Positions 1 through 48,491 of a stretch of DNA of 48,491 nt are shown here, piece after piece (positions within the stretch are counted from its first letter, which is position 1; the number at the start of each line of letters is the position of its first letter). A program made the position numbers and the translations under genes. The notes beneath the pieces were generated by a model. The model did not search any database. It saw only the letters and a list, made by a program, of their open reading frames with translations, and was not told the origin of the DNA. The stretch is from Methanosarcinales archaeon (lineage in GTDB: Archaea > Halobacteriota > Methanosarcinia > Methanosarcinales > Methanogasteraceae). The stretch is from positions 1 through 48,491 of the forward strand of contig RXIK01000144.1 of the NCBI GenBank assembly GCA_004211975.1, given 5' to 3'.

Positions 1-92
1 GTGCGCAGAGGGACGCGGAGGGGAAATAAACGGTTAAACACTCTGCGTTCCTCTGCGCCCTCCGCGGTTATTTTTTCTTACCAGAAAGTACC
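1..92. repeat. Palindromic GC-rich repeat C, copy 1 (cut by window edge)
   Basis: This stretch matches 8637-8729 almost base for base, including the T-rich tail ending in CAGAAAGTACC. The left arm of the inverted repeat is cut by the window start; the right arm ends in CCTCCGCGGTT. It looks like a non-coding extragenic palindrome that could fold into a long hairpin. No gene is visible in it. Confidence 0.75.
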
Positions 93-364
93 GAATCGCA
101 ATCGGGCGACTAATCACCACACCTGAGCAGTTACGGTAGAACCAAACTAATATCACCTACAAACAGGGGCATAAGCCTTCATTCGCATTGCGGTTTCAGA
201 GATTTGAAAAGCTCAAGTTGTGGCGGTGTGAAGTATAACGCTCAGCGATCCACCGAAACCTCGAACTTAACTTCACCAGTCAATGAGACACGCCCCGATT
301 TCCGGGCGTGGGTCTCTTCCATAACCATAAAATAATAACCCCCGGTCAACCGGATGGACGGCAC
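93..364. other. Gene-free stretch with a hairpin downstream of metG
   Basis: I see no gene here. Bases 285-316 form an inverted repeat: GAGAC and CGCCC on the left pair with GGGCG and GTCTC on the right. It lies about 50 nt past the metG stop and could stabilise or end that transcript. It could also be the hairpin end of a lost IS200/IS605-type element; nothing beside it settles this. Confidence 0.35.
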
Positions 365-2356
365 TCACCCCACACAAGTTCCTGCCGGAACCTTGCGCTC
401 TGGCGAAAGCAGGATTGCGCCATCATGATCAGCCGCAAGGATCATTCCTCGCGACTCAACGCCAAAGAGCTTTGCAGGCTTCATGTTTGCAAGCACCACA
501 ACCTGCCCACCAACAAGCTCGTCCGGCTTATGAGTCTCCGCAATTCCCGCAACGATCTGCCGTTCCTTTGTCTCGCCGAGATCAATCATCAGTTTCATGA
601 GCTTCTTTGATTTCTTGATCGGTTCAGCCCGCATAATTGTTCCGATGCGGATGTCCAGTTCTGAAAACTCCTCAAAAGAGATGTGTTTCTTCTTTGTTGC
701 CATCCGAACCCGGTCATCAAGAGACCGCTCCATCTCTGCTATTGCTGCGTCCTCAATCTTTGCAAAGAGCATTAACGGCTTCGCAAGCGTCTGCCCAGAT
801 TTAATTTCTGCTGTAACCTCATCATAAGGCGTGTTACTGAGTTCCGAGTCCATGCCAAGTTGTTCCCAGGCATCTGACGCCATTTTCGGCATCACTGGCT
901 CAAATAGCACGGCAAGTGCCTTCACAATCTGAAGACAGTTCCGGATTACCTTTCCCGCCCCGGACGCATCTGTTTTTATTGATTTCCATGGCTCATTTAA
1001 CTGGAAATATGAATTTCCGAACGATGCAAGGCTCATTGCAGTATCAATTCCTTTTTTGAACTCGTATTCATTGAATGCTTCGATCACCAAGTTTTTCGTG
1101 TCCACAATGGTCTTAGCAACCTCAGGATCGATCTCGCCATCCGGAACCTCACCGAAATTCTTGTGTGCAAAGAGCGATGTACGATAGATGAAATTACCGA
1201 GCGTTCCCACGAGTTCGTTGTTCACCTTGTCCTGGAAGATCTTCCATGAAAAGTTCAATTCCTTTGTGTGCGAGGTGTAGCTTGCAAGGTAGTACCTGAG
1301 CAGGTCCGGATGAAATCCCTTATCAAGATAATCATCATTTACCCAGACAACATAACCCCTGCTCTTTGAAAACGTTTTATCCCCTATTTTAACCATCCCT
1401 GATGCAACAACTGCCTTTGGAAGCGTGTACCCAGCCCCTTTCAGCATAGCGGGCCAGAAGATACAATGATGATAAATGATGTCCCCGCCAATGAAATGGA
1501 TGATGTCAGTATCGCCGCCCGGGTTCATCCAGTACTCTTTCCAGTCTACCCCATGCTTGTTTGCCCAGTCCTCAGTAAACGAGATGTAGCCGATCGGAGC
1601 ATCAACCCAGACATAAACCACCAGCTCGTCATGACCCGGAAAACAGACGCCCCACTCAAGATTTCTGGTGATACACCAGTCATTAAGTTCGTTATCAATC
1701 CAGCCAAGCGCATAATTCCTTGCATTTGATGTTCCTTCAAGTGTGTCAAGATGACCTGAAAGAAAATCCTTAAAATCTGATAACCTGAAAAAAAAGTGTT
1801 CTTGCACCCGGTATTCGGCATTACTCTGGCATATCTTACAGGATGGCTCAAGAATCTCGCCCGGCTCAAGATGTTTGCCGCAGCCCTGATCACACTCATC
1901 TCCACGCGCTGTCTCGCCACAATCAGGACAGGTTCCTTCAACATAGCGATCCGGCAGGAACCGGTCACATGTCGGACAGTATGCAAGCTCTATGCTCTTT
2001 AAAAAGACATGATTATTGTCTATAAGCCGGTTTACAAGGTCTATGGTTCGATTATGATTTGTCTTTGATTCTGTGCTGCCAAACTCATCAAACATTATGT
2101 TCAGAGACTTAAACACCTGATCAAAATGATCATGATACTTTTCAACGAGTTCCGACGGTGTTATACCAAGTTCCTCTGCATTAATCACGATCGGGGTGCC
2201 GTGCGCGTCAGATCCACATACAAAGACCGTGTCCTTCCCCTGTTTCCGAAGAGACCTCACAAAAATATCAGCCGGAATGTAGGTCCTGAGATGCCCAATG
2301 TGCGCGGGTCCGTTTGCATAAGGCAGCCCACAGGTGACCAGTGTTTTTTGTGACAT
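365..2356 (-). CDS. metG: Methionyl-tRNA synthetase with C-terminal tRNA-binding domain
   Basis: Class I cytoplasmic enzyme that charges tRNA-Met with methionine, including the initiator. The Rossmann core has the HIGH-type motif (HIGHLR, about residue 20) and the KMSKS-type loop FSKSRG. A zinc insertion carries CPTC, CPDC and further Cys pairs. After the anticodon-binding helices comes a C-terminal OB-fold of the EMAP/Trbp111 type (DIRIGTI), giving 663 aa, normal for the fused archaeal form. I start at the ATG before SQKTLVTCG; another in-frame ATG lies 18 nt upstream. A TATA-like AATAAT sits about 30 nt before this start, so the message is probably leaderless. It diverges from rnhB. Confidence 0.96.
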
Positions 2357-2435
2357 GTTACTGGCTTGTGGCACCGGGAGATATTATTTGTTGTGGAGGG
2401 GTCGGGTTTAACACATCCGTTGATCATGATCAACC
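2357..2435. promoter_or_regulatory. Divergent promoter region of metG and rnhB
   Basis: A 79-bp gap separates two divergent starts. An AT-rich box (AATAATATC read toward metG, near 2380-2390) is placed to act as the metG TATA element with almost no leader. No clear ribosome binding site precedes rnhB, so it too may be leaderless. The assignment rests on spacing and base composition. Confidence 0.45.
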
Positions 2436-3107
2436 ATGAAGATCGCTGGAAAGATCGCTGGAGTCGACGAAGCTGGCAAAGGACCTGTGATCGGTCCCAT
2501 GTGCGTTGCAGGCGTCCGGATCAACGAAGATAAACTGCATCTAATCAAGGAACTCGGCGTAAAAGACTCTAAAAAGGTTGCACCTAAAAAACGCGAGCTT
2601 CTTTCCGGGCGTATCAAAGAAGCCGCCGACAACTGGTTCGTGCTCGATGTGAGCGCGCACCAGATCGATGAACTGCGAACCATCATGACAATGAACGAGA
2701 TCATGGTCATCTGCCATGCCAAGGTGCTTGAGAACCTACAACCGGATCATGCGTTTCTGGATGCAGCTGACGTTAATGAGGAGCGATTCGGCAGAAACGT
2801 GCAGAAAAAATGCCAGACGCCCGCCACGCTCAGGGTGACTGCACGGCACAAAGCCGACGCAAGATACCCCATCGTTGCCGCAGCATCCATCATCGCAAAG
2901 GTACACAGGGACCACGCGATTGCAGCCTTGCGAGAGGAGTTTGGCGACTTTGGCAGCGGATATCCAGCCGACCCAAAAACCATACGCTTCCTGCAAAAAT
3001 GGTTCTCCGAACACCAGAGTTTTCCTGATGTTGTGCGGCATTCATGGAAGACAGTGGACAACGTGATTGCAAGCGCAAAACAGACAACGCTATCAGCATA
3101 CAGATGA
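2436..3107 (+). CDS. rnhB: Ribonuclease HII
   Basis: Removes RNA from RNA-DNA hybrids, such as misincorporated ribonucleotides and primer remnants. The N-terminus has the type 2 RNase H signature GVDEAGKGPVIGP with the first catalytic Asp-Glu, followed by the DSKK motif and a later LDAADV segment holding another acidic residue. SIIAKVHRD is the usual conserved helix. At 223 aa it has the normal archaeal length. The expected Arg in DEAGRG is Lys here, a conservative change. It diverges from metG and ends about 55 nt before the KaiC-like operon. Confidence 0.95.
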   Translation: MKIAGKIAGVDEAGKGPVIGPMCVAGVRINEDKLHLIKELGVKDSKKVAPKKRELLSGRIKEAADNWFVLDVSAHQIDELRTIMTMNEIMVICHAKVLENLQPDHAFLDAADVNEERFGRNVQKKCQTPATLRVTARHKADARYPIVAAASIIAKVHRDHAIAALREEFGDFGSGYPADPKTIRFLQKWFSEHQSFPDVVRHSWKTVDNVIASAKQTTLSAYR

Positions 3108-3163
3108 TTTTTTATATGAACACATACAATTAACCGAATGATAAGGAATTGGGTGCAGCATTT

Positions 3164-3856
3164 ATGACATATAATCTTGGCATCTCCAAAATGGATGAGC
3201 TGATAGGGGACATCAAAGGTGGCACAAACATCATGATGATCGGTCCCCCTATGAGTGGTAAGGATGACATCACAAACATCATCGCATATCATGGGTTAAT
3301 CAACAAAAACGCCGCGGTGATTGTTTCAACACGCGAACCCGGTAAAAATGTCCTTGACTGGTTCGAAAACCGTGCCCTGGGAATTCCACCAGAGCATATC
3401 GGGATCGTGGACTGCGTTACCAGAACGCTGGGGTTCGGCGCGCCCGACACCGAGAACATCAAGATGGCGTCAAGCCCTGTTGACCTCACAGGCATCGGCG
3501 TCAAGATCAGCCAGTTCTTTGAACGGTTCTGGATGGAGATGCAGATAAAAGAGACACGGTTGTGCATCAACTCGCTCTCAACAATCCTCATGTACTCAAA
3601 CCTCCAGACAGTGTTCAGATTCTTACACGTATTCACAGGCCGCGTAAAAGCAGCAAATATGCTTGGCGTGTACGTGATCGAGGACGGAATGCACGATGAT
3701 AAAACGATCGTGACGCTCAAACAATTATTCGATGGTATGATCGAGATACGAGGGGACGATGGCGATTATCAGATACGCGCTATCGGGCTTTCGCCAAAAC
3801 CAACACCATGGTTTGACTACGAGATCGACGGCGTAAACATCGTGTTGCGAGGCTAA
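3164..3856 (+). CDS. KaiC/RAD55-like RecA-superfamily ATPase
   Basis: A single RecA-type domain of about 230 aa. The Walker A loop is GPPMSGKDD, with Asp after the Lys where Ser/Thr is usual, so nucleotide binding may be altered. A hydrophobic strand ending RLCINSLST occupies the Walker B position but lacks a clear acidic residue. Archaeal proteins of this kind are thought to act in signalling rather than recombination. The ATG before TYNLGISKMDEL is chosen; an in-frame ATG lies 15 nt upstream. The stop codon overlaps the next start (TAATG), so it is coupled to the ATPase-GTPase fusion. Its biochemical role is unknown. Confidence 0.8.
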   Translation: MTYNLGISKMDELIGDIKGGTNIMMIGPPMSGKDDITNIIAYHGLINKNAAVIVSTREPGKNVLDWFENRALGIPPEHIGIVDCVTRTLGFGAPDTENIKMASSPVDLTGIGVKISQFFERFWMEMQIKETRLCINSLSTILMYSNLQTVFRFLHVFTGRVKAANMLGVYVIEDGMHDDKTIVTLKQLFDGMIEIRGDDGDYQIRAIGLSPKPTPWFDYEIDGVNIVLRG

Positions 3857-5043
3857 TGTTTATGATGGTAGAAACAGGCATACCGGCACTGGACAAACAT
3901 CTGCACGGCGGAGTCCCACAAGGAAAATCGCTATTATACTATGCAGACCCTGGAGTCGAGTGCAATGTGTTCGGGATGCAGACTGTGCATAGAGCCCTGT
4001 CAGAAGGCGGACGCGGAATCTATGTTACTTCAAGCACCGATCCGCGGATGATCAGAGACCTGTTCGAGGAGTTCGGGTGGGGCGCCGGTGAGTACGGGGA
4101 TAGGTTCACCATCGTGGACGGGTTCTCAGGATTGATCGGTGCTAATTCACCAGAACAATATGTTGTCCCCAACCCGGATGATGCAGGCAGCATGACCCAA
4201 TCAATCAAGCAGATGATGGAGGACGTGTGTGAACCCAGCGTCATCGTATTCGAATCGCTCTCAACAATCATGGACCTCTGCGGAGAATCAGCAACACTCG
4301 ATGCTATCGAGGAGTGGAACAAGTATGCAATGCTCTACGACCATGTAATAGTCTACAACTTCACGGCATGGCCCTACTCAGAGGATACGCTGGCACATGT
4401 CAAAGAGACCATTTGTAACTCAGTGGTTTTAATTGGCGGAATCGCTGCAAAAGTCATCTTCGGCCAGTATTTTGGGGTGAAGAAAACCGACTGGGATGAA
4501 GCCACCAAAAAATGTACCTTATACAAAGTTTTAAAGCCAGGTGGCGTACGCGTATACCTCCCAAAAATCCTGGTCACCGGACCGTTTGATGCCGGCAAAA
4601 CCACGTTTGTGCATGCGCTCTCAACCAAAGCAGTCTCGGTGGATCGACTTGGCACAACCGTAGCGCTCGATTACGGGCACGTTGACCACAGCGGGTTCAC
4701 CGCCGATATATTCGGGACTCCCGGTCAGGAACGATTCGATCCAATCGTGAAATTACTCAGCGGCGAGGCAATGGGCGTATTCCTGATCCTTGACTCGACA
4801 AACACCAATGATTTTGCGCGTGCAAAACGTATGCTTGAAATCACTGAATCAATCGGGTTACCGGTCGTCATCGTTGCAAACAAACAGGACATGAAGGGTG
4901 CACTTGTTCCGGAAGAAATCAGAAGAAAGCTTGGCATGACCGATGATGTACCAATTATGCCAGTGGTTGCAGCATCTTGCGAAGGCGTCTTCGAAGCATT
5001 TGATGTGCTGGTCGACAGAGTTATGGAGGTGGACTCAACATGA
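3856..5043 (+). CDS. Fusion of a degenerate RecA/KaiC-like domain with a small Ras/Arf-like GTPase
   Basis: Two domains in 395 aa. Residues 1 to about 225 resemble KaiC-like ATPases (TGIPALDKHLHGGVP), but the Walker A position reads YADPGVECNV and lacks the Lys-Ser/Thr pair, so this half probably does not bind ATP. From about residue 235 comes a small GTPase: G1 GPFDAGKTT, G3 DIFGTPGQERF, G4 NKQD. The next gene encodes a roadblock protein, a family that often partners MglA/Arf-like GTPases, so the operon looks like a GTPase switch plus regulator. The start overlaps the previous stop and the end overlaps the next start (ATGA). What the switch controls is not shown. Confidence 0.85.
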   Translation: MFMMVETGIPALDKHLHGGVPQGKSLLYYADPGVECNVFGMQTVHRALSEGGRGIYVTSSTDPRMIRDLFEEFGWGAGEYGDRFTIVDGFSGLIGANSPEQYVVPNPDDAGSMTQSIKQMMEDVCEPSVIVFESLSTIMDLCGESATLDAIEEWNKYAMLYDHVIVYNFTAWPYSEDTLAHVKETICNSVVLIGGIAAKVIFGQYFGVKKTDWDEATKKCTLYKVLKPGGVRVYLPKILVTGPFDAGKTTFVHALSTKAVSVDRLGTTVALDYGHVDHSGFTADIFGTPGQERFDPIVKLLSGEAMGVFLILDSTNTNDFARAKRMLEITESIGLPVVIVANKQDMKGALVPEEIRRKLGMTDDVPIMPVVAASCEGVFEAFDVLVDRVMEVDST

Positions 5044-5402
5044 CAACATCTGAGATGCTCGAAAAAGTGTTAAAGAATCTCAGACGAGTTGGCGAGATCG
5101 AAGCATGCGCAATAGCGACAAGAGATGGGCTGCTCATGCAGGCGGATATGGCATCAAAAGGCGACCCCGAGACATTTGTTGCGATGTCTGCAACAATGCT
5201 TGGTGCAGCAGAGACAGCATCATCCGAACTGGGAAAAGGTGTGCCGAAAAGAGTGATCGTGGAATCTGACGATGGCAAACTGATATGTATGGGTGCAGGT
5301 CCAAAAGCGCTTGTGGTGGCAATGACCGCACCCGAGGTGGGACTTGGTCTGGTTCTTGTTGAACTTTCCAAGGTGGCAGAAAAAGTTGAGAAATTACTAT
5401 GA
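5040..5402 (+). CDS. Roadblock/LC7 domain protein
   Basis: A 120-aa single-domain protein. The pattern is typical of roadblock/LC7 (MglB-like) folds: a long N-terminal helix, a strand with ATRDGLLMQ, a second helix rich in small residues (SATMLGAAETASSELG), then strands ending ALVVAMTAPEVGLGLVLVEL. In prokaryotes such proteins commonly bind and regulate small Ras-like GTPases. The gene overlaps the upstream GTPase fusion by ATGA and the downstream CRM gene by the same arrangement, which supports a functional pair. It is probably a cytoplasmic dimer. Confidence 0.88.
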   Translation: MTTSEMLEKVLKNLRRVGEIEACAIATRDGLLMQADMASKGDPETFVAMSATMLGAAETASSELGKGVPKRVIVESDDGKLICMGAGPKALVVAMTAPEVGLGLVLVELSKVAEKVEKLL

Positions 5403-5608
5403 AACCTGTAATAAACATCGGCAAGAATGGTGTAACTGACAACATCATTGACGAAGTCAAAGACCAGATGAAAGGAAAAAGCGAGATCAAAATACGAATT
5501 TTAAAGAACGCTCCCGGCTCTGCGGCAGAGATTGCCGGAGAAGTAGCGTCAAAAACCGGTTTTGGGATTGTTGACGTGCGCGGGCACACCGCTATACTGT
5601 CAAGATGA
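5399..5608 (+). CDS. YhbY/CRM-domain RNA-binding protein
   Basis: A 69-aa protein made of one CRS1/YhbY (CRM) domain. The start KPVINIGKNGVTDNIIDEV matches the conserved first strand and GKNG turn, and the end GFGIVDVRGHTAILSR matches the final strands. The family binds structured RNA, and bacterial YhbY associates with pre-50S particles. Its start overlaps the roadblock stop by ATGA, making it the last gene of a four-gene operon. Its 3' end overlaps the convergent glycosylase gene by 17 bp. An RNA-binding protein beside a GTPase-roadblock pair is unexpected; whether they work together is open. Confidence 0.88.
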   Translation: MKPVINIGKNGVTDNIIDEVKDQMKGKSEIKIRILKNAPGSAAEIAGEVASKTGFGIVDVRGHTAILSR

Positions 5609-6206
5609 TACACTCATCACATCGTTTTCGCGCACAATATTCCTTACCATACATAACGATCAGCGCGTGAAACTCCTGATACAACAGGACACTTTCTGGC
5701 AGCAGATCCTCAAAATACCTCTGCAACACGTCATACCCACCATCAATACCAATACAACTACAGATTCTTGTTGTGTACGCATCAATCACAAACACAGGCT
5801 TGTGCGCGGCATACAGTATGATGCTGTCCGCAGTCTCAGGTCCAACCCCCTTAAGCGACAGCAGCTCCTCCCGAAGTTCGCTGACTGGTTTTCCAAGGAT
5901 CCTATCCATCCCGTTTTCAGAGAAATACCGCGATAACAACTGCAACCGTTCCGCCTTCTGCCTGTAAAATCCTGTGCACCGTATGCACCCCTCGATCACG
6001 CCCCGTTCAACCTGCGCAAGAGACGCAGGTGACAGCAATGATCGCTGTTTCAAATTAATGATCGCTCGCTCAACATTCTCCCACCGGGTCTGCTGAGTCA
6101 AAATAGCGCCAACAACAACCTCAAACTCAGTTTCAGCAGGCCACCAGTACTGAAGCCCGAATCTATCAAGCAACAGGTCATACATGTCAAGAAGTATGTC
6201 AGACAT
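5592..6206 (-). CDS. HhH-GPD DNA glycosylase, endonuclease III-related (COG2231-like)
   Basis: Base-excision repair glycosylase of the helix-hairpin-helix GPD superfamily, 204 aa. The hairpin is LKGVGPETADSI and the catalytic Asp is in FVIDAYTTRI. The Lys used by bifunctional endonuclease III in this hairpin is Glu here, suggesting a monofunctional glycosylase, perhaps for alkylated bases as in the MagIII group. The C-terminus has CARKRCDEC but stops before the fourth Cys of the usual [4Fe-4S] loop, so the cluster may be absent or incomplete. Convergent with the CRM-domain gene, with overlapping 3' ends. Confidence 0.85.
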   Translation of the reverse strand: MSDILLDMYDLLLDRFGLQYWWPAETEFEVVVGAILTQQTRWENVERAIINLKQRSLLSPASLAQVERGVIEGCIRCTGFYRQKAERLQLLSRYFSENGMDRILGKPVSELREELLSLKGVGPETADSIILYAAHKPVFVIDAYTTRICSCIGIDGGYDVLQRYFEDLLPESVLLYQEFHALIVMYGKEYCARKRCDECIILTV

Positions 6207-7001
6207 CCTATAACCTGTGTATTACACGACACCAGATAAAATTTCTCTGCCCGCGCAACCCCTTTGTTTCAACTGGAGATCAGGGGGCAGTTTGGGGGAA
6301 GCACCCCCTTTGTTTCAACTTGAGACCCTATGTGTGTGCAGGATGCAGGAGATGGAGGATGCTATGGTCCTATAGCAATTAGCAATTACAAACACATTGA
6401 GACCATAACCACTCAAATATGCTGAATTAACCCCACAACTGCAATTCTACACTTCACAACAAGAAAAACAGGCTCTTTAGCAATTAACACTACGCATATC
6501 ACACTAACAAATAAAGCAAATGAGAAATACCTAAATAACAGTAGATCATCACCACTCTCCAAGCAATATTACACTCCTTAGTAGCCACACACAAATAACC
6601 TGCATATTTAAGGCAATACCCCTCAAAACTACTTCTCACCAACCCATTTCACCACAAAACAATAATCTGACAAGAACAACCACTCCAACAAATCCTCCGG
6701 GAGATCAATTTCAACGCTAATAATAAGTAAAAAAATATGGCGTGCCCGGAAAAATCCTCACCACCTGCTCAACCTCCCTAACGCGTCCATGCCGGTCCTT
6801 TTTGCTCTGTCTATTGTTGTCGGCAGATTGATGCTCTTGGCGCCGATCCCTGTGTCGCTCGGCAAGCGATTGATGACTTCACGTCTGGCAGATGAAATCA
6901 ACCCCACAACCCCTTATGGATGTCAGCAACTATGTGAGGGAATGCTCACATCACCACAACAAGAAAAAGACTAAACCACAATCACGAAATACCATACACC
7001 A
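6207..7001. other. Gene-free, partly AT-rich intergenic region
   Basis: No convincing gene. Bases 6370-6660 are AT-rich with many stops in all frames. A 21-bp unit (CCCCTTTGTTTCAACT plus GAGA, one variable base between) occurs at 6259-6279 and again at 6305-6325; two copies do not make a CRISPR array. Bases 6780-6900 stay open in several frames and could be a decayed gene fragment, but I recognise no family. The promoter for the next gene should lie in the last 60 bases. Confidence 0.5.
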
Positions 7002-8003
7002 ATGGATGCGAAAATCAAAGCGATCCTCATCGCAGAGGGTCTGGCAGATATTGATCCCGAACTGCTTGACCGCCCGAAAGTATCGACCGCGGGACCGGGC
7101 GCGGGCATCTCCTCCTTTTTTTTCAGGTCAGGCAGTCACCGCGTTCGCCTGGAGGCAAAAAGAGACCCGGATGCCCGGCTCAAAGTTCAGCGAGTATCAC
7201 CAGAGGACGGTGAGGTTGCAATCCTCTACGATGACCAAGAGATTGTGCGCGGCACCATCGAACCCACGTTGCTACACTGCCCTGAGCAAGCATACCTCAC
7301 CATCAGCGAGCGGTGCATATACAACTGCACGTTCTGCCCGGTCCCGAAGCTTAAAGGCAGAACCAAGTCTCACGACAATATCCTGAAGATGGTTGCTGAC
7401 GCATACACCACCGGAAACATGCGCGCGATCTCCATTACATCTGGAATTGAGCATTCCCCGGAGGATGAGGTTAAGCGAGCTGCCAGTGTTGTGAAATCAC
7501 TTGTAAGATATAATGTTCCGATCGGCGTCTCAGTATATCCAACCGCGGACTCTTCCATGATCCTGAAGGAAGCAGGAGCTATTGAAATCAAATACAACGT
7601 TGAAACAATGGATCGAAACATCTTTAAGAGTGCATGTGCCGACATGGACCTTGATTTTGTGCTTAAATCGCTTGAGGACGCCGTCAGAGTATTTGGCAGG
7701 AACCGGGTCCACTCAAACTTCATCATTGGTCTTGGAGAATCTGATGAAACCGTGAAAAAGGGTGTGCGGGTGCTCGCAGAACTTGGAGTGATCCCCATAC
7801 TCCGCGCGCTTGTCCTGCACCCGCTTCGCCCGGACATTATGGATGTATGCCCGGGTGCTGCGCGCCCGAGCGCGGATCGCCTGCTCATGCTAGCACGATT
7901 CGAGCGGAAGGTGCTGGATGACTGCGAGCTTAACGCCAGCATATCAGAGACAATGTGCCTGCAATGCACGGGTTGCGATCTTGTGCCGCACCGGGATGTG
8001 TGA
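7002..8003 (+). CDS. Radical SAM protein, biotin synthase-related (COG2516-like)
   Basis: A 333-aa radical SAM enzyme. The cluster-binding motif CIYNCTFC (CxxxCxxC, near residue 105) follows an N-terminal domain of about 95 residues. A radical SAM barrel follows, with strands such as AISITSG and NFIIGLGES. The C-terminus has a further cysteine set, MCLQCTGC, which may hold a second cluster. It resembles archaeal biotin synthase-related proteins of unassigned reaction. It is not the McrA arginine methyltransferase Mmp10, whose motif differs. It stands alone, with the cold-shock gene 146 nt downstream behind its own promoter. Confidence 0.8.
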   Translation: MDAKIKAILIAEGLADIDPELLDRPKVSTAGPGAGISSFFFRSGSHRVRLEAKRDPDARLKVQRVSPEDGEVAILYDDQEIVRGTIEPTLLHCPEQAYLTISERCIYNCTFCPVPKLKGRTKSHDNILKMVADAYTTGNMRAISITSGIEHSPEDEVKRAASVVKSLVRYNVPIGVSVYPTADSSMILKEAGAIEIKYNVETMDRNIFKSACADMDLDFVLKSLEDAVRVFGRNRVHSNFIIGLGESDETVKKGVRVLAELGVIPILRALVLHPLRPDIMDVCPGAARPSADRLLMLARFERKVLDDCELNASISETMCLQCTGCDLVPHRDV

Positions 8004-8027
8004 ACACAGAACGAAACTATTTTACCC

Positions 8028-8040
8028 AAATATTTATGTA
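8028..8040 (+). promoter_or_regulatory. TATA box of the cold-shock gene
   Basis: AAATATTTATGTA is a good archaeal TATA element. Transcription would begin about 25 nt downstream, near 8060, giving a leader of roughly 90 nt that begins just before the long-range stem described next. The position is inferred from sequence only. Confidence 0.5.
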
Positions 8041-8066
8041 GAACTTACCCCTACTGGTGTGTGAAC

Positions 8067-8142
8067 CTAAAGTAATACAAAAGTAAAGAGGAGCGATCTG
8101 TGGAAGTTAGCTCTTCCGGCTTTATGTTACTTTAGTGGAGGA
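8067..8142 (+). promoter_or_regulatory. Structured 5' leader of the cold-shock gene ending at its ribosome binding site
   Basis: CTAAAGTAA (8067-8075) pairs perfectly with TTACTTTAG (8127-8135), and the Shine-Dalgarno TGGAGGA follows at once. A second AAAGTAA (from about 8080) competes for the same partner. Inside, GGAAG (8102-8106) pairs with CTTCC (8113-8117), while GAGC (8091-8094) can instead pair with GCTC (8110-8113), and these two exclude each other. The layout suggests a leader that changes fold to alter access to the ribosome site. Temperature sensing is an inference from the gene it precedes. Confidence 0.5.
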
Positions 8143-8148
8143 TTAACG

Positions 8149-8346
8149 ATGGAAGGAACAGTTAAATGGTTCAATATCAAGAAAGGATATGGCTTTATCA
8201 CTGGTGATGACGGTGAGGATTATTTTGTGCATTATACAGCCATAAAAGACAACGCATTTGTGCGTGATGAGGACCGTGTGTCTTTTGACTCTGCGCAGAC
8301 CGAGCGAGGAAAACAAGCTCAGAACGTCGTGCCACTTGAAGATTAA
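8149..8346 (+). CDS. Cold-shock domain protein (CspA family)
   Basis: A 65-aa nucleic acid chaperone consisting of one cold-shock OB-fold. It begins MEGTVKWFNIKKGYGFI and has RNP1 (KKGYGFI) and RNP2 (DYFVHYTAI), with Tyr replacing the usual Phe at two aromatic positions (YGFI, DYFVHY). It binds single-stranded RNA or DNA and melts secondary structure. It has a strong ribosome binding site (GGAGG, 7 nt upstream) and a TATA box, so it is a single-gene unit. Csp proteins are mainly bacterial but occur in some mesophilic and cold-adapted archaea, so this suggests a cool or temperate habitat. Confidence 0.95.
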   Translation: MEGTVKWFNIKKGYGFITGDDGEDYFVHYTAIKDNAFVRDEDRVSFDSAQTERGKQAQNVVPLED

Positions 8347-8627
8347 AACAAAAATAACCGTTGTTGGAGCAGATCGTACACACCCAGGTCCTGTGGATTG
8401 CTCATGGTCAAAGTTATCATGTTACTATGGCTTACGAGTAGAATAGCAGGACTTTAGGGTTTTTAGAGAGCGAGATTCATTCAAAAATCTTATGAGCCGC
8501 GCATAATTAAGTTGAACAAAACCAACTTTGTCGGTAACTACTCAGGTACCTAAAACCACTATCAAGAGACTTCGCTATGCAGGAACCATCTGGGATGTAG
8601 TGAATACTATAACCAAACCGGGAATTT
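8347..8627. other. Intergenic region with a degenerate inverted repeat B fragment
   Basis: No gene is supported. The run GAGATTCATTCAAAAATCTTAT (8472-8493, shown here only to locate it by position and its GATTCATTCAA core) resembles the reverse complement of repeat B seen near 28.4 and 40.5 kb. The rest shows no clear structure. Confidence 0.3.
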
Positions 8628-8729
8628 AACCGCGGAGGGCGCAGAGGGACGCGGAGGGGAAATAAACGGTTAAACACTCTCTCGTTCCTCTGCGCCCTCC
8701 GCGGTTATTTTTTCTTACCAGAAAGTACC
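8628..8729. repeat. Palindromic GC-rich repeat C, copy 2
   Basis: Complete copy of the element cut at the window start. A perfect 20-bp inverted repeat, AACCGCGGAGGGCGCAGAGG at 8628-8647 and its complement at 8687-8706, encloses a 39-bp centre. A shared T-rich tail runs to 8729. It could form a long hairpin in RNA or a cruciform. No coding capacity. The two copies differ by only a few bases. Confidence 0.8.
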
Positions 8730-8736
8730 TCTACGA

Positions 8737-8835
8737 CTCCAAAAAATCCCTCTCTGTGTCCCTCTGTGGATTTATTTCTTATAATATGCTTTTTAGGTTA
8801 TCTCATAGATTAGACCACAGAGGACACTGAGTGCA
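8737..8835. repeat. Imperfect inverted repeat with CCACAGAGG arms
   Basis: GTGTCCCTCTGTGG near 8756-8769 is matched by CCACAGAGGACAC near 8817-8829, differing by one base insertion. A related pair, with the CCACAGAGGACAC arm, occurs at about 36309-36394. Both seem to be extragenic palindromes like repeat C but with a different sequence. Confidence 0.5.
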
Positions 8836-8930
8836 CAAAGATTGCGAACTTTGTGGTGAAACGGCTTGGTAAGAAGTATTTTTGAGAGATATTGCCTTAA
8901 ATGTATAGGTTAGTTGTGCGCGGCTACTTA

Positions 8931-9072
8931 GGGCTTGCCAGAAAACATTCGGTACATTCGGTACATTCGTGATAAAATCAGCATAAAGGATCACGAATGG
9001 CACGAATCGCACGAATGTCGGGGATGTAGCGTGACATCAGCCAACTTTGCTACTTTATTTTTCGGTAAGCAC
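8931..9072 (+). mobile_element. MITE-like element A, copy 1
   Basis: A 142-bp non-coding element running from GGGCTTGCCAGAAAA to TTTTTCGGTAAGCAC. These ends are imperfect inverted repeats. It is flanked by TTA on both sides (8928-8930 and 9073-9075), a 3-bp target duplication. The centre is shorter than in the 161-bp copies. Directly after it lies a fragment matching repeat B (about 9078-9118), so it may have inserted into that repeat. A 3-bp TNA-type duplication would fit mobilisation by an IS5/IS1031-type transposase, which is not present in the window. Confidence 0.75.
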
Positions 9073-9077
9073 TTAGT

Positions 9078-9118
9078 TATATTTGAGCTTATCCGACCGC
9101 ACCACCGATTAAGGATAT
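9078..9118 (-). repeat. Repeat B fragment, inverted
   Basis: TATTTGAGCTTATCC followed by CGCACCACC and AAGGATATG matches the reverse complement of repeat B at 28382-28559. With the weak match at 8472-8493 it could be a copy of B split by about 590 bp that includes repeat C and MITE-like copy 1. The rest of the gap up to 9303 holds nothing I recognise. Confidence 0.4.
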
Positions 9119-9303
9119 GACCTTATTATTCTCCGGAACTTAATCTTTTTTCCATAACCCAGAGCAGGGTCACCTATGAGAGATTGCAAAGTTCGTGAGA
9201 CGACTGTGGTGTATTTATATCGTAATATATTGCCAGACAAATCTATGCTTAATCTTCCGCTACACAAATCGTCTCGTTCTCTGCGTGTTTAGCTGCAACC
9301 ATC

Positions 9304-9810
9304 TCAGTTGATTGTTATCTTCTCTCGACAGATGCCGTTTACGTCTCCATACACGATTTTTACGCTTACATTCTTCCCGGTAAGCTCTTCCACTGCTCCT
9401 TCGAGGTACCCGCGCGTGATAGCACAAAGTGGGGATTCTGTTGTGAGTTTACGATCCTTAAGAATGTCACGTATGAAACACTTAAATATATTGATATATA
9501 GTGTATCACCCTCAATGTGGTCAAGTTCCATCTCATATCCATACCACATATCTGTCTGATAGATAAATGTGTCCAGAGCCTCTTCCACATTTTCGATCGT
9601 GCCAAAACGTTTTTTTGCTGCTTTCCCAAGCCGTCTTCCCGAAGCTTCACCCATAGTTGCAAAGAAGTCTTCAGCCTCGCCCGGTTTTGTCATGTCATCC
9701 ATTATACATGAAACTTCGCCGGCAAGTATCGTTAGTGCTTTGTTAAGAGCTTTAGAATCCTTCAATTCATCTTCTAACGAGTCTACCTTCATCTGTTTGG
9801 TGTCAGGCAT
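9304..9810 (-). CDS. V4R-like ligand-binding domain protein (paralogue 1)
   Basis: A 168-aa soluble protein whose C-terminal half fits the V4R (4-vinyl reductase, hydrocarbon-binding) pattern: a strand with YINIFKCFIRDIL, then a Cys-containing turn and helix TRGYLEGAVEELTGKNVSV, then a final strand near GICREKITI. The N-terminal helix (VDSLEDELKDSKALNKALTI) looks coiled-coil. V4R domains bind small molecules or act as sensors; no ligand is known here. The start with GGAG 8 nt upstream is chosen over in-frame ATGs further out. It has the same length as its upstream paralogue, so the pair arose by tandem duplication. Confidence 0.65.
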   Translation of the reverse strand: MPDTKQMKVDSLEDELKDSKALNKALTILAGEVSCIMDDMTKPGEAEDFFATMGEASGRRLGKAAKKRFGTIENVEEALDTFIYQTDMWYGYEMELDHIEGDTLYINIFKCFIRDILKDRKLTTESPLCAITRGYLEGAVEELTGKNVSVKIVYGDVNGICREKITIN

Positions 9811-9980
9811 ATTAACATCTCCAATCATGGGTATGACTGAATTCATATAAATGTTGTTTAGCTTGTGGTCTTCCAAAACCAGTTCGCGCCAGAAAATACA
9901 TTTAATAACCTCTCACCAAGCGCACTCGTAGTGGTTGCATAGTCAGCACGAATGGATTCAGGCTACTATATCTTCAGCAT

Positions 9981-10487
9981 TTACTTAATAACGATTTTTT
10001 CCCGGCATACGCCGCCAACATCGCCATATACGATATCTACGTCCACATCTTTCCCGGTAAGCTCATTCAATGCTCCTTTAATGTAACCGCATGTGATGCC
10101 ACAAAGTGGAGATGTGGTTGTGAGTTTCCGATCCTTAAGAATGTCTCGCACAAAACAATTGAGCACGTTAATATAGATCGTGTTACCCTCAATATGATCA
10201 ATTTCAATGCCATACCCGCGTAACAATTCAGTATGATACATGAGAAGGTCCAGAGCTTCTTCCACCTTCGCGATCGCGCCAAAACGCTCTTTTGCGCCCT
10301 TACCAAGACGTCTTCCAGCATCTTCACCCATAACCCTACAGATACTCCTTGCTTCGTCCGTCTTCGCCATCTCCTCAAGCACCATCGAAACTTCGCCTGC
10401 AAGTACGGTCAACGCTCTGTTATGTGCTTTACAGTCCTCAAGTTCATCGTGCAACGATTGCACCTGCAATTTTTCTGTATTAGACAT
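9981..10487 (-). CDS. V4R-like ligand-binding domain protein (paralogue 2)
   Basis: Also 168 aa and alignable along its whole length with the downstream gene: SLHDELEDCKAHNRALTVLAGEVS, then CFVRDILKDRKLTTTSPLCG and GYIKGALNELTGKDVDV. The ribosome binding site GGAGG lies 7 nt before the ATG. It is transcribed away from the ribosomal operon. A 21-bp palindrome (10649-10669) sits about 160 bp upstream in the shared control region. Conserved cysteines (CFVRD and SPLCG) could bind a metal or cofactor. The function is unknown; a regulatory or sensing role is inferred from the domain. Confidence 0.65.
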   Translation of the reverse strand: MSNTEKLQVQSLHDELEDCKAHNRALTVLAGEVSMVLEEMAKTDEARSICRVMGEDAGRRLGKGAKERFGAIAKVEEALDLLMYHTELLRGYGIEIDHIEGNTIYINVLNCFVRDILKDRKLTTTSPLCGITCGYIKGALNELTGKDVDVDIVYGDVGGVCREKIVIK

Positions 10488-10648
10488 GGTAACGCCTCCG
10501 GTTTGCATCCGGTTTGCCTCCAGTTCAATATATGCTTTTCATGCACATAAGTTTTATTGTGCGCATGAACAATTGAATTTCCAGCGAAACCATTGCGTTT
10601 TGCGGTAGCCAGAATCATTGATTTCATGGTTTTAATACGAATATGCGC

Positions 10649-10669
10649 ATTTGTGTGAATCACACAAAT
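10649..10669. promoter_or_regulatory. 21-bp perfect palindrome, likely operator
   Basis: ATTTGTGTGA and its exact complement TCACACAAAT are separated by a single A. Ten-base arms without a mismatch are typical of a dimeric regulator site. It lies between paralogue 2 and rpl23, about 160 bp from the first start and about 100 bp from the second. Which promoter it serves, and the protein that binds it, cannot be told from sequence. Confidence 0.55.
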
Positions 10670-10718
10670 TTGAATAGTGTGAATTTCTTGCAAGCTCCTA
10701 TGCACCTGGGCTCCATCA

Positions 10719-10730
10719 CAAATATTAAAG
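10719..10730 (+). promoter_or_regulatory. TATA box of the ribosomal protein operon
   Basis: AAATATTAAAG is a TATA-like element about 45 nt before the rpl23 ATG, giving a leader of about 20 nt. It supports independent transcription of this operon even though rpl3 and rpl4, the usual first genes, are not upstream. Confidence 0.5.
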
Positions 10731-10771
10731 TACCTAACAGTCATTATGTATGAAAACAGAAAAGTGATACC

Positions 10772-11020
10772 ATGGCAATCAAATACCCATTCATCACAGA
10801 AAAAGCAACGATACAACTGGAAGAAGAGAACAAGCTCCAGTTAATCGTGGATATTAACGCAACCAAGAACCATATTAGAACTGAGGTCGAGGATATATAT
10901 GGGTTTGAAGTTGCTAGAGTCAGGACAATGATTACCCCAACAGGAAAGAAAAAAGCAATTTTGGCGTTTACAGATGGCAATGCGGCAAGCGAAATTGCAA
11001 CTAGAATTGGGTTGTTTTAG
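10772..11020 (+). CDS. rpl23: 50S ribosomal protein L23 (uL23)
   Basis: An 82-aa large-subunit protein that binds 23S rRNA near the exit tunnel and helps dock the signal recognition particle. It begins AIKYPFITEKATIQLEEENKL and has the typical segment VRTMITPTGKKKAILAF. In most euryarchaea rpl3 and rpl4 lie directly upstream; here the upstream DNA is a control region and V4R-like genes, so this is the first gene of the operon. The next gene, rpl2, starts 16 nt downstream. Confidence 0.96.
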   Translation: MAIKYPFITEKATIQLEEENKLQLIVDINATKNHIRTEVEDIYGFEVARVRTMITPTGKKKAILAFTDGNAASEIATRIGLF

Positions 11021-11036
11021 TTAAGGTGAATATATA

Positions 11037-11747
11037 ATGGGAAAACGAATCATATCGCAGAACAGAGGGCGGGGCGGACCGACATACAGAGCGCCTTCCC
11101 ATAAATACAAAGCAAAACTGACACATCCAAGCATAAGTGACGCCATTGTCAGAGCAAAGGTTGTTGAGATTTTGCATGACCCTGCAAGATCAGCGCCAAT
11201 TGCGCGGGTTGCTTTTGAGAATAACGAAAACCGCCTACTGCTAGTGTCTGAGGGAACTTTCATCGGACAAGAGATCGAATGTGGCATAGGAGCTGAAATT
11301 AAGGTTGGAAACACGCTGCCATTATCTGAGATCCCCGAAGGCACTCCCGTGTGTAATATTGAGGCTCACCCTGGTGATGGCGGACATTTTGCAAGGTCAT
11401 CCGGTGTTCATGCACTTTTGATCACTCATGATGTTGGTAAAACATTAGTGCAGATGCCATCCGGTCTGATGAAATGGCTGCACCCACGCTGCAGGGCAAC
11501 GATTGGTGTGGTTGCTGGTGGCGGGCGCATCGATAAGCCATTCATGAAAGCAGGCAAGAAATATCATAAGTTAAAATCACGCGCGGCGAAATATCCACGT
11601 GTGAGTGGCATTGCTATGAACGTGATTGACCACCCGTTCGGTGGTGGTAACAAGCAGCACCCCGGGCGACCAAAAAGTGTGGGTAGAGGCACTCCGCCAG
11701 GCAGGAAGGTAGGAAGCATTGCATCAAGACGGACTGGAAAGCGGTAA
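11037..11747 (+). CDS. rpl2: 50S ribosomal protein L2 (uL2)
   Basis: Core large-subunit protein, 236 aa, needed for subunit joining and the peptidyl transferase centre. It starts [21 protein letters not shown], as in archaeal L2, and carries the conserved segment around [14 protein letters not shown], including the His equivalent to that near the catalytic centre. The C-terminus [13 protein letters not shown] is typical. It follows rpl23 after a GGTGA-type ribosome binding site and is about 48 nt from rps19. Confidence 0.97.
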
Positions 11748-11794
11748 GATAGTGAAAACTGCTGCTATAAAGCGTTAAAATTACAGGTGAGAGA

Positions 11795-12208
11795 ATGGCT
11801 AAGAAAACAAAGAAGAAGATATCACGAAAAAAGGGAGAATTCCTGTATCGTGGATGTTCCATGAAAGAATTGCGGGGAATGTCGTTTCAGGAGTTCACAG
11901 AACTGCTGCCGGCAGCCCAGCGCAGAAAGATCCGAAGAGGATTTAACGAGAACCATAAGACACTGATCCAGCGTGTTAAAGATGGCGATACCGAGCTAAA
12001 AACACATCTTCGTGATATGATAATCCTGCCGGATATGGTAGGCATCGATCTTGAGATTCATAACGGTAAAATGTTTAACAGGGTGTCGGTGCAGCCCGAG
12101 ATGGTCGGACACTATTTTGGCGAGTATGCACTTACCAGACAGGTAGTGAGGCATGGCAGCGCGGGTGTTGGCGCGACCAGATCCAGCAAGTTTGTGCCGC
12201 TTAAGTGA
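11795..12208 (+). CDS. rps19: 30S ribosomal protein S19 (uS19)
   Basis: Small-subunit head protein, 137 aa. The archaeal/eukaryotic form is clear from the long basic N-terminus (KKTKKKISRKKGEFLYRG) and the later core IHNGKMFNRVSVQPEMVGHYFGEYALTR, ending with the usual GVGATRSSKFVPLK. A GTGAGAG ribosome binding site precedes the ATG. It lies in the standard order after rpl2 and before rpl22. Confidence 0.97.
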   Translation: MAKKTKKKISRKKGEFLYRGCSMKELRGMSFQEFTELLPAAQRRKIRRGFNENHKTLIQRVKDGDTELKTHLRDMIILPDMVGIDLEIHNGKMFNRVSVQPEMVGHYFGEYALTRQVVRHGSAGVGATRSSKFVPLK

Positions 12209-12256
12209 TGAAATAGCAAATCCGAATTCACCAAATCATAATTTAAAGGAGATACA

Positions 12257-12709
12257 ATGGCGAGGATCAAATATTCATGTGAATCAAACCCACTCACGTC
12301 ATCACGAGCGATGGGTTATGAGTTACACATCTCACCAAAGCATTCGAGAGAGATCTGCTCTACAATCAAGAAGATGAAGACAACAAAGGCAAAGCAATTC
12401 CTTGAGAATGTGATAGCGCTTAAGCAGGCGGTTCCATTCAAGCGTTACAACGGAAATGTTGGACATCGACGGGGCAAAATGGCTGCTGGCAGGTATCCTG
12501 TGCGCGCGGCAACCGAGATTCTTAAAGTGCTTGCCAATGCCGAGCAAGGCGCTGAAGACAAAGGTCTTGAGCCGGATCGCATGAGACTTACACACACAGC
12601 AACCAAGATGGGCAGAACAATTCGTGGAACCATGCCGCGTGCGATGGGTCGTGCAACTGCAAAAAACACCGAGACCGTGACAGTTGAAATCATTCTGGAG
12701 GAACTATAA
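12257..12709 (+). CDS. rpl22: 50S ribosomal protein L22 (uL22)
   Basis: Large-subunit protein that lines the exit tunnel; 150 aa, normal for archaea. It starts [22 protein letters not shown] and includes the tunnel hairpin region [10 protein letters not shown] near the C-terminus, with the typical [17 protein letters not shown] helix. AAAGGAG lies 7 nt upstream. Its stop is immediately before the rps3 ATG, which has its own GGAGG inside the end of rpl22, so the two are translationally coupled. Confidence 0.97.
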
Positions 12710-12710
12710 A

Positions 12711-13790
12711 ATGGCAGTTGAGCGAAAATTTGTGCACCAGGGCTTGAACAGGGCAAGAATGAGTGAATACTTCTCAAAACAGCTCGAACGTGCCGGTTAT
12801 GCTGGAATGCAGATTAACAGAACCCCAATGGGAACTCAGATCACGATTTTTGCAGAAAAACCAGGAATGGTCATAGGCAAAGGCGGGAAATCTGTTCGCA
12901 ATCTGACAAGTGACCTAAATGCTTCTTACGACCTAGACAATCCTCAAATTGATGTTCAGGGCGTGGGCGTTCCTGAACTAAACGCACAATTAATGGCGTC
13001 GCGTATTGCAAGCGCACTCGAACGCGGATGGTATTTCAGAAAAGCAGCGCATTCGACGCTTCGCAGAATCATGGGTTCTGGTGCGCTTGGTTGCAGGATT
13101 GTGCTCTCCGGAAAGCTCACCGGTCCAAGATCACGGATCGAGAAAATTGTTGAGGGCTATATAGTACATGCAGGCAAGCCAGCTGAGGAGATTGTGCACA
13201 CCGGCTTTGCAACTGCGGTCAGGAAACTGGGCACAATCGGATGCAAGATCCAGATCGTGCTGCCAGACACCACACTACCTGATGTCTTTAATTTAGTGGA
13301 AGTCGCGGCACCAGAACCTGTGATAGAGGAACCAGAGCATGCAGCAGGATCAACAGATGAGATGTCAAAACCGGTTACAACAGCCGAACCACCGATCAAA
13401 CCAACCGATGCTGAGGTTGAGGCACCATCCGGAATTCCGGCAGGCGCCACAGAGACTCCTGGGGCTGTTGGGACGGAAGATTCCACTGAAACAAAAGATT
13501 CCACAGGGACATTGTCCGCTCCAGTTGAAATGAAGGGGTTGCCCGCTGGAGAACCCACCGAAACAAAAACTCTGCCAACAGCTGAGAAAAAAGTAGAAAC
13601 CCGCCAGGTGGGTGGTTTTTGGGAGCACAAACACGACAGTCTTGACTGGCATGTGATGGCGGTTGTGCATAAGCCAGGTGAGCTTGGCGAACAGGAAGAG
13701 GAAGTTCGAGTAGTAGGCGGCGTCACTGAGCACAAGCATGGACGGTTCAGTTACTGGCATCCAAGATCGCGAGTGCATAAGGAGGCATAG
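12711..13790 (+). CDS. rps3: 30S ribosomal protein S3 (uS3) with an unusually long C-terminal extension
   Basis: Small-subunit head protein at the mRNA entry channel. Residues 1 to about 200 are the standard KH domain ([14 protein letters not shown]) and S3 C-domain. The protein then continues to 359 aa, well beyond the usual archaeal 210-310. The tail has a Pro/Glu/Thr/Ala-rich linker (about residues 200-300) and two related modules, [14 protein letters not shown] and [15 protein letters not shown], each ending in a basic HK/VHK stretch. The ATG after GGAGGAACTATAAA is chosen over one 27 nt upstream inside rpl22. The tail modules might bind metal or RNA; this is a guess from their His/Trp content. 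Confidence 0.95.
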
Positions 13791-13795
13791 AGCAG

Positions 13796-13996
13796 ATGGC
13801 AAAACTTCGATCCGAGGAGATCCGGAACATGAGTCCGCAGGAAATGCTTGATGAGCTTGACTCACTGCGGTCAGAGTTGATCGGGGAGCGCGCGCTTGCA
13901 TCCGCAGGCGGAGCGCCAGAGAACCCTGGACTTATCGGAGAACTACGACGTTCTATCGCACGAATCCGAACCATCCAGAAAGAGAAAGGTCTGTGA
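13796..13996 (+). CDS. rpl29: 50S ribosomal protein L29 (uL29)
   Basis: A 66-aa helical large-subunit protein near the tunnel exit. It begins [27 protein letters not shown] and ends with the paired helix [17 protein letters not shown], the normal two-helix hairpin. The internal stretch [11 protein letters not shown] corresponds to the turn. The ribosome binding site AAGGAGG is within the last codons of rps3, and only 5 nt separate the two genes. Confidence 0.95.
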
Positions 13997-14062
13997 TCAT
14001 CTTTCGATCAATTTACGGTTGATTCATAACTGATTCATGACCAATTTCGTGGCAAAACGGCT

Positions 14063-14527
14063 ATGGCTAAAGGATACAACATCACCCCTGAAAATCTGGT
14101 GCATCATACGCTGATCGGTCTTGAAGCTGTGGTTTCAGGCAGCACAAACCCTGATATGGTTGGGATCGCAGGCGCGGTGATCAACGAGACCAGAAACACA
14201 CTGGTCATCAGTCCTTCCCTGACCGGGATATTCCACGGAAAATCAAACAGGGATATCAGTAGTGATATTAATGGTGGCAGCGATGGGGATTGCGGCAACA
14301 GATGCGTTGTGCCGGAGTCACCATCATACATGTCACCGGAATGTGACCTCGGCGATCCTGGTTTATCATCAGGAAATGACGACAGGATCGTCCCGAAGTC
14401 ACATACCACCTTTATCTTTGGACTGCCGGGAAGTGACCGGGTCAGGGTCATGGTCAACGGAGGCTTGCTCGTGGCACGTCCCGAAGACCGAATTGCAAAG
14501 AAACATAAGAAGCCCGGACGCATATAG
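14063..14527 (+). CDS. rnp1: Ribonuclease P protein component 1 (Rnp1/Pop4/p29) with a central insertion
   Basis: Protein subunit of archaeal RNase P, which trims the 5' leader of tRNA precursors. The N-terminal half (NITPENLVHHTLIGLEAVV, then GIAGAVINETRNTLVI) and the C-terminal half (FIFGLPGSDRVRVMVNGGLLVARPEDRI) match the Sm-like fold of the family. Between them, at about residues 56-105, are some 50 extra residues rich in Ser, Asp, Gly and Asn with four Cys. Typical family members have about 95 residues; this has 154. The insertion stays in frame and the position in the ribosomal operon is standard, so the gene is probably functional. Confidence 0.93.
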   Translation: MAKGYNITPENLVHHTLIGLEAVVSGSTNPDMVGIAGAVINETRNTLVISPSLTGIFHGKSNRDISSDINGGSDGDCGNRCVVPESPSYMSPECDLGDPGLSSGNDDRIVPKSHTTFIFGLPGSDRVRVMVNGGLLVARPEDRIAKKHKKPGRI

Positions 14528-14587
14528 AACAACAACCGGGCAACGAACAATTGAATCGAAAAATAGATATTAATAGAGGAATAATCG

Positions 14588-14911
14588 ATGGCAAGAAATA
14601 TTGGATTGGCGAACGTACCCATACCGTCTGACACATGCGAGGATCCGAACTGCCCGTTCCATGGCAAACTGCCGATTCGAGGGCAGGTGCTGGGCGGAGT
14701 CGTTATCGGTTCCAAGATGGACAGAACTGTGGTGGTCGAGCGCACTCATGAGAGAAAAATATTCAAATACGAGCGATACGAAAAGCGCAGTTCTCGGATT
14801 CATGCTCACAACCCTCCGTGTTTGAATGCAAAAGAAGGCGACACTGTAAAAATTGCTGAGTGTCGCCCGCTAAGTAAGACCAAATCTTTTGTGGTGGTGT
14901 CAATAACATGA
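14588..14911 (+). CDS. rps17: 30S ribosomal protein S17 (uS17)
   Basis: Primary 16S rRNA-binding protein with an OB-fold, 107 aa. The archaeal form is recognised by the start [21 protein letters not shown] and the core [34 protein letters not shown], then [31 protein letters not shown]. Its stop overlaps the rpl14 start by ATGA, so translation is coupled. A TAGAGGA ribosome site precedes its own ATG. Confidence 0.96.
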
Positions 14912-15306
14912 AAGGCATTCGCGCATCAATGACACGCCCGCTTAACACGGGAGCAAAGTTAAACTGCGTGGACAATACCGGCGCAAGGGTCGTAGGAGTT
15001 ATCTCAGTCGTTGGATACCGCGGTGTAAAGAACCGGTATCCAAGGGCAGGCATTGGAGATATACTTGTGGTGTCTGTGAAGAAAGGCACTCCTGAGATGC
15101 GCAGGCAAATCCTGCGGGCTGTGGTGATCCGGCAGAAGAAGGAATATAAACGCCCTAATGGCATGCGCGTGTCGTTTGAGGACAATGCAGTGGTAATCAC
15201 TGACGACGATGGCATCCCAAAGGGTACCGAGATCAAAGGACCGGTCGCAAGAGAGGTGGCAGAGCGGTTCCCGAAGATAGCGTCCGCAGCAACAATCGTT
15301 GTGTAG
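14908..15306 (+). CDS. rpl14: 50S ribosomal protein L14 (uL14)
   Basis: Large-subunit protein at the intersubunit face, 132 aa. The start [25 protein letters not shown] and the core [27 protein letters not shown] are typical of archaeal L14, as is the end [12 protein letters not shown]. It overlaps rps17 by 4 nt. It is the last ribosomal gene of this block: rpl24, rps4e and rpl5, which normally follow, are replaced by an acetyl-CoA synthetase gene. Confidence 0.97.
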
Positions 15307-15537
15307 TCTTCAGGTGTTCTCTGATGGCAATCAGCCATTAGCGGTGGCTATCATCTTATTGCGGTGTGAGTGGCGATGCGGCGGCGGTTGAGGTTTTAGG
15401 TGTTGCCCGGAAATTTGCGGGCGTGGGGATCAGTCACCCGGGAAACACTATAATAACGTGACAGCCAACATCGCCTTCAGAAACTCCCCCGCTGGATATT
15501 GGATGATGCACTTGTAAAAACACGGAGCGAATGGCGA

Positions 15538-17253
15538 ATGGCAAACATAATCGAAAAACCGGAAACGATTACCCCGCGCCCGAATCTACCGGATTATGAT
15601 GAGACTTACAGGACGTTTGAGTGGAAGAATGCATACGACCAGGTTGCATGGGACGATCGCGGCAGGCTGAACGCGGCAGAGAGCGCAGTGGACCGACACG
15701 CCAGATCACCGCTGAAACACAAGGTTGCGCTGTACTGGCAGGGCGCGGACCGAAATGAGGAATACACGTTTCTTGAGCTCTCCAACCTCTCAAACAGGTT
15801 CGCAAACGTCCTGACGTCAGCCGGGATCAAGAAGCGTGACCGCGTATTCATATTCCTGCCACGAATCCCGGAGCTCTACGTAAGTTTTCTTGGCATCATA
15901 AAAACCGGGGCGATCGCAGGCACCATGTTCTCTGCATTCGGACCGGACGGACTGTATGACCGTCTGCATGACAGCGGCGCACGGTGCCTGATCACCAATT
16001 CAAGTCTCAAGAAACGAGTAAACGAGATAAAAGGTGATCTCCCTGATCTTGAGCAGATCATTGTGGTGGACGAAACTGATGTTGCGGAGGGAGAGATCAG
16101 TTACCCTGAAGCAATGAAGAAAGCATCTGATACGTTCGATGTTGCAATGATGTCGCCCAACGATCCTGCATTCATGTTGTACACGTCCGGAACCACGGGA
16201 AAGCCGAAAGGCGTGGTTCACAGGCATCTTGCGATCGTGCAGCAGCACATGACCACCGAATGGGTGCTGGACCTACACGACAACGACATCTACTGGTGCA
16301 CCGCAGACCCTGGCTGGATCACCGGGATCACGTATGGCATACTCGGTCCGTTCTCATGCGGCGCATCGGTCGTGGTTCACGACGGCAGGTTCGATCCTGA
16401 TGCCTGGTACTCGGTGATCGAGCAGTATCGTGTGACGGTCTGGTACAGCGCGCCAACCGCATTCAGGATGCTTGCGCAAGCAAAAGACGCACACAAGAAC
16501 CATGATCTCAGCAGCCTCAGGCACATCTGCAGCGTTGGCGAGCCGCTTAACGCCGAGATTGTGCACTGGGGGATGCGGGCGTTTAAGCTGCCGATCCACG
16601 ACAACTTCTGGCAGACCGAGACCGGAGGCATCCTGATCGCTAATTATCCGTCGATGCCGGTAAAACCCGGCTGGATGGGAAAGCCAACACCAGGGATCAC
16701 GGCTGCAATTATTGATGACAACGGAATAGAGGTCCGGCGTGGTGTTGAGGGAAATCTCGCGCTAAAACCTGATTTTCCATCGCTCATGCTTGAGATATGG
16801 AAGAACCCCCGGAAACACGCGGAGTATTTCATGGGTGACTGGTATCTCACGGGAGACAGGGCTGTGCAGCATGAAGATGGTTATTATCTCTTCATCGGAA
16901 GGTCTGATGACGTGATCAACACATCCGGCGAACGCGTTGGACCGTTTGAGGTTGAATCAGTGCTGATCGAGCACCCGGCGATCGCGGAGGCTGGCGTGAT
17001 CGGAAAACCGGACGCGTTACGTGGCGAGATCATCAAGGCATTTGTTGTGCTTGGCGACGATTATGAGCCATCTGACGATCTTGAGTCCGATGTGAGACGG
17101 TTTGTGAAGGCACGGCTTGCGGGTCACGCGTATCCGCGGGAGTTTGAGATTGTGGATGCGCTTCCAAAGACCCGGAGCGGCAAGATCGTCAGGAGAATGC
17201 TTCGGGCAAAAGAACTCGGGCTTCCGATCGGGGATGTCTCAACGCTGGAGTAG
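15538..17253 (+). CDS. acs: Acetyl-CoA synthetase, AMP-forming (AcsA-like)
   Basis: Converts acetate, CoA and ATP to acetyl-CoA, AMP and pyrophosphate; the reverse supply of acetate is possible in vivo. The ANL-superfamily motifs are clear: YTSGTTGKPKG (P-loop), the DNFWQTETGG region, WYLTGDRA, and the C-terminal acyl-CoA catalytic Lys in LPKTRSGKIVRR. At 571 aa it is nearer the short AcsA type than the 650-aa Acs. I start at the ATG before ANIIEKPE; another in-frame ATG lies 39 nt upstream. A TATA-like CTATAATAA near 15448 drives it. The substrate could be another short acid such as propionate. Confidence 0.9.
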   Translation: MANIIEKPETITPRPNLPDYDETYRTFEWKNAYDQVAWDDRGRLNAAESAVDRHARSPLKHKVALYWQGADRNEEYTFLELSNLSNRFANVLTSAGIKKRDRVFIFLPRIPELYVSFLGIIKTGAIAGTMFSAFGPDGLYDRLHDSGARCLITNSSLKKRVNEIKGDLPDLEQIIVVDETDVAEGEISYPEAMKKASDTFDVAMMSPNDPAFMLYTSGTTGKPKGVVHRHLAIVQQHMTTEWVLDLHDNDIYWCTADPGWITGITYGILGPFSCGASVVVHDGRFDPDAWYSVIEQYRVTVWYSAPTAFRMLAQAKDAHKNHDLSSLRHICSVGEPLNAEIVHWGMRAFKLPIHDNFWQTETGGILIANYPSMPVKPGWMGKPTPGITAAIIDDNGIEVRRGVEGNLALKPDFPSLMLEIWKNPRKHAEYFMGDWYLTGDRAVQHEDGYYLFIGRSDDVINTSGERVGPFEVESVLIEHPAIAEAGVIGKPDALRGEIIKAFVVLGDDYEPSDDLESDVRRFVKARLAGHAYPREFEIVDALPKTRSGKIVRRMLRAKELGLPIGDVSTLE

Positions 17254-17314
17254 AGTTGGGATCCCGGTGCTCATCCGGAAAATATTAAAACCATCCACAG
17301 CCACAGATAACCTC

Positions 17315-18064
17315 ATGGCAACCACACGGCGGAGAGCTGGCAAATCAAAGGACATCTTTGAGGAGAACGGAAAAACGTTCTTTGAATTCACAGACCGCAC
17401 AACGGCATTTGACGGGGCAAAAGAAAACGAGTTCTCGCGCAAAGGCGAGGTCTGCTGTAGATTATCCACATACTGGTTCGAAATTCTGGAAAAAGAAGGC
17501 ATACCAACACACTTCCGTGCTTTTGTCCCGCCAAACATCATGGAGGTCGAACCGCTCAACATTCTTCCGATCGAGGTTATCTGCCGTAATTTTGTTGCAG
17601 GATCGCTACTAAGACGGCATGAACGTGGAGAATCGTTGCCGATCGAGATCGAACCACGTCTCGGCGCACAGATACCCGGTGGAATGGTTGAGTTCACAAC
17701 CAAGTTTGAGGCAAAGGACCGCCCGATCAACGAAAGAGAGATACTGGATAACGGATGGCTCACATTGGATGAACTGGATTCGATCAGGGATTGCACTCGC
17801 CTGACAAACAGGATCATGAGCGAGCGTCTGCTCAAGCGGGGCATCATCCTTGCGGATTTCAAGATCGAGTTTGGCAGGGACAAGAATGCCGCAGAAAAGA
17901 TTCTGCTTGCAGATGAGGTCGGAACACCGGATGGCTGCCGGTTCTGGGATCGGGATGCTTACGAACAAGGTGTTATCGAAAGTCTTGACAAGGACGTGTA
18001 CCGTTACGATAAAGGAGATCTCTCAGATGTCTATCTACACATTCAGAGAAGAATCTGCGAATAA
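17315..18064 (+). CDS. purC: Phosphoribosylaminoimidazole-succinocarboxamide synthase (SAICAR synthetase)
   Basis: Purine biosynthesis enzyme that joins CAIR and aspartate using ATP. The 249 aa start at an ATG preceding ATTRRRAGKSKDIFEENGKT and contain the signatures LPIEVICRNFVAGSLLRR and the late LADFKIEFG with DEVGTPDGCRFWD, as expected for PurC. The frame stays open upstream into the acs gene, but homology begins at the chosen start. AATATTAAAA about 35 nt upstream is a good TATA box, so the message is probably leaderless. tsr3 follows after 10 nt. Confidence 0.95.
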   Translation: MATTRRRAGKSKDIFEENGKTFFEFTDRTTAFDGAKENEFSRKGEVCCRLSTYWFEILEKEGIPTHFRAFVPPNIMEVEPLNILPIEVICRNFVAGSLLRRHERGESLPIEIEPRLGAQIPGGMVEFTTKFEAKDRPINEREILDNGWLTLDELDSIRDCTRLTNRIMSERLLKRGIILADFKIEFGRDKNAAEKILLADEVGTPDGCRFWDRDAYEQGVIESLDKDVYRYDKGDLSDVYLHIQRRICE

Positions 18065-18074
18065 CCGCTGATAT

Positions 18075-18566
18075 ATGGTGCATCCACTGTACCTGTATCA
18101 TGCGGATCAATGCGATCCGAAGAAGTGCACAGGCAAAAAACTGATTCGATTCGGGCTCGTGAAGCGGCGCAAGTCCACAGGGCTGCCACGCACCTCTATA
18201 TTGTTAAGTCCGTTCTCACCAAGGGCGCTTGCCCCGAATGATGCGGGCACAAGCGTCTCTGCGCTGGATTGTTCGTGGGAACATGCGGAAACGGTTTTTG
18301 GAGAGCTCCGCCAGATGAAACAGAGAGCACTTCCATATCTGGTCGCTGCAAACCCTGTGAATTTCGGGAAGCCGTTCAAACTCACGACTGTTGAGGCATT
18401 TGCCGCTGCTCTGTGCATTTTTGGAGAGTTTGAGCAGTCAGCATTGATACTTAATAAATTCAAGTGGGGACATACATTTATTGAGCTGAACCGGCAGTTA
18501 CTGGACGACTATGCGCAGGCAAATGACAGTTCAGAGGTTGTAGCGATTCAGAGCGAGTACCTTTAA
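18075..18566 (+). CDS. tsr3: 16S rRNA aminocarboxypropyltransferase Tsr3 (DUF367)
   Basis: Transfers the aminocarboxypropyl group from S-adenosylmethionine to a small-subunit rRNA base, as shown for yeast Tsr3 and expected in archaea. The 163 aa follow the family: HADQCDPKKCTGKKL at the start, ILLSPFSPRALAP, DCSWEHAE, then RALPYLVAANPVNFGKPFKLTTVEA and the helix GEFEQSALILNKFKWGHTF. It follows purC closely and precedes dacZ by about 55 nt, a small housekeeping operon. Confidence 0.93.
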   Translation: MVHPLYLYHADQCDPKKCTGKKLIRFGLVKRRKSTGLPRTSILLSPFSPRALAPNDAGTSVSALDCSWEHAETVFGELRQMKQRALPYLVAANPVNFGKPFKLTTVEAFAAALCIFGEFEQSALILNKFKWGHTFIELNRQLLDDYAQANDSSEVVAIQSEYL

Positions 18567-18621
18567 AATATCTTTTTATAGATTGCGTGTGCATCTATAT
18601 AACTATGAACGAGGGGATTTC

Positions 18622-19485
18622 ATGCGCATAGACGAAGCAGTCAGCAGGTCGGCAGTCGATATCGCAGAACGCATCCAGGCGTCCGCTATACTGCTCCCTG
18701 ACTCGTACGCTTCCGAAGAGCTTAAAACAAACATCCCAGTCGTAGTTCTACCAAAAAAAGCGTCTGATCTGGTGTATCAGACAATGCCGAGCTCCACCAT
18801 AAAGGAAAAAACCGTGCTTCAGGAGCACATACAGAAACTTGCTGTTGTCGGGTATCTTGAAGGCGCGATCAGCGGCTTGATCGTGGGGGTGATCGATGCC
18901 CCGAACTTTGACTCAATCGTTGTATATGACCCCCGCGAGAGCCATGCAGTGAAATCAATGCAGAAATGCGAGAAAATCGTGTGTTCCGATGTTTTTCGTG
19001 CGGTCATGAGCCTCTCACTCGAATTCGCGCTCGAGGGACGAGAAGGCAGACACATCGGCACAGCATTCATCATAGGAGATGAACAAAACGTTTTTGAAAG
19101 GTCCCATCAGCTCCTGCTCAACCCATTCAAAGGACACGCCCGCCACACCCGGCTGGTCACAAATAACGATAACTGGGAGACAATCAAGGAGTTTGCGCAA
19201 CTGGACGGCATTTTCGTAGTGTCAGGTGATGGGGTTATGTGCGCGTCCGGCAGATATCTTGATGTGGATGCAAGATCGATAACCATCCTGCAAGGTCTTG
19301 GCGGGCGACATGCAGCATCAGCCGCAATCACCGCCGAAACCGATGCGGTCGCAGTCGTTGTCTCCGCATCCGGCATAATCCGCGTGTACCAGGACAGTGA
19401 GCAGATCATCGTTATCGACCCCGGAGAATGGGTCGGGCGGTTCTACCGCAACATACTTGAGTCAGACGACAAATCACAATCATAA
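18622..19485 (+). CDS. dacZ: Diadenylate cyclase DacZ-like (DisA-N domain)
   Basis: Probably makes cyclic di-AMP from two ATP, a messenger in osmotic and potassium control. The N-terminal 130 aa form a pyruvate kinase-like alpha/beta domain, followed by the DisA-N catalytic domain: GTAFIIGDEQ, then LDGIFVVSGDGVMCASGRY, then LGGRHAASAAITAETDAVAVVVSASG. The usual DGA motif is DGI and RHR is RHA, so activity should be tested. The ATG preceded by GAGGGG is chosen; an in-frame ATG lies 39 nt upstream. It follows tsr3, and the truncated phosphoesterase follows it within 15 nt. Confidence 0.88.
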   Translation: MRIDEAVSRSAVDIAERIQASAILLPDSYASEELKTNIPVVVLPKKASDLVYQTMPSSTIKEKTVLQEHIQKLAVVGYLEGAISGLIVGVIDAPNFDSIVVYDPRESHAVKSMQKCEKIVCSDVFRAVMSLSLEFALEGREGRHIGTAFIIGDEQNVFERSHQLLLNPFKGHARHTRLVTNNDNWETIKEFAQLDGIFVVSGDGVMCASGRYLDVDARSITILQGLGGRHAASAAITAETDAVAVVVSASGIIRVYQDSEQIIVIDPGEWVGRFYRNILESDDKSQS

Positions 19486-19499
19486 TCACAATCCCAAAC

Positions 19500-19715
19500 A
19501 TGATCAAAAACCACGATCACCATGCGCAAATACCTGCCCTCGTGCACAAGGCAAGCAAAGCAGGGAGCGTTGATGTCGTGCTGATCGCCGGCTACATCAC
19601 CAACTTCGGACCGGACAAACTAACCTACGATCTGCTCAGCCTGCTTGAGCCGCTCAAATGCCCTGTGCTCGCGATCCCGGGAAACTGCGACCAGAAAAGC
19701 ACCGTGTTTTCATAA
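19500..19715 (+). pseudogene. Truncated duplicate of the downstream phosphoesterase gene
   Basis: Seventy-one codons whose bulk (from AQIPALV to GNCDQKS) matches the first third of the phosphoesterase at 21316-21981, with roughly nine in ten bases identical. It lacks the first metal-binding DPHGD segment and everything after GNCD, and the catalytic GDIT is GYIT. It therefore cannot be active. With the intact copy it brackets the ApeA-type gene as a partial direct repeat, a footprint of insertion or segmental duplication. Confidence 0.85.
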
Positions 19716-19762
19716 TATTTAGTGAGGGGGCGCAAATCGTTGAGATATTGCAACACACTTAA

Positions 19763-19788
19763 GTTAGCTAACCTCTTATTAGAGGTGG
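19763..19788 (+). promoter_or_regulatory. Palindrome and hairpin over the ribosome binding site of the ApeA-type gene
   Basis: GTTAGCTAAC (19763-19772) is a perfect 10-bp palindrome. Overlapping it, ACCTCT (19771-19776) and AGAGGT (19781-19786) form a hairpin with a TATT loop. The right arm contains the likely Shine-Dalgarno (GAGGTGG, 19782-19788), 6 nt before the ATG. The site could bind a repressor or hide the ribosome binding site in RNA. Confidence 0.5.
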
Positions 19789-19794
19789 TTAATA

Positions 19795-21186
19795 ATGATT
19801 GAGGAGTTTGAATACAAAGGGATATGGTGGCTTCCGGATAAGCCCGAAAAACAGACCTCCGGAACTCTTAGTTTTACTCCCGGCGAAGGAGCGATATTGG
19901 ATTTAATCGGTTCTTTTACAGATGCCAAAGAAGCAGCAGAGCCTGCAGATATTATTTTAGGGAGGGCATCTAATATTGGAGACATTACCCTGTATAAATG
20001 TTTTGAAAACAAGGTAAGTTATAGTTCCGCAGGATTTCAAACCTCTTCATTCTACGCCAACATGATTTTTATAGGTGCACACTTCCAGAAGTCGGAGGAC
20101 ATCAAATTTAAAAGCATCTATGTCCATTATTTATATTTGGATGAATGGGCCAATATCTCCGGGTTTGATATTCAAAGTCTCCCTGATGGGGGGATAGTTA
20201 TAAAACACAAGTTGCCTGAACCCATTAAGATGCGCATTGATGATGGCTGCGAGGTATGCATCATTATCCGCGCTGAAGTCTCCCCTAACCATGTTGTGCA
20301 AAAGGATGCAACTATTAAGCAGAGAACATATATAAAAATAGAGACATCGGAAGAAAAATCCTTTGAAGAATATGAGGGAATGATGTATCAGATACAGAAT
20401 TTTTTAAGTTTGGGAGTTTGGGAGTCAGTGTATCCGTTGGCAATCGAAGGAATAACAGAAGCAAACATGAAGAATACGAAAGATGGAACTTATTTTCCGC
20501 CGGTTAAAATATCATATGAACTGATAGACAGTCCCAAGGTATCTAAAACATTACTTCCGCGGGACATGCTTTTTACTTTTGAAGATATTTCTGACAGATT
20601 CGATATTTTCCTGAGAAAATGGTTTGAGACAGCGGATTTATTAAAACCTACTTATGATCTGTATTTTGGAACATTATGCAATCCTCATATGTATCGTGAG
20701 TACCATTTCTTAAGTTTAATGCAAGCTATAGAATCATTTCACCGGTGTATATATGGGGGAGACTATTTATCAGATGACGAGTATAAAGAGATTCACAATG
20801 TTCTCGTAAATGCGATTCCAGATTGGGTTAAAAAAGATTTTAGAAACAGCTTGGAAAGTAAACTGAAGTATGGTAACGAGTTTTCTCTAAGAAAAAGATT
20901 AAAAGAACTTTTTAATGAATATCAGAATGAAATTCCAGGTCTATTTATACAAAACAAAGGTGCTTTTATTGAACAAGCGGTTGATACCAGAAATTATCTA
21001 ACCCATTATGATAAAGATCTGAAAGAACGTGCTGCCAGTGGGATTGGCATTTTTCACCTTACCTATAAATTGAAAATGTTGCTGGAAATATGTTTACTGA
21101 GAGAATTGGGGTTTAGTTCAGAAGAAATTAAAGACCGTTTTCCAAAAATACTTAGGAGGTATCGGAGGTATGATTTTATCCAATAA
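19795..21186 (+). CDS. ApeA-like HEPN-domain anti-phage protein
   Basis: A 463-aa protein. The N-terminal portion (EYKGIWWLPDKPEKQTSGTL, then beta-rich sequence to about residue 200) resembles the ApeA N-terminal domain, and the C-terminal part is helical with RNYLTH (about residues 399-404), matching the Rx4H motif of HEPN ribonucleases. In bacteria ApeA is a one-gene abortive-infection system thought to cut tRNA or other RNA. The gene is much richer in A+T than its neighbours, which suggests acquisition. It has its own AT-rich promoter region and a hairpin over its ribosome binding site. Its assignment rests on pattern recognition. Confidence 0.72.
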   Translation: MIEEFEYKGIWWLPDKPEKQTSGTLSFTPGEGAILDLIGSFTDAKEAAEPADIILGRASNIGDITLYKCFENKVSYSSAGFQTSSFYANMIFIGAHFQKSEDIKFKSIYVHYLYLDEWANISGFDIQSLPDGGIVIKHKLPEPIKMRIDDGCEVCIIIRAEVSPNHVVQKDATIKQRTYIKIETSEEKSFEEYEGMMYQIQNFLSLGVWESVYPLAIEGITEANMKNTKDGTYFPPVKISYELIDSPKVSKTLLPRDMLFTFEDISDRFDIFLRKWFETADLLKPTYDLYFGTLCNPHMYREYHFLSLMQAIESFHRCIYGGDYLSDDEYKEIHNVLVNAIPDWVKKDFRNSLESKLKYGNEFSLRKRLKELFNEYQNEIPGLFIQNKGAFIEQAVDTRNYLTHYDKDLKERAASGIGIFHLTYKLKMLLEICLLRELGFSSEEIKDRFPKILRRYRRYDFIQ

Positions 21187-21315
21187 CACTTCGACTAACC
21201 GAATAGATCTGGCTACGTGTCTTCGGCACTCCACTCAAATCAGACCACATGGCTGGACTTCAGATACACTTGGAATGTTAAACATAAGCATACTGCAATC
21301 AATCAAGGTGAAAAC

Positions 21316-21981
21316 ATGAAATTACTCGCAATATCCGATCCACACGGCGATTACGCGCAGATACCTGCCCTCGTGCGCAAGGCAAGCAAAGCAGGGAGCG
21401 TCGACGTCGTACTGATCGCCGGCGACATCACCAACTTCGGACCAGACGAACTAACCTACGATCTGCTCAGCCTGCTTGAGCCGCTCGAATGCCCTGTGCT
21501 TGCGATTCCAGGAAACTGTGACCAAAAAAGCATTCTTACAACCCTTGATGCGTCAAGCGCAGTCAATCTTGAGAATACCATGCACACCATCGGGAATGTC
21601 ACATTTGTCGGCATCGGCGGCTCGAACCCGACGCCATTTGACACGGTGTTCGAGCGATCAGAAGATGAGATCAGTGCGATGCTCGACGATCTGTTGAGCC
21701 GGGCAGGCGGGGACGCGCGAATCGTGTTGTTGTCACATGCGCCCCCAAAGAACACGCTTGACCGGATACCCGGAGGGAATGCGGGAAGCGAGGCGATTGC
21801 AGGCGCAATCGGCAAAGCAGACCTGATCGTGTGTGGGCACATCCACGAGGATCAGGGAACAATGGTTGTAAGCGCGCATGGAAAAGAGACCGTGGTCGTA
21901 AATGCCGGACAGGCATCTCAGGGGAAGAGCATACTCCTCATGATCAATGGTGGCATCGAGGCGCAGCTCAACAACATCTGA
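21316..21981 (+). CDS. Metallophosphoesterase, YfcE/MJ0936-like
   Basis: A 221-aa calcineurin-like phosphodiesterase/phosphatase with all metal-ligand motifs: DPHGD, GDITNFG, GNCD, LSHAPP and GHIHEDQG. Such enzymes hydrolyse phosphodiesters or nucleotide phosphates with two divalent metals; the substrate is not known. The start with AAGGTG upstream is chosen; the frame stays open for 99 nt before it. Its 5' portion is duplicated at 19500-19715. In the ancestral arrangement it probably followed dacZ directly, with the ApeA-type gene coming between later. Confidence 0.88.
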   Translation: MKLLAISDPHGDYAQIPALVRKASKAGSVDVVLIAGDITNFGPDELTYDLLSLLEPLECPVLAIPGNCDQKSILTTLDASSAVNLENTMHTIGNVTFVGIGGSNPTPFDTVFERSEDEISAMLDDLLSRAGGDARIVLLSHAPPKNTLDRIPGGNAGSEAIAGAIGKADLIVCGHIHEDQGTMVVSAHGKETVVVNAGQASQGKSILLMINGGIEAQLNNI

Positions 21982-22003
21982 GACCTGAGAAACAGCTGCG
22001 AGA

Positions 22004-22074
22004 GCCTCGGGCGGGAATTGAACCCGCGACCTCGTCATTACCAATGACGCGCTATACCGCTAAGCCACCGAGGC
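22004..22074 (-). tRNA. tRNA-Thr (anticodon GGT)
   Basis: Read on the minus strand, the 71-nt cloverleaf has the acceptor stem GCCTCGG/CCGAGGC, a D arm with AGCGGTA, anticodon stem CGTCA/TGACG with loop TTGGTAA (anticodon GGT, reading ACC), and T arm GCGGG-TTCAATT-CCCGC. No CCA is encoded and there is no intron. tRNA genes are common integration targets; a 34-bp direct repeat begins 12 bp away. Confidence 0.96.
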
Positions 22075-22086
22075 ACGATGTCTCTT

Positions 22087-22120
22087 GATTGCTGTGGAAT
22101 GGTTATCAAGATTTCGGTTC
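22087..22120 (+). repeat. 34-bp direct repeat, left copy (att-like)
   Basis: Begins GATTGCTGTGGAATG and ends GATTTCGGTTC. It matches 24895-24928 at 31 of 34 positions. The two copies bracket the small ORF and the LRR-Roco gene, and this copy lies 12 bp from tRNA-Thr. The arrangement resembles integration or recombination sites, but no integrase gene is present. Confidence 0.6.
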
Positions 22121-22278
22121 GGGCAGGGATGCGTGGTCGAGGTTGCTACTGTTCGATCGGGAAATTGCGAATCTCTTCCGAAATGGCGAAGGGATGTATG
22201 GTGGGTTATGAGACATTACTAATTATGTGGAAAAATATATACCCATCAACGAACAATTCACAGAAAGAAGGGAAAGGC

Positions 22279-22368
22279 ATGCAAGTGGAACCGCTCCAGC
22301 AACTATTATACCTCAGATACGGCACATATCGGCATCTGCTCTCCGATGGAGATGAGATCCGCCCATGA
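22279..22368 (+). CDS. Small upstream ORF coupled to the Roco gene
   Basis: A 29-codon reading frame (starting MQVEPLQQLL, ending DGDEIRP) whose stop overlaps the Roco ATG as ATGA. A purine-rich AAGAAGGGAAAGG precedes its ATG, a better ribosome site than any just before the Roco start. It may be a leader peptide whose translation delivers ribosomes to the Roco gene, or merely the N-terminal region of a longer spurious frame. No family is recognised. Confidence 0.4.
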   Translation: MQVEPLQQLLYLRYGTYRHLLSDGDEIRP

Positions 22369-24863
22369 GCGACGATGATGTACTTCAAAAGATCAAGAAA
22401 GCCGCAAGAAAAGGAGCGACAGAGCTTGACCTCTCACATAACCAGCTGACCGTTCTTCCGCCCGAGATCGGTGAACTGACCTGCTTGACACGGCTTGGCC
22501 TCTCGGGTAACCAGCTGACAACTTTTCCTCCTGTGATCAGTAAACTGACCAACCTGACAGAGCTTAGCCTCGTGAATAACCAACTGACCACACTTCCCCC
22601 TGAGATTGGCAAACTGACGAACCTGACATGGCTCAACCTCCATGATAACCAACTGACTGCTCTTCTTCCTGAGATCACTGAACTGAAGAGCCTGAAATGG
22701 CTTAACCTCTGGAGTAACCAGCTGACCGCTTTTCCTCCTGAGATTACTGAACTGAAAAGCATAACAGAGCTTTACCTCCGGAGTAACAAGTTGACAGCTC
22801 TTCCTCCTGAGATCGGTGGACTGACCAACATGACCGATCTTGACCTCCAGAGTAACAAGCTGACTGCTCTTCCTCCTGAGATTGCTGGACTGACCCGCCT
22901 GACATATCTTAACCTCCAAGATAACCCACTCCCGATCCCGCCTGAAATCATAACGAAAACAGACGAACCCGCGACCATCATCAACTATTATCTGCAGCAC
23001 GAAGCCGGTGAGAAGAAGCCACTGAACGAGGCAAAGATGCTCCTTGTCGGGCAGGGGAGCGTGGGCAAGACATCGCTTGTGAAGCGTCTGCTTCGGGACG
23101 AGTTTGACCTGCATGAAGAGAAGACCGAAGGCATCGGGATCGAAGAGTGGCAGGTTGTGGTTAATGACCAGAAGATCAGGCTCAATATGTGGGACTTTGG
23201 TGGGCAGGAGATCATGCATGCCACGCATCAGTTCTTCCTGACCAAACGCAGCCTGTACCTGCTCGTTCTGGATGCGCGGCTCGGGGATGAGGAGAACCGG
23301 ATTGAGTACTGGCTCAAGATCATCAAGAGCTTCGGCGGGGATTCTCCAGTTATAATTGTCGTCAACAAGGTCGATGAGCAGCCGCTCGACATTGATGGAC
23401 GGGGACTTATGGCAAAGTACAGGAGCATCAAGAAGATCGTCGAGGTCTCCTGCAAAACAGGTGGCGGTATCGATGAACTAAAAGATGTCATCGCAGAAGA
23501 GGTCGGCTCGCTTGAGCATGTACACGATCCGCTACTGACTACATGGTCCGCTGTCAAGAGCAAGCTGGAAGGAATGGGTAAGGACTATATTCCTTATCAT
23601 GAGTATCTGAACATGTGTCAGACTGAAGGCATAACCGATGATCTCAGTCAGCGTACCTTAATCCGCTTACTTCATGATCTGGGTATCGTGCTTAATTTCA
23701 ATGACGATCCCCGACTGGAAGATACCAATATCCTAAACCCGGAATGGGTCACCAACGGCGTTTATAAGATTCTGAATTCTAAAGAGTTGTTGCAGATAGG
23801 GGGTGTTCTGGAATGGGACATGCTGAGCCGGATATTGGACTCTTCCGAATATCCCCGCGATAAACACATATTTATCATGGATATGATGCGCAAGTTCAAA
23901 CTCTGCTTTGCTTTTGAGGACGTTCCCGATCCGAGATTCCTGATTCCGGATCTGCTCCCCAGGGAAGAACAATATACAGGCGAATGGGGCGATGCGCTGG
24001 CTTTCCAGTACCATTATGATGTGCTTCCGGGAAGCATCATCTCACAATTCATCGTGCGTATGCACCCCTCTATCTGCGAAAATACCTACTGGCGCAGTGG
24101 GGTTGTACTGGAAGACAAGGATAGTGGGAATAAAGCACTGGTTAAGGCAGACAGTGATGACAAAAAGGTCTTTATCCGGGTTAGTGGCATAGAGCAGACC
24201 CGGCGAATCTTCCTTGGCATCATCCGTTCCAATTTTGATCACATCCACAAAACCATTCCTGGAATCGAACCCGAAGAGAAGGTGCCCTTGTTAGATCATC
24301 CAGAGATTGTGGTTGGTTACAGGCATCTACTGAACATGGAAAAGAAGGGTGTAACGACTCATTTCCCGGAAGAACTTGAAGGAACAGGGGTTGACGTCAA
24401 AGAACTGCTCAACGGCGTTGAATCTGAAGAAGATCGCAGAGAACGAAGAAAAGAAAGCGGCGCTGGAATAACTGCGGGGAGGGATGTGATAATTAGCGCT
24501 GTGGGAGGTCAAATTGCGATAGAAAAAGATATCGCACAGCAGGAAAACGGCATGAAAGGCGTGGGGCTCGCACATCGACCAACACCATCACCTCCACCGG
24601 GAACCGAGCATGCGAACCCGTGGAGTTCAGGGTCATTCTATCTGATGGCAATAGTCGTCATCATGACTGTGATCGCTGTTATCATCAAAAATATACCATG
24701 GTATGCCATTCCGGTCGTGATTATTGGAGGAATAGTAATCATCGCTGTGATTGGTGCTTTGCAACTTAGGCAGGATAACAGGTTGAGTGAGGCTAGCTTC
24801 CTGGCACTCGTGCGTGAGACTTTCAAGCAGTTGCCTCTGCTCAAGACTCTGCTCAAGAAATGA
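22365..24863 (+). CDS. Leucine-rich repeat Roco GTPase with C-terminal membrane helices
   Basis: An 832-aa Roco protein. Residues about 18-195 hold seven to eight leucine-rich repeats (LTxLPPEIxxLTxLTxLxLxxN). The Roc GTPase follows, with P-loop GQGSVGKTSL (near 230), DFGGQE (near 276) and NKVD (near 332), then the COR dimerisation region to about 650. After a linker with ITAGRDVIIS, two hydrophobic helices (about 758-801) anchor the end of the protein, leaving a 31-residue tail. Roco proteins cycle through monomer-dimer states with GTP, and some are signalling scaffolds or effectors in conflict systems. Flanking 34-bp repeats and a nearby tRNA suggest acquisition as a cassette. Confidence 0.93.
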   Translation: MSDDDVLQKIKKAARKGATELDLSHNQLTVLPPEIGELTCLTRLGLSGNQLTTFPPVISKLTNLTELSLVNNQLTTLPPEIGKLTNLTWLNLHDNQLTALLPEITELKSLKWLNLWSNQLTAFPPEITELKSITELYLRSNKLTALPPEIGGLTNMTDLDLQSNKLTALPPEIAGLTRLTYLNLQDNPLPIPPEIITKTDEPATIINYYLQHEAGEKKPLNEAKMLLVGQGSVGKTSLVKRLLRDEFDLHEEKTEGIGIEEWQVVVNDQKIRLNMWDFGGQEIMHATHQFFLTKRSLYLLVLDARLGDEENRIEYWLKIIKSFGGDSPVIIVVNKVDEQPLDIDGRGLMAKYRSIKKIVEVSCKTGGGIDELKDVIAEEVGSLEHVHDPLLTTWSAVKSKLEGMGKDYIPYHEYLNMCQTEGITDDLSQRTLIRLLHDLGIVLNFNDDPRLEDTNILNPEWVTNGVYKILNSKELLQIGGVLEWDMLSRILDSSEYPRDKHIFIMDMMRKFKLCFAFEDVPDPRFLIPDLLPREEQYTGEWGDALAFQYHYDVLPGSIISQFIVRMHPSICENTYWRSGVVLEDKDSGNKALVKADSDDKKVFIRVSGIEQTRRIFLGIIRSNFDHIHKTIPGIEPEEKVPLLDHPEIVVGYRHLLNMEKKGVTTHFPEELEGTGVDVKELLNGVESEEDRRERRKESGAGITAGRDVIISAVGGQIAIEKDIAQQENGMKGVGLAHRPTPSPPPGTEHANPWSSGSFYLMAIVVIMTVIAVIIKNIPWYAIPVVIIGGIVIIAVIGALQLRQDNRLSEASFLALVRETFKQLPLLKTLLKK

Positions 24864-24894
24864 AGCCTTCCCAAAAGATATATCGCGTGTCCTG

Positions 24895-24928
24895 GATTGC
24901 TGTGGAATGATCATCATGATTTCGGTTC
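24895..24928 (+). repeat. 34-bp direct repeat, right copy (att-like)
   Basis: Second copy of the 22087-22120 repeat, same orientation, three mismatches, 31 bp after the Roco stop. The remaining bases up to the aldehyde oxidoreductase gene hold a TATA-like CTTTTATAAC near 25052 that probably drives that gene, and nothing else I recognise. Confidence 0.6.
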
Positions 24929-25130
24929 ACCGATTCCGCTTTTTTTTCAGGTTAACGTCCCGTTTTCCGGGTTACCACCACGAAGACCCCTCGCATGTAC
25001 CATCGTTTCAATCAACCGGAAAAATTAAAAAGCCAGATAAAAACTACCCACACTTTTATAACTTGTCCCGTACATCCGAATTTAGCATCTCAGGTATGAG
25101 CTTGCGAGAAACCTGCCGGGAGGCATGGAT

Positions 25131-26933
25131 ATGGATGGATACACAGGAAAGATTCTGGAGGTAGATCTGGGCACCAGCAGGCTTGTTGACCGATCTACAG
25201 ATGAAAAAACCGCACGTAGGTTCCTTGGTGGCAAGGGGCTTGGGCTTAAGATCTTGTATGATGATTTTAAGCCTGATGTTGATCCGCTTGGTCCGGATAA
25301 TGTTATGGTCTTTGCAACCGGACCTGCGACAGGCACCAGTTTTCCGACTGGTGGCAGATATCATGTGATGGCGATGAAGTCCCCGCTCACCGGCTCCGTC
25401 GGAAGCTCGAACTCAGGGGGTCGATGGGGGCATCTTCTCAAGGCTGCCGGGTATGATGCGATCGTTGTGAGAGGTGCATCCGATACGCCGGTATACCTTC
25501 GAGTGGTTAATGGCAAGGCTGAACTTGTGGGTGCTGCCGGGTTATGGGGGAAGACCACGTTCTCAACGACTGACGAGATCACAGCAGAGATTGGAGAGAG
25601 CGCATCGGTTGCATGTATCGGACCTGCCGGCGAGAATCTGGCAGCGATTTCATGTATTATCAATGATAACTACCGGGCGGCGGGCAGAACCGGCATGGGC
25701 GCGGTCATGGGCAGCAAGAAACTCAAGGCGATCGCAGTTTATGGCACTGAGAATGTGACGATTGCAAGACCTGATGAGATGAAGGAACACGTAAAGAGCG
25801 CCATCCGGAAGATAAAAGAGAACCCGGTCACTGGCGAAGCCCTCCCGACTTATGGGACCGCGGTGCTCGTTAATATTATCAACGGACACGGCGCTTATCC
25901 TGCGCGGAACTTTCAGACCGGATATTTCCCTGATGCTGATCGTCAGAGTGGTGAAACGCTTGCCGGTACGTATCTCATCGGAAAGAAAGCGTGCTGGGGA
26001 TGTCCAATTGGATGTGGACGATCCACAGCAGTTCCGGACGGGGCATTCAGTGTAACCCGGGGCGAAGGACCTGAATATGAGACTATATTTGCATTTGGCT
26101 CTGATTGCGGGATAACAGAACTTGATGCGATCACAAAAGCGAACCATCTCTGCAACGAACTTGGGCTTGACACTATCTCTATGGGCGCAACCATCGCAGC
26201 GGCTATGGAACTTGTTGAGAACGGAAAAATTCCGGAATCAATATTGCATGGTCTCAACCTAACGTTCGGAAACGCCGGAGCGATGGTGGAAGCGGTATGG
26301 ATGACCGCCTACCGTGCAGGGATTGGTGATGATCTGGCTCTCGGTTCTCTGGGGCTCGGAGAGAAATATGGCGCACCTGAGCTTTCGATGAGCGTGAAAG
26401 GTCTTGAACTCCCTGCTTATGACCCGCGCGCTGTGCAGGGTATCGGTCTTAACTATGCAACTGCTAACCGCGGCGGCTGTCATGTGAGCGGCTACCTGAT
26501 ATCGCCGGAGATCTTAGGGCTTCCTGAAAAACTGGATCCTTACACAACAGAAGGAAAAGCGCAGTGGACAAAGACATTCCAGGATTTCACGTCGCTTGTC
26601 AACTCATCGGTGGTCTGTCTCTTCAACACGTTCGCTCTCGGATTACCTGATTATGCGGATATGCTCTCATGCATCACCGGATGGGATTTGGATGCTCAGG
26701 AGCTACTGATGATCGGCGAGCGAATAACTAATCTTGAGAGATTGATGATCAACCGGTACGGGTTTGATGAAAAGGATGACGCGTTGCCGAAGAGATTCGA
26801 CGAACCGATGCCGGATGGACCATCCAAAGGTCACGTATCACTTCTTGATGAGATGTTGTCCGAATACTATGAACTTCGCGGATGGGAACATGGCAAACCA
26901 GGATCCGGGAAACTAAGAGAACTGGGGCTCTGA
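25131..26933 (+). CDS. aor: Aldehyde:ferredoxin oxidoreductase, tungsten enzyme
   Basis: Oxidises aldehydes to acids with reduction of ferredoxin, using a tungsto-bispterin cofactor and a [4Fe-4S] cluster. The 600-aa protein starts DGYTGKILEVDLGT and has the AOR cluster motif CWGCPIGCGR with a later Cys in SSVVCLFNTF. The pterin-binding glycine-rich segments GPATGTSFPTGGRYHVM and NSGGRWG are in place. Of two nearby ATGs, the second has GGGAGG at a suitable 7-nt distance. The gene stands alone. The aldehyde substrate cannot be read from the sequence; members of the wider family act on glyceraldehyde phosphate, formaldehyde or aromatic aldehydes. Confidence 0.93.
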   Translation: MDGYTGKILEVDLGTSRLVDRSTDEKTARRFLGGKGLGLKILYDDFKPDVDPLGPDNVMVFATGPATGTSFPTGGRYHVMAMKSPLTGSVGSSNSGGRWGHLLKAAGYDAIVVRGASDTPVYLRVVNGKAELVGAAGLWGKTTFSTTDEITAEIGESASVACIGPAGENLAAISCIINDNYRAAGRTGMGAVMGSKKLKAIAVYGTENVTIARPDEMKEHVKSAIRKIKENPVTGEALPTYGTAVLVNIINGHGAYPARNFQTGYFPDADRQSGETLAGTYLIGKKACWGCPIGCGRSTAVPDGAFSVTRGEGPEYETIFAFGSDCGITELDAITKANHLCNELGLDTISMGATIAAAMELVENGKIPESILHGLNLTFGNAGAMVEAVWMTAYRAGIGDDLALGSLGLGEKYGAPELSMSVKGLELPAYDPRAVQGIGLNYATANRGGCHVSGYLISPEILGLPEKLDPYTTEGKAQWTKTFQDFTSLVNSSVVCLFNTFALGLPDYADMLSCITGWDLDAQELLMIGERITNLERLMINRYGFDEKDDALPKRFDEPMPDGPSKGHVSLLDEMLSEYYELRGWEHGKPGSGKLRELGL

Positions 26934-27083
26934 GCACATTTTTCCGGTGCCACTTGGGTGGACGTGCTTGTTGCTTTCTGTAATTCGCAGGGTGCCTGCA
27001 CTTTTCCACTCTTCCGGGAGGATCCGGTTGTGGCAAGGAAGATTAAACCACAGAGATCTCAGGGAATCACAGGCAAACAAATT

Positions 27084-28199
27084 ATGTCACCGTCCGCCAA
27101 AATCACCAGCATGAAGCACACGCCCGGCACTGGCACCAACACCAACACCAACAGCGGATATGTACCCGGCAGATCGATTGCGGAGATCGCAGAAGAGTAC
27201 AATATCCCGGTTGACTCAATCATTAAACTCGGGTCAAACGAAACCCCGCTTGGACCCTCGCCCGCCGCCGTGCAAGCCGTGACCGACCGCGCATCCGGGA
27301 TCAGCGTGTACCCTGAAAGCGACGCAAAAGACCTCTGCAACGCAATATCAGAGTACACCGGGCATCCTGCCGAAACCATCGTAGCCGGCGCAGGTATGGA
27401 CGGAGTTATCGACACCCTGATGCGGATCTTGATGCCGGGAGAGGCAATCATCCCGACACCGACATTCAGCTACTATGCAATCTCAGCACGCGCGCACCAC
27501 GGAACACCGGTCTTCACTCCTCGTAACCGCGACTTTTCAGTTGACCCGCAGAACATACTATCGCAGGTGACTGATGAGACGCGGGTCATATTCATCTGCT
27601 CGCCAAACAACCCCGGCGGGAACCTGATACCGGAGTCAGACCTCCGGATAATCCTTGAAGGGCTGGAAGGACGTGACGCGATCGTTTTTCTTGACGAGGC
27701 GTATGTCGAGTTCTCGGAACGGAGCATGATCAACCTCGCGAAGAAACATGACAATCTGGTGGTCGGGCGCACGCTCTCAAAGGCGTTCGGGCTTGCCGGA
27801 CTGCGGGTTGGCTATGGGGTCATGTCCGAGCGGACCCGGGAGCGATACCTTAAGTATGCGACCCCGTTTGCGGTCAGCAGCCTTGCAACTGCGGCAGGTA
27901 TTGCAGCACTTGGCGACAGGGAGCACCTGACCCGCAGCATTAGGCTTGTCAGGGACGGGCGCAAAAAACTTGCAGGGATCCCGTTTCCGGTGCATCCATC
28001 CGAGGCAAACTTCGTGCTCGTGAACGTATCACCGCACAGGTCGGATGCGGTCTGCGACTTTCTTGCTCGCAGGGGGCTAATCGTGCGGGATTGCTCGTCA
28101 TTCCGTGACGCCGGCGATTCACTTGTCCGGGTGAGCGTTGGGACCGCGGAGCAGAATGCTCGGGTGGTGGATGCGTTTTCGGAGTTTCAGAACTCATAA
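27084..28199 (+). CDS. hisC: Histidinol-phosphate aminotransferase
   Basis: PLP-dependent class II aminotransferase of histidine synthesis, converting imidazole acetol phosphate and glutamate to histidinol phosphate. The 371-aa protein has the N-terminal LGSNETPLGPSP, the FICSPNNPGGN motif, FLDEAYVEF, and the PLP Lys in RTLSKAFGLAGLRVGY. The first 30 residues include a low-complexity TGTNTNTNS run. Several in-frame ATGs lie upstream, but none has a ribosome site and homology begins later; the start is therefore approximate. MITE-like copy 2 inserted one base past its stop codon. Confidence 0.92.
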   Translation: MSPSAKITSMKHTPGTGTNTNTNSGYVPGRSIAEIAEEYNIPVDSIIKLGSNETPLGPSPAAVQAVTDRASGISVYPESDAKDLCNAISEYTGHPAETIVAGAGMDGVIDTLMRILMPGEAIIPTPTFSYYAISARAHHGTPVFTPRNRDFSVDPQNILSQVTDETRVIFICSPNNPGGNLIPESDLRIILEGLEGRDAIVFLDEAYVEFSERSMINLAKKHDNLVVGRTLSKAFGLAGLRVGYGVMSERTRERYLKYATPFAVSSLATAAGIAALGDREHLTRSIRLVRDGRKKLAGIPFPVHPSEANFVLVNVSPHRSDAVCDFLARRGLIVRDCSSFRDAGDSLVRVSVGTAEQNARVVDAFSEFQNS

Positions 28200-28202
28200 T
28201 AA

Positions 28203-28349
28203 GGGTTTGCCAGAAAACAATCTGTTAAAATTCGTGGCATTCGGCACATTCGTGAAATTCGTGATAAAATCAGCATAAAGGATCACGAATGAACGAATCG
28301 CACGAATGTCGGGGATGTAGCGTGAGCTACTTTATTTTTCGGTAAGCAC
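28203..28349 (+). mobile_element. MITE-like element A, copy 2
   Basis: A 147-bp element running from GGGTTTGCCAGAAAA to TTTTTCGGTAAGCAC, flanked by TAA on both sides (28200-28202 and 28350-28352). The left duplication directly adjoins the hisC stop codon. The centre holds the same TTCGTGAT/ATCACGAA inverted repeat as the other copies. No coding capacity. Repeat B begins about 30 bp downstream. Confidence 0.78.
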
Positions 28350-28381
28350 TAAGTCTCTGGTACGTGGGATTGTCATATAAT

Positions 28382-28559
28382 GCGGTGTTCGGGGCATATC
28401 CTTGTTGGTGGTGCGGTTGGATAAGCCCAAATATAGTATGAAATCTCTTGAATGAATCTTGTTCTTGGGCAAATAACACTTAATCTGTGTCCATCTGTGA
28501 AATCTGTAGCTGATAAAAGCTTTTAGCCACAGATGAGCACTGATTTCACTGATTTCGCC
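28382..28559 (+). repeat. Repeat B, copy 1
   Basis: About 178 bp alignable with 40478-40652. Shared blocks include CGGTTGGATAAGC, CTCTTGAATGAATCTTG and GATAAAAGCTTTTAGC. It contains no ORF. Part of it (AATCTGTG...CACAGATG) is self-complementary. In this locus and the one near 9 kb it lies beside MITE-like element A. Bases 28560-28784 hold nothing I recognise. Confidence 0.6.
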
Positions 28560-28784
28560 AATCCAATCATACCACTGTTTGCAGGATTAGTATCATGTTT
28601 TTCAACCGACCAGAATAACTTAAAAAGACTCACAAGATTGCACGAATTTCAACAAGAACGTATGATGGCAGGATGTAAAATGCAAACAGATTGCCAATGT
28701 TTTGTATGAGTAACACAAGTGCCCATGCTGCTAAACGGGACTGCATTACGGGTTAAAACACCTTCACAAGATGCCAGACCAGTT

Positions 28785-29831
28785 TCATCTTTGAGTGCGC
28801 GGCTGATAAACACAGTACGGCTCTTCCGCGAGGTAATCGCCGGTTGCCGAGTATGCGCGGGCACGGCATCCGCCGCAAACCCCTTTATACTCACAGATTC
28901 CGCATTTCCCTTTCAGCTTACTTAAATCACGCAGATCCTGAAAGACCTTTGCGTGGTCCCATATCTCCTTAAAACCGGTCTCCCGGATGTTTCCTGCAAG
29001 AACCGGCAGGTATCCGCATGGATAGACTCCGCCGTTCCGTGAGATGAAACAGAAGCCTGTGCCGCCGAGACAGCCTTTTGTCATCGCCTCAAAACCGTGA
29101 GTCTCCACGCTGACCTTAACCCCTTCTTCTTTTGCGCGCTCCCGCATGATCCTGAAATAATGTGGCGCGCACGTCGCCTTCAACTGGAGCCCGACTTTGC
29201 CACGCTGGTCATAGAACCAGTTCAAGACCCGCTCGTATTCATTTGGCGGTATCTCGTCTGCCTCCTGCCCACGCCCTGTTGGGACTAAGAGGAAGATGTG
29301 GAGTGCGTCCGCGCCAAGGTCGGTGCTAAGATTAAGGATTTTTGGGATTTCGTCGATGTTTTCCTTTGCTATCGTGGTGTTGATCTGCAGGCTGATACCT
29401 GCCTTCAGGATTTCGGATATTCCGCGTATTGCCCCATCAAAAGCTCCCGAAACCCCGCGAAACGCGTCATGTGTCTTTGCATTAGCACCATCGATGCTTA
29501 CGCTGATCCGGGATATGCCCGCGCTCTTCAGCCTCTTTGCAACATCCCGGGTAACCGGCGTACCGTTGGTCGCAAGCACAACTCGAAGTCCCTTATCAAC
29601 GCCGTACCTTGCTATTTTATACACGTCACTACGCATCAGCGGCTCCCCACCACTCAGGATGAGTATCGGGCTTGCAAAATCTACGATCTCGTCGATCAGG
29701 TGGAAAGCCTCGTCTGTGGACAGTTCGTCAGGATCCGGAGTCTTGGTGGACGAGCCGCGACAATGCTTACATTTGAGGTTGCAGGCTCCGGTAAGCTCCC
29801 ATGCGATCAGGCGAGGTTTTATATCTTTCAT
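28785..29831 (-). CDS. Radical SAM/SPASM protein, AhbD-like (haem synthesis)
   Basis: A 348-aa radical SAM enzyme with N-terminal CNLKCKHC (CxxxCxxC) and a C-terminal SPASM-type cysteine set (CLGGTGFC, CGICEYKGVCGGCRARA, C in EEPYC). The start LIAWELTGACNLKCKHCRGSS resembles AhbD, which decarboxylates Fe-coproporphyrin III to haem b in archaea and sulfate reducers; AhbC or an unrelated peptide-modifying SPASM enzyme is also possible. It lies 40 nt downstream of the iron-sulfur flavoprotein gene on the same strand, a likely operon. The usual partners (ahbA-C) are not in the window. Confidence 0.75.
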   Translation of the reverse strand: MKDIKPRLIAWELTGACNLKCKHCRGSSTKTPDPDELSTDEAFHLIDEIVDFASPILILSGGEPLMRSDVYKIARYGVDKGLRVVLATNGTPVTRDVAKRLKSAGISRISVSIDGANAKTHDAFRGVSGAFDGAIRGISEILKAGISLQINTTIAKENIDEIPKILNLSTDLGADALHIFLLVPTGRGQEADEIPPNEYERVLNWFYDQRGKVGLQLKATCAPHYFRIMRERAKEEGVKVSVETHGFEAMTKGCLGGTGFCFISRNGGVYPCGYLPVLAGNIRETGFKEIWDHAKVFQDLRDLSKLKGKCGICEYKGVCGGCRARAYSATGDYLAEEPYCVYQPRTQR

Positions 29832-29871
29832 TATGGTTCCTGTTATGATCTGTAACCGGTATCATTATTTG

Positions 29872-30435
29872 TCAATGCCGGATCATCTCCAGCACATCAC
29901 AGATCTTGTTCATCGTGCCTGCAACTGTCTGCATCCCCGTAATATCCGATTCTGCCGGTGCATACACGATTCCACCGAAATGGCTATTATCGCCGACTAT
30001 GATCATCCCGTGTACATGCATCCAGTCATGGATCGCCTGGATCGTCTTCTCCTGCCCGCCATTACGCGAGCCACCGACAGCGATCGCGCCTCCGATCTTG
30101 CCTGACAGCAAAAAATCTTGTTTTCGTAAGGGAAGTGTTCTGTCAAGAAGCGCCTTTAATTGAGCGGTCATACCCCCGAAGTAAACCGGCGAGGCAACGA
30201 TGATTGCGTCGGCATCTTCAAGTTGGGAGTATAATGCTGTCATGTCATCCTTAATTGTGCACTCCCCCGTATCCGCGCAACTGCCACATCCTGTGCATGG
30301 GGCGACAGTATGTTCGGAGAGGAAGATTCGGTCTACCTCAAACTCCCTGTTCTCTGCTATGTCAAGTGCGGTGTTGACCAGTTGTTCGCTGTTCTGGTGC
30401 ATCCTCGGACTTCCTGATATTCCTGTGATCTTCAT
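29872..30435 (-). CDS. Iron-sulfur flavoprotein (Isf family, NADPH-dependent FMN reductase fold)
   Basis: A 187-aa flavodoxin-like protein. It begins KITGISGSPRMHQNSEQLV (FMN phosphate loop) and has ASPVYFGGMTAQLKALLDR. The compact motif CTGCGSCADTGEC binds a [4Fe-4S] cluster in Isf of Methanosarcina, which accepts electrons from ferredoxin and helps with oxidative stress. The chosen ATG has GAGGG upstream; the frame extends 30 nt before it. It probably shares a transcript with the AhbD-like gene that follows. Confidence 0.87.
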   Translation of the reverse strand: MKITGISGSPRMHQNSEQLVNTALDIAENREFEVDRIFLSEHTVAPCTGCGSCADTGECTIKDDMTALYSQLEDADAIIVASPVYFGGMTAQLKALLDRTLPLRKQDFLLSGKIGGAIAVGGSRNGGQEKTIQAIHDWMHVHGMIIVGDNSHFGGIVYAPAESDITGMQTVAGTMNKICDVLEMIRH

Positions 30436-30655
30436 GGTAATCCCTCGCGCATAGTCAGGCATCATACTTAGGTAGACTTATGGTTTATGCCAGGGATTGT
30501 TATGTCGTATTGCCATATTGTATCGCGCATACATCGATAATGTCCGCGCAGGTTCCCGCGCCACAGTGTAATCGGTTTCGTGGTATATTATCTGGGTTAT
30601 AACAGTGCGTTTTCATACTAAAATACTATTGTAAGCAATATTATCCGGGTATATC

Positions 30656-30665
30656 GTTAGCTAAC
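30656..30665. promoter_or_regulatory. GTTAGCTAAC palindrome upstream of the mcr operon
   Basis: The same perfect 10-bp palindrome occurs at 19763-19772 before the ApeA-type gene. Here it is about 150 bp upstream of the mcr TATA box. A shared regulator is possible but chance is not excluded. A 30-codon frame with CxxC (30692-30784) lies between it and the TATA box and is not convincing as a gene. Confidence 0.3.
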
Positions 30666-30800
30666 TGCTGCGCGCAGGTGGTGAACCATGCATGACCAAC
30701 ACAAACAAAGAAACGCTATGCGGCAACTGTCCACCTCGCAAACACCATCCGCGTGATGCCTGCAACCCTCTGAATTCTCCATGAATAATCATGTAGGAAC

Positions 30801-30815
30801 GAAAAGTTTATATAA
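30801..30815 (+). promoter_or_regulatory. Promoter of the mcr operon
   Basis: GAAAAGTTTATATAA is a near-ideal archaeal BRE plus TATA element, as expected for one of the most highly expressed operons of a methanogen. Transcription should begin about 25 nt downstream, near 30838, leaving a leader of about 160 nt before mcrB. Confidence 0.75.
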
Positions 30816-30877
30816 CATATCTATGACTATGATTAGTTGCACCAATAGATTTCAGACCACGCACACTCTGGTATCAT

Positions 30878-30949
30878 GCATGTCAGTTCGTGAGGCAATT
30901 GTGACATGCGACTTGCTCTGATGGTGATGCTACGTGGGTTATGTCAGAG
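30878..30949 (+). promoter_or_regulatory. Two stem-loops in the mcr leader
   Basis: GCATGTCA (30878-30885) pairs perfectly with TGACATGC (30902-30909), and CTCTGA (30916-30921) with TCAGAG (30944-30949). Both lie in the predicted untranslated leader, the second ending about 30 nt before the mcrB ribosome site (GGAGG). They may stabilise this abundant mRNA or control its translation. Confidence 0.5.
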
Positions 30950-30998
30950 TTGCGCAGGGCTGGTTTGTTGAGCTGTAATAATATAGGAGGAACATAAC

Positions 30999-32303
30999 GT
31001 GGCAGACACAATAGACCTCTATGATGACAGAGGGAAAAAGCTGAAAAGCGATGTCGACCTTCAAGCCATAAGCCCCCTCAAGAACTCGGCTATTCTTGGC
31101 ATGGTTAATACCGTTAAGAGAACGGTAGCTGTTAACCTCGCCGGTATTGAGAAGGCATGCAAAAAAGCAAGCTATGGTGGACAGAGCCGGAACATTCCGG
31201 GACGTGAAGTAGACATCGACCCAACCGCGAAAGCAGACAAGATTGCAGCACGAGTCAAAGAACTGATTCAGGTCGAAAAGGGCGACGACACTGAAGTCGC
31301 AGTTCTTGGTGGCGGGAAATTCTTGAGAGTCGCAGCACCAACCAGGAGAATCGAAGCTGGCGCTGAATATGTGGCTGGAATGACCTGCACGGCAGCAGCA
31401 CTTACCGAAGCACTACGCGAGGAGTATAATCTCGGTATGTACGACACGCCTTATGTCAAGAACGCAATCTGGGGAACATACCCACAGACGATGGACATGA
31501 AGGGCGGAAACGTGCTCTCAGTACTGGGTATTCCACAGAACGATGAAGGTCTGGGATTCGCTCTCAGAAACATCATGGCAAACCACCTTGCAATGCTATC
31601 CCAGAGAAACGCAATGAACTGCGCTGCAATCTCAAGCATTCTTGAGCACTGCGGAGTATTTGAGATGGGACAGGCAATGGGTCTCTTTGAGCGATACCAG
31701 TTACTTGCACTGGCGTACCAGGGATTAAACGCAAACAACATGGTGTACGACATGGTCAAGAACAACGGCAAGACCGGAACAATCGGTACCGTTGTCCAGG
31801 AGACTGTCGGACGCGCAATTGATGACGGCGTCATTTCAGTCGACAAGACGATGCCATCAGGATACAAGGTCTACAAGGCAAACGATGTGTGCCTGTGGAA
31901 CGCGTACTGCGCAGCAGGCACGATGGCAGCAACAATGGTGAACTGCGGTGCACTCCGTGGCGCACAGGCTGTATCCTCAACACTTCTGTACTTCAACGAC
32001 ATGATCGAGAAGGAAACCTCACTCCCAGGATGCGACTGGGGTAGAGTCGAGGGTACTGCGGTAGGATTCTCCTTCTTCAGCCACTCAATCTACGGCGGCG
32101 GCGGTCCTGGTGTGTTTAACGGTAACCACGTTGTTACAAGACACTCCACAGGAATGGCTATCCCATGCGTGGCAACGGCTGTTGCACTTGATTCAGGGAC
32201 GCAGATGTTCTCGCCAGAGTCAACATCCGCAATCGTGCTTGACACATTCCAGGATGTACCAATCATGATGAACCCACTCAAGGAGGTCGCATCAGCGGTG
32301 TAA
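30999..32303 (+). CDS. mcrB: Methyl-coenzyme M reductase beta subunit
   Basis: Beta subunit of the enzyme that forms methane from methyl-CoM and CoB, or activates methane in reverse. The 434 aa start at a GTG (ADTIDLYDDRGKKL) with GGAGG 8 nt upstream. The active-site segment FFSHSIYGGGGPG contains the conserved Tyr that contacts the substrate cavity, and NGNHVVTRHSTG follows. First gene of mcrBDCGA; mcrD begins 14 nt after its stop. Length and motifs are normal, so there is no sign of decay in this subunit. Confidence 0.98.
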   Translation: MADTIDLYDDRGKKLKSDVDLQAISPLKNSAILGMVNTVKRTVAVNLAGIEKACKKASYGGQSRNIPGREVDIDPTAKADKIAARVKELIQVEKGDDTEVAVLGGGKFLRVAAPTRRIEAGAEYVAGMTCTAAALTEALREEYNLGMYDTPYVKNAIWGTYPQTMDMKGGNVLSVLGIPQNDEGLGFALRNIMANHLAMLSQRNAMNCAAISSILEHCGVFEMGQAMGLFERYQLLALAYQGLNANNMVYDMVKNNGKTGTIGTVVQETVGRAIDDGVISVDKTMPSGYKVYKANDVCLWNAYCAAGTMAATMVNCGALRGAQAVSSTLLYFNDMIEKETSLPGCDWGRVEGTAVGFSFFSHSIYGGGGPGVFNGNHVVTRHSTGMAIPCVATAVALDSGTQMFSPESTSAIVLDTFQDVPIMMNPLKEVASAV

Positions 32304-32317
32304 AGAGGGATTGTTTC

Positions 32318-32812
32318 ATGGCTACAACTTTAGATACTGATCCCGTACAATACGAGATATTTCCGCAGAGGATGCTCAACCCTTCCTCGGCACAGGAGCT
32401 CTTGAATCGGCTTGAGCAGATCAAGGGTGTTACCCGCGTGCTGGTCCAGGGACCCAGACTTCCGCTCACAGTTCCGTACGGACCTGGAAAAGGTGTTCCG
32501 GTTGACCACACGGCTCGAGAGATCATCCGGGTAGGCGACCAGGTGATGGAACTGCAAGTCAAGGTAGGACGGATACGCCTCGAAGCAGAGACTGATGTGA
32601 TGGAAGAAGTCAGAGCAATATGTGATGAGCTGTTTACGTTCCCCTTTGAACTCAAAGAGGGACTGTTCCTTCGCAGGAAGGCGACCGTCACCGATTATGC
32701 AAAGTACGGTCCTGATGAACAGGTTGAGGACAAGAGCATATACGGGATGACCGATCCAAGTATGACACCGACTTCGAGAATTTGCGAGTCATGCGTTGAT
32801 ACGAGGGAATGA
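32318..32812 (+). CDS. mcrD: Methyl-coenzyme M reductase operon protein D
   Basis: A 164-aa accessory protein encoded in many mcr operons. It is not part of the purified reductase and is thought to help deliver coenzyme F430 or assemble apo-Mcr. The family pattern is seen in QYEIFPQRMLNPSSAQELLNRL, GPRLPLTVPYGPGKGVPVDH and the C-terminal ADYxKYG-like VTDYAKYGPDE. Its presence inside the operon argues against ANME-1, where I recall it being missing. One base separates its stop from the mcrC ATG. Confidence 0.95.
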   Translation: MATTLDTDPVQYEIFPQRMLNPSSAQELLNRLEQIKGVTRVLVQGPRLPLTVPYGPGKGVPVDHTAREIIRVGDQVMELQVKVGRIRLEAETDVMEEVRAICDELFTFPFELKEGLFLRRKATVTDYAKYGPDEQVEDKSIYGMTDPSMTPTSRICESCVDTRE

Positions 32813-32813
32813 T

Positions 32814-33434
32814 ATGTTTGGCAGGGAGACACAGGTTATCGATTGCAGGGAAGGCATGGGTCTTGGGAAAGGAGGTGGGCTTGCCCAGCGCGGCACGCTT
32901 TCTGAAACCGGACGACCTGATGTAATCGCAATCGCAATGTCCCCCGGAAGGCGCCACATCACAAAACCTGTCTGCGAGATCACGCACGGACTCAGGAGAG
33001 AAGGAATCCAGGTCAGTGTGCTCGTACTCGAAGCCGGAGCAGGCGTTCCAGAGGAGGGACCCGGCGATAAGATGGCGAAGGGATACGGACCGAAGTTTGG
33101 TCTGACCCAAAAAGAGATCGAGCAGATATCGCGGCATCGCGTAGCGTTAATCCATCTCGGAAATATCGATTCGCATGTGATCTACAAGACAAAGTACGTA
33201 CTGAAATATGTAGATATACCTGCGGTTATCGCCTGCCAGAATCCGGTTGACTTTGAGGATTTTGCAAAGGCAGGGATCAAGACACGACTGGTCATGCCCA
33301 TGAACAAAGATATCGATACACAGGGCACAGTCATGGAGATTGTAGCCGGAATTACGAGAGGAGTCACCTGCCAGCGCGGTAGTTTGAACGAACTCGTAAA
33401 AGCAATTATGAAAACAATACCACAACATACATAA
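32814..33434 (+). CDS. mcrC: Methyl-coenzyme M reductase operon protein C
   Basis: A 206-aa accessory protein found in the complex that reductively activates Mcr to Ni(I). Family features: RETQVIDCREGMGLGKGGGLAQRGTL near the start, IAIAMSPGRRHITKPVCEITH, and GPKFGLTQKEIEQISRHRVALIHLGN. The cysteines in the first 70 residues are conserved in the family. The ATG before FGRETQ has GAGGGA upstream, and an in-frame ATG 18 nt earlier overlaps mcrD. mcrG begins 12 nt after it. Confidence 0.95.
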   Translation: MFGRETQVIDCREGMGLGKGGGLAQRGTLSETGRPDVIAIAMSPGRRHITKPVCEITHGLRREGIQVSVLVLEAGAGVPEEGPGDKMAKGYGPKFGLTQKEIEQISRHRVALIHLGNIDSHVIYKTKYVLKYVDIPAVIACQNPVDFEDFAKAGIKTRLVMPMNKDIDTQGTVMEIVAGITRGVTCQRGSLNELVKAIMKTIPQHT

Positions 33435-33446
33435 GGAGATATAATT

Positions 33447-34244
33447 ATGGCATACACACCACAATACTATCCAGGAGCTTCACACATCGCAGTGAACAGA
33501 AGAAAGCACATGAGTGGAGACATTGAGAAACTGCGAACCGTATCAGACGATGATATGGTAGCGGCACTCGGACACAGGGCACCAGGCGCAGACTATCCAA
33601 GCATCCACCCACCACTCAAAGAGATGGGTGAACCAGACTGCCCGATCAGACAGATGGTTGAGCCAACACCAGGCGCATCAGCAGGAGACCGTGTCAGATA
33701 CTCACAGTTCACCGACTCGATGTACTCCGCACCATCAGTCCCATACTTCAGAAGCTACTATGCAGCGATCAACTTCCGTGGCGTAGACCCAGGAACACTG
33801 TCAGGCAGGCAAATCGTGGAAGCCAGAGAGCGTGACATGGAGGAACAGTGCAAGGCATCACTCGAGTCAGAGATGACATGCCCGGCTCTCGCAGGACTGC
33901 GAGGCTGCACAGTTCACGGACACTCACTGAGACTCGCTGAAGACGGAATGATGTTCGACATGCTTCAGAGGACACATCTTGAGGGCGGAAACGTCATTGA
34001 GGACAAAGACCAGGTTGGTGTACCTATCGACAGGAAGGTCAACCTCGGAAAGCCAATGAGCGAGGAAGAGGCAAAGAAGAGAACCACCATCTACCGGACT
34101 GATGGTGTCAAGTACAGGGACGAGCCAGAGGTTCTTGACCATGTACACCTTGTGCACCACAGAAGAACAATGTACGGATACCGACCTGAGACGGCGGCAG
34201 AGACCGCGCCAGGTGTCGGACCTGTTACATACAAGACGGTGTAA
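33447..34244 (+). CDS. mcrG: Methyl-coenzyme M reductase gamma subunit
   Basis: Gamma subunit of the reductase, 265 aa with the normal length and order. It begins AYTPQYYPGASHIAVNRRKH and includes the F430 and coenzyme M environment around LRGCTVHGHSLRLAEDG and the later DQVGVPIDRKVNLG, KYRDEPEVLDHVHLVHHRRTMYGY. A GGAG ribosome site lies 7 nt before the ATG. mcrA begins 15 nt later after GGGAGG. Codon choice is strongly biased toward C-ending codons, as expected for high expression. Confidence 0.98.
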   Translation: MAYTPQYYPGASHIAVNRRKHMSGDIEKLRTVSDDDMVAALGHRAPGADYPSIHPPLKEMGEPDCPIRQMVEPTPGASAGDRVRYSQFTDSMYSAPSVPYFRSYYAAINFRGVDPGTLSGRQIVEARERDMEEQCKASLESEMTCPALAGLRGCTVHGHSLRLAEDGMMFDMLQRTHLEGGNVIEDKDQVGVPIDRKVNLGKPMSEEEAKKRTTIYRTDGVKYRDEPEVLDHVHLVHHRRTMYGYRPETAAETAPGVGPVTYKTV

Positions 34245-34259
34245 GGGAGGTAGATATAA

Positions 34260-34571
34260 ATGGCATACAAATATCCATCAGAGAAACTGTTCGTTGAGGC
34301 ACTGAAGTCAAAGTTCGCGGGACTCGATCTTGCTGACCAGAAGACCCAGTACAAGCGTGCCGGATACGTCCAGAACTCACGAAAGAGAGAATTCCAGGCA
34401 GCAGGCAAGGCAGTTGCAGAGAAGCGTGGCATGCAGCAGTACGATGTGAACGTGCACCTTGGCGGTATGACGCTCGGACAGAGGCAGCTCGTACCATACA
34501 AGCTCTCAACCCAACCGGACATAGTAGAGGGCGATGACCTGCAGAATGGACCTTGCTCACGAGACTCTTGA
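34260..34571 (+). pseudogene. mcrA: mcrA, 5' part (frame lost after about 95 codons)
   Basis: Encodes the N-terminus of the alpha subunit: YPSEKLFVEALKSKFAGLDL, RKREFQAAGKAVAEKRGMQQYD and [17 protein letters not shown] all align with McrA. After GDDLQ (34544) the frame runs through eight unrelated codons to a stop. The next conserved block resumes in another frame at 34546. About 21 residues that McrA normally has here (the YVNNAAMQQMWDD region) are absent, so roughly 62 nt have been lost. This is not mcrG, which is intact upstream. Confidence 0.9.
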
Positions 34572-35883
34572 AAAGCGTCTCGGAAAAGAGGTTACACCTG
34601 AGTCGATCGCCGGCTACATGGAAGCAGTAAACCACACCATGCCAGGCGCAGCTATTGTGCAGGAGCACATGGTTGAAACACACCCTGGACTTGTTGACGA
34701 CTGCTACGTGAAGATGTTCACTGGCGACGACGAACTCGCAGACGAGATCGACTCGCAGTACGTGATCAACATCAACGACCTCTTCGACAAGGAAGGACAG
34801 AACGAGAAGCTCAAGGCTGCAATAGGCAAGACCACATGGCAGGCAGTACACATCCCAACAATCGTTGTGCGCTGCTGTGACGGTGGTAACACATCCAGAT
34901 GGAGTGCAATGCAGATCGGTATGTCGTTCATTGCGGCATACAACATGTGCGCTGGTGAGGCTGCAGTAGCAGACCTTGCGTTCGCGGCAAAGCACGCAGC
35001 AGCAATCCAGATGGCTGAGATGCTTCCAGCAAGAAGAGCAAGATCACCAAACGAGCCAGGAGGACTTTCCTTCGGTTACTGCGCTGACATGGTCCAGAAG
35101 ATGCGAGTCAAGCCGGAAGACCCGGTCTTGTACACACTTGAGGTCGTTGCTTGCGGCACGATGCTCTACGACCAGATATGGCTTGGATCATACATGTCAG
35201 GCGGTGTCGGATTCACGCAGTACGCAACAGCAGCATACACCAACGACGTGCTGGATGACTTCACGTACTACGGATACGACTACGCACTGAAGAAGTACAA
35301 AGAGGACGGAGCAGCGCCAAACGACCTTGCAACCGCAACCGAACTTGCAACTGAGGTTACCTTAAACGGCATGGAGTGCTACGAGGACTACCCAACGCTT
35401 CTTGAGGACCACTTCGGTGGATCCCAGAGAGCAGGAATCCTTGCAGCAGCCAGTGCATGCACAACCGGTATCGCAACCGGTAACGCACAGGTAGCACTGT
35501 CTGCATGGTACATGTCGATGTACCTGCACAAGGAAGGCTGGGGACGACTCGGATTCTTCGGATACGACCTACAAGACCAGTGCGGTGCAACCAACGTATG
35601 CTCGTACCAGGGTGACGAGGGATGCTGCCTCGAACTCCGTGGCGCAAACTACCCGAACTACGCGATGAACGTAGGTCACCAGGGCGAGTACGCAGGATTC
35701 ACTGGTGCAGCACACGCAGGCGCACACGACGCATACTGCTGCAACCCACTCGTGAAGGTGACATTCGCTGACCCATCACTGGTATTCGACTTCTCCGACA
35801 TCAGGAAGGAGTACGCCAAGGGCGCGATGCGAACATTCAGACCAGCAGGCGAGCGCAGCCTGGTTATACCAGCAGGCGTATAG
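34534..35883 (+). CDS. mcrA: Methyl-coenzyme M reductase alpha subunit, main body
   Basis: Homology begins at [16 protein letters not shown] (34546) and runs to the end. All active-site parts are present: the Gln that ligates Ni-F430 ([10 protein letters not shown]), the methyl-His and methyl-Arg sites ([18 protein letters not shown]), [11 protein letters not shown], the methyl-Gln site FGGSQRAG, and [11 protein letters not shown] with the thioglycine Gly and neighbouring Asp and Cys. The residue before the thioglycine is Phe where most methanogens have Tyr. Extra cysteines occur in [10 protein letters not shown] and AYCCNP. Without the lost linker and the 5' part this frame could not make a normal McrA. 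If the deletion is an assembly error the gene is intact. Confidence 0.93.
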
Positions 35884-35917
35884 GCGAGCAATCGCCTATC
35901 CCTTTTTCTTTTTTTTT
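35881..35917 (+). terminator. Intrinsic terminator of the mcr operon
   Basis: TAGGCGA-GCAA-TCGCCTA forms a 7-bp stem with a GNRA tetraloop, and its first three bases are the mcrA stop codon. It is followed by CCCTTTTTC and nine T, the T-rich release signal of archaea. A strong, compact end for a highly expressed operon. Confidence 0.8.
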
Positions 35918-36042
35918 GCGATGGTCTGAGTTGGAACTTGTTTTGGTTAGCACACCCTCTACCGGTGTGAGCATCCTCCTATCCCAAGTGTTATCCTCCC
36001 GTAGCCTCTGCTACACCGCCCCGAGAAACCGTGTGTTGTTTA

Positions 36043-36203
36043 GTGCTTACCGAAAAATAAAGTAGCAAAGTTGGCTGATGTCACGCTACATCCCCGACAT
36101 TCGTGCGATTCGTTCATTCGTGATCCTTTATGCTGATTTCATCACGAATTTCACGAATGTGCCGAATGCCACGAATTTTAACAGATTGTTTTCTGGCAAG
36201 CCC
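36043..36203 (-). mobile_element. MITE-like element A, copy 3
   Basis: A full-length 161-bp copy in reverse orientation, from GTGCTTACCGAAAAA to TTTTCTGGCAAGCCC, flanked by TTA at 36040-36042 and 36204-36206. Its centre has tandem TTCACGAATGTG/TTCGTG-type units absent from copy 1. No coding capacity. Between the mcr terminator and this element I see nothing. Confidence 0.78.
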
Positions 36204-36297
36204 TTAGATGCGGTGAAAAACACCCCCCTGGTCTATAGTACCTCACGTTGCAGCGATCAAAAACCTATGAACTTTTTTGGCATTCTTGGAACCGGGG

Positions 36298-36400
36298 TTT
36301 TGGAAAACCACAGAGGACACGTAGGACATATAGGGGGCGAAAGATGAAAATAATACCTTTTCACAATCCTCTGTGCTCTATGTGGTTTAATATTCCTTAC
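36298..36400. repeat. Inverted repeat with CCACAGAGG arms, second locus
   Basis: AACCACAGAGGACA near 36307 and TCCTCTGTG...TGTGGTTT near 36370-36390 are roughly complementary and share the CCACAGAGGACAC core with the repeat at 8737-8835. Non-coding. The region from here to 36475 has no gene. Confidence 0.4.
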
Positions 36401-36475
36401 CCTAACCGGGTCATCCGGAAGAGTGGAAATGTGCAGGGCACCTCGTGAATACCCAAACCCTCACTAAACTGATAC

Positions 36476-36670
36476 TCACGGGTCCAGCTTCATTAGAATG
36501 CTGGTGCGCACAGAGACCGCCTCATCCAGATCTGATGTTGTATGCCAGACCCTAAGCTTGTGCACATTCAATCTGCTCCCGCACCGCTGGCACACAGTTG
36601 ATTTTATGCCGTGATTTATGATCTGCACGTTAACTTTGCACTCCGGACACACGATCACGTCATATTTCAA
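36476..36670 (-). CDS. Small zinc-ribbon protein (DUF5817-like)
   Basis: A 64-aa protein with one zinc ribbon, CPEC and CQRC about 16 residues apart, followed by a strand and helix (LNVHKLRVWHTTSDLDEAVSVRTSIL). The shape resembles short archaeal zinc-ribbon families such as DUF5817. Its ATG overlaps the stop of the upstream double-KaiC gene by 4 nt, so the two are co-translated and may act together. Function unknown. Confidence 0.7.
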   Translation of the reverse strand: MKYDVIVCPECKVNVQIINHGIKSTVCQRCGSRLNVHKLRVWHTTSDLDEAVSVRTSILMKLDP

Positions 36671-38013
36671 TTTTCATCCCCCCGAATATTGATCCCGTGA
36701 TCTGTGATCGTGTACTCATGTATCGCGCGGCTGTGGTTGGTTCCGCGCAGCTTCACGATACGCAGGTTCTTCGTTATCTCGCCCGCATTCATGGTGTTGT
36801 CGAGCGATATGATCCCGTCCATCAAAAAAGACACGCCCACGTCAGCTATTCTTGATGTGGTTGCGTGCTCGGTTCCGCTTGTGAAGATCGAGGTAACACG
36901 GGCATGTTTGAAATACCCGATCAGCGAATGGATATATGTCTCCACTTGCACTGAGCCGTAAAAAATGGTTTCCATACCTGATATCCCGTCAAACAGCACT
37001 GATTGTGCGTTGATCGATTCAACCGCCTCCCGGATGTGCCAGAGATGCTCATCAGGATGGATCCGGTCTGTTGTGTAAACGAATTTGAGAATGCCGTCTG
37101 TGACGTATCGGTGCAGATCCCATCCAAATCGCGACGCTTCAGCGATCAACTGGTCTGGCGATTCATTAAATGATATGATGACTGCTGGTTTGTTGTTTTT
37201 TAAACTTTCATGGATGAATTCCAAGCCAAAGATCGTTTTCCCGGTGCCAGAGCTACCTGCAACCAGTGTTGAGTAGGTCTCAGGAATGCCGCCTTCAATC
37301 ATGGCGTCCAGTCTTAAGATGCCGGTTGGAATACGTGTGAAGAGGTCTGTGTGCGTTATTTTATTTTCAAGGTTTGGAAACACCCGTATGCCATCTTTCG
37401 AGATGTTGAATGTGTATATTTTTGGTGGGATGTGATTGTTAGTAGTACCTGTGGTCTTAAATATCCTGAGATTACGTGAGATGTATCTTGTGTGGTTTTC
37501 ATACGACAGATACAGGATTTCATCTACAAAATGGCTGATACTTGATGTGTGGATCTCATTACCGGTTAATTCACCGGTAAACAGCGTGATAGCATCCCAT
37601 TCGCGAGTCATTGAATCAATGGTGCCCATGAATCGGTGTCGCTCCTGTTCTGAAAAAGCAGATCCAAGCGGGGTGATCGGGTCAATTGCAATCCTGGTAG
37701 CCTGCGAAGTTGCAACAACGTTTCCGATGTCGATCAGGACTGACAGGGGATCGCGTTCCACAGATAACCGCTCGATTGGGTGCACCGCGATTGATTCGTG
37801 CATGAATGACGAATTGGCATGCTTAAAACTGTTCCCGCTGGTTGTGATCGGGAGGTATAGTGTTGATTCCTTGTCTGTCACACTTGATAAGGACTCTAAC
37901 ACTAACATTGTTTTGCCAACACCGGCAGTACCGGCTATTAGGATGGTTGATGGTTTTGAAAAACCCCCCAGTATCTCGTCGAGCCCGGCGATGCCGGTCG
38001 GTCTGAGCATCAT
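36667..38013 (-). CDS. Double-domain KaiC-like ATPase
   Basis: A 448-aa protein with two RecA/KaiC-type domains. Domain 1 has Walker A GTAGVGKTML (about residues 28-37) and domain 2 has GSSGTGKTIFG (about 255-265), the latter followed by conserved SFNESPDQLI and the TDRIHPDEHLWHI region common in KaiC-like proteins. Both P-loops look intact. Archaeal KaiC-like proteins act in signalling; some bind components of the motility machinery. An AT-rich TTAATATTATTTAATG lies just before the ATG, so the message may be leaderless. It is coupled to the zinc-ribbon gene. Confidence 0.87.
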   Translation of the reverse strand: MMLRPTGIAGLDEILGGFSKPSTILIAGTAGVGKTMLVLESLSSVTDKESTLYLPITTSGNSFKHANSSFMHESIAVHPIERLSVERDPLSVLIDIGNVVATSQATRIAIDPITPLGSAFSEQERHRFMGTIDSMTREWDAITLFTGELTGNEIHTSSISHFVDEILYLSYENHTRYISRNLRIFKTTGTTNNHIPPKIYTFNISKDGIRVFPNLENKITHTDLFTRIPTGILRLDAMIEGGIPETYSTLVAGSSGTGKTIFGLEFIHESLKNNKPAVIISFNESPDQLIAEASRFGWDLHRYVTDGILKFVYTTDRIHPDEHLWHIREAVESINAQSVLFDGISGMETIFYGSVQVETYIHSLIGYFKHARVTSIFTSGTEHATTSRIADVGVSFLMDGIISLDNTMNAGEITKNLRIVKLRGTNHSRAIHEYTITDHGINIRGDEN

Positions 38014-38092
38014 TAATATTATTTAATGCGCCACTACGTATTATTGCTTGCGGCATGCAGACGTTCTGCAGTGTTTAATGTATTTGGTGTGT

Positions 38093-38632
38093 TTAGTGGC
38101 AGGCGTTCACGCAGGAATTTCGTCCATACTCGGTTTCAGATATTGAACCTGTCTTTGCATCCACGATCTCTCTGGTCATCGGGTCTATCAACGCGGTTGC
38201 AACATACACTTTTTGACCACGGCTGCCGCAACTGCAACTCCGTTCAAGCAGCTCGACCTTCCACAGGAATGGGGACTCGTTGACACCTGCGGATGTGGAC
38301 ACGTATTGCCATATAGCAGCTGACGACTCGTTAGCACTAACGTTCGTGGATGTCTTTGTAAGATCATACGTTGAGTTCTGTATAAGTGCTACGCGCACAC
38401 TCCTCCGGTTCGGCGCAGTGAATTTTTGTTCCATGAATTGCTGTATTGTTGTGTTGTTTGTGGTGATGTTGATCGCATCACCTGCACCGATCATAGGAAT
38501 GGTCCCTATCGCGCTCTCGACCGCGGATAGCTTGCCTGCATCTGTTGGGTCTGTGCTGGTAACACACCCAAGGAGGCTTGTAGCTACTATGAGTGTGATG
38601 AGTACAAAACAGCGTGCCCCCACTCTGCTCAC
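38093..38632 (-). CDS. Predicted secreted lipoprotein with cysteine-rich C-terminus
   Basis: A 179-aa protein with an N-terminal signal: basic start, hydrophobic VLITLIVATSLLGC with a lipobox-like LLGC, then a Thr/Asn-rich segment. The mature part is soluble with CSCGSRGQKVYV and a final CVNACH, suggesting disulfides or a metal site outside the membrane. The GTG start overlaps the stop of S27Ae (GTGA), so it is the last gene of the rpo7 operon, an odd place for an exported protein. No family is recognised. It could be archaeal-lineage specific. Confidence 0.75.
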   Translation of the reverse strand: MSRVGARCFVLITLIVATSLLGCVTSTDPTDAGKLSAVESAIGTIPMIGAGDAINITTNNTTIQQFMEQKFTAPNRRSVRVALIQNSTYDLTKTSTNVSANESSAAIWQYVSTSAGVNESPFLWKVELLERSCSCGSRGQKVYVATALIDPMTREIVDAKTGSISETEYGRNSCVNACH

Positions 38633-38787
38633 CCCTTCTTATTCTTGTATTTTGTGTAACCACATTTCCCGCAGGTCATCCGGTTGGCATGTTCTGCTAA
38701 AAAAACCCCGTTACCACATTTCGGGCAAAACTGCCTCTGACGCGTGATTTTATTTTCTTCTATGACGTAATAATTATTTATGCTCAT
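38629..38787 (-). CDS. rps27ae: 30S ribosomal protein S27Ae (eS31)
   Basis: A short protein of 52 aa, easily missed. Core: FCPKCGNGVFLAEHANRMTC then GKCGYTKYKNKKG, a zinc finger CxxC-x14-CxxC with the family signature GVFLAEH. It is a small-subunit protein; in eukaryotes it is fused to ubiquitin, in archaea free. The N-terminus (SINNYYVIEENKITRQRQ) is longer than in some archaea. It lies just after S24e, its standard neighbour, and its stop overlaps the GTG of the lipoprotein gene. Confidence 0.93.
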   Translation of the reverse strand: MSINNYYVIEENKITRQRQFCPKCGNGVFLAEHANRMTCGKCGYTKYKNKKG

Positions 38788-38792
38788 GCTCT

Positions 38793-39086
38793 CTACTCCT
38801 CGCCGCTTTCTTTCGCTGCATTCCGTGTAATCATATAACCCGACTCGATTGCCTGCAAGTGCTGCAGATCATTGTACAACCGTGCATACCCAAGTATATC
38901 CTGTGTTCCATACTGTGTATTCATCCGATCAAATATCATTAGCTCAGGCTTTGTATTAAGAAGCGCAACCAGCATATTTTTCACGTGTTCTCTTGAAGCA
39001 GTTGTCCCTTCGGATATCACGTTGCACACAATGTCACGTCTATCCAAAAGCACATTCTTCTCGTCTTTTATAATTTCAATCTTCAT
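38793..39086 (-). CDS. rps24e: 30S ribosomal protein S24e (eS24)
   Basis: A 97-aa archaeal/eukaryotic small-subunit protein. It begins KIEIIKDEKNVLLDRRDIVC and contains GTTASREHVKNMLVALLNTKP and TQYGTQDILGYARLYND, the normal family pattern. The start overlaps the end of the dephospho-CoA kinase gene by 11 nt, and S27Ae follows after 5 nt. The rpo7-spt4-dpck-S24e-S27ae order is a classic archaeal operon. Confidence 0.95.
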   Translation of the reverse strand: MKIEIIKDEKNVLLDRRDIVCNVISEGTTASREHVKNMLVALLNTKPELMIFDRMNTQYGTQDILGYARLYNDLQHLQAIESGYMITRNAAKESGEE

Positions 39087-39648
39087 TTAGCATTCTCCAT
39101 AGTGTATCATCATCTGAGGTGTATTCCATCTGGTTCAAGAGTTTTTGTATTTCCCTTTTCTTTTCTGGTGTTACGCTGATCAGTACACATCCACTCGATG
39201 GCTGCCCATATATAACTATCGAGGAGGGTGGAGCAAGCACAACAGCCGGCATAACTGCAAGGTCCTCCTCGCCGCGCACAAATATGCGTGTATGACCTCC
39301 GGATTGCATCGCATCTGCCATGCGTGTCACAAGTTCAAGTGTGATGCTACCCGCAGGATTATCGACGGAAATCTCGGTGAATGCCGGATGTCGGATGCGT
39401 CTTACTACCTCATCAGACACCGCTGCACGGCATGTCAGATGATCAACGATGCAGATGTCGGGCAGGATGCCGGATTCAATCAAGTTGCATGTTGTGATGT
39501 CGCCGACCGCGATTATTTTAGCTGGTTCGCTCGAATCTATCACGCTTTTCAGCGCAGCCATGGTTTTACGCCCGCTCCCCTCATATAACACTCCATGCGG
39601 GACTTTTAATGCCGATTTCAGGCTATTTTGCAGAATAAACGATTGCAC
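39076..39648 (-). CDS. GTP-dependent dephospho-CoA kinase (DUF359)
   Basis: Catalyses the last step of coenzyme A synthesis in archaea, phosphorylating dephospho-CoA with GTP. The 190 aa contain PHGVLYEGSG, the conserved KIIAVGDITTCNLIESGILPD with the predicted catalytic acidic residue, IVDHLTCR, VDNPAGSIT and VRGEEDLAVMPAVVLAP(P)SSIVIYGQP, all hallmarks of the family. It starts with GTG, directly after the spt4 stop. CoA supply fits with the Acs and Por enzymes elsewhere in the window. Confidence 0.93.
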   Translation of the reverse strand: MQSFILQNSLKSALKVPHGVLYEGSGRKTMAALKSVIDSSEPAKIIAVGDITTCNLIESGILPDICIVDHLTCRAAVSDEVVRRIRHPAFTEISVDNPAGSITLELVTRMADAMQSGGHTRIFVRGEEDLAVMPAVVLAPPSSIVIYGQPSSGCVLISVTPEKKREIQKLLNQMEYTSDDDTLWRMLNED

Positions 39649-39834
39649 CTATCGCACCTTCAATGCATAAGTTCCGGCAGTCGTAATATTTAGTTTCGAG
39701 GCAATGTCGGAGAGTTCGGGGTCTATGATAATGACATATCCACTCCAATCCCTGCTAAGCGAACTTGATCCACATGACGGGCAGTTCGACCCGCTCACAA
39801 TCCTGTGACACTCCCTACATGCCTGATCACTCAT
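39649..39834 (-). CDS. spt4: Transcription elongation factor Spt4 (RNA polymerase subunit E'')
   Basis: A 61-aa zinc protein that pairs with Spt5 to keep RNA polymerase processive. The ribbon is CRECHRIV and CPSCGSSSLSRDWSGYVIIIDPELSDIASKLNI, ending GTYALKVR, exactly the archaeal family pattern. The start overlaps the rpo7 stop by 8 nt and the stop abuts the next gene, so the operon is tightly packed. Confidence 0.95.
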   Translation of the reverse strand: MSDQACRECHRIVSGSNCPSCGSSSLSRDWSGYVIIIDPELSDIASKLNITTAGTYALKVR

Positions 39835-40387
39835 TTTTATCCTCTCTCGAGTCTTCTTCGAGCCATTCCAGTTTACCGAGTGCGGGTTGGCGCATCGTGA
39901 GCCCTATGCGGCTCTCGTGTGGCTCTCGTTCGTTCAGGCTGATGGTGACGATGCGCGCCCGCAGGCGATCGCCCTCACCGATTGCGCGCCCGCTCTCCTT
40001 GAAGACCAGTCGCGCATTCTTCCCGTCCGAAGATACGTAGTCATCGGTTAACTGGCTCACATGGATCAATCCATCGAGCGGTCCGATTCCGATGAATGCA
40101 CCGAATTCTACGATCTCAACAATGACGCCTTCGACGACCTCTTGCATCATGGGTTTGTACATAAGTGCGTCAAATGTTGTTTCATAATACACGCCCCCAT
40201 CGCCAAAGAGGATGCGTCCGTCGCCGATATTGATCACATCAATGATCGCAATCAGCGCTCCGAGTTTCTTGTCGATGCGTCCCTCGAGTTTCTCACGAAG
40301 TGCCATCCAGACCGCAGTCTCAACCGGCAGTCCTAGACATTCGGGGTCGATGCGGACGGTGTCAACCAATCGGGTTTTTAGATACAT
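39827..40387 (-). CDS. rpo7: DNA-directed RNA polymerase subunit Rpo7 (E')
   Basis: Stalk subunit of archaeal RNA polymerase, 186 aa. The N-terminal RNP-like domain starts YLKTRLVDTVRIDPECLGL and includes GRILFGDGGVYYETTFDALMY. The C-terminal S1 domain is seen as EVVEGVIVEIVEFGAFIGIGPLDGLIHVSQ. It aids open-complex formation and RNA binding with Rpo4. It is the first gene of the operon; the upstream gap holds repeat B and a MITE copy. Confidence 0.96.
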   Translation of the reverse strand: MYLKTRLVDTVRIDPECLGLPVETAVWMALREKLEGRIDKKLGALIAIIDVINIGDGRILFGDGGVYYETTFDALMYKPMMQEVVEGVIVEIVEFGAFIGIGPLDGLIHVSQLTDDYVSSDGKNARLVFKESGRAIGEGDRLRARIVTISLNEREPHESRIGLTMRQPALGKLEWLEEDSREDKNE

Positions 40388-40477
40388 TACATGCCTCTTT
40401 AATCTTGAAAGAAAAAGCTATTGACTGTTAATCCGGTGCGGTATTAACTGTTTTGCATGGAATGGGTTGTCACATCG

Positions 40478-40652
40478 GGTGGTGTTGGGGCATAGTTTTG
40501 CAGGTGGTGTGGTTGGATGAGCTTAAATATAACCTGGAGTCTCTTGAATGAATCTTGATCTTGAGTAAATATCATTTAATCTGTGTTTATCTGTAAAATA
40601 CATGGATGATAAAAGCTTTTAGCTATGGATGAATAGGGATTACGCCGATTTC
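40478..40652 (+). repeat. Repeat B, copy 2
   Basis: About 175 bp alignable with 28382-28559: GTGTGGTTGGATGAGC, CTCTTGAATGAATCTTG and GATAAAAGCTTTTAGC are shared. Non-coding and more diverged than the MITE copies, hence probably older. From 40653 to 40957 I see no gene. Confidence 0.55.
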
Positions 40653-40957
40653 ACCTGCAACTTACTTGAACATCCGTGGAATCTACTGTAACACATGTTA
40701 GCGTAATAGTCTTGTGTGTGATTCGCTGTGTTCATCGCAAATCTCGCGAGATCCTTCTATGGTGAGTTTGCCAATGAACAATTTACCTGATCCATCTGTT
40801 TCTATGGATTTTTGTCTGTTTCTAGCAGTTTTATCACGAATTACGCGTCACAGACGAATTGCACAAATTTATTCCGGTTTAGTATTCGTGACCCCTAATC
40901 ACTTACTACTACACCCGTGCAATTCATCTGCAATGCGCTTGCCTCGTGAATCGCTAA

Positions 40958-41118
40958 GTGCTTACCGAAAAATAAAGTAGTAAAGTTGGCTGATGTCACG
41001 CTACATCCCCGACATTCGTTCATTCGTGCAATTCGTGATCCTTTATGCTGATTTTATCACGAATTTCACGAATGTGCCGAATGCCACGAATTTTAACAGA
41101 TTGTTTTCTGGCAAGCCC
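40958..41118 (-). mobile_element. MITE-like element A, copy 4
   Basis: A 161-bp copy in reverse orientation, nearly identical to copy 3, from GTGCTTACCGAAAAA to TTTTCTGGCAAGCCC, flanked by TAA at 40955-40957 and 41119-41121. It ends about 20 bp from the stop of the RPA-associated gene. The high identity to copy 3 suggests recent movement. Confidence 0.78.
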
Positions 41119-41137
41119 TAAAGAGTCTTTTTCATTG

Positions 41138-41701
41138 TCACCGCATTGACTCCAGTGCCGAGATCGCCATCTCCCGATATTGTTCTGTATCCAGCGAATA
41201 ATGCTCTTTCACCATCTCGATACTCGGTGAACTCTCTGCCTCTAATTCCTTGATCCGGTCAAGCGTCTGCCTCGCAGTCTCAAGCACCCATCGATCACGG
41301 GTCTCGGCATCCACGACCGTTATAGTCTCCGGACGGATTGACGTCATTATGTTACCATCCTCTGTCGTGTACACACCAACCTTTCCTACAACCGCCAGGA
41401 ACGAAGGAACCTCTGCATCTGCAATCACGCGTGTTGCATCAGGCTGGTACTGCCCTGCATACACAAAGAACGTGCCTGTTGGATCTGATATCCGCGCTCG
41501 CCAGTACTCGGCATCGGTGCCGATGTCTTCTTTATCGGTGAGGGTGCCAACAACAAAGACGCGATTAACCTTAGCTCCAGTGGGAGCCACCACATACTGG
41601 GGCGCATAAGCATCCTCAAGGTCCCGTTCCAGCACGAGTGTTGTGTCCCTGAGTTCCTGCGCAAAGATCCGGTACGCTACCTCTCTTGCAAAAGAAGCCA
41701 T
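41138..41701 (-). CDS. RPA-associated OB-fold protein (COG3390)
   Basis: A 187-aa partner of archaeal RPA. It has one OB-fold (KVNRVFVVGTLTDKEDIGT, WRARISDPTGTFFVYAGQYQPDA) and a C-terminal helical section ending SLDTEQYREMAISALESMR. COG3390 genes are usually next to the RPA large gene, and in Haloferax such partners form specific complexes with RPA. Here it starts one base after the RPA stop. It acts in DNA replication and repair. Confidence 0.9.
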   Translation of the reverse strand: MASFAREVAYRIFAQELRDTTLVLERDLEDAYAPQYVVAPTGAKVNRVFVVGTLTDKEDIGTDAEYWRARISDPTGTFFVYAGQYQPDATRVIADAEVPSFLAVVGKVGVYTTEDGNIMTSIRPETITVVDAETRDRWVLETARQTLDRIKELEAESSPSIEMVKEHYSLDTEQYREMAISALESMR

Positions 41702-41702
41702 A

Positions 41703-43241
41703 TCAGGTCACCTCCGCAAGAAGAGAATCAATTTCATGATCCGGGTTTCCCTCTACTAACTGAACACTTTCAACAAGCAAGTATCGGTCAAGAACACTCC
41801 CGGTCATGGTGTAATATCTGCCAAGCAGCCGTCTTTTCATCTCATCCAGCACCACGTTGTGGTCAAGTGCGTCCACCGCCATCTCTTTCGCCTCGTCAAG
41901 CGGGATTCCGCTGATGTTTTCGGTGATTTCCCGATTGAATAGTGCCTCCTGCACAATTGTGCCGTTATCCATCACCGCCTTAATGCGGAGGTCATGGAGC
42001 CCATCCACATTTCCATGCGTCATGCAGGTTCCTTTCATGAGCGCACGGTTGCATGTTGGGCACCGCCTGATAAGTCCGGAACCGTCCTGAATATGAACCA
42101 TAGCACCTGTGAACTCTTCGGTGGAGTACCCAACCTCAATGTCCTCATCCAGTTCGTTGATTGATGAGCTTTTGTTGAATTTCACGCTGAACCGCTCTTC
42201 AAACTCATCTGTTATTAGATTCTCAAAGGAATAGCTCTTGCCTTCCACGAGGGATGCTAACTCTGATTTTGCCCATTTAACAAACTTAATTGTGCCTGTT
42301 TCATCTCCGATAAGCCCTATTTGGTCGATTGACTCGTGTTCACTGTCCCATAGTTGTGTGACCTTCGCATTAAGGTTGATCCACTTGTTGCTCTCGTTGA
42401 TGCCGTCTATTGAAACCAGCTGCGCTTCCATGTCTGGGGTTTCAATATCCTCATCCAGTTCGTTGATTGATGAGCTTTTGTTGAATTTCACGCTGAACCG
42501 CTCTTCAAACTCATCTGTCGTTAGATTCTCAAAGGAATAGCTCTTGCCTTCCACGAGGGATGCTAACTCTGATTTTGCCCATTTAACAAACTTAATTGTC
42601 CCGGTTTCATCTCCGATAAGCCCTATTTGGTCGATTGACTCGTGTTCACTGTCCCATAGTTGTGTGACCTTCGCATTAAGGTTGATCCACTTGTTGCTCT
42701 CGTTGATGTCGTCTATTGAAACCAGATGTGCTTCCATGTCCGGGGTGGCGATTTCCTCGTCCAGTTCTGAAATGCGGGTGGTCCGGTTCATCTTTACGCT
42801 GAAACGCCCCTCCCACTCATCGGTGGTCATATTCTCAAGGGAGTAGCTTTTTCCCTCAACAAGCGCTGGCAGGTTGGATTTTGTCCATTTAACAAACTTG
42901 ATCGTGCCTGTTTCATCTCCGATTAGACCGACCTGATCAATTGAAGGGGATGTGCTATCCCACAACTGCGTAATTTTTGCACGTATGTTGACCCACTGCT
43001 CAGCCTGATCAATGTCAGATATTTGTATGGGTGCTGCACCCTCCGGTGTGCCATAATAATCCTCTCGTTTGAGCCCGTGTTCCCGCAGGAAGTAGCTCAC
43101 GACGCTTCGCTCTGCCTCTGCTGCCGGAACCTTGAATCGTTCAACCAGATCACGGATGCGCCGTTCAATCTCTTGTGGTTCGATCTTGGCATTCAGCTCG
43201 AGGAACCTCTTTCGTATCTGTTCGGATGTTTCCTGAATCAT
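41703..43241 (-). CDS. Replication protein A with three tandem OB-folds and a zinc finger
   Basis: Single-stranded DNA-binding protein of replication and repair, 512 aa. After an N-terminal helical domain (residues 1-65) come three OB-folds, each containing QIGLIGDETGTIKFVKW-type strands (about 70-165, 172-268, 274-370). A zinc finger CPTCNRALMKGTCMTHG (near 390) and a C-terminal OB-like region follow. OB-folds 2 and 3 are almost identical in protein and DNA with a 306-bp period, a recent internal duplication. The COG3390 partner gene follows immediately. The number of folds resembles multi-OB RPAs of Methanosarcina. Confidence 0.92.
   Translation of the reverse strand: MIQETSEQIRKRFLELNAKIEPQEIERRIRDLVERFKVPAAEAERSVVSYFLREHGLKREDYYGTPEGAAPIQISDIDQAEQWVNIRAKITQLWDSTSPSIDQVGLIGDETGTIKFVKWTKSNLPALVEGKSYSLENMTTDEWEGRFSVKMNRTTRISELDEEIATPDMEAHLVSIDDINESNKWINLNAKVTQLWDSEHESIDQIGLIGDETGTIKFVKWAKSELASLVEGKSYSFENLTTDEFEERFSVKFNKSSSINELDEDIETPDMEAQLVSIDGINESNKWINLNAKVTQLWDSEHESIDQIGLIGDETGTIKFVKWAKSELASLVEGKSYSFENLITDEFEERFSVKFNKSSSINELDEDIEVGYSTEEFTGAMVHIQDGSGLIRRCPTCNRALMKGTCMTHGNVDGLHDLRIKAVMDNGTIVQEALFNREITENISGIPLDEAKEMAVDALDHNVVLDEMKRRLLGRYYTMTGSVLDRYLLVESVQLVEGNPDHEIDSLLAEVT
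42129..42750. repeat. Tandem 306-bp internal repeat in the RPA gene
   Basis: Bases from about 42129 to 42443 recur from about 42435 to 42749 with only a few differences, an exact multiple of three (102 codons). The repeat covers one OB-fold and its linker. Such near-identity inside a gene is prone to expansion, contraction and mis-assembly, so the true copy number may differ. Confidence 0.85.
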
Positions 43242-43387
43242 GGTCTTCCTCTGAAGTATCTATTTTATACTTTCTCCTGAACACGCTGATAGATAAATGT
43301 GCTTAACGGGCGGGGTGAAAGTGATTCGTGTACCATATCACGGCACTCAGAACTGATCCACTTCCGCCGTGTGTTTTCTTGTCTCGC

Positions 43388-43402
43388 GTGGTTTTAATAT
43401 TT
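43388..43402 (+). promoter_or_regulatory. Likely TATA box of the por operon
   Basis: GGTTTTAATATTTG fits an archaeal TATA element about 90 nt before porG. A second AT-poor GAAAGGTTTAGATGG lies nearer. No other gene is in the 244-bp gap. Assigned by sequence and position only. Confidence 0.4.
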
Positions 43403-43485
43403 GTCCTCGTTATTTCTTGCGAAAGGTTTAGATGGGCTGATACTGATGAGAAAAACTACCCCTTGCTGCAGCGCAACAGGTTGAT

Positions 43486-44064
43486 ATGCTTGAGATAATA
43501 ATACATGGGCGGGGTGGTCAGGGTGTGGTTGTGACCTCCCGGATACTTGGCACAGCAGCACTTTATGATGGGCTGTATGCGCAGGACTTCCCTTTGTATG
43601 GTGCTGCCAGACGGGGGGCGCCGGTCATGGCGTTTGTCCGAATCGATGACGAACCAATTCTTCTGAGGGGGTATATCGCGAAGCCCGATATTATGGTGCT
43701 GCTTGATGAGTCGATAATTGATGTTATGGATGTTTTTTTGGACTTGTCGGATGACTGCACCATAATAGTAAACACGACCCGGAGTGCCGGGGATTTTAGG
43801 GGTGCGCATCCTGAAATAAAAGATTTGAGAGTCTTCTGTGTTGATGGAACCGGCATTGCACTTGAGTACCTGGAAAAGCCGATCCCGAATGTGGTGATCA
43901 TCGGATTTTTGATCGGGATAACGCATATTATCTCGATTGATGCGTTCATGAAGTCGGTCAGGGACGAACTCGGGAAGTATCCTGAGAATCTGATCGATAA
44001 GAACATAGATGGCGCACTGGAAGCATGCGAGCTGATGACTGAGGTGAGGGGGGCAGCGAGATGA
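43486..44064 (+). CDS. porG: 2-oxoacid:ferredoxin oxidoreductase gamma subunit (PorG)
   Basis: Gamma subunit of a four-subunit oxidoreductase, most likely pyruvate:ferredoxin, that interconverts pyruvate, CoA and acetyl-CoA with CO2 and reduced ferredoxin. The 192 aa begin LEIIIHGRGGQGVVVTSRILG and contain QDFPLYGAARRGAPVMAFVRI, both family signatures. Its stop overlaps the porD start by ATGA. In methanogens the enzyme mainly runs toward pyruvate for biosynthesis. A ketoisovalerate enzyme (Vor) cannot be fully excluded by sequence. Confidence 0.87.
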   Translation: MLEIIIHGRGGQGVVVTSRILGTAALYDGLYAQDFPLYGAARRGAPVMAFVRIDDEPILLRGYIAKPDIMVLLDESIIDVMDVFLDLSDDCTIIVNTTRSAGDFRGAHPEIKDLRVFCVDGTGIALEYLEKPIPNVVIIGFLIGITHIISIDAFMKSVRDELGKYPENLIDKNIDGALEACELMTEVRGAAR

Positions 44065-44336
44065 AGATCATCAACATATCGTATGATGGAGCGAGCGGCG
44101 TTCCAGTGATCAAAGAGCCTGCGAGCGCACTTAAGAACAATACAGGGACATGGAGAGTATTTAAACCGACAATTGACAGCGGTAGGTGTGTGCGGTGCGG
44201 TAAATGCTGGGTTTTCTGTCCGGAAGGCGCCATACACGTGGATGACACCGATATATGGATCGACTATGATCACTGCAAGGGCTGCGGGATCTGCGTTAAC
44301 GAGTGTAGGTTTATCACCGCTAAAAGGGAGGTGTGA
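44061..44336 (+). CDS. porD: 2-oxoacid:ferredoxin oxidoreductase delta subunit (PorD)
   Basis: A 91-aa ferredoxin-like subunit with two [4Fe-4S] binding sets, CVRCGKCWVFCP and CKGCGICVNECR, that pass electrons from the TPP site to soluble ferredoxin. The N-terminal 45 residues (TGTWRVFKPTIDSGRC) are the typical docking segment. It overlaps porG by 4 nt and is followed 3 nt later by the GTG of porA, with GGGAGG inside its last codons. Confidence 0.93.
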   Translation: MKIINISYDGASGVPVIKEPASALKNNTGTWRVFKPTIDSGRCVRCGKCWVFCPEGAIHVDDTDIWIDYDHCKGCGICVNECRFITAKREV

Positions 44337-44339
44337 GAA

Positions 44340-45467
44340 GTGAGCACGATACGGATGATCGCTGGTAATGGTGCTGCTGCGTGGGGGGCACGGCTTGCGA
44401 GGGTTGAGATAATCCCGAACTTCCCGATAACTCCTCAGACCGCGATAATAGAGGAGATCGCATCGTGGATTGCGAGTGGCGAGATGGACGCGGACTTTCT
44501 GCCGATGGAATCAGAACACAGCGTTCAGAGCGCTCTTGCAGCCGCTTCATCTGCTGGCACACGCGTCTTCAGCGCAACAAGCTCGCAGGGGCTCCTGCTT
44601 ATGACCGAGATGATGTTTGTGACGAGCGGTCTCAGGCTTCCGGTGATCATGGTTAACGTCAGCAGGGGGCTGTCCGCGCCGATAACGCTCTGGTCGGATC
44701 ATAACGACGTGCTTGTGCAGCGGGACTCCGGATGGCTTCAGATATTCTGCTCGAACAATCAGGAGGTTCTGGACAGTGTGGTTATGGGATATAAGATTGC
44801 GGAGAATAATGATGTCCTGCTGCCGATGATGATTAATCTTGATGGTTTCACGCTTTCCGCCACACGGGAACCTGTGGATATCCCGGGTCAGGACGAGATA
44901 GATGGTTTTCTGCCGGAATACAACCCGAAGCACACCATTCTGGACCCGAAAGAGCCCATGAGTATGGGGGGCGCTGTCTTTGATGAGTACATGTACTTCA
45001 GATCACAGCAGCGCATGGCGATGCAGAATTCAAAAGGCGTCATAAAGGATGTCTGTGCAGAGTGGGAGAAGATAACCGGCAGGAATTATGGGCTTGTTGA
45101 GTCGTACTGTTCGGATGATTCCGCTCGTGTGCTTGTGATATGTGGCTCTGAGTCCGCCATACTCAAATACACGGTCGATAAACTGAGAGCGAAGGGGGAA
45201 AAGGTGGGAATGCTCAGGTTACGGGCGATGCGTCCGTTTCCATGTGAGGAGATCATTGATGCGCTCTCTCGTGTGGAAGAGATCGGTGTAATCGACCAGG
45301 ACATCTCTCCTGGGAGTGGTGGAATCATAGCAACCGAGGTGAAAGCATGTCTTGGAAGGGGTGTTACCAGTTTTATTGCGGGGCTTGGCGGCAGACGAAT
45401 TGGTGCTGAAAAGTACGAGAAGATATTCGGACGACTTGGACGAGACGTGGAGGAGTGGATATTTTGA
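44340..45467 (+). CDS. porA: 2-oxoacid:ferredoxin oxidoreductase alpha subunit (PorA)
   Basis: A 375-aa alpha subunit containing the pyrimidine-binding-side and transketolase C-terminal-like domains. NFPITPQTAIIEEIASWI and ESEHSVQSALAAASSAGTRVFSATSSQGL are the family segments that shape the active site. A central VNVSRGLSAPITLWSDHNDVL is typical of Por. It starts with GTG following GGGAGG. The last 13 nt overlap the porB start. It requires PorB for TPP binding. Confidence 0.9.
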   Translation: MSTIRMIAGNGAAAWGARLARVEIIPNFPITPQTAIIEEIASWIASGEMDADFLPMESEHSVQSALAAASSAGTRVFSATSSQGLLLMTEMMFVTSGLRLPVIMVNVSRGLSAPITLWSDHNDVLVQRDSGWLQIFCSNNQEVLDSVVMGYKIAENNDVLLPMMINLDGFTLSATREPVDIPGQDEIDGFLPEYNPKHTILDPKEPMSMGGAVFDEYMYFRSQQRMAMQNSKGVIKDVCAEWEKITGRNYGLVESYCSDDSARVLVICGSESAILKYTVDKLRAKGEKVGMLRLRAMRPFPCEEIIDALSRVEEIGVIDQDISPGSGGIIATEVKACLGRGVTSFIAGLGGRRIGAEKYEKIFGRLGRDVEEWIF

Positions 45468-46363
45468 AGGACCCGTATCTAAAGAAATTAACCGATATCC
45501 CGATGGAAGACTACCTTGTTGGGGGGCACGTTGCATGTCAGGGATGTTCTGCGTCCCTTGGGCTTCGTCTTGCACTGAAGGTTCTTGGGAAGGACACGGT
45601 TGTTATCAATGGCTCCGGCTGCATGACTTTGCTCCCGGTTTATCCGACAACACCGCTTCGGGTTCCATGGATCCATCTTGCAATTGAGAATACTGGTGCG
45701 GCAGGAACGGCACTTTACTATGCGCTGCGGAGGAAGAATGTAAATGCAAATATCTTGTGTTATGCTGGTGATGGCGCAACGTATGACATCGGACTCCAGA
45801 GCCTATCGGGAGCTGCAGAGAAGAACATCGACATGATATATATTTGTTACAACAACCAGTCATTCGGGAACACCGGTCACCAGCGGGCAAGCTCGACGCC
45901 GCGTGCGTCGTACACACCAACAACGCCGGTTGGGAAGGCTGAGGCGGCAAAGGATATGCCTGCAATCATGGCAGCTCACAGGATACCATACATCGCAACA
46001 GCATGCCCGTCATATCCAATTGATTTTTTGAATAAGGTGACGCGAGCGGCGGAGGTTAAGGGGATGGCTTATATTGATCTGCTGGTGCCATGTCCGGTTG
46101 GCTGGGGCTTTGATCCGTCCGAAGGAATTGACATTGGGCGGCTTGCAGTGAAAACCGGGATCTGGAAGCTTTATGAGATTGTGGATGGCAGGGTTAATCT
46201 GACTTATATTCCAAAGAAGCGGCGAAAAGTTTCAGAGTATCTGCGGGCGCAGGGGCGGTTTTCGCATCTGTCCGAACGGGATATCGAGGAGGTGCAGGCG
46301 GAGGTTGATCGGGAATGGGATGAACTGGAGGCTCGGGGGTATGCGTATGATATTGTGGTCTGA
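45455..46363 (+). CDS. porB: 2-oxoacid:ferredoxin oxidoreductase beta subunit (PorB)
   Basis: TPP-binding beta subunit, 302 aa. It carries the iron-sulfur Cys in HVACQGCSASLGLRLAL and the TPP motif AGDGATYDIGLQSLSGAAEKNIDMIYICYNNQSFGNTG (described by its GDG and NNQ ends). A GTG start with GTGGAGGA upstream is used; a TTG a few codons later is possible. Last gene of porGDAB. With Acs it would let the cell move from acetate to pyruvate. Confidence 0.92.
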   Translation: MDILKDPYLKKLTDIPMEDYLVGGHVACQGCSASLGLRLALKVLGKDTVVINGSGCMTLLPVYPTTPLRVPWIHLAIENTGAAGTALYYALRRKNVNANILCYAGDGATYDIGLQSLSGAAEKNIDMIYICYNNQSFGNTGHQRASSTPRASYTPTTPVGKAEAAKDMPAIMAAHRIPYIATACPSYPIDFLNKVTRAAEVKGMAYIDLLVPCPVGWGFDPSEGIDIGRLAVKTGIWKLYEIVDGRVNLTYIPKKRRKVSEYLRAQGRFSHLSERDIEEVQAEVDREWDELEARGYAYDIVV

Positions 46364-46741
46364 TCTTTCCATGGTGTCCTGCTAATTATGGTTAGGTGGG
46401 AAACGCGAAATACTGAACAATGTTTTTGAACCCGAGTTTCCTATTCATTTATGTAATACCTCGTGGTATGTAGTATCGCAGCCACACCGCAAAAATCCAG
46501 TGAAATGCGCTGCTTTTGGTGTATCACGAAAGGAAGTGATCAAAATGCCAGATAAAACGCTTTCGTTTCGGTGTACCTGGGTTCGCAAAACCCGGGGTCG
46601 CGTATGGCATCATCGAGGTCACGGTTGGTTATGGGTGGGCGGTTGTGGCAATTATGTGCAGAAGGTGAAACGCGCTATACTCAGGCTATGTACTTAAGTG
46701 TGGGGTATAGTGACATTTCCCAAAAGGAGGAGGAATATCAA
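46364..46741. other. Gene-poor region before the metacaspase cassette
   Basis: No firm gene. A possible 50-codon frame from 46545 (MPDKTLSFRCTWVRKTRGR) has a weak AAGGAAG before it but is rich in Arg, Trp and Gly in an unnatural way. A local hairpin TGGGTT/AACCCG lies near 46578-46595. The promoter of the metacaspase probably lies in the last 60 bases, before AAAAGGAGGAGG. Confidence 0.4.
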
Positions 46742-46858
46742 ATGACTAAAATAAGAATAAGCGGAGTAGTTGAGATGACCAGGCGTATACTGGCTACGAT
46801 GGGTGGCATGGTTGACTTTGGTAGTCATAAGACGACAGGAGGGATTACTAATGGCTAA
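46742..46858 (+). CDS. Small ORF coupled to the metacaspase gene
   Basis: A 38-codon frame, starting MTKIRISGVVEMTRR and ending HKTTGGITNG. It has the strongest ribosome binding site in the neighbourhood (AAGGAGGAGG, 8 nt before the ATG), and its stop lies 8 nt inside the metacaspase gene. The metacaspase start has its own AGGAGG within this ORF. The peptide has a basic amphipathic N-terminal half and no recognised family. It could be an inhibitor, a substrate, or a leader for coupled translation. Confidence 0.55.
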   Translation: MTKIRISGVVEMTRRILATMGGMVDFGSHKTTGGITNG

Positions 46859-47936
46859 AGCATCTGCTGTACTGGTTGGACTGAAAAGTGTGGATCCTGC
46901 TTGTTATGCTGGTTGGGATGGTGCGAGTGGCTGTTGGGGTTGCGAACTTGACGTAGATAATATGGCAAGAATACTAGAACCCCTTGAATATCAGATACAG
47001 ACATTGAAAACAGATGAGGCAACATGCGAGGCGATTATTTCTTCGTTGCATCGTGCCGCTGAAAACATGGTGGCAGGGGACGTCTTTGTTTTCTATTATT
47101 CAGGTCATGGTGGACAGCAGCCGGATCGTAATGGGGATGAGCTGGACGGCAAGGATGAAACGCTTGTCGCTTACTGTGGACAAATAATTGATGACGAAAT
47201 ACACGAAGCGTTAACACAGTTTGAATCGGGTGTTCACATCATTATGGTAAGTGACAGCTGCAATTCCGGAACAAATTACAGGGGGCGGATGACTGTACCT
47301 GTAAATGAAGAGGCAATATTCAGACCTGTGGCAAGAAAAGCACAGAAAACAGTTAAGATGAACGCACAGCTCATTCATTTAGGCGGATGCCGCGACGGGT
47401 TTGGTTCGGAGGGATATCAAAGTGGCGGCGCTTTCACCATGGCGTTATGCGATGCATGGAGCGACGGCGCATTTCAGGGAACTCTTGAGGACCTGCACAC
47501 CACGATCTGTGAGTTGATCGAATCGGACCAAAAGCCACAGTACAACGAGTATGGGCCGGTATCTGACGATTTCCATAATCGGAGAGCGTTTGCTGTACCC
47601 ACCATTCCACCGGTGAAGGGTCCTGTTGAACTCACAGTTGTTGAGATATCAACCACGACCGCTGAAATCAGTCTGCCAGGGGAGAAGCACTCCTATAAGT
47701 TCACCGCGGTAAAAACCGGTCAACACACGATTGAGACCGAGGGGCGAACAGATGTTGTGATGTCTCTCTACGGTCCCGACAATCAAACAAAGCTAATTGA
47801 ACAAGATGATGATAGCGGCACCGGGTTGAACGCGAAAATCGTCGCTGACCTTACACCCGCCACATATTATGTTCAGGTCCAGCATTACGATAGTCATAAT
47901 GGTACCGGATCGTATGCCATTAAGGTTAGTGTCTGA
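46851..47936 (+). CDS. Metacaspase (caspase-like peptidase C14) with C-terminal PPC-type domain
   Basis: A 361-aa cysteine peptidase. The caspase fold shows His86 in YYSGHGGQQPD and Cys137 in SDSCNSGTNYRG, the catalytic pair of the family. Metacaspases cut after Arg or Lys, often depending on calcium. From about residue 260 a beta-sandwich of the pre-peptidase C-terminal type follows (SYKFTAVKTGQHTIETEG, YYVQVQHYDSHNGTGSYAI). PPC domains are usually on exported proteins, yet I see no signal peptide. The ATG with AGGAGGG upstream is chosen; the frame extends 48 nt further. It stands next to degraded mobile DNA. Confidence 0.93.
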   Translation: MAKASAVLVGLKSVDPACYAGWDGASGCWGCELDVDNMARILEPLEYQIQTLKTDEATCEAIISSLHRAAENMVAGDVFVFYYSGHGGQQPDRNGDELDGKDETLVAYCGQIIDDEIHEALTQFESGVHIIMVSDSCNSGTNYRGRMTVPVNEEAIFRPVARKAQKTVKMNAQLIHLGGCRDGFGSEGYQSGGAFTMALCDAWSDGAFQGTLEDLHTTICELIESDQKPQYNEYGPVSDDFHNRRAFAVPTIPPVKGPVELTVVEISTTTAEISLPGEKHSYKFTAVKTGQHTIETEGRTDVVMSLYGPDNQTKLIEQDDDSGTGLNAKIVADLTPATYYVQVQHYDSHNGTGSYAIKVSV

Positions 47937-48065
47937 GAAATAGGGTGAAACAACGGGGCTACAAGAGTAGAACATAGAAAATAACTACTCGAATGAGTTT
48001 TAGCACCTCAGGAGCACTGTCCGCCCGGGTTGCGAAGCCACGAGGCAGCCAGCGGCAGCATCACC

Positions 48066-48256
48066 TCACTCGATGCCATACATATCCTTGAGCCCGTGCC
48101 CTGTTGCGATGCAGACAACCGTCTTCTGATCCAACAACCCGCCGGTCTTCTTTGCCCCTGCAAAAGAAACAGCCCCGCTTGGCTCAACAAAAACGCTGTT
48201 TGATCCGAGTTCATTCCTCGCCCGAAGAATCTCCTTATAGTCTCCGCGGCAGAAGA
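48066..48256 (-). pseudogene. thrC: Threonine synthase, C-terminal remnant
   Basis: On the minus strand the frame YKEILRARNELGSNSVFVEP, then SGAVSFAGAKKTGGLLDQK and TVVCIATGHGLKDMYGIE-stop, matches the C-terminus of threonine synthase (ATGHGLKD is characteristic). The homology begins abruptly next to a hairpin and transposase remnant, so the rest of the gene has been lost or displaced by an insertion; whether the 5' part lies beyond the window cannot be seen. The remnant lacks the PLP-binding portion. Confidence 0.8.
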
Positions 48257-48275
48257 CCCCGTTACTTGTAGCGGG
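48257..48275. repeat. Hairpin, probable IS200/IS605 end
   Basis: CCCCGTTAC-T-TGTAGCGGGG is an inverted repeat with one mismatch. It lies about 25 bp past the stop of a transposase-like remnant, where IS200/IS605 elements carry the hairpin recognised by their Y1 transposase. It directly adjoins the thrC remnant. Confidence 0.5.
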
Positions 48276-48299
48276 GTGAATGCCGCCTTTTTGTTGGTT

Positions 48300-48491
48300 T
48301 TAGTCAGGTTCCCCTCGTTCGATGTAATTCTTAATTGTTGTGCTGCTCACTTCTCCAGCGGTTCCGATATAGGGCACTGTTCAAAAATCCAGTGATAGCC
48401 AAACATTTTACCCCAGTTTCTCATCACTTCCACCATATCGGAGGTGGTAAAACCATTTCATGATGGATTTTATACCAGATTTTTACCACAA
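48300..48491 (-). pseudogene. tnpA: Y1 transposase (TnpA, IS200/IS605-type) remnant, cut by window edge
   Basis: The minus-strand frame ending YIGTAGEVSSTTIKNYIERG then EPD-stop resembles the C-terminus of IS200/IS605 TnpA. A second frame upstream, TTSDMVEVMRNWGKMFGYH, matches the segment normally about ten residues earlier. The two are out of frame with each other and the piece between them is missing, so the gene is inactivated by a small deletion. The left part lies beyond the window. Confidence 0.55.

Follow-up and report, generated by a model that had tools for sequence, protein, structure and literature searches.

The csp gene in the DNA analysed here (48,491 nucleotides in all, from a methane-cycle archaeon; hereafter the window) is preceded by a leader in which an 11-bp stem, P1, links the predicted mRNA 5′ end to the nucleotides immediately upstream of the Shine–Dalgarno sequence (SD). 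This stem recurs in other sequence, with compensatory base changes, in the leaders of one class of archaeal csp genes, distant archaea included, and its position at the predicted transcript start and at the SD recurs with it. Together, the results point to a real and so far undescribed control element, and not to a temperature switch. Our best reading, which we consider about equally open to proving right or wrong, is a leader in which a constitutive clamp of the 5′ end would present the SD to the ribosome. The features of the leader and its gene are as follows, with the basis given in brackets where it goes beyond the sequence itself.

8024–8040, plus strand: BRE/TATA-like promoter element ACCCAAATATTTATGTA, predicting a transcription start at about 8058–8066
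8067–8077, plus strand: 5′ arm of P1, the proposed clamp stem, CTAAAGTAATA, at the predicted mRNA 5′ end (fold and conserved pairing)
8080–8084, plus strand: 5′ arm of inner helix P2, AAAGU, pairing with 8119–8123 (minimum-energy fold)
8080–8086, plus strand: second AAAGTAA, putative competitor for the 3′ arm of P1
8088–8094, plus strand: 5′ arm of an internal hairpin, GAGGAGC, pairing with 8110–8116 (predicted fold)
8102–8117, plus strand: alternative internal hairpin, GGAAG (8102–8106) with CTTCC (8113–8117), probability 0 in the window
8110–8116, plus strand: 3′ arm of the internal hairpin, GCTCTTC, a pyrimidine tract near the UUUCUU site of relatives (predicted fold)
8119–8123, plus strand: 3′ arm of P2, GCTTT (minimum-energy fold)
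8125–8135, plus strand: 3′ arm of P1, TGTTACTTTAG, ending 1 nt before the SD (fold and conserved pairing)
8137–8142, plus strand: SD, GGAGGA, predicted mostly unpaired
8149–8346, plus strand: csp gene, 65-aa cold-shock domain protein (PF00313, E = 1.1e-20; CSD family)

The preliminary description of this DNA had picked out a perfect 9-bp long-range stem adjoining the SD, and this observation is borne out: the core, CTAAAGTAA (8067–8075) with TTACTTTAG (8127–8135), is extended by two further pairs to 8077/8125, and the SD begins one base past the stem. The predicted transcript, 8058–8148, folds at −25.6 kcal/mol (z = −3.19), a value equalled by 1 of 200 shuffles, and the stretch 8060–8160 gives a folding z of −2.36. 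The helix abutting the SD has p = 0.002–0.005 against shuffles (0.002 when the upstream part alone is shuffled), and the csp leader ranks best for such a helix among the 45 SD-bearing genes of the window. Because the BRE/TATA-like box predicts a start at 8058–8066, P1 is expected to open within some 10 nt of the mRNA 5′ end; this predicted start lies upstream of position 8075, the side on which the preliminary proposal of a structured leader needs it.

The genome holding the window is 2.66 Mb in size, and within its order close matches to the csp gene are confined to its own genus. Since only 5 of 185 genomes of the order match at all, three within the genus and two weakly and partially, the gene was probably acquired laterally. 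The sister genes are found in Methanosarcinales archaeon CSMAG_2052 and CSMAG_1137, and the nearest relatives outside the genus in Altiarchaeota (78% identity), a Euryarchaeota MAG (76%) and Woesearchaeota/Nanoarchaeota. When the window leader is used as a DNA query against the same 185 genomes, 129 have matches at E ≤ 1, but long ones occur solely in the genus's three csp-bearing genomes, and all others are short and weak.

To follow the stem beyond the genus, csp loci were collected from named genomes and by phylum-wide searches (193 of 371 genomes in the phylum of G193; in the remaining three phylum draws, 17 of 34, 16 of 29 and 32 of 148). Setting aside 36 loci without a recognizable start and locus L102, which contains N bases, gave 116 distinct leaders, from which 14 were removed (halophile-type, other low-identity csp and one odd start) to leave 102; the 92 of these with a clear SD entered a cleaner helix count. 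The helix score requires a 3′ arm ending no more than 2 nt from the SD and is judged against shuffles of the upstream part alone, and csp frames (53) were removed from the control gene sets. By this score an SD-abutting helix with p ≤ 0.05 is found in 26 of 102 csp leaders versus 6 of 62 control genes and, in the cleaner repeat, in 28 of 92 versus 9 of 145 other genes of csp-bearing genomes (Fisher 9e-7), with strong helices in 27 of 92 versus 4 of 145. Some 70% of the leaders in the same csp class have no significant helix by this simple SD-abutting score. A further search returned nine loci, four of them left out as leaders already in the set, and two of the five new leaders qualify. Selecting purely on the 3′ side, by the motif T[TC]TAG before the SD, picks out 12 of 102 csp leaders and none of 62 controls; for the upstream complement in these 12, the combined p is 7.8e-11, and 2.3e-9 if the sister L003 is left out.

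The preliminary description had staked its proposal on compensatory changes in the csp leaders of relatives, and these are found. In an ungapped, SD-anchored alignment of 11 leaders, 94.5% of cells are paired and two-sided changes occur at 6 of 10 pairs; the covariation score is reached by 0 of 500 shuffles, and sliding the partner lowers the paired fraction to 35–55%. The 11 rows were picked for having the helix, so the alignment speaks for compensation and not for frequency. In the two sisters, L003 and L007, all pairs of P1 are kept, with two one-sided changes, U–G to U–A and G–C to G–U. A structure-blind MAFFT alignment of the diverse leaders did not bring the helices into register. A covariance model, R1, made from a hand-made seed of seven relatives' leaders with the window excluded, is weak and was dropped as a search model, because it missed the window leader and matched few non-seed leaders. 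Its 23 matches in 100 sources include several that are antisense or far from the gene; on the sense strand, the non-seed leader matches are L098 (0.053), L033 and L034 (0.31), L051 (0.35) and L059 (7.2), while the match in L018 (0.088) overlaps the start codon and that in L199 (6.2) falls on a stretch of unassigned strand. On 59 further loci R1 returned the seed member L222 and one chance match only. Three leaders, L183, L187 and L190, are longer and carry GAGCATCTT and UUUCUU-like strands near the SD, possibly a distinct sub-structure.

The 5′ arm keeps step with the promoter. Of 75 leaders whose TATA box is clear, 42 have their best SD-abutting helix beginning 26–42 nt past the box (20.5 ± 3.6 in shuffles), an interval fixed after looking at the TATA-to-arm distances; a repeat places 41 of 71 leaders in this interval versus 19.3 expected, and 18 of 21 strong helices start there. 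The interval holds 6 of 16 usable control genes versus 3.4 expected, and 3 of another 16. The distance from the arm to the ATG ranges from 36 to 83 nt; because the 5′ arm tracks the predicted start despite this variation, the stem is predicted to connect the SD with the 5′-terminal bases of the transcript. The window has both marks by which we would define an archaeal csp SD-clamp leader, an SD-abutting helix beyond that of shuffles and a 5′ arm 26–42 nt past the TATA box, its distance from the start of the box being 34 nt, like those of its relatives.

The stem also follows the gene class. The proteins encoded behind it start mostly M-x-G-T-V-K-W-F-N, and the second archaeal csp class, which is more distant and mostly of VKFFN type, gives no clear sign of it (4 of 31, from 39 paralogue loci less 8 without SD or start). 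Many of the genomes behind these loci (L343–L381) carry two csp classes, and the VKFFN-type class is without UUUCUU near the SD. Among bacterial and viral csp leaders, just 2 of 43 have an SD-abutting helix with p ≤ 0.05, and a leader pattern like that of the window was not found in viral contigs. The exact sequence TTTAGTGGAGGA occurs shortly before an ATG 15 times in 13 of the 371 genomes searched: the stem is present at both csp occurrences (p = 0.003 and 0.013), and at the other places, 12 of them distinct, p falls below 0.05 once, ahead of a 37-codon frame. That the window leader is one case of a structured leader common to one archaeal csp class is a conclusion we hold at even confidence.

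The proposed clamp would work through the pairing of the first transcript bases with the bases directly before the SD. With its 5′ end tied down in this way, the whole leader would become one self-contained hairpin, leaving SD and start codon free. Such a clamp may act in cis on the RNA and constitutively, may protect the mRNA 5′ end and may prevent the SD from being covered by the folded leader; csp would then stay translatable when cold folds other mRNAs shut. In the window the SD is predicted to be unpaired with a probability of 0.92 at 37 °C and 0.76 at 5 °C, where shuffled leaders give 0.55 and 0.47, respectively; across the set, the SD is not significantly freer than with shuffled leaders (53 of 92, p = 0.14; helix-bearing leaders 19 of 29, p = 0.06). 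More faintly, the UUUCUU found about 21 nt before the SD in relatives might be a Csp site for feedback. We tentatively see here, at somewhat less than even confidence, an undescribed family of archaeal cis-regulatory RNAs that tie the 5′ end to the SD and, with UUUCUU in some members, close a feedback loop for an RNA chaperone, an archaeal solution unlike the refolding by which bacterial cspA meets the same problem. Its hosts, a claim of similar standing and a little short of an even chance, would be csp genes of a Methanosarcinales lineage, Altiarchaeota, Woesearchaeota/Nanoarchaeota and nanohaloarchaea.

Feedback could also be the main purpose of the leader. After the clamp, the next candidate mechanism, though a rather unlikely one, is a leader that serves mainly as Csp's own binding site (UUUCUU in relatives, CUCUUCC in the window); by an equally doubtful route, Csp on the pyrimidine strand would open the inner helices and the stem, lowering or raising its own synthesis. 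UUUCUU is enriched, occurring in 24 of 102 csp leaders versus 1 of 62 control genes, mostly 13–23 nt before the SD, and in 17 of 92 versus 2 of 145 in the cleaner repeat. In some leaders, such as L052 and L092, it supplies the 3′ side of an inner helix, AAGUAAGAG/CUCUUUCUU; in most, no convincing pairing is seen (17 leaders, combined p 0.008), and its retention even where poorly paired is what a protein site would call for. By analogy, the motif suggests Csp feedback in the relatives, as it resembles the pyrimidine-rich consensus GTCTTTG/C given for B. subtilis CspB (PMC7825780). Against this, exact GTCTTT[GC] occurs in 0 of 102 csp leaders, TCTTT is not enriched (31 of 102 versus 11 of 62 controls, p = 0.1), and UUUCUU is absent 10–26 nt before the SD of the window, where CUCUUCC stands instead.

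The clamp and the feedback site would both be RNA elements. The paired arms might instead be a DNA inverted repeat, the site of a transcription regulator at the start; archaeal repressors often bind at the transcription start site, and in most helix-bearing relatives the 5′ arm lies on the predicted one. We regard this as improbable: the arms lie 4 to 39 nt apart among relatives, which is unusual for one operator, and the position of the 3′ arm is fixed relative to the SD, a translation signal. In addition, pairs 1–8 of the 11-leader alignment hold 11 G–U cells versus 1 mismatch, counted by hand in rows picked by a score that itself prefers G–U over mismatches; G–U is asymmetric in DNA, and its excess would fit RNA more than a DNA palindrome.

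A temperature switch, in which the leader would refold between two states and so alter SD access in the cold, was the idea of the preliminary description, and its elements are present in the window: a second AAAGTAA, described as competing for the same partner in P1, and two inner hairpins, GAGGAGC/GCTCTTC and GGAAG/CTTCC, that share bases and are thus mutually exclusive. What survives of the switch-like leader is the structured RNA before an archaeal csp gene, with its compensatory changes; the refolding finds no support. Fold predictions at several temperatures (ViennaRNA) give one stable fold, with P1 at a probability of 0.91–0.99 over 4–60 °C and the SD mostly open throughout, slightly less so in the cold (paired at 0.32 at 4 °C and 0.13 at 37 °C and above, in a fold of 8058–8208). 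The supposed competitor pairs with a probability of 0.000 in the window and at most 0.002 in L007, and forcing it costs 7.7–9.4 and 2.6–4.5 kcal/mol, respectively; in L003 the second copy reads GAAGTAA. The stem of relatives is equally flat, the median P1 probability falling from 0.94 at 5 °C to 0.87 at 50 °C across 24 helix-bearing leaders including the window, of which L017 and L027 do not form the named helix in the predicted ensemble and L020 forms it at less than 0.5. Both inner hairpins can be drawn in the window sequence, but substitutions break GAGGAGC/GCTCTTC in both sisters, so the either/or pair is not a conserved feature. One trait does favour switching: in L003 the GGAAG/CUUCC hairpin rises from 0.35 at 37 °C to 0.80 at 4 °C (range 0.20–0.80), with SD exposure little changed. 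No temperature range is predicted to hide the SD and another to free it, as in an RNA thermometer. The flat P1 of window and relatives and the costly competitor led us to reject a thermodynamic switch, which we consider unlikely to a similar degree as a DNA operator.

Window positions 8088–8135 contain GAGGAG, 6 nt, and a GTG opening an 11-codon frame whose TAG ends one base before the csp SD. A leader peptide read from this frame (GTG 8100 to TAG 8135, with the SD-like GAGGAG at 8088–8093), its translation opening the stem, would be very improbable and was rejected: the frame is present in L003 too, with amino-acid changes, but frames ending at the TAG occur in 7 of 12 leaders versus 4.3 expected, not above chance, and the SD-like GAGGAG is gone in both sisters. 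Functionless chance structure in an AT-rich leader, for which the non-significance of most single leaders of the class and the weak R1 might speak, is just as hard to credit against the enrichment over control genes, bacterial csp and the second archaeal class, the rule-based T[TC]TAG subset and the tie of the 5′ arm to the predicted start.

Bacterial mRNAs such as ompA bear 5′-terminal stabilizing stem-loops. The csp stem likewise sits at the extreme 5′ end of the predicted mRNA; unlike these, it also places its 3′ arm right at the SD and goes with one archaeal gene class. No Rfam family matches the window. The E. coli cspA thermoregulator, RF01766, has no match in the window at the gathering score, nor at E ≤ 10 in 7950–8400, in keeping with the earlier suggestion of an archaeal counterpart that differs in sequence from the bacterial leader. 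Among relatives tested, the sole RF01766 match, a weak one far below the cut-off, covers a csp leader and gene start (L216, 75–301; 21.7 bits, E = 0.014, cut-off 78). As in cspA, a structured 5′ leader precedes a cold-shock-domain gene and the SD is exposed in the translated form (PMC9947658). The window leader is about 85 nt long, whereas that of cspA is about 160 nt (PMC5378194), and it has a stable stem to the 5′ end where cspA has two temperature-dependent folds; an exchange of two conformations that changes SD access is not predicted at 4–60 °C, and the missing temperature response weakens the idea that the leader works like cspA.

The list of cis-regulatory RNAs known from Archaea is short (PMC7247131). 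The archaeal ribosomal-protein leaders described there (S15, eL15 and L4) are likewise covarying leader RNAs of archaeal genes with RNA-binding products; they belong to other genes and have other structures, and the term 'csp' has 0 occurrences in that paper. In the methanogenic archaeon Methanolobus psychrophilus, long 5′ UTRs are proposed to act in cold (PMC5378194), a parallel in their link to cold; unlike the leader described here, they involve stem-loops masking the ribosome site and alternative starts, and the accessible part of that paper describes no archaeal csp leader. A literature search by title and abstract, with most subscription papers outside its reach, returned no description of an archaeal csp leader element, and csp orthologues are said to be missing from most Archaea (PMC5572242). 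If the clamp proposal is right, csp-bearing uncultured Archaea would control csp through their own kind of RNA element, one linked to start site and SD, and a short reporter construct could put it to the test.

The surroundings of csp genes provide some further observations. A 19-bp sequence, ACCGCGGAGGGCGCAGAGG, occurs three times in the window with 0 mismatches, at 50–68, 8629–8647 and 8687–8705 (0.01 expected at ≤3 mismatches), and the copies at 8629 and 8687, located between csp and the genes that follow, form an inverted repeat. Two neighbouring minus-strand genes, 9304–9876 and 9981–10508, encode similar proteins of 190 and 175 aa, the former with a sub-threshold V4R-domain match. Beside the csp gene of locus L010, a tRNA match extends over 126 bases (3623–3748), which suggests an intron-bearing tRNA in that MAG.

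Follow-up and report, generated by a model that had tools for sequence, protein, structure and literature searches.

How did a gene for an ApeA-type defence protein come to lie between a truncated and an intact copy of the same phosphoesterase gene in a Methanosarcinales archaeon? We analyzed a stretch of 48,491 nucleotides (the window, throughout) from a MAG that is 87% complete (G000). The features that bear on this question are as follows.

Upstream of dacZ: tsr3, assumed in our explanation to form an operon with dacZ.
18622-19485, plus strand: dacZ, an intact diadenylate cyclase gene (PF02457 DAC, PF21754 DacZ_A) and left neighbour, syntenic with the phosphoesterase gene in relatives.
19524-19701, plus strand: phosphoesterase copy 1, the remnant of the 5' part of the native gene; a decayed continuation may reach about 19747.
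19748-19763, plus strand: left flank of the cassette, holding the left part of a second, degenerate dacZ 3' end; last base G.
19764-21277, plus strand: integron gene cassette (1514 bp) that opens with TTAGCT and closes with the R' box G; left end common to the ApeA cassette of G016.
19795-21186, plus strand: ApeA-type HEPN protein of 463 aa, with RNYLTH (Rx4H) at residues 399-404.
21193-21283, plus strand: degenerate attC-like site (R'' GACTAAC, 21193-21199; R' GTTAAAC, 21277-21283).
21278-21297, plus strand: right flank of the cassette, the remainder of the degenerate dacZ-end copy.
21316-21981, plus strand: phosphoesterase copy 2, an intact metallophosphoesterase (PF00149, E=3e-21; motifs SDPHGD, GDITNFG, GNCD and GHIH), orthologous to the phosphoesterase of relatives.
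22002-22074, minus strand: tRNA-Thr (GGT), the right syntenic marker, identical in G003.

The source organism, a member of the Methanosarcinales, has mcrA, which in the window occupies two separate frames (34260-34571; 34534-35883), the joint between them lacking about 15-20 residues; it is either a pseudogene or the product of an assembly indel.

Comparison of the dacZ-phosphoesterase locus among related genomes, proposed in the preliminary description of this DNA, showed that dacZ is followed directly by the phosphoesterase gene in two members of the same genus (G003 and G004) and in other members of the family. The tsr3 gene precedes dacZ in relatives wherever the contig reaches, and the identical tRNA-Thr gene stands behind the phosphoesterase in G003. 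The uninterrupted tsr3-dacZ-phosphoesterase order of the relatives implies that the ApeA gene was inserted here, and none of the relatives seen has it at this position. The inserted gene had been called AT-rich against GC-rich neighbours, and the computed values agree: its GC content is 36.6% and its GC3 34.5%, compared to 49-55% and 54-63%, respectively, in purC, acs, dacZ, and the intact phosphoesterase gene. Pfam and PADLOC likewise support the earlier statement that only the ApeA/HEPN gene lies between the two phosphoesterase copies, but the attC-like site at 21193-21283 in the same interval had been overlooked. The tRNA-Thr gene was ruled out as the integration target, as it lies 21 nt beyond the intact phosphoesterase gene and has no repeat at the insert. 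Between this tRNA gene and an aldehyde ferredoxin oxidoreductase-like gene, the window encodes an LRR-Roc-COR (ROCO-type) protein with tandem 69-nt repeats (22365-24863), which was not found at the same place in G003.

The inserted gene encodes a full-length member of the ApeA family, in which the N-terminal domain (PF18862 ApeA_NTD1, E=9e-58, residues 6-276) is fused to an Apea-like HEPN domain (PF18739 HEPN_Apea, E=4e-36, residues 306-444), both scoring above gathering. PADLOC matches were to PDC-S58 (E=2e-115) and Cas13-ApeA (E=3e-52). The HEPN Rx4-6H motif is intact (RNYLTH, residues 399-404), and its R399 and H404 are invariant in six homologues. An AlphaFold model computed from six sequences was of low confidence (pLDDT 61, with most of the HEPN half under 55), and a sequence search found no solved structural homologue. 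The protein is probably an abortive-infection RNase that acts through its HEPN Rx4H site. ApeA is rare in the class, occurring in 7 of 238 genomes, and the homologue in G016, which belongs to another genus, is 50% identical to that of the window. The source genome contains no further copies of the insert above chance.

The phosphoesterase duplication had been described as part of the gene present twice in direct orientation about 1.8 kb apart. It is an ungapped direct repeat of 178 nt (19524-19701 and 21355-21532; 92% identity; 1831 nt from start to start) and by far the strongest repeat of the region apart from the LRR repeats. The reported loss of the catalytic Asp in the outer copy (GYIT for GDIT) is also real, and this D-to-Y change is private to copy 1. 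The damage to copy 1 exceeds that already described, because a deletion of ~65 nt took away the ribosome-binding site together with the start codon and some 12 initial codons, among them those for the DxH metal motif, and as a consequence the ATG at 19500 falls in former intergenic DNA. The start of the intact gene, formerly placed at 21217, was corrected to 21316. On the copy 1 side, the intergenic stretch behind dacZ agrees with that of G004 at 92% identity across 39 nt, after which about 65 nt are absent, and the DNA before copy 2 differs from the intergenic DNA before copy 1. Since copy 1 keeps the native flank after dacZ, we take copy 1 to be the remnant of the native gene and copy 2 to be the working gene. 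Positions 19702-19747 weakly resemble the continuation of the phosphoesterase (p about 0.007-0.01). The two copies differ at 14 of 178 sites, and the location of 10 of these differences at third codon positions implies selection on both copies during most of their divergence. They are 92.1% identical to each other, and each is 91.7% identical to the gene of G004, which is another species; nevertheless they group as sisters (support 91) and have in common a 9-nt insertion that is absent from G003 and G004. Either long function of both copies or the arrival of one of them from a sister lineage would account for this pattern.

The borders of the insert are those of a gene cassette. The right border is set by the R' box (G^TTAAAC, between 21277 and 21278), and the left border, between 19763 and 19764, by comparison with the ApeA cassette of G016: both cassettes share G^TTAGC, about 33 nt ahead of the start codon, and the ribosome-binding region, and diverge upstream. 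The insert thus consists of a single ORF followed by an attC-like site in the same orientation, with G^TT borders at both ends. When the cassette was excised in a script, the flanks read GCAACACACTTAAG^TTAAAC and matched the dacZ 3' end of G003 at 17 of 20 positions and that of the window at 16 of 20 (shuffle p 0.004-0.02), although the match is short. This rejoining to a dacZ end implies that the cassette interrupts a second dacZ tail, itself degenerate. The borders of the duplication are not those of the insert, because the cassette ends lie within the duplicated unit; together with the rejoined flanks, this implies that the phosphoesterase duplication was separate, ~0.3 kb in size, and interrupted by the cassette. 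The locus that received the cassette probably consisted of a simple tandem duplication, which took in the dacZ tail, the intergenic DNA, and the 5' part of the phosphoesterase gene. No convincing terminal inverted repeats were found at the ends of the insert, and direct repeats flanking the ApeA genes of G016 or G215 were at chance level only. Of the earlier proposal that an ApeA-type gene was captured with a partial duplication of its target, the ApeA-type identity, the foreign composition, and the absence from relatives stand. By contrast, the duplication does not hold as the route of insertion, and attC-mediated integration explains the locus better than partial duplication as a mechanism for inserting archaeal defence cassettes.

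These borders also bear on a model in which a related strain donated ApeA together with the phosphoesterase piece. The route would be single-crossover recombination or homology-facilitated illegitimate recombination, and duplication and insertion would be one event. Such an origin would fit the copies being as far apart as each is from G004, the third-position differences that point to long selection on both, and the DNA before copy 2, which is not that of copy 1. However, the cassette ends and the duplication ends differ, the flanks rejoin to a dacZ end, the copies are sisters with a common insertion, and the attC already accounts for the mobility of ApeA. We consider this single event unlikely, and it could still be true for the arrival of a segment that already bore the cassette. 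A highly improbable explanation is that mixed strains produced the arrangement as an assembly or binning artefact. The source is a MAG, mcrA on the same contig has an unexpected frameshifting deletion, and the phosphoesterase copies differ at strain level; against this, both flanks are syntenic with G003 and the left one also with G004, the joints are not at repeats, copy 1 has decayed independently, and the unit of ApeA and attC recurs in G016.

The attC-like site starts 6 nt behind the ApeA stop codon, in the same orientation. The first ~90 nt behind this stop recur elsewhere in genomes of the family, including directly behind the ApeA homologue of G016, and the aligned copies have AAC...GTT at their ends and, inside, a stem (GAGCGTATCTG/CAGATACGCTC) as well as two hairpins, which is the plan of an integron attC. 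We built a covariance model (R1) from seven copies, including that of the window, which scores 80 bits (E=8e-20) as a member of this training set. Of 40 relatives, 27 contain matches to R1, and the closed genome G018 (contig LR991653.1, GoM-Arc1) has 32 of them. With a strict cut-off, R1 sites occur in 41 of the 238 class genomes. Training sites match R1 by construction, and the argument for attC rests on orientation, gene context, folding, and distribution. Among related sites, AAC is present at R'' in 103 of 117 and GTT at R' in 104 of 117, and the GACTAAC and GTTAAAC of the window fit this pattern. A same-strand ORF ends at most 60 nt upstream of 81 of 108 sites (75%), compared to 16% for random positions and 23% for a mirror control. 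The genes before sites encode restriction enzymes, methyltransferases, HepT, HicA, an OLD-like ATPase, and SLATT, a set that resembles published archaeal cassettes (PMC9668308). For seven related sites, the bottom strand has a stronger fold than its shuffled versions (z -2.2 to -7.3), with a paired R-stem, an unpaired spacer, a paired L-stem, and hairpins. The bottom strand of the window site, in contrast, shows no fold beyond shuffles (z +0.4), which marks this site as degenerate: it is related to the others without being a working attC. The window R'' pairs with the 5' end of its own cassette only over GTTAG, and pairing of the 11-nt outer arms across sites is not above that in shuffles (0.429 vs 0.413), as expected if the right half of each R' belongs to the next cassette. 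The assignment to attC draws on our own R1 model and the anatomy of the site.

MITEs and small RNAs can likewise have imperfect inverted repeats with two hairpins inside, and the ~90-nt element might be one of these that happens to follow ApeA. A MITE or structured RNA would be expected in mixed orientations and gene contexts, but all 26 of the loci with at least two sites, drawn from other archaea and bacteria, have a single orientation, and the spacing of their sites (mostly 0.5-2 kb) is that of arrays. The position of the site directly behind ORF stops, the AAC/GTT R boxes, the stronger folding of the bottom strand, the patchy spread across domains, and the presence of IntI in the order further argue against this origin, which we strongly disfavour as extremely improbable. 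No Rfam family matches at the position of the element, and a structured RNA was rejected there.

An exact 23-mer from the 3' half of the attC was found in 63 contigs from Methanosarcinales, Methanophagales, Thermoplasmata, Archaeoglobus, other archaea, and many bacterial phyla. This common sequence suggests a cross-domain cassette pool in archaea and bacteria of anoxic sediments. The 23-mer was absent from the viral contigs searched, and no ApeA relative was found in phage records or the viral contigs searched; carriage by a phage or virus was therefore rejected. Within the window, the R1 search found a single attC-like site. On other contigs of the source genome, two further attC-like sites lie behind a TrmO-like and an ATPase-like ORF (L191:4327-4415 on C175 and L192:758-839 on C53).

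A true IntI with the IntI-specific segment is encoded in G022, closest by sequence to IntI4 (2a3v) of Vibrio cholerae, and proteins of G070 and G074 also exceed the IntI family cut-off, making three genomes of the order with IntI in all. The G022 gene (L190:3446-4360) lies among transposase genes, and its C-terminus is cut or frameshifted. No IntI and no related XerA-type recombinase were found in the source genome (G000). With no IntI found and a single attC in the window, the locus lacks the intI and attI beside an array that make a complete integron. Tyrosine recombinases of G018 that were first taken as IntI proved to be XerA-type. Members of this XerA-type family, often degraded, lie near attC-like sites (L188:4123-5265, L187:2078-2743, L130, L159, and others). 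That an archaeal XerA-type tyrosine recombinase, and not IntI, moved the cassette would agree with the finding that about 11 of 72 loci have such a gene or fragment close to an attC-like site, on the same strand in 9. However, these proteins lack the IntI-specific segment, their genes could be cassettes themselves, and none was found in G000; we regard movement by XerA as very unlikely.

Taken together, these results make it likely that the ApeA gene entered as a single integron gene cassette, and that a separate duplication of the dacZ tail and phosphoesterase was interrupted by it. Counting against this reading are the failure to find IntI or a XerA-type recombinase in G000, the decayed fold of the window attC, its singleton state, which attC surveys would discard, and the shortness of the dacZ-end match. 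ApeA would have arrived as one cassette (19764-21277), a promoterless-type ORF with its own ribosome-binding site plus an attC. An IntI, acting in trans or since lost, would have recombined the attC with a G^TT (attG-like) site, and this target would have been part of the degenerate repeat of the dacZ 3' end that lies immediately ahead of the phosphoesterase. The phosphoesterase duplication would represent a separate ~0.3-kb copy of the dacZ tail, the intergenic DNA, and the phosphoesterase 5' part, in which the upstream copy, beside dacZ, was native and then decayed, and the downstream copy became the working gene. Either order of the two events, duplication first or cassette first, would be possible. 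The attC would have decayed later, and its present state (z +0.4) implies that the ApeA gene is probably fixed now. The orientation of the cassette, which is that of dacZ, allows expression by read-through, and the gene is probably read with the tsr3-dacZ operon. ApeA itself would be an RNase triggered by infection.

Archaeal integrons, defence cassettes, and insertion outside integrons were each known separately before. Integrons and CALINs have been described in archaeal MAGs as attC arrays mostly without IntI, with cassettes enriched in toxin-antitoxin and restriction/methylation genes and with structure-specific attC sites that are recombined by IntI1 (Ghaly et al., 2022; PMC9668308). That survey left out singleton attC sites, whereas the cassette of the window is a solitary one, located in a core locus and with ApeA as its gene. 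Insertion of cassettes outside integrons at attG sites (Loot et al., 2024, Nat Microbiol, as reported in PMC12444791 and PMC12901181) resembles the present case in that the cassette lies outside any array; as reported there, it was bacterial and experimental, whereas insertion here would be deduced from one archaeal locus. HEPN and anti-phage cassettes have been published in bacterial integrons, the latter by Darracq (2025), Kieffer (2025), and Getz (2025), as reported in PMC12444791 and PMC12409362; a defence gene in cassette form is common to these accounts and the window, which differs in its archaeal host and its ApeA gene. The family was defined in Anantharaman et al. (2013; PMC3710099), and ApeA itself is from Gao et al. 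(2020), as cited in PMC7699616. As represented in these sources, known ApeA proteins share ApeA_NTD1 and a HEPN domain with a conserved Rx4H with that of the window, but occur in R-M operons or defence islands and not in an integron cassette. An archaeal singleton cassette in a core locus with ApeA as cargo was not described in the literature searched, mostly outside subscription journals.

A broader and rather doubtful reading is that Methanosarcinales chromosomes routinely take in lone defence cassettes, at attG-like sites within core operons, outside integrons and perhaps moved by XerA-type recombinases, and that these form a dispersed defence pool, which attC surveys would have overlooked because they drop singletons. 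The locus also shows that the single attC sites of archaeal genomes are worth counting. The loose idea that defence genes are captured with a duplication of their target is replaced by a testable one, recombination at attC. For an archaeon that is not among the usual models, the locus would show a concrete path to a defence gene, with a cassette currency that would be the same as in bacteria and common to both domains in anoxic sediments.
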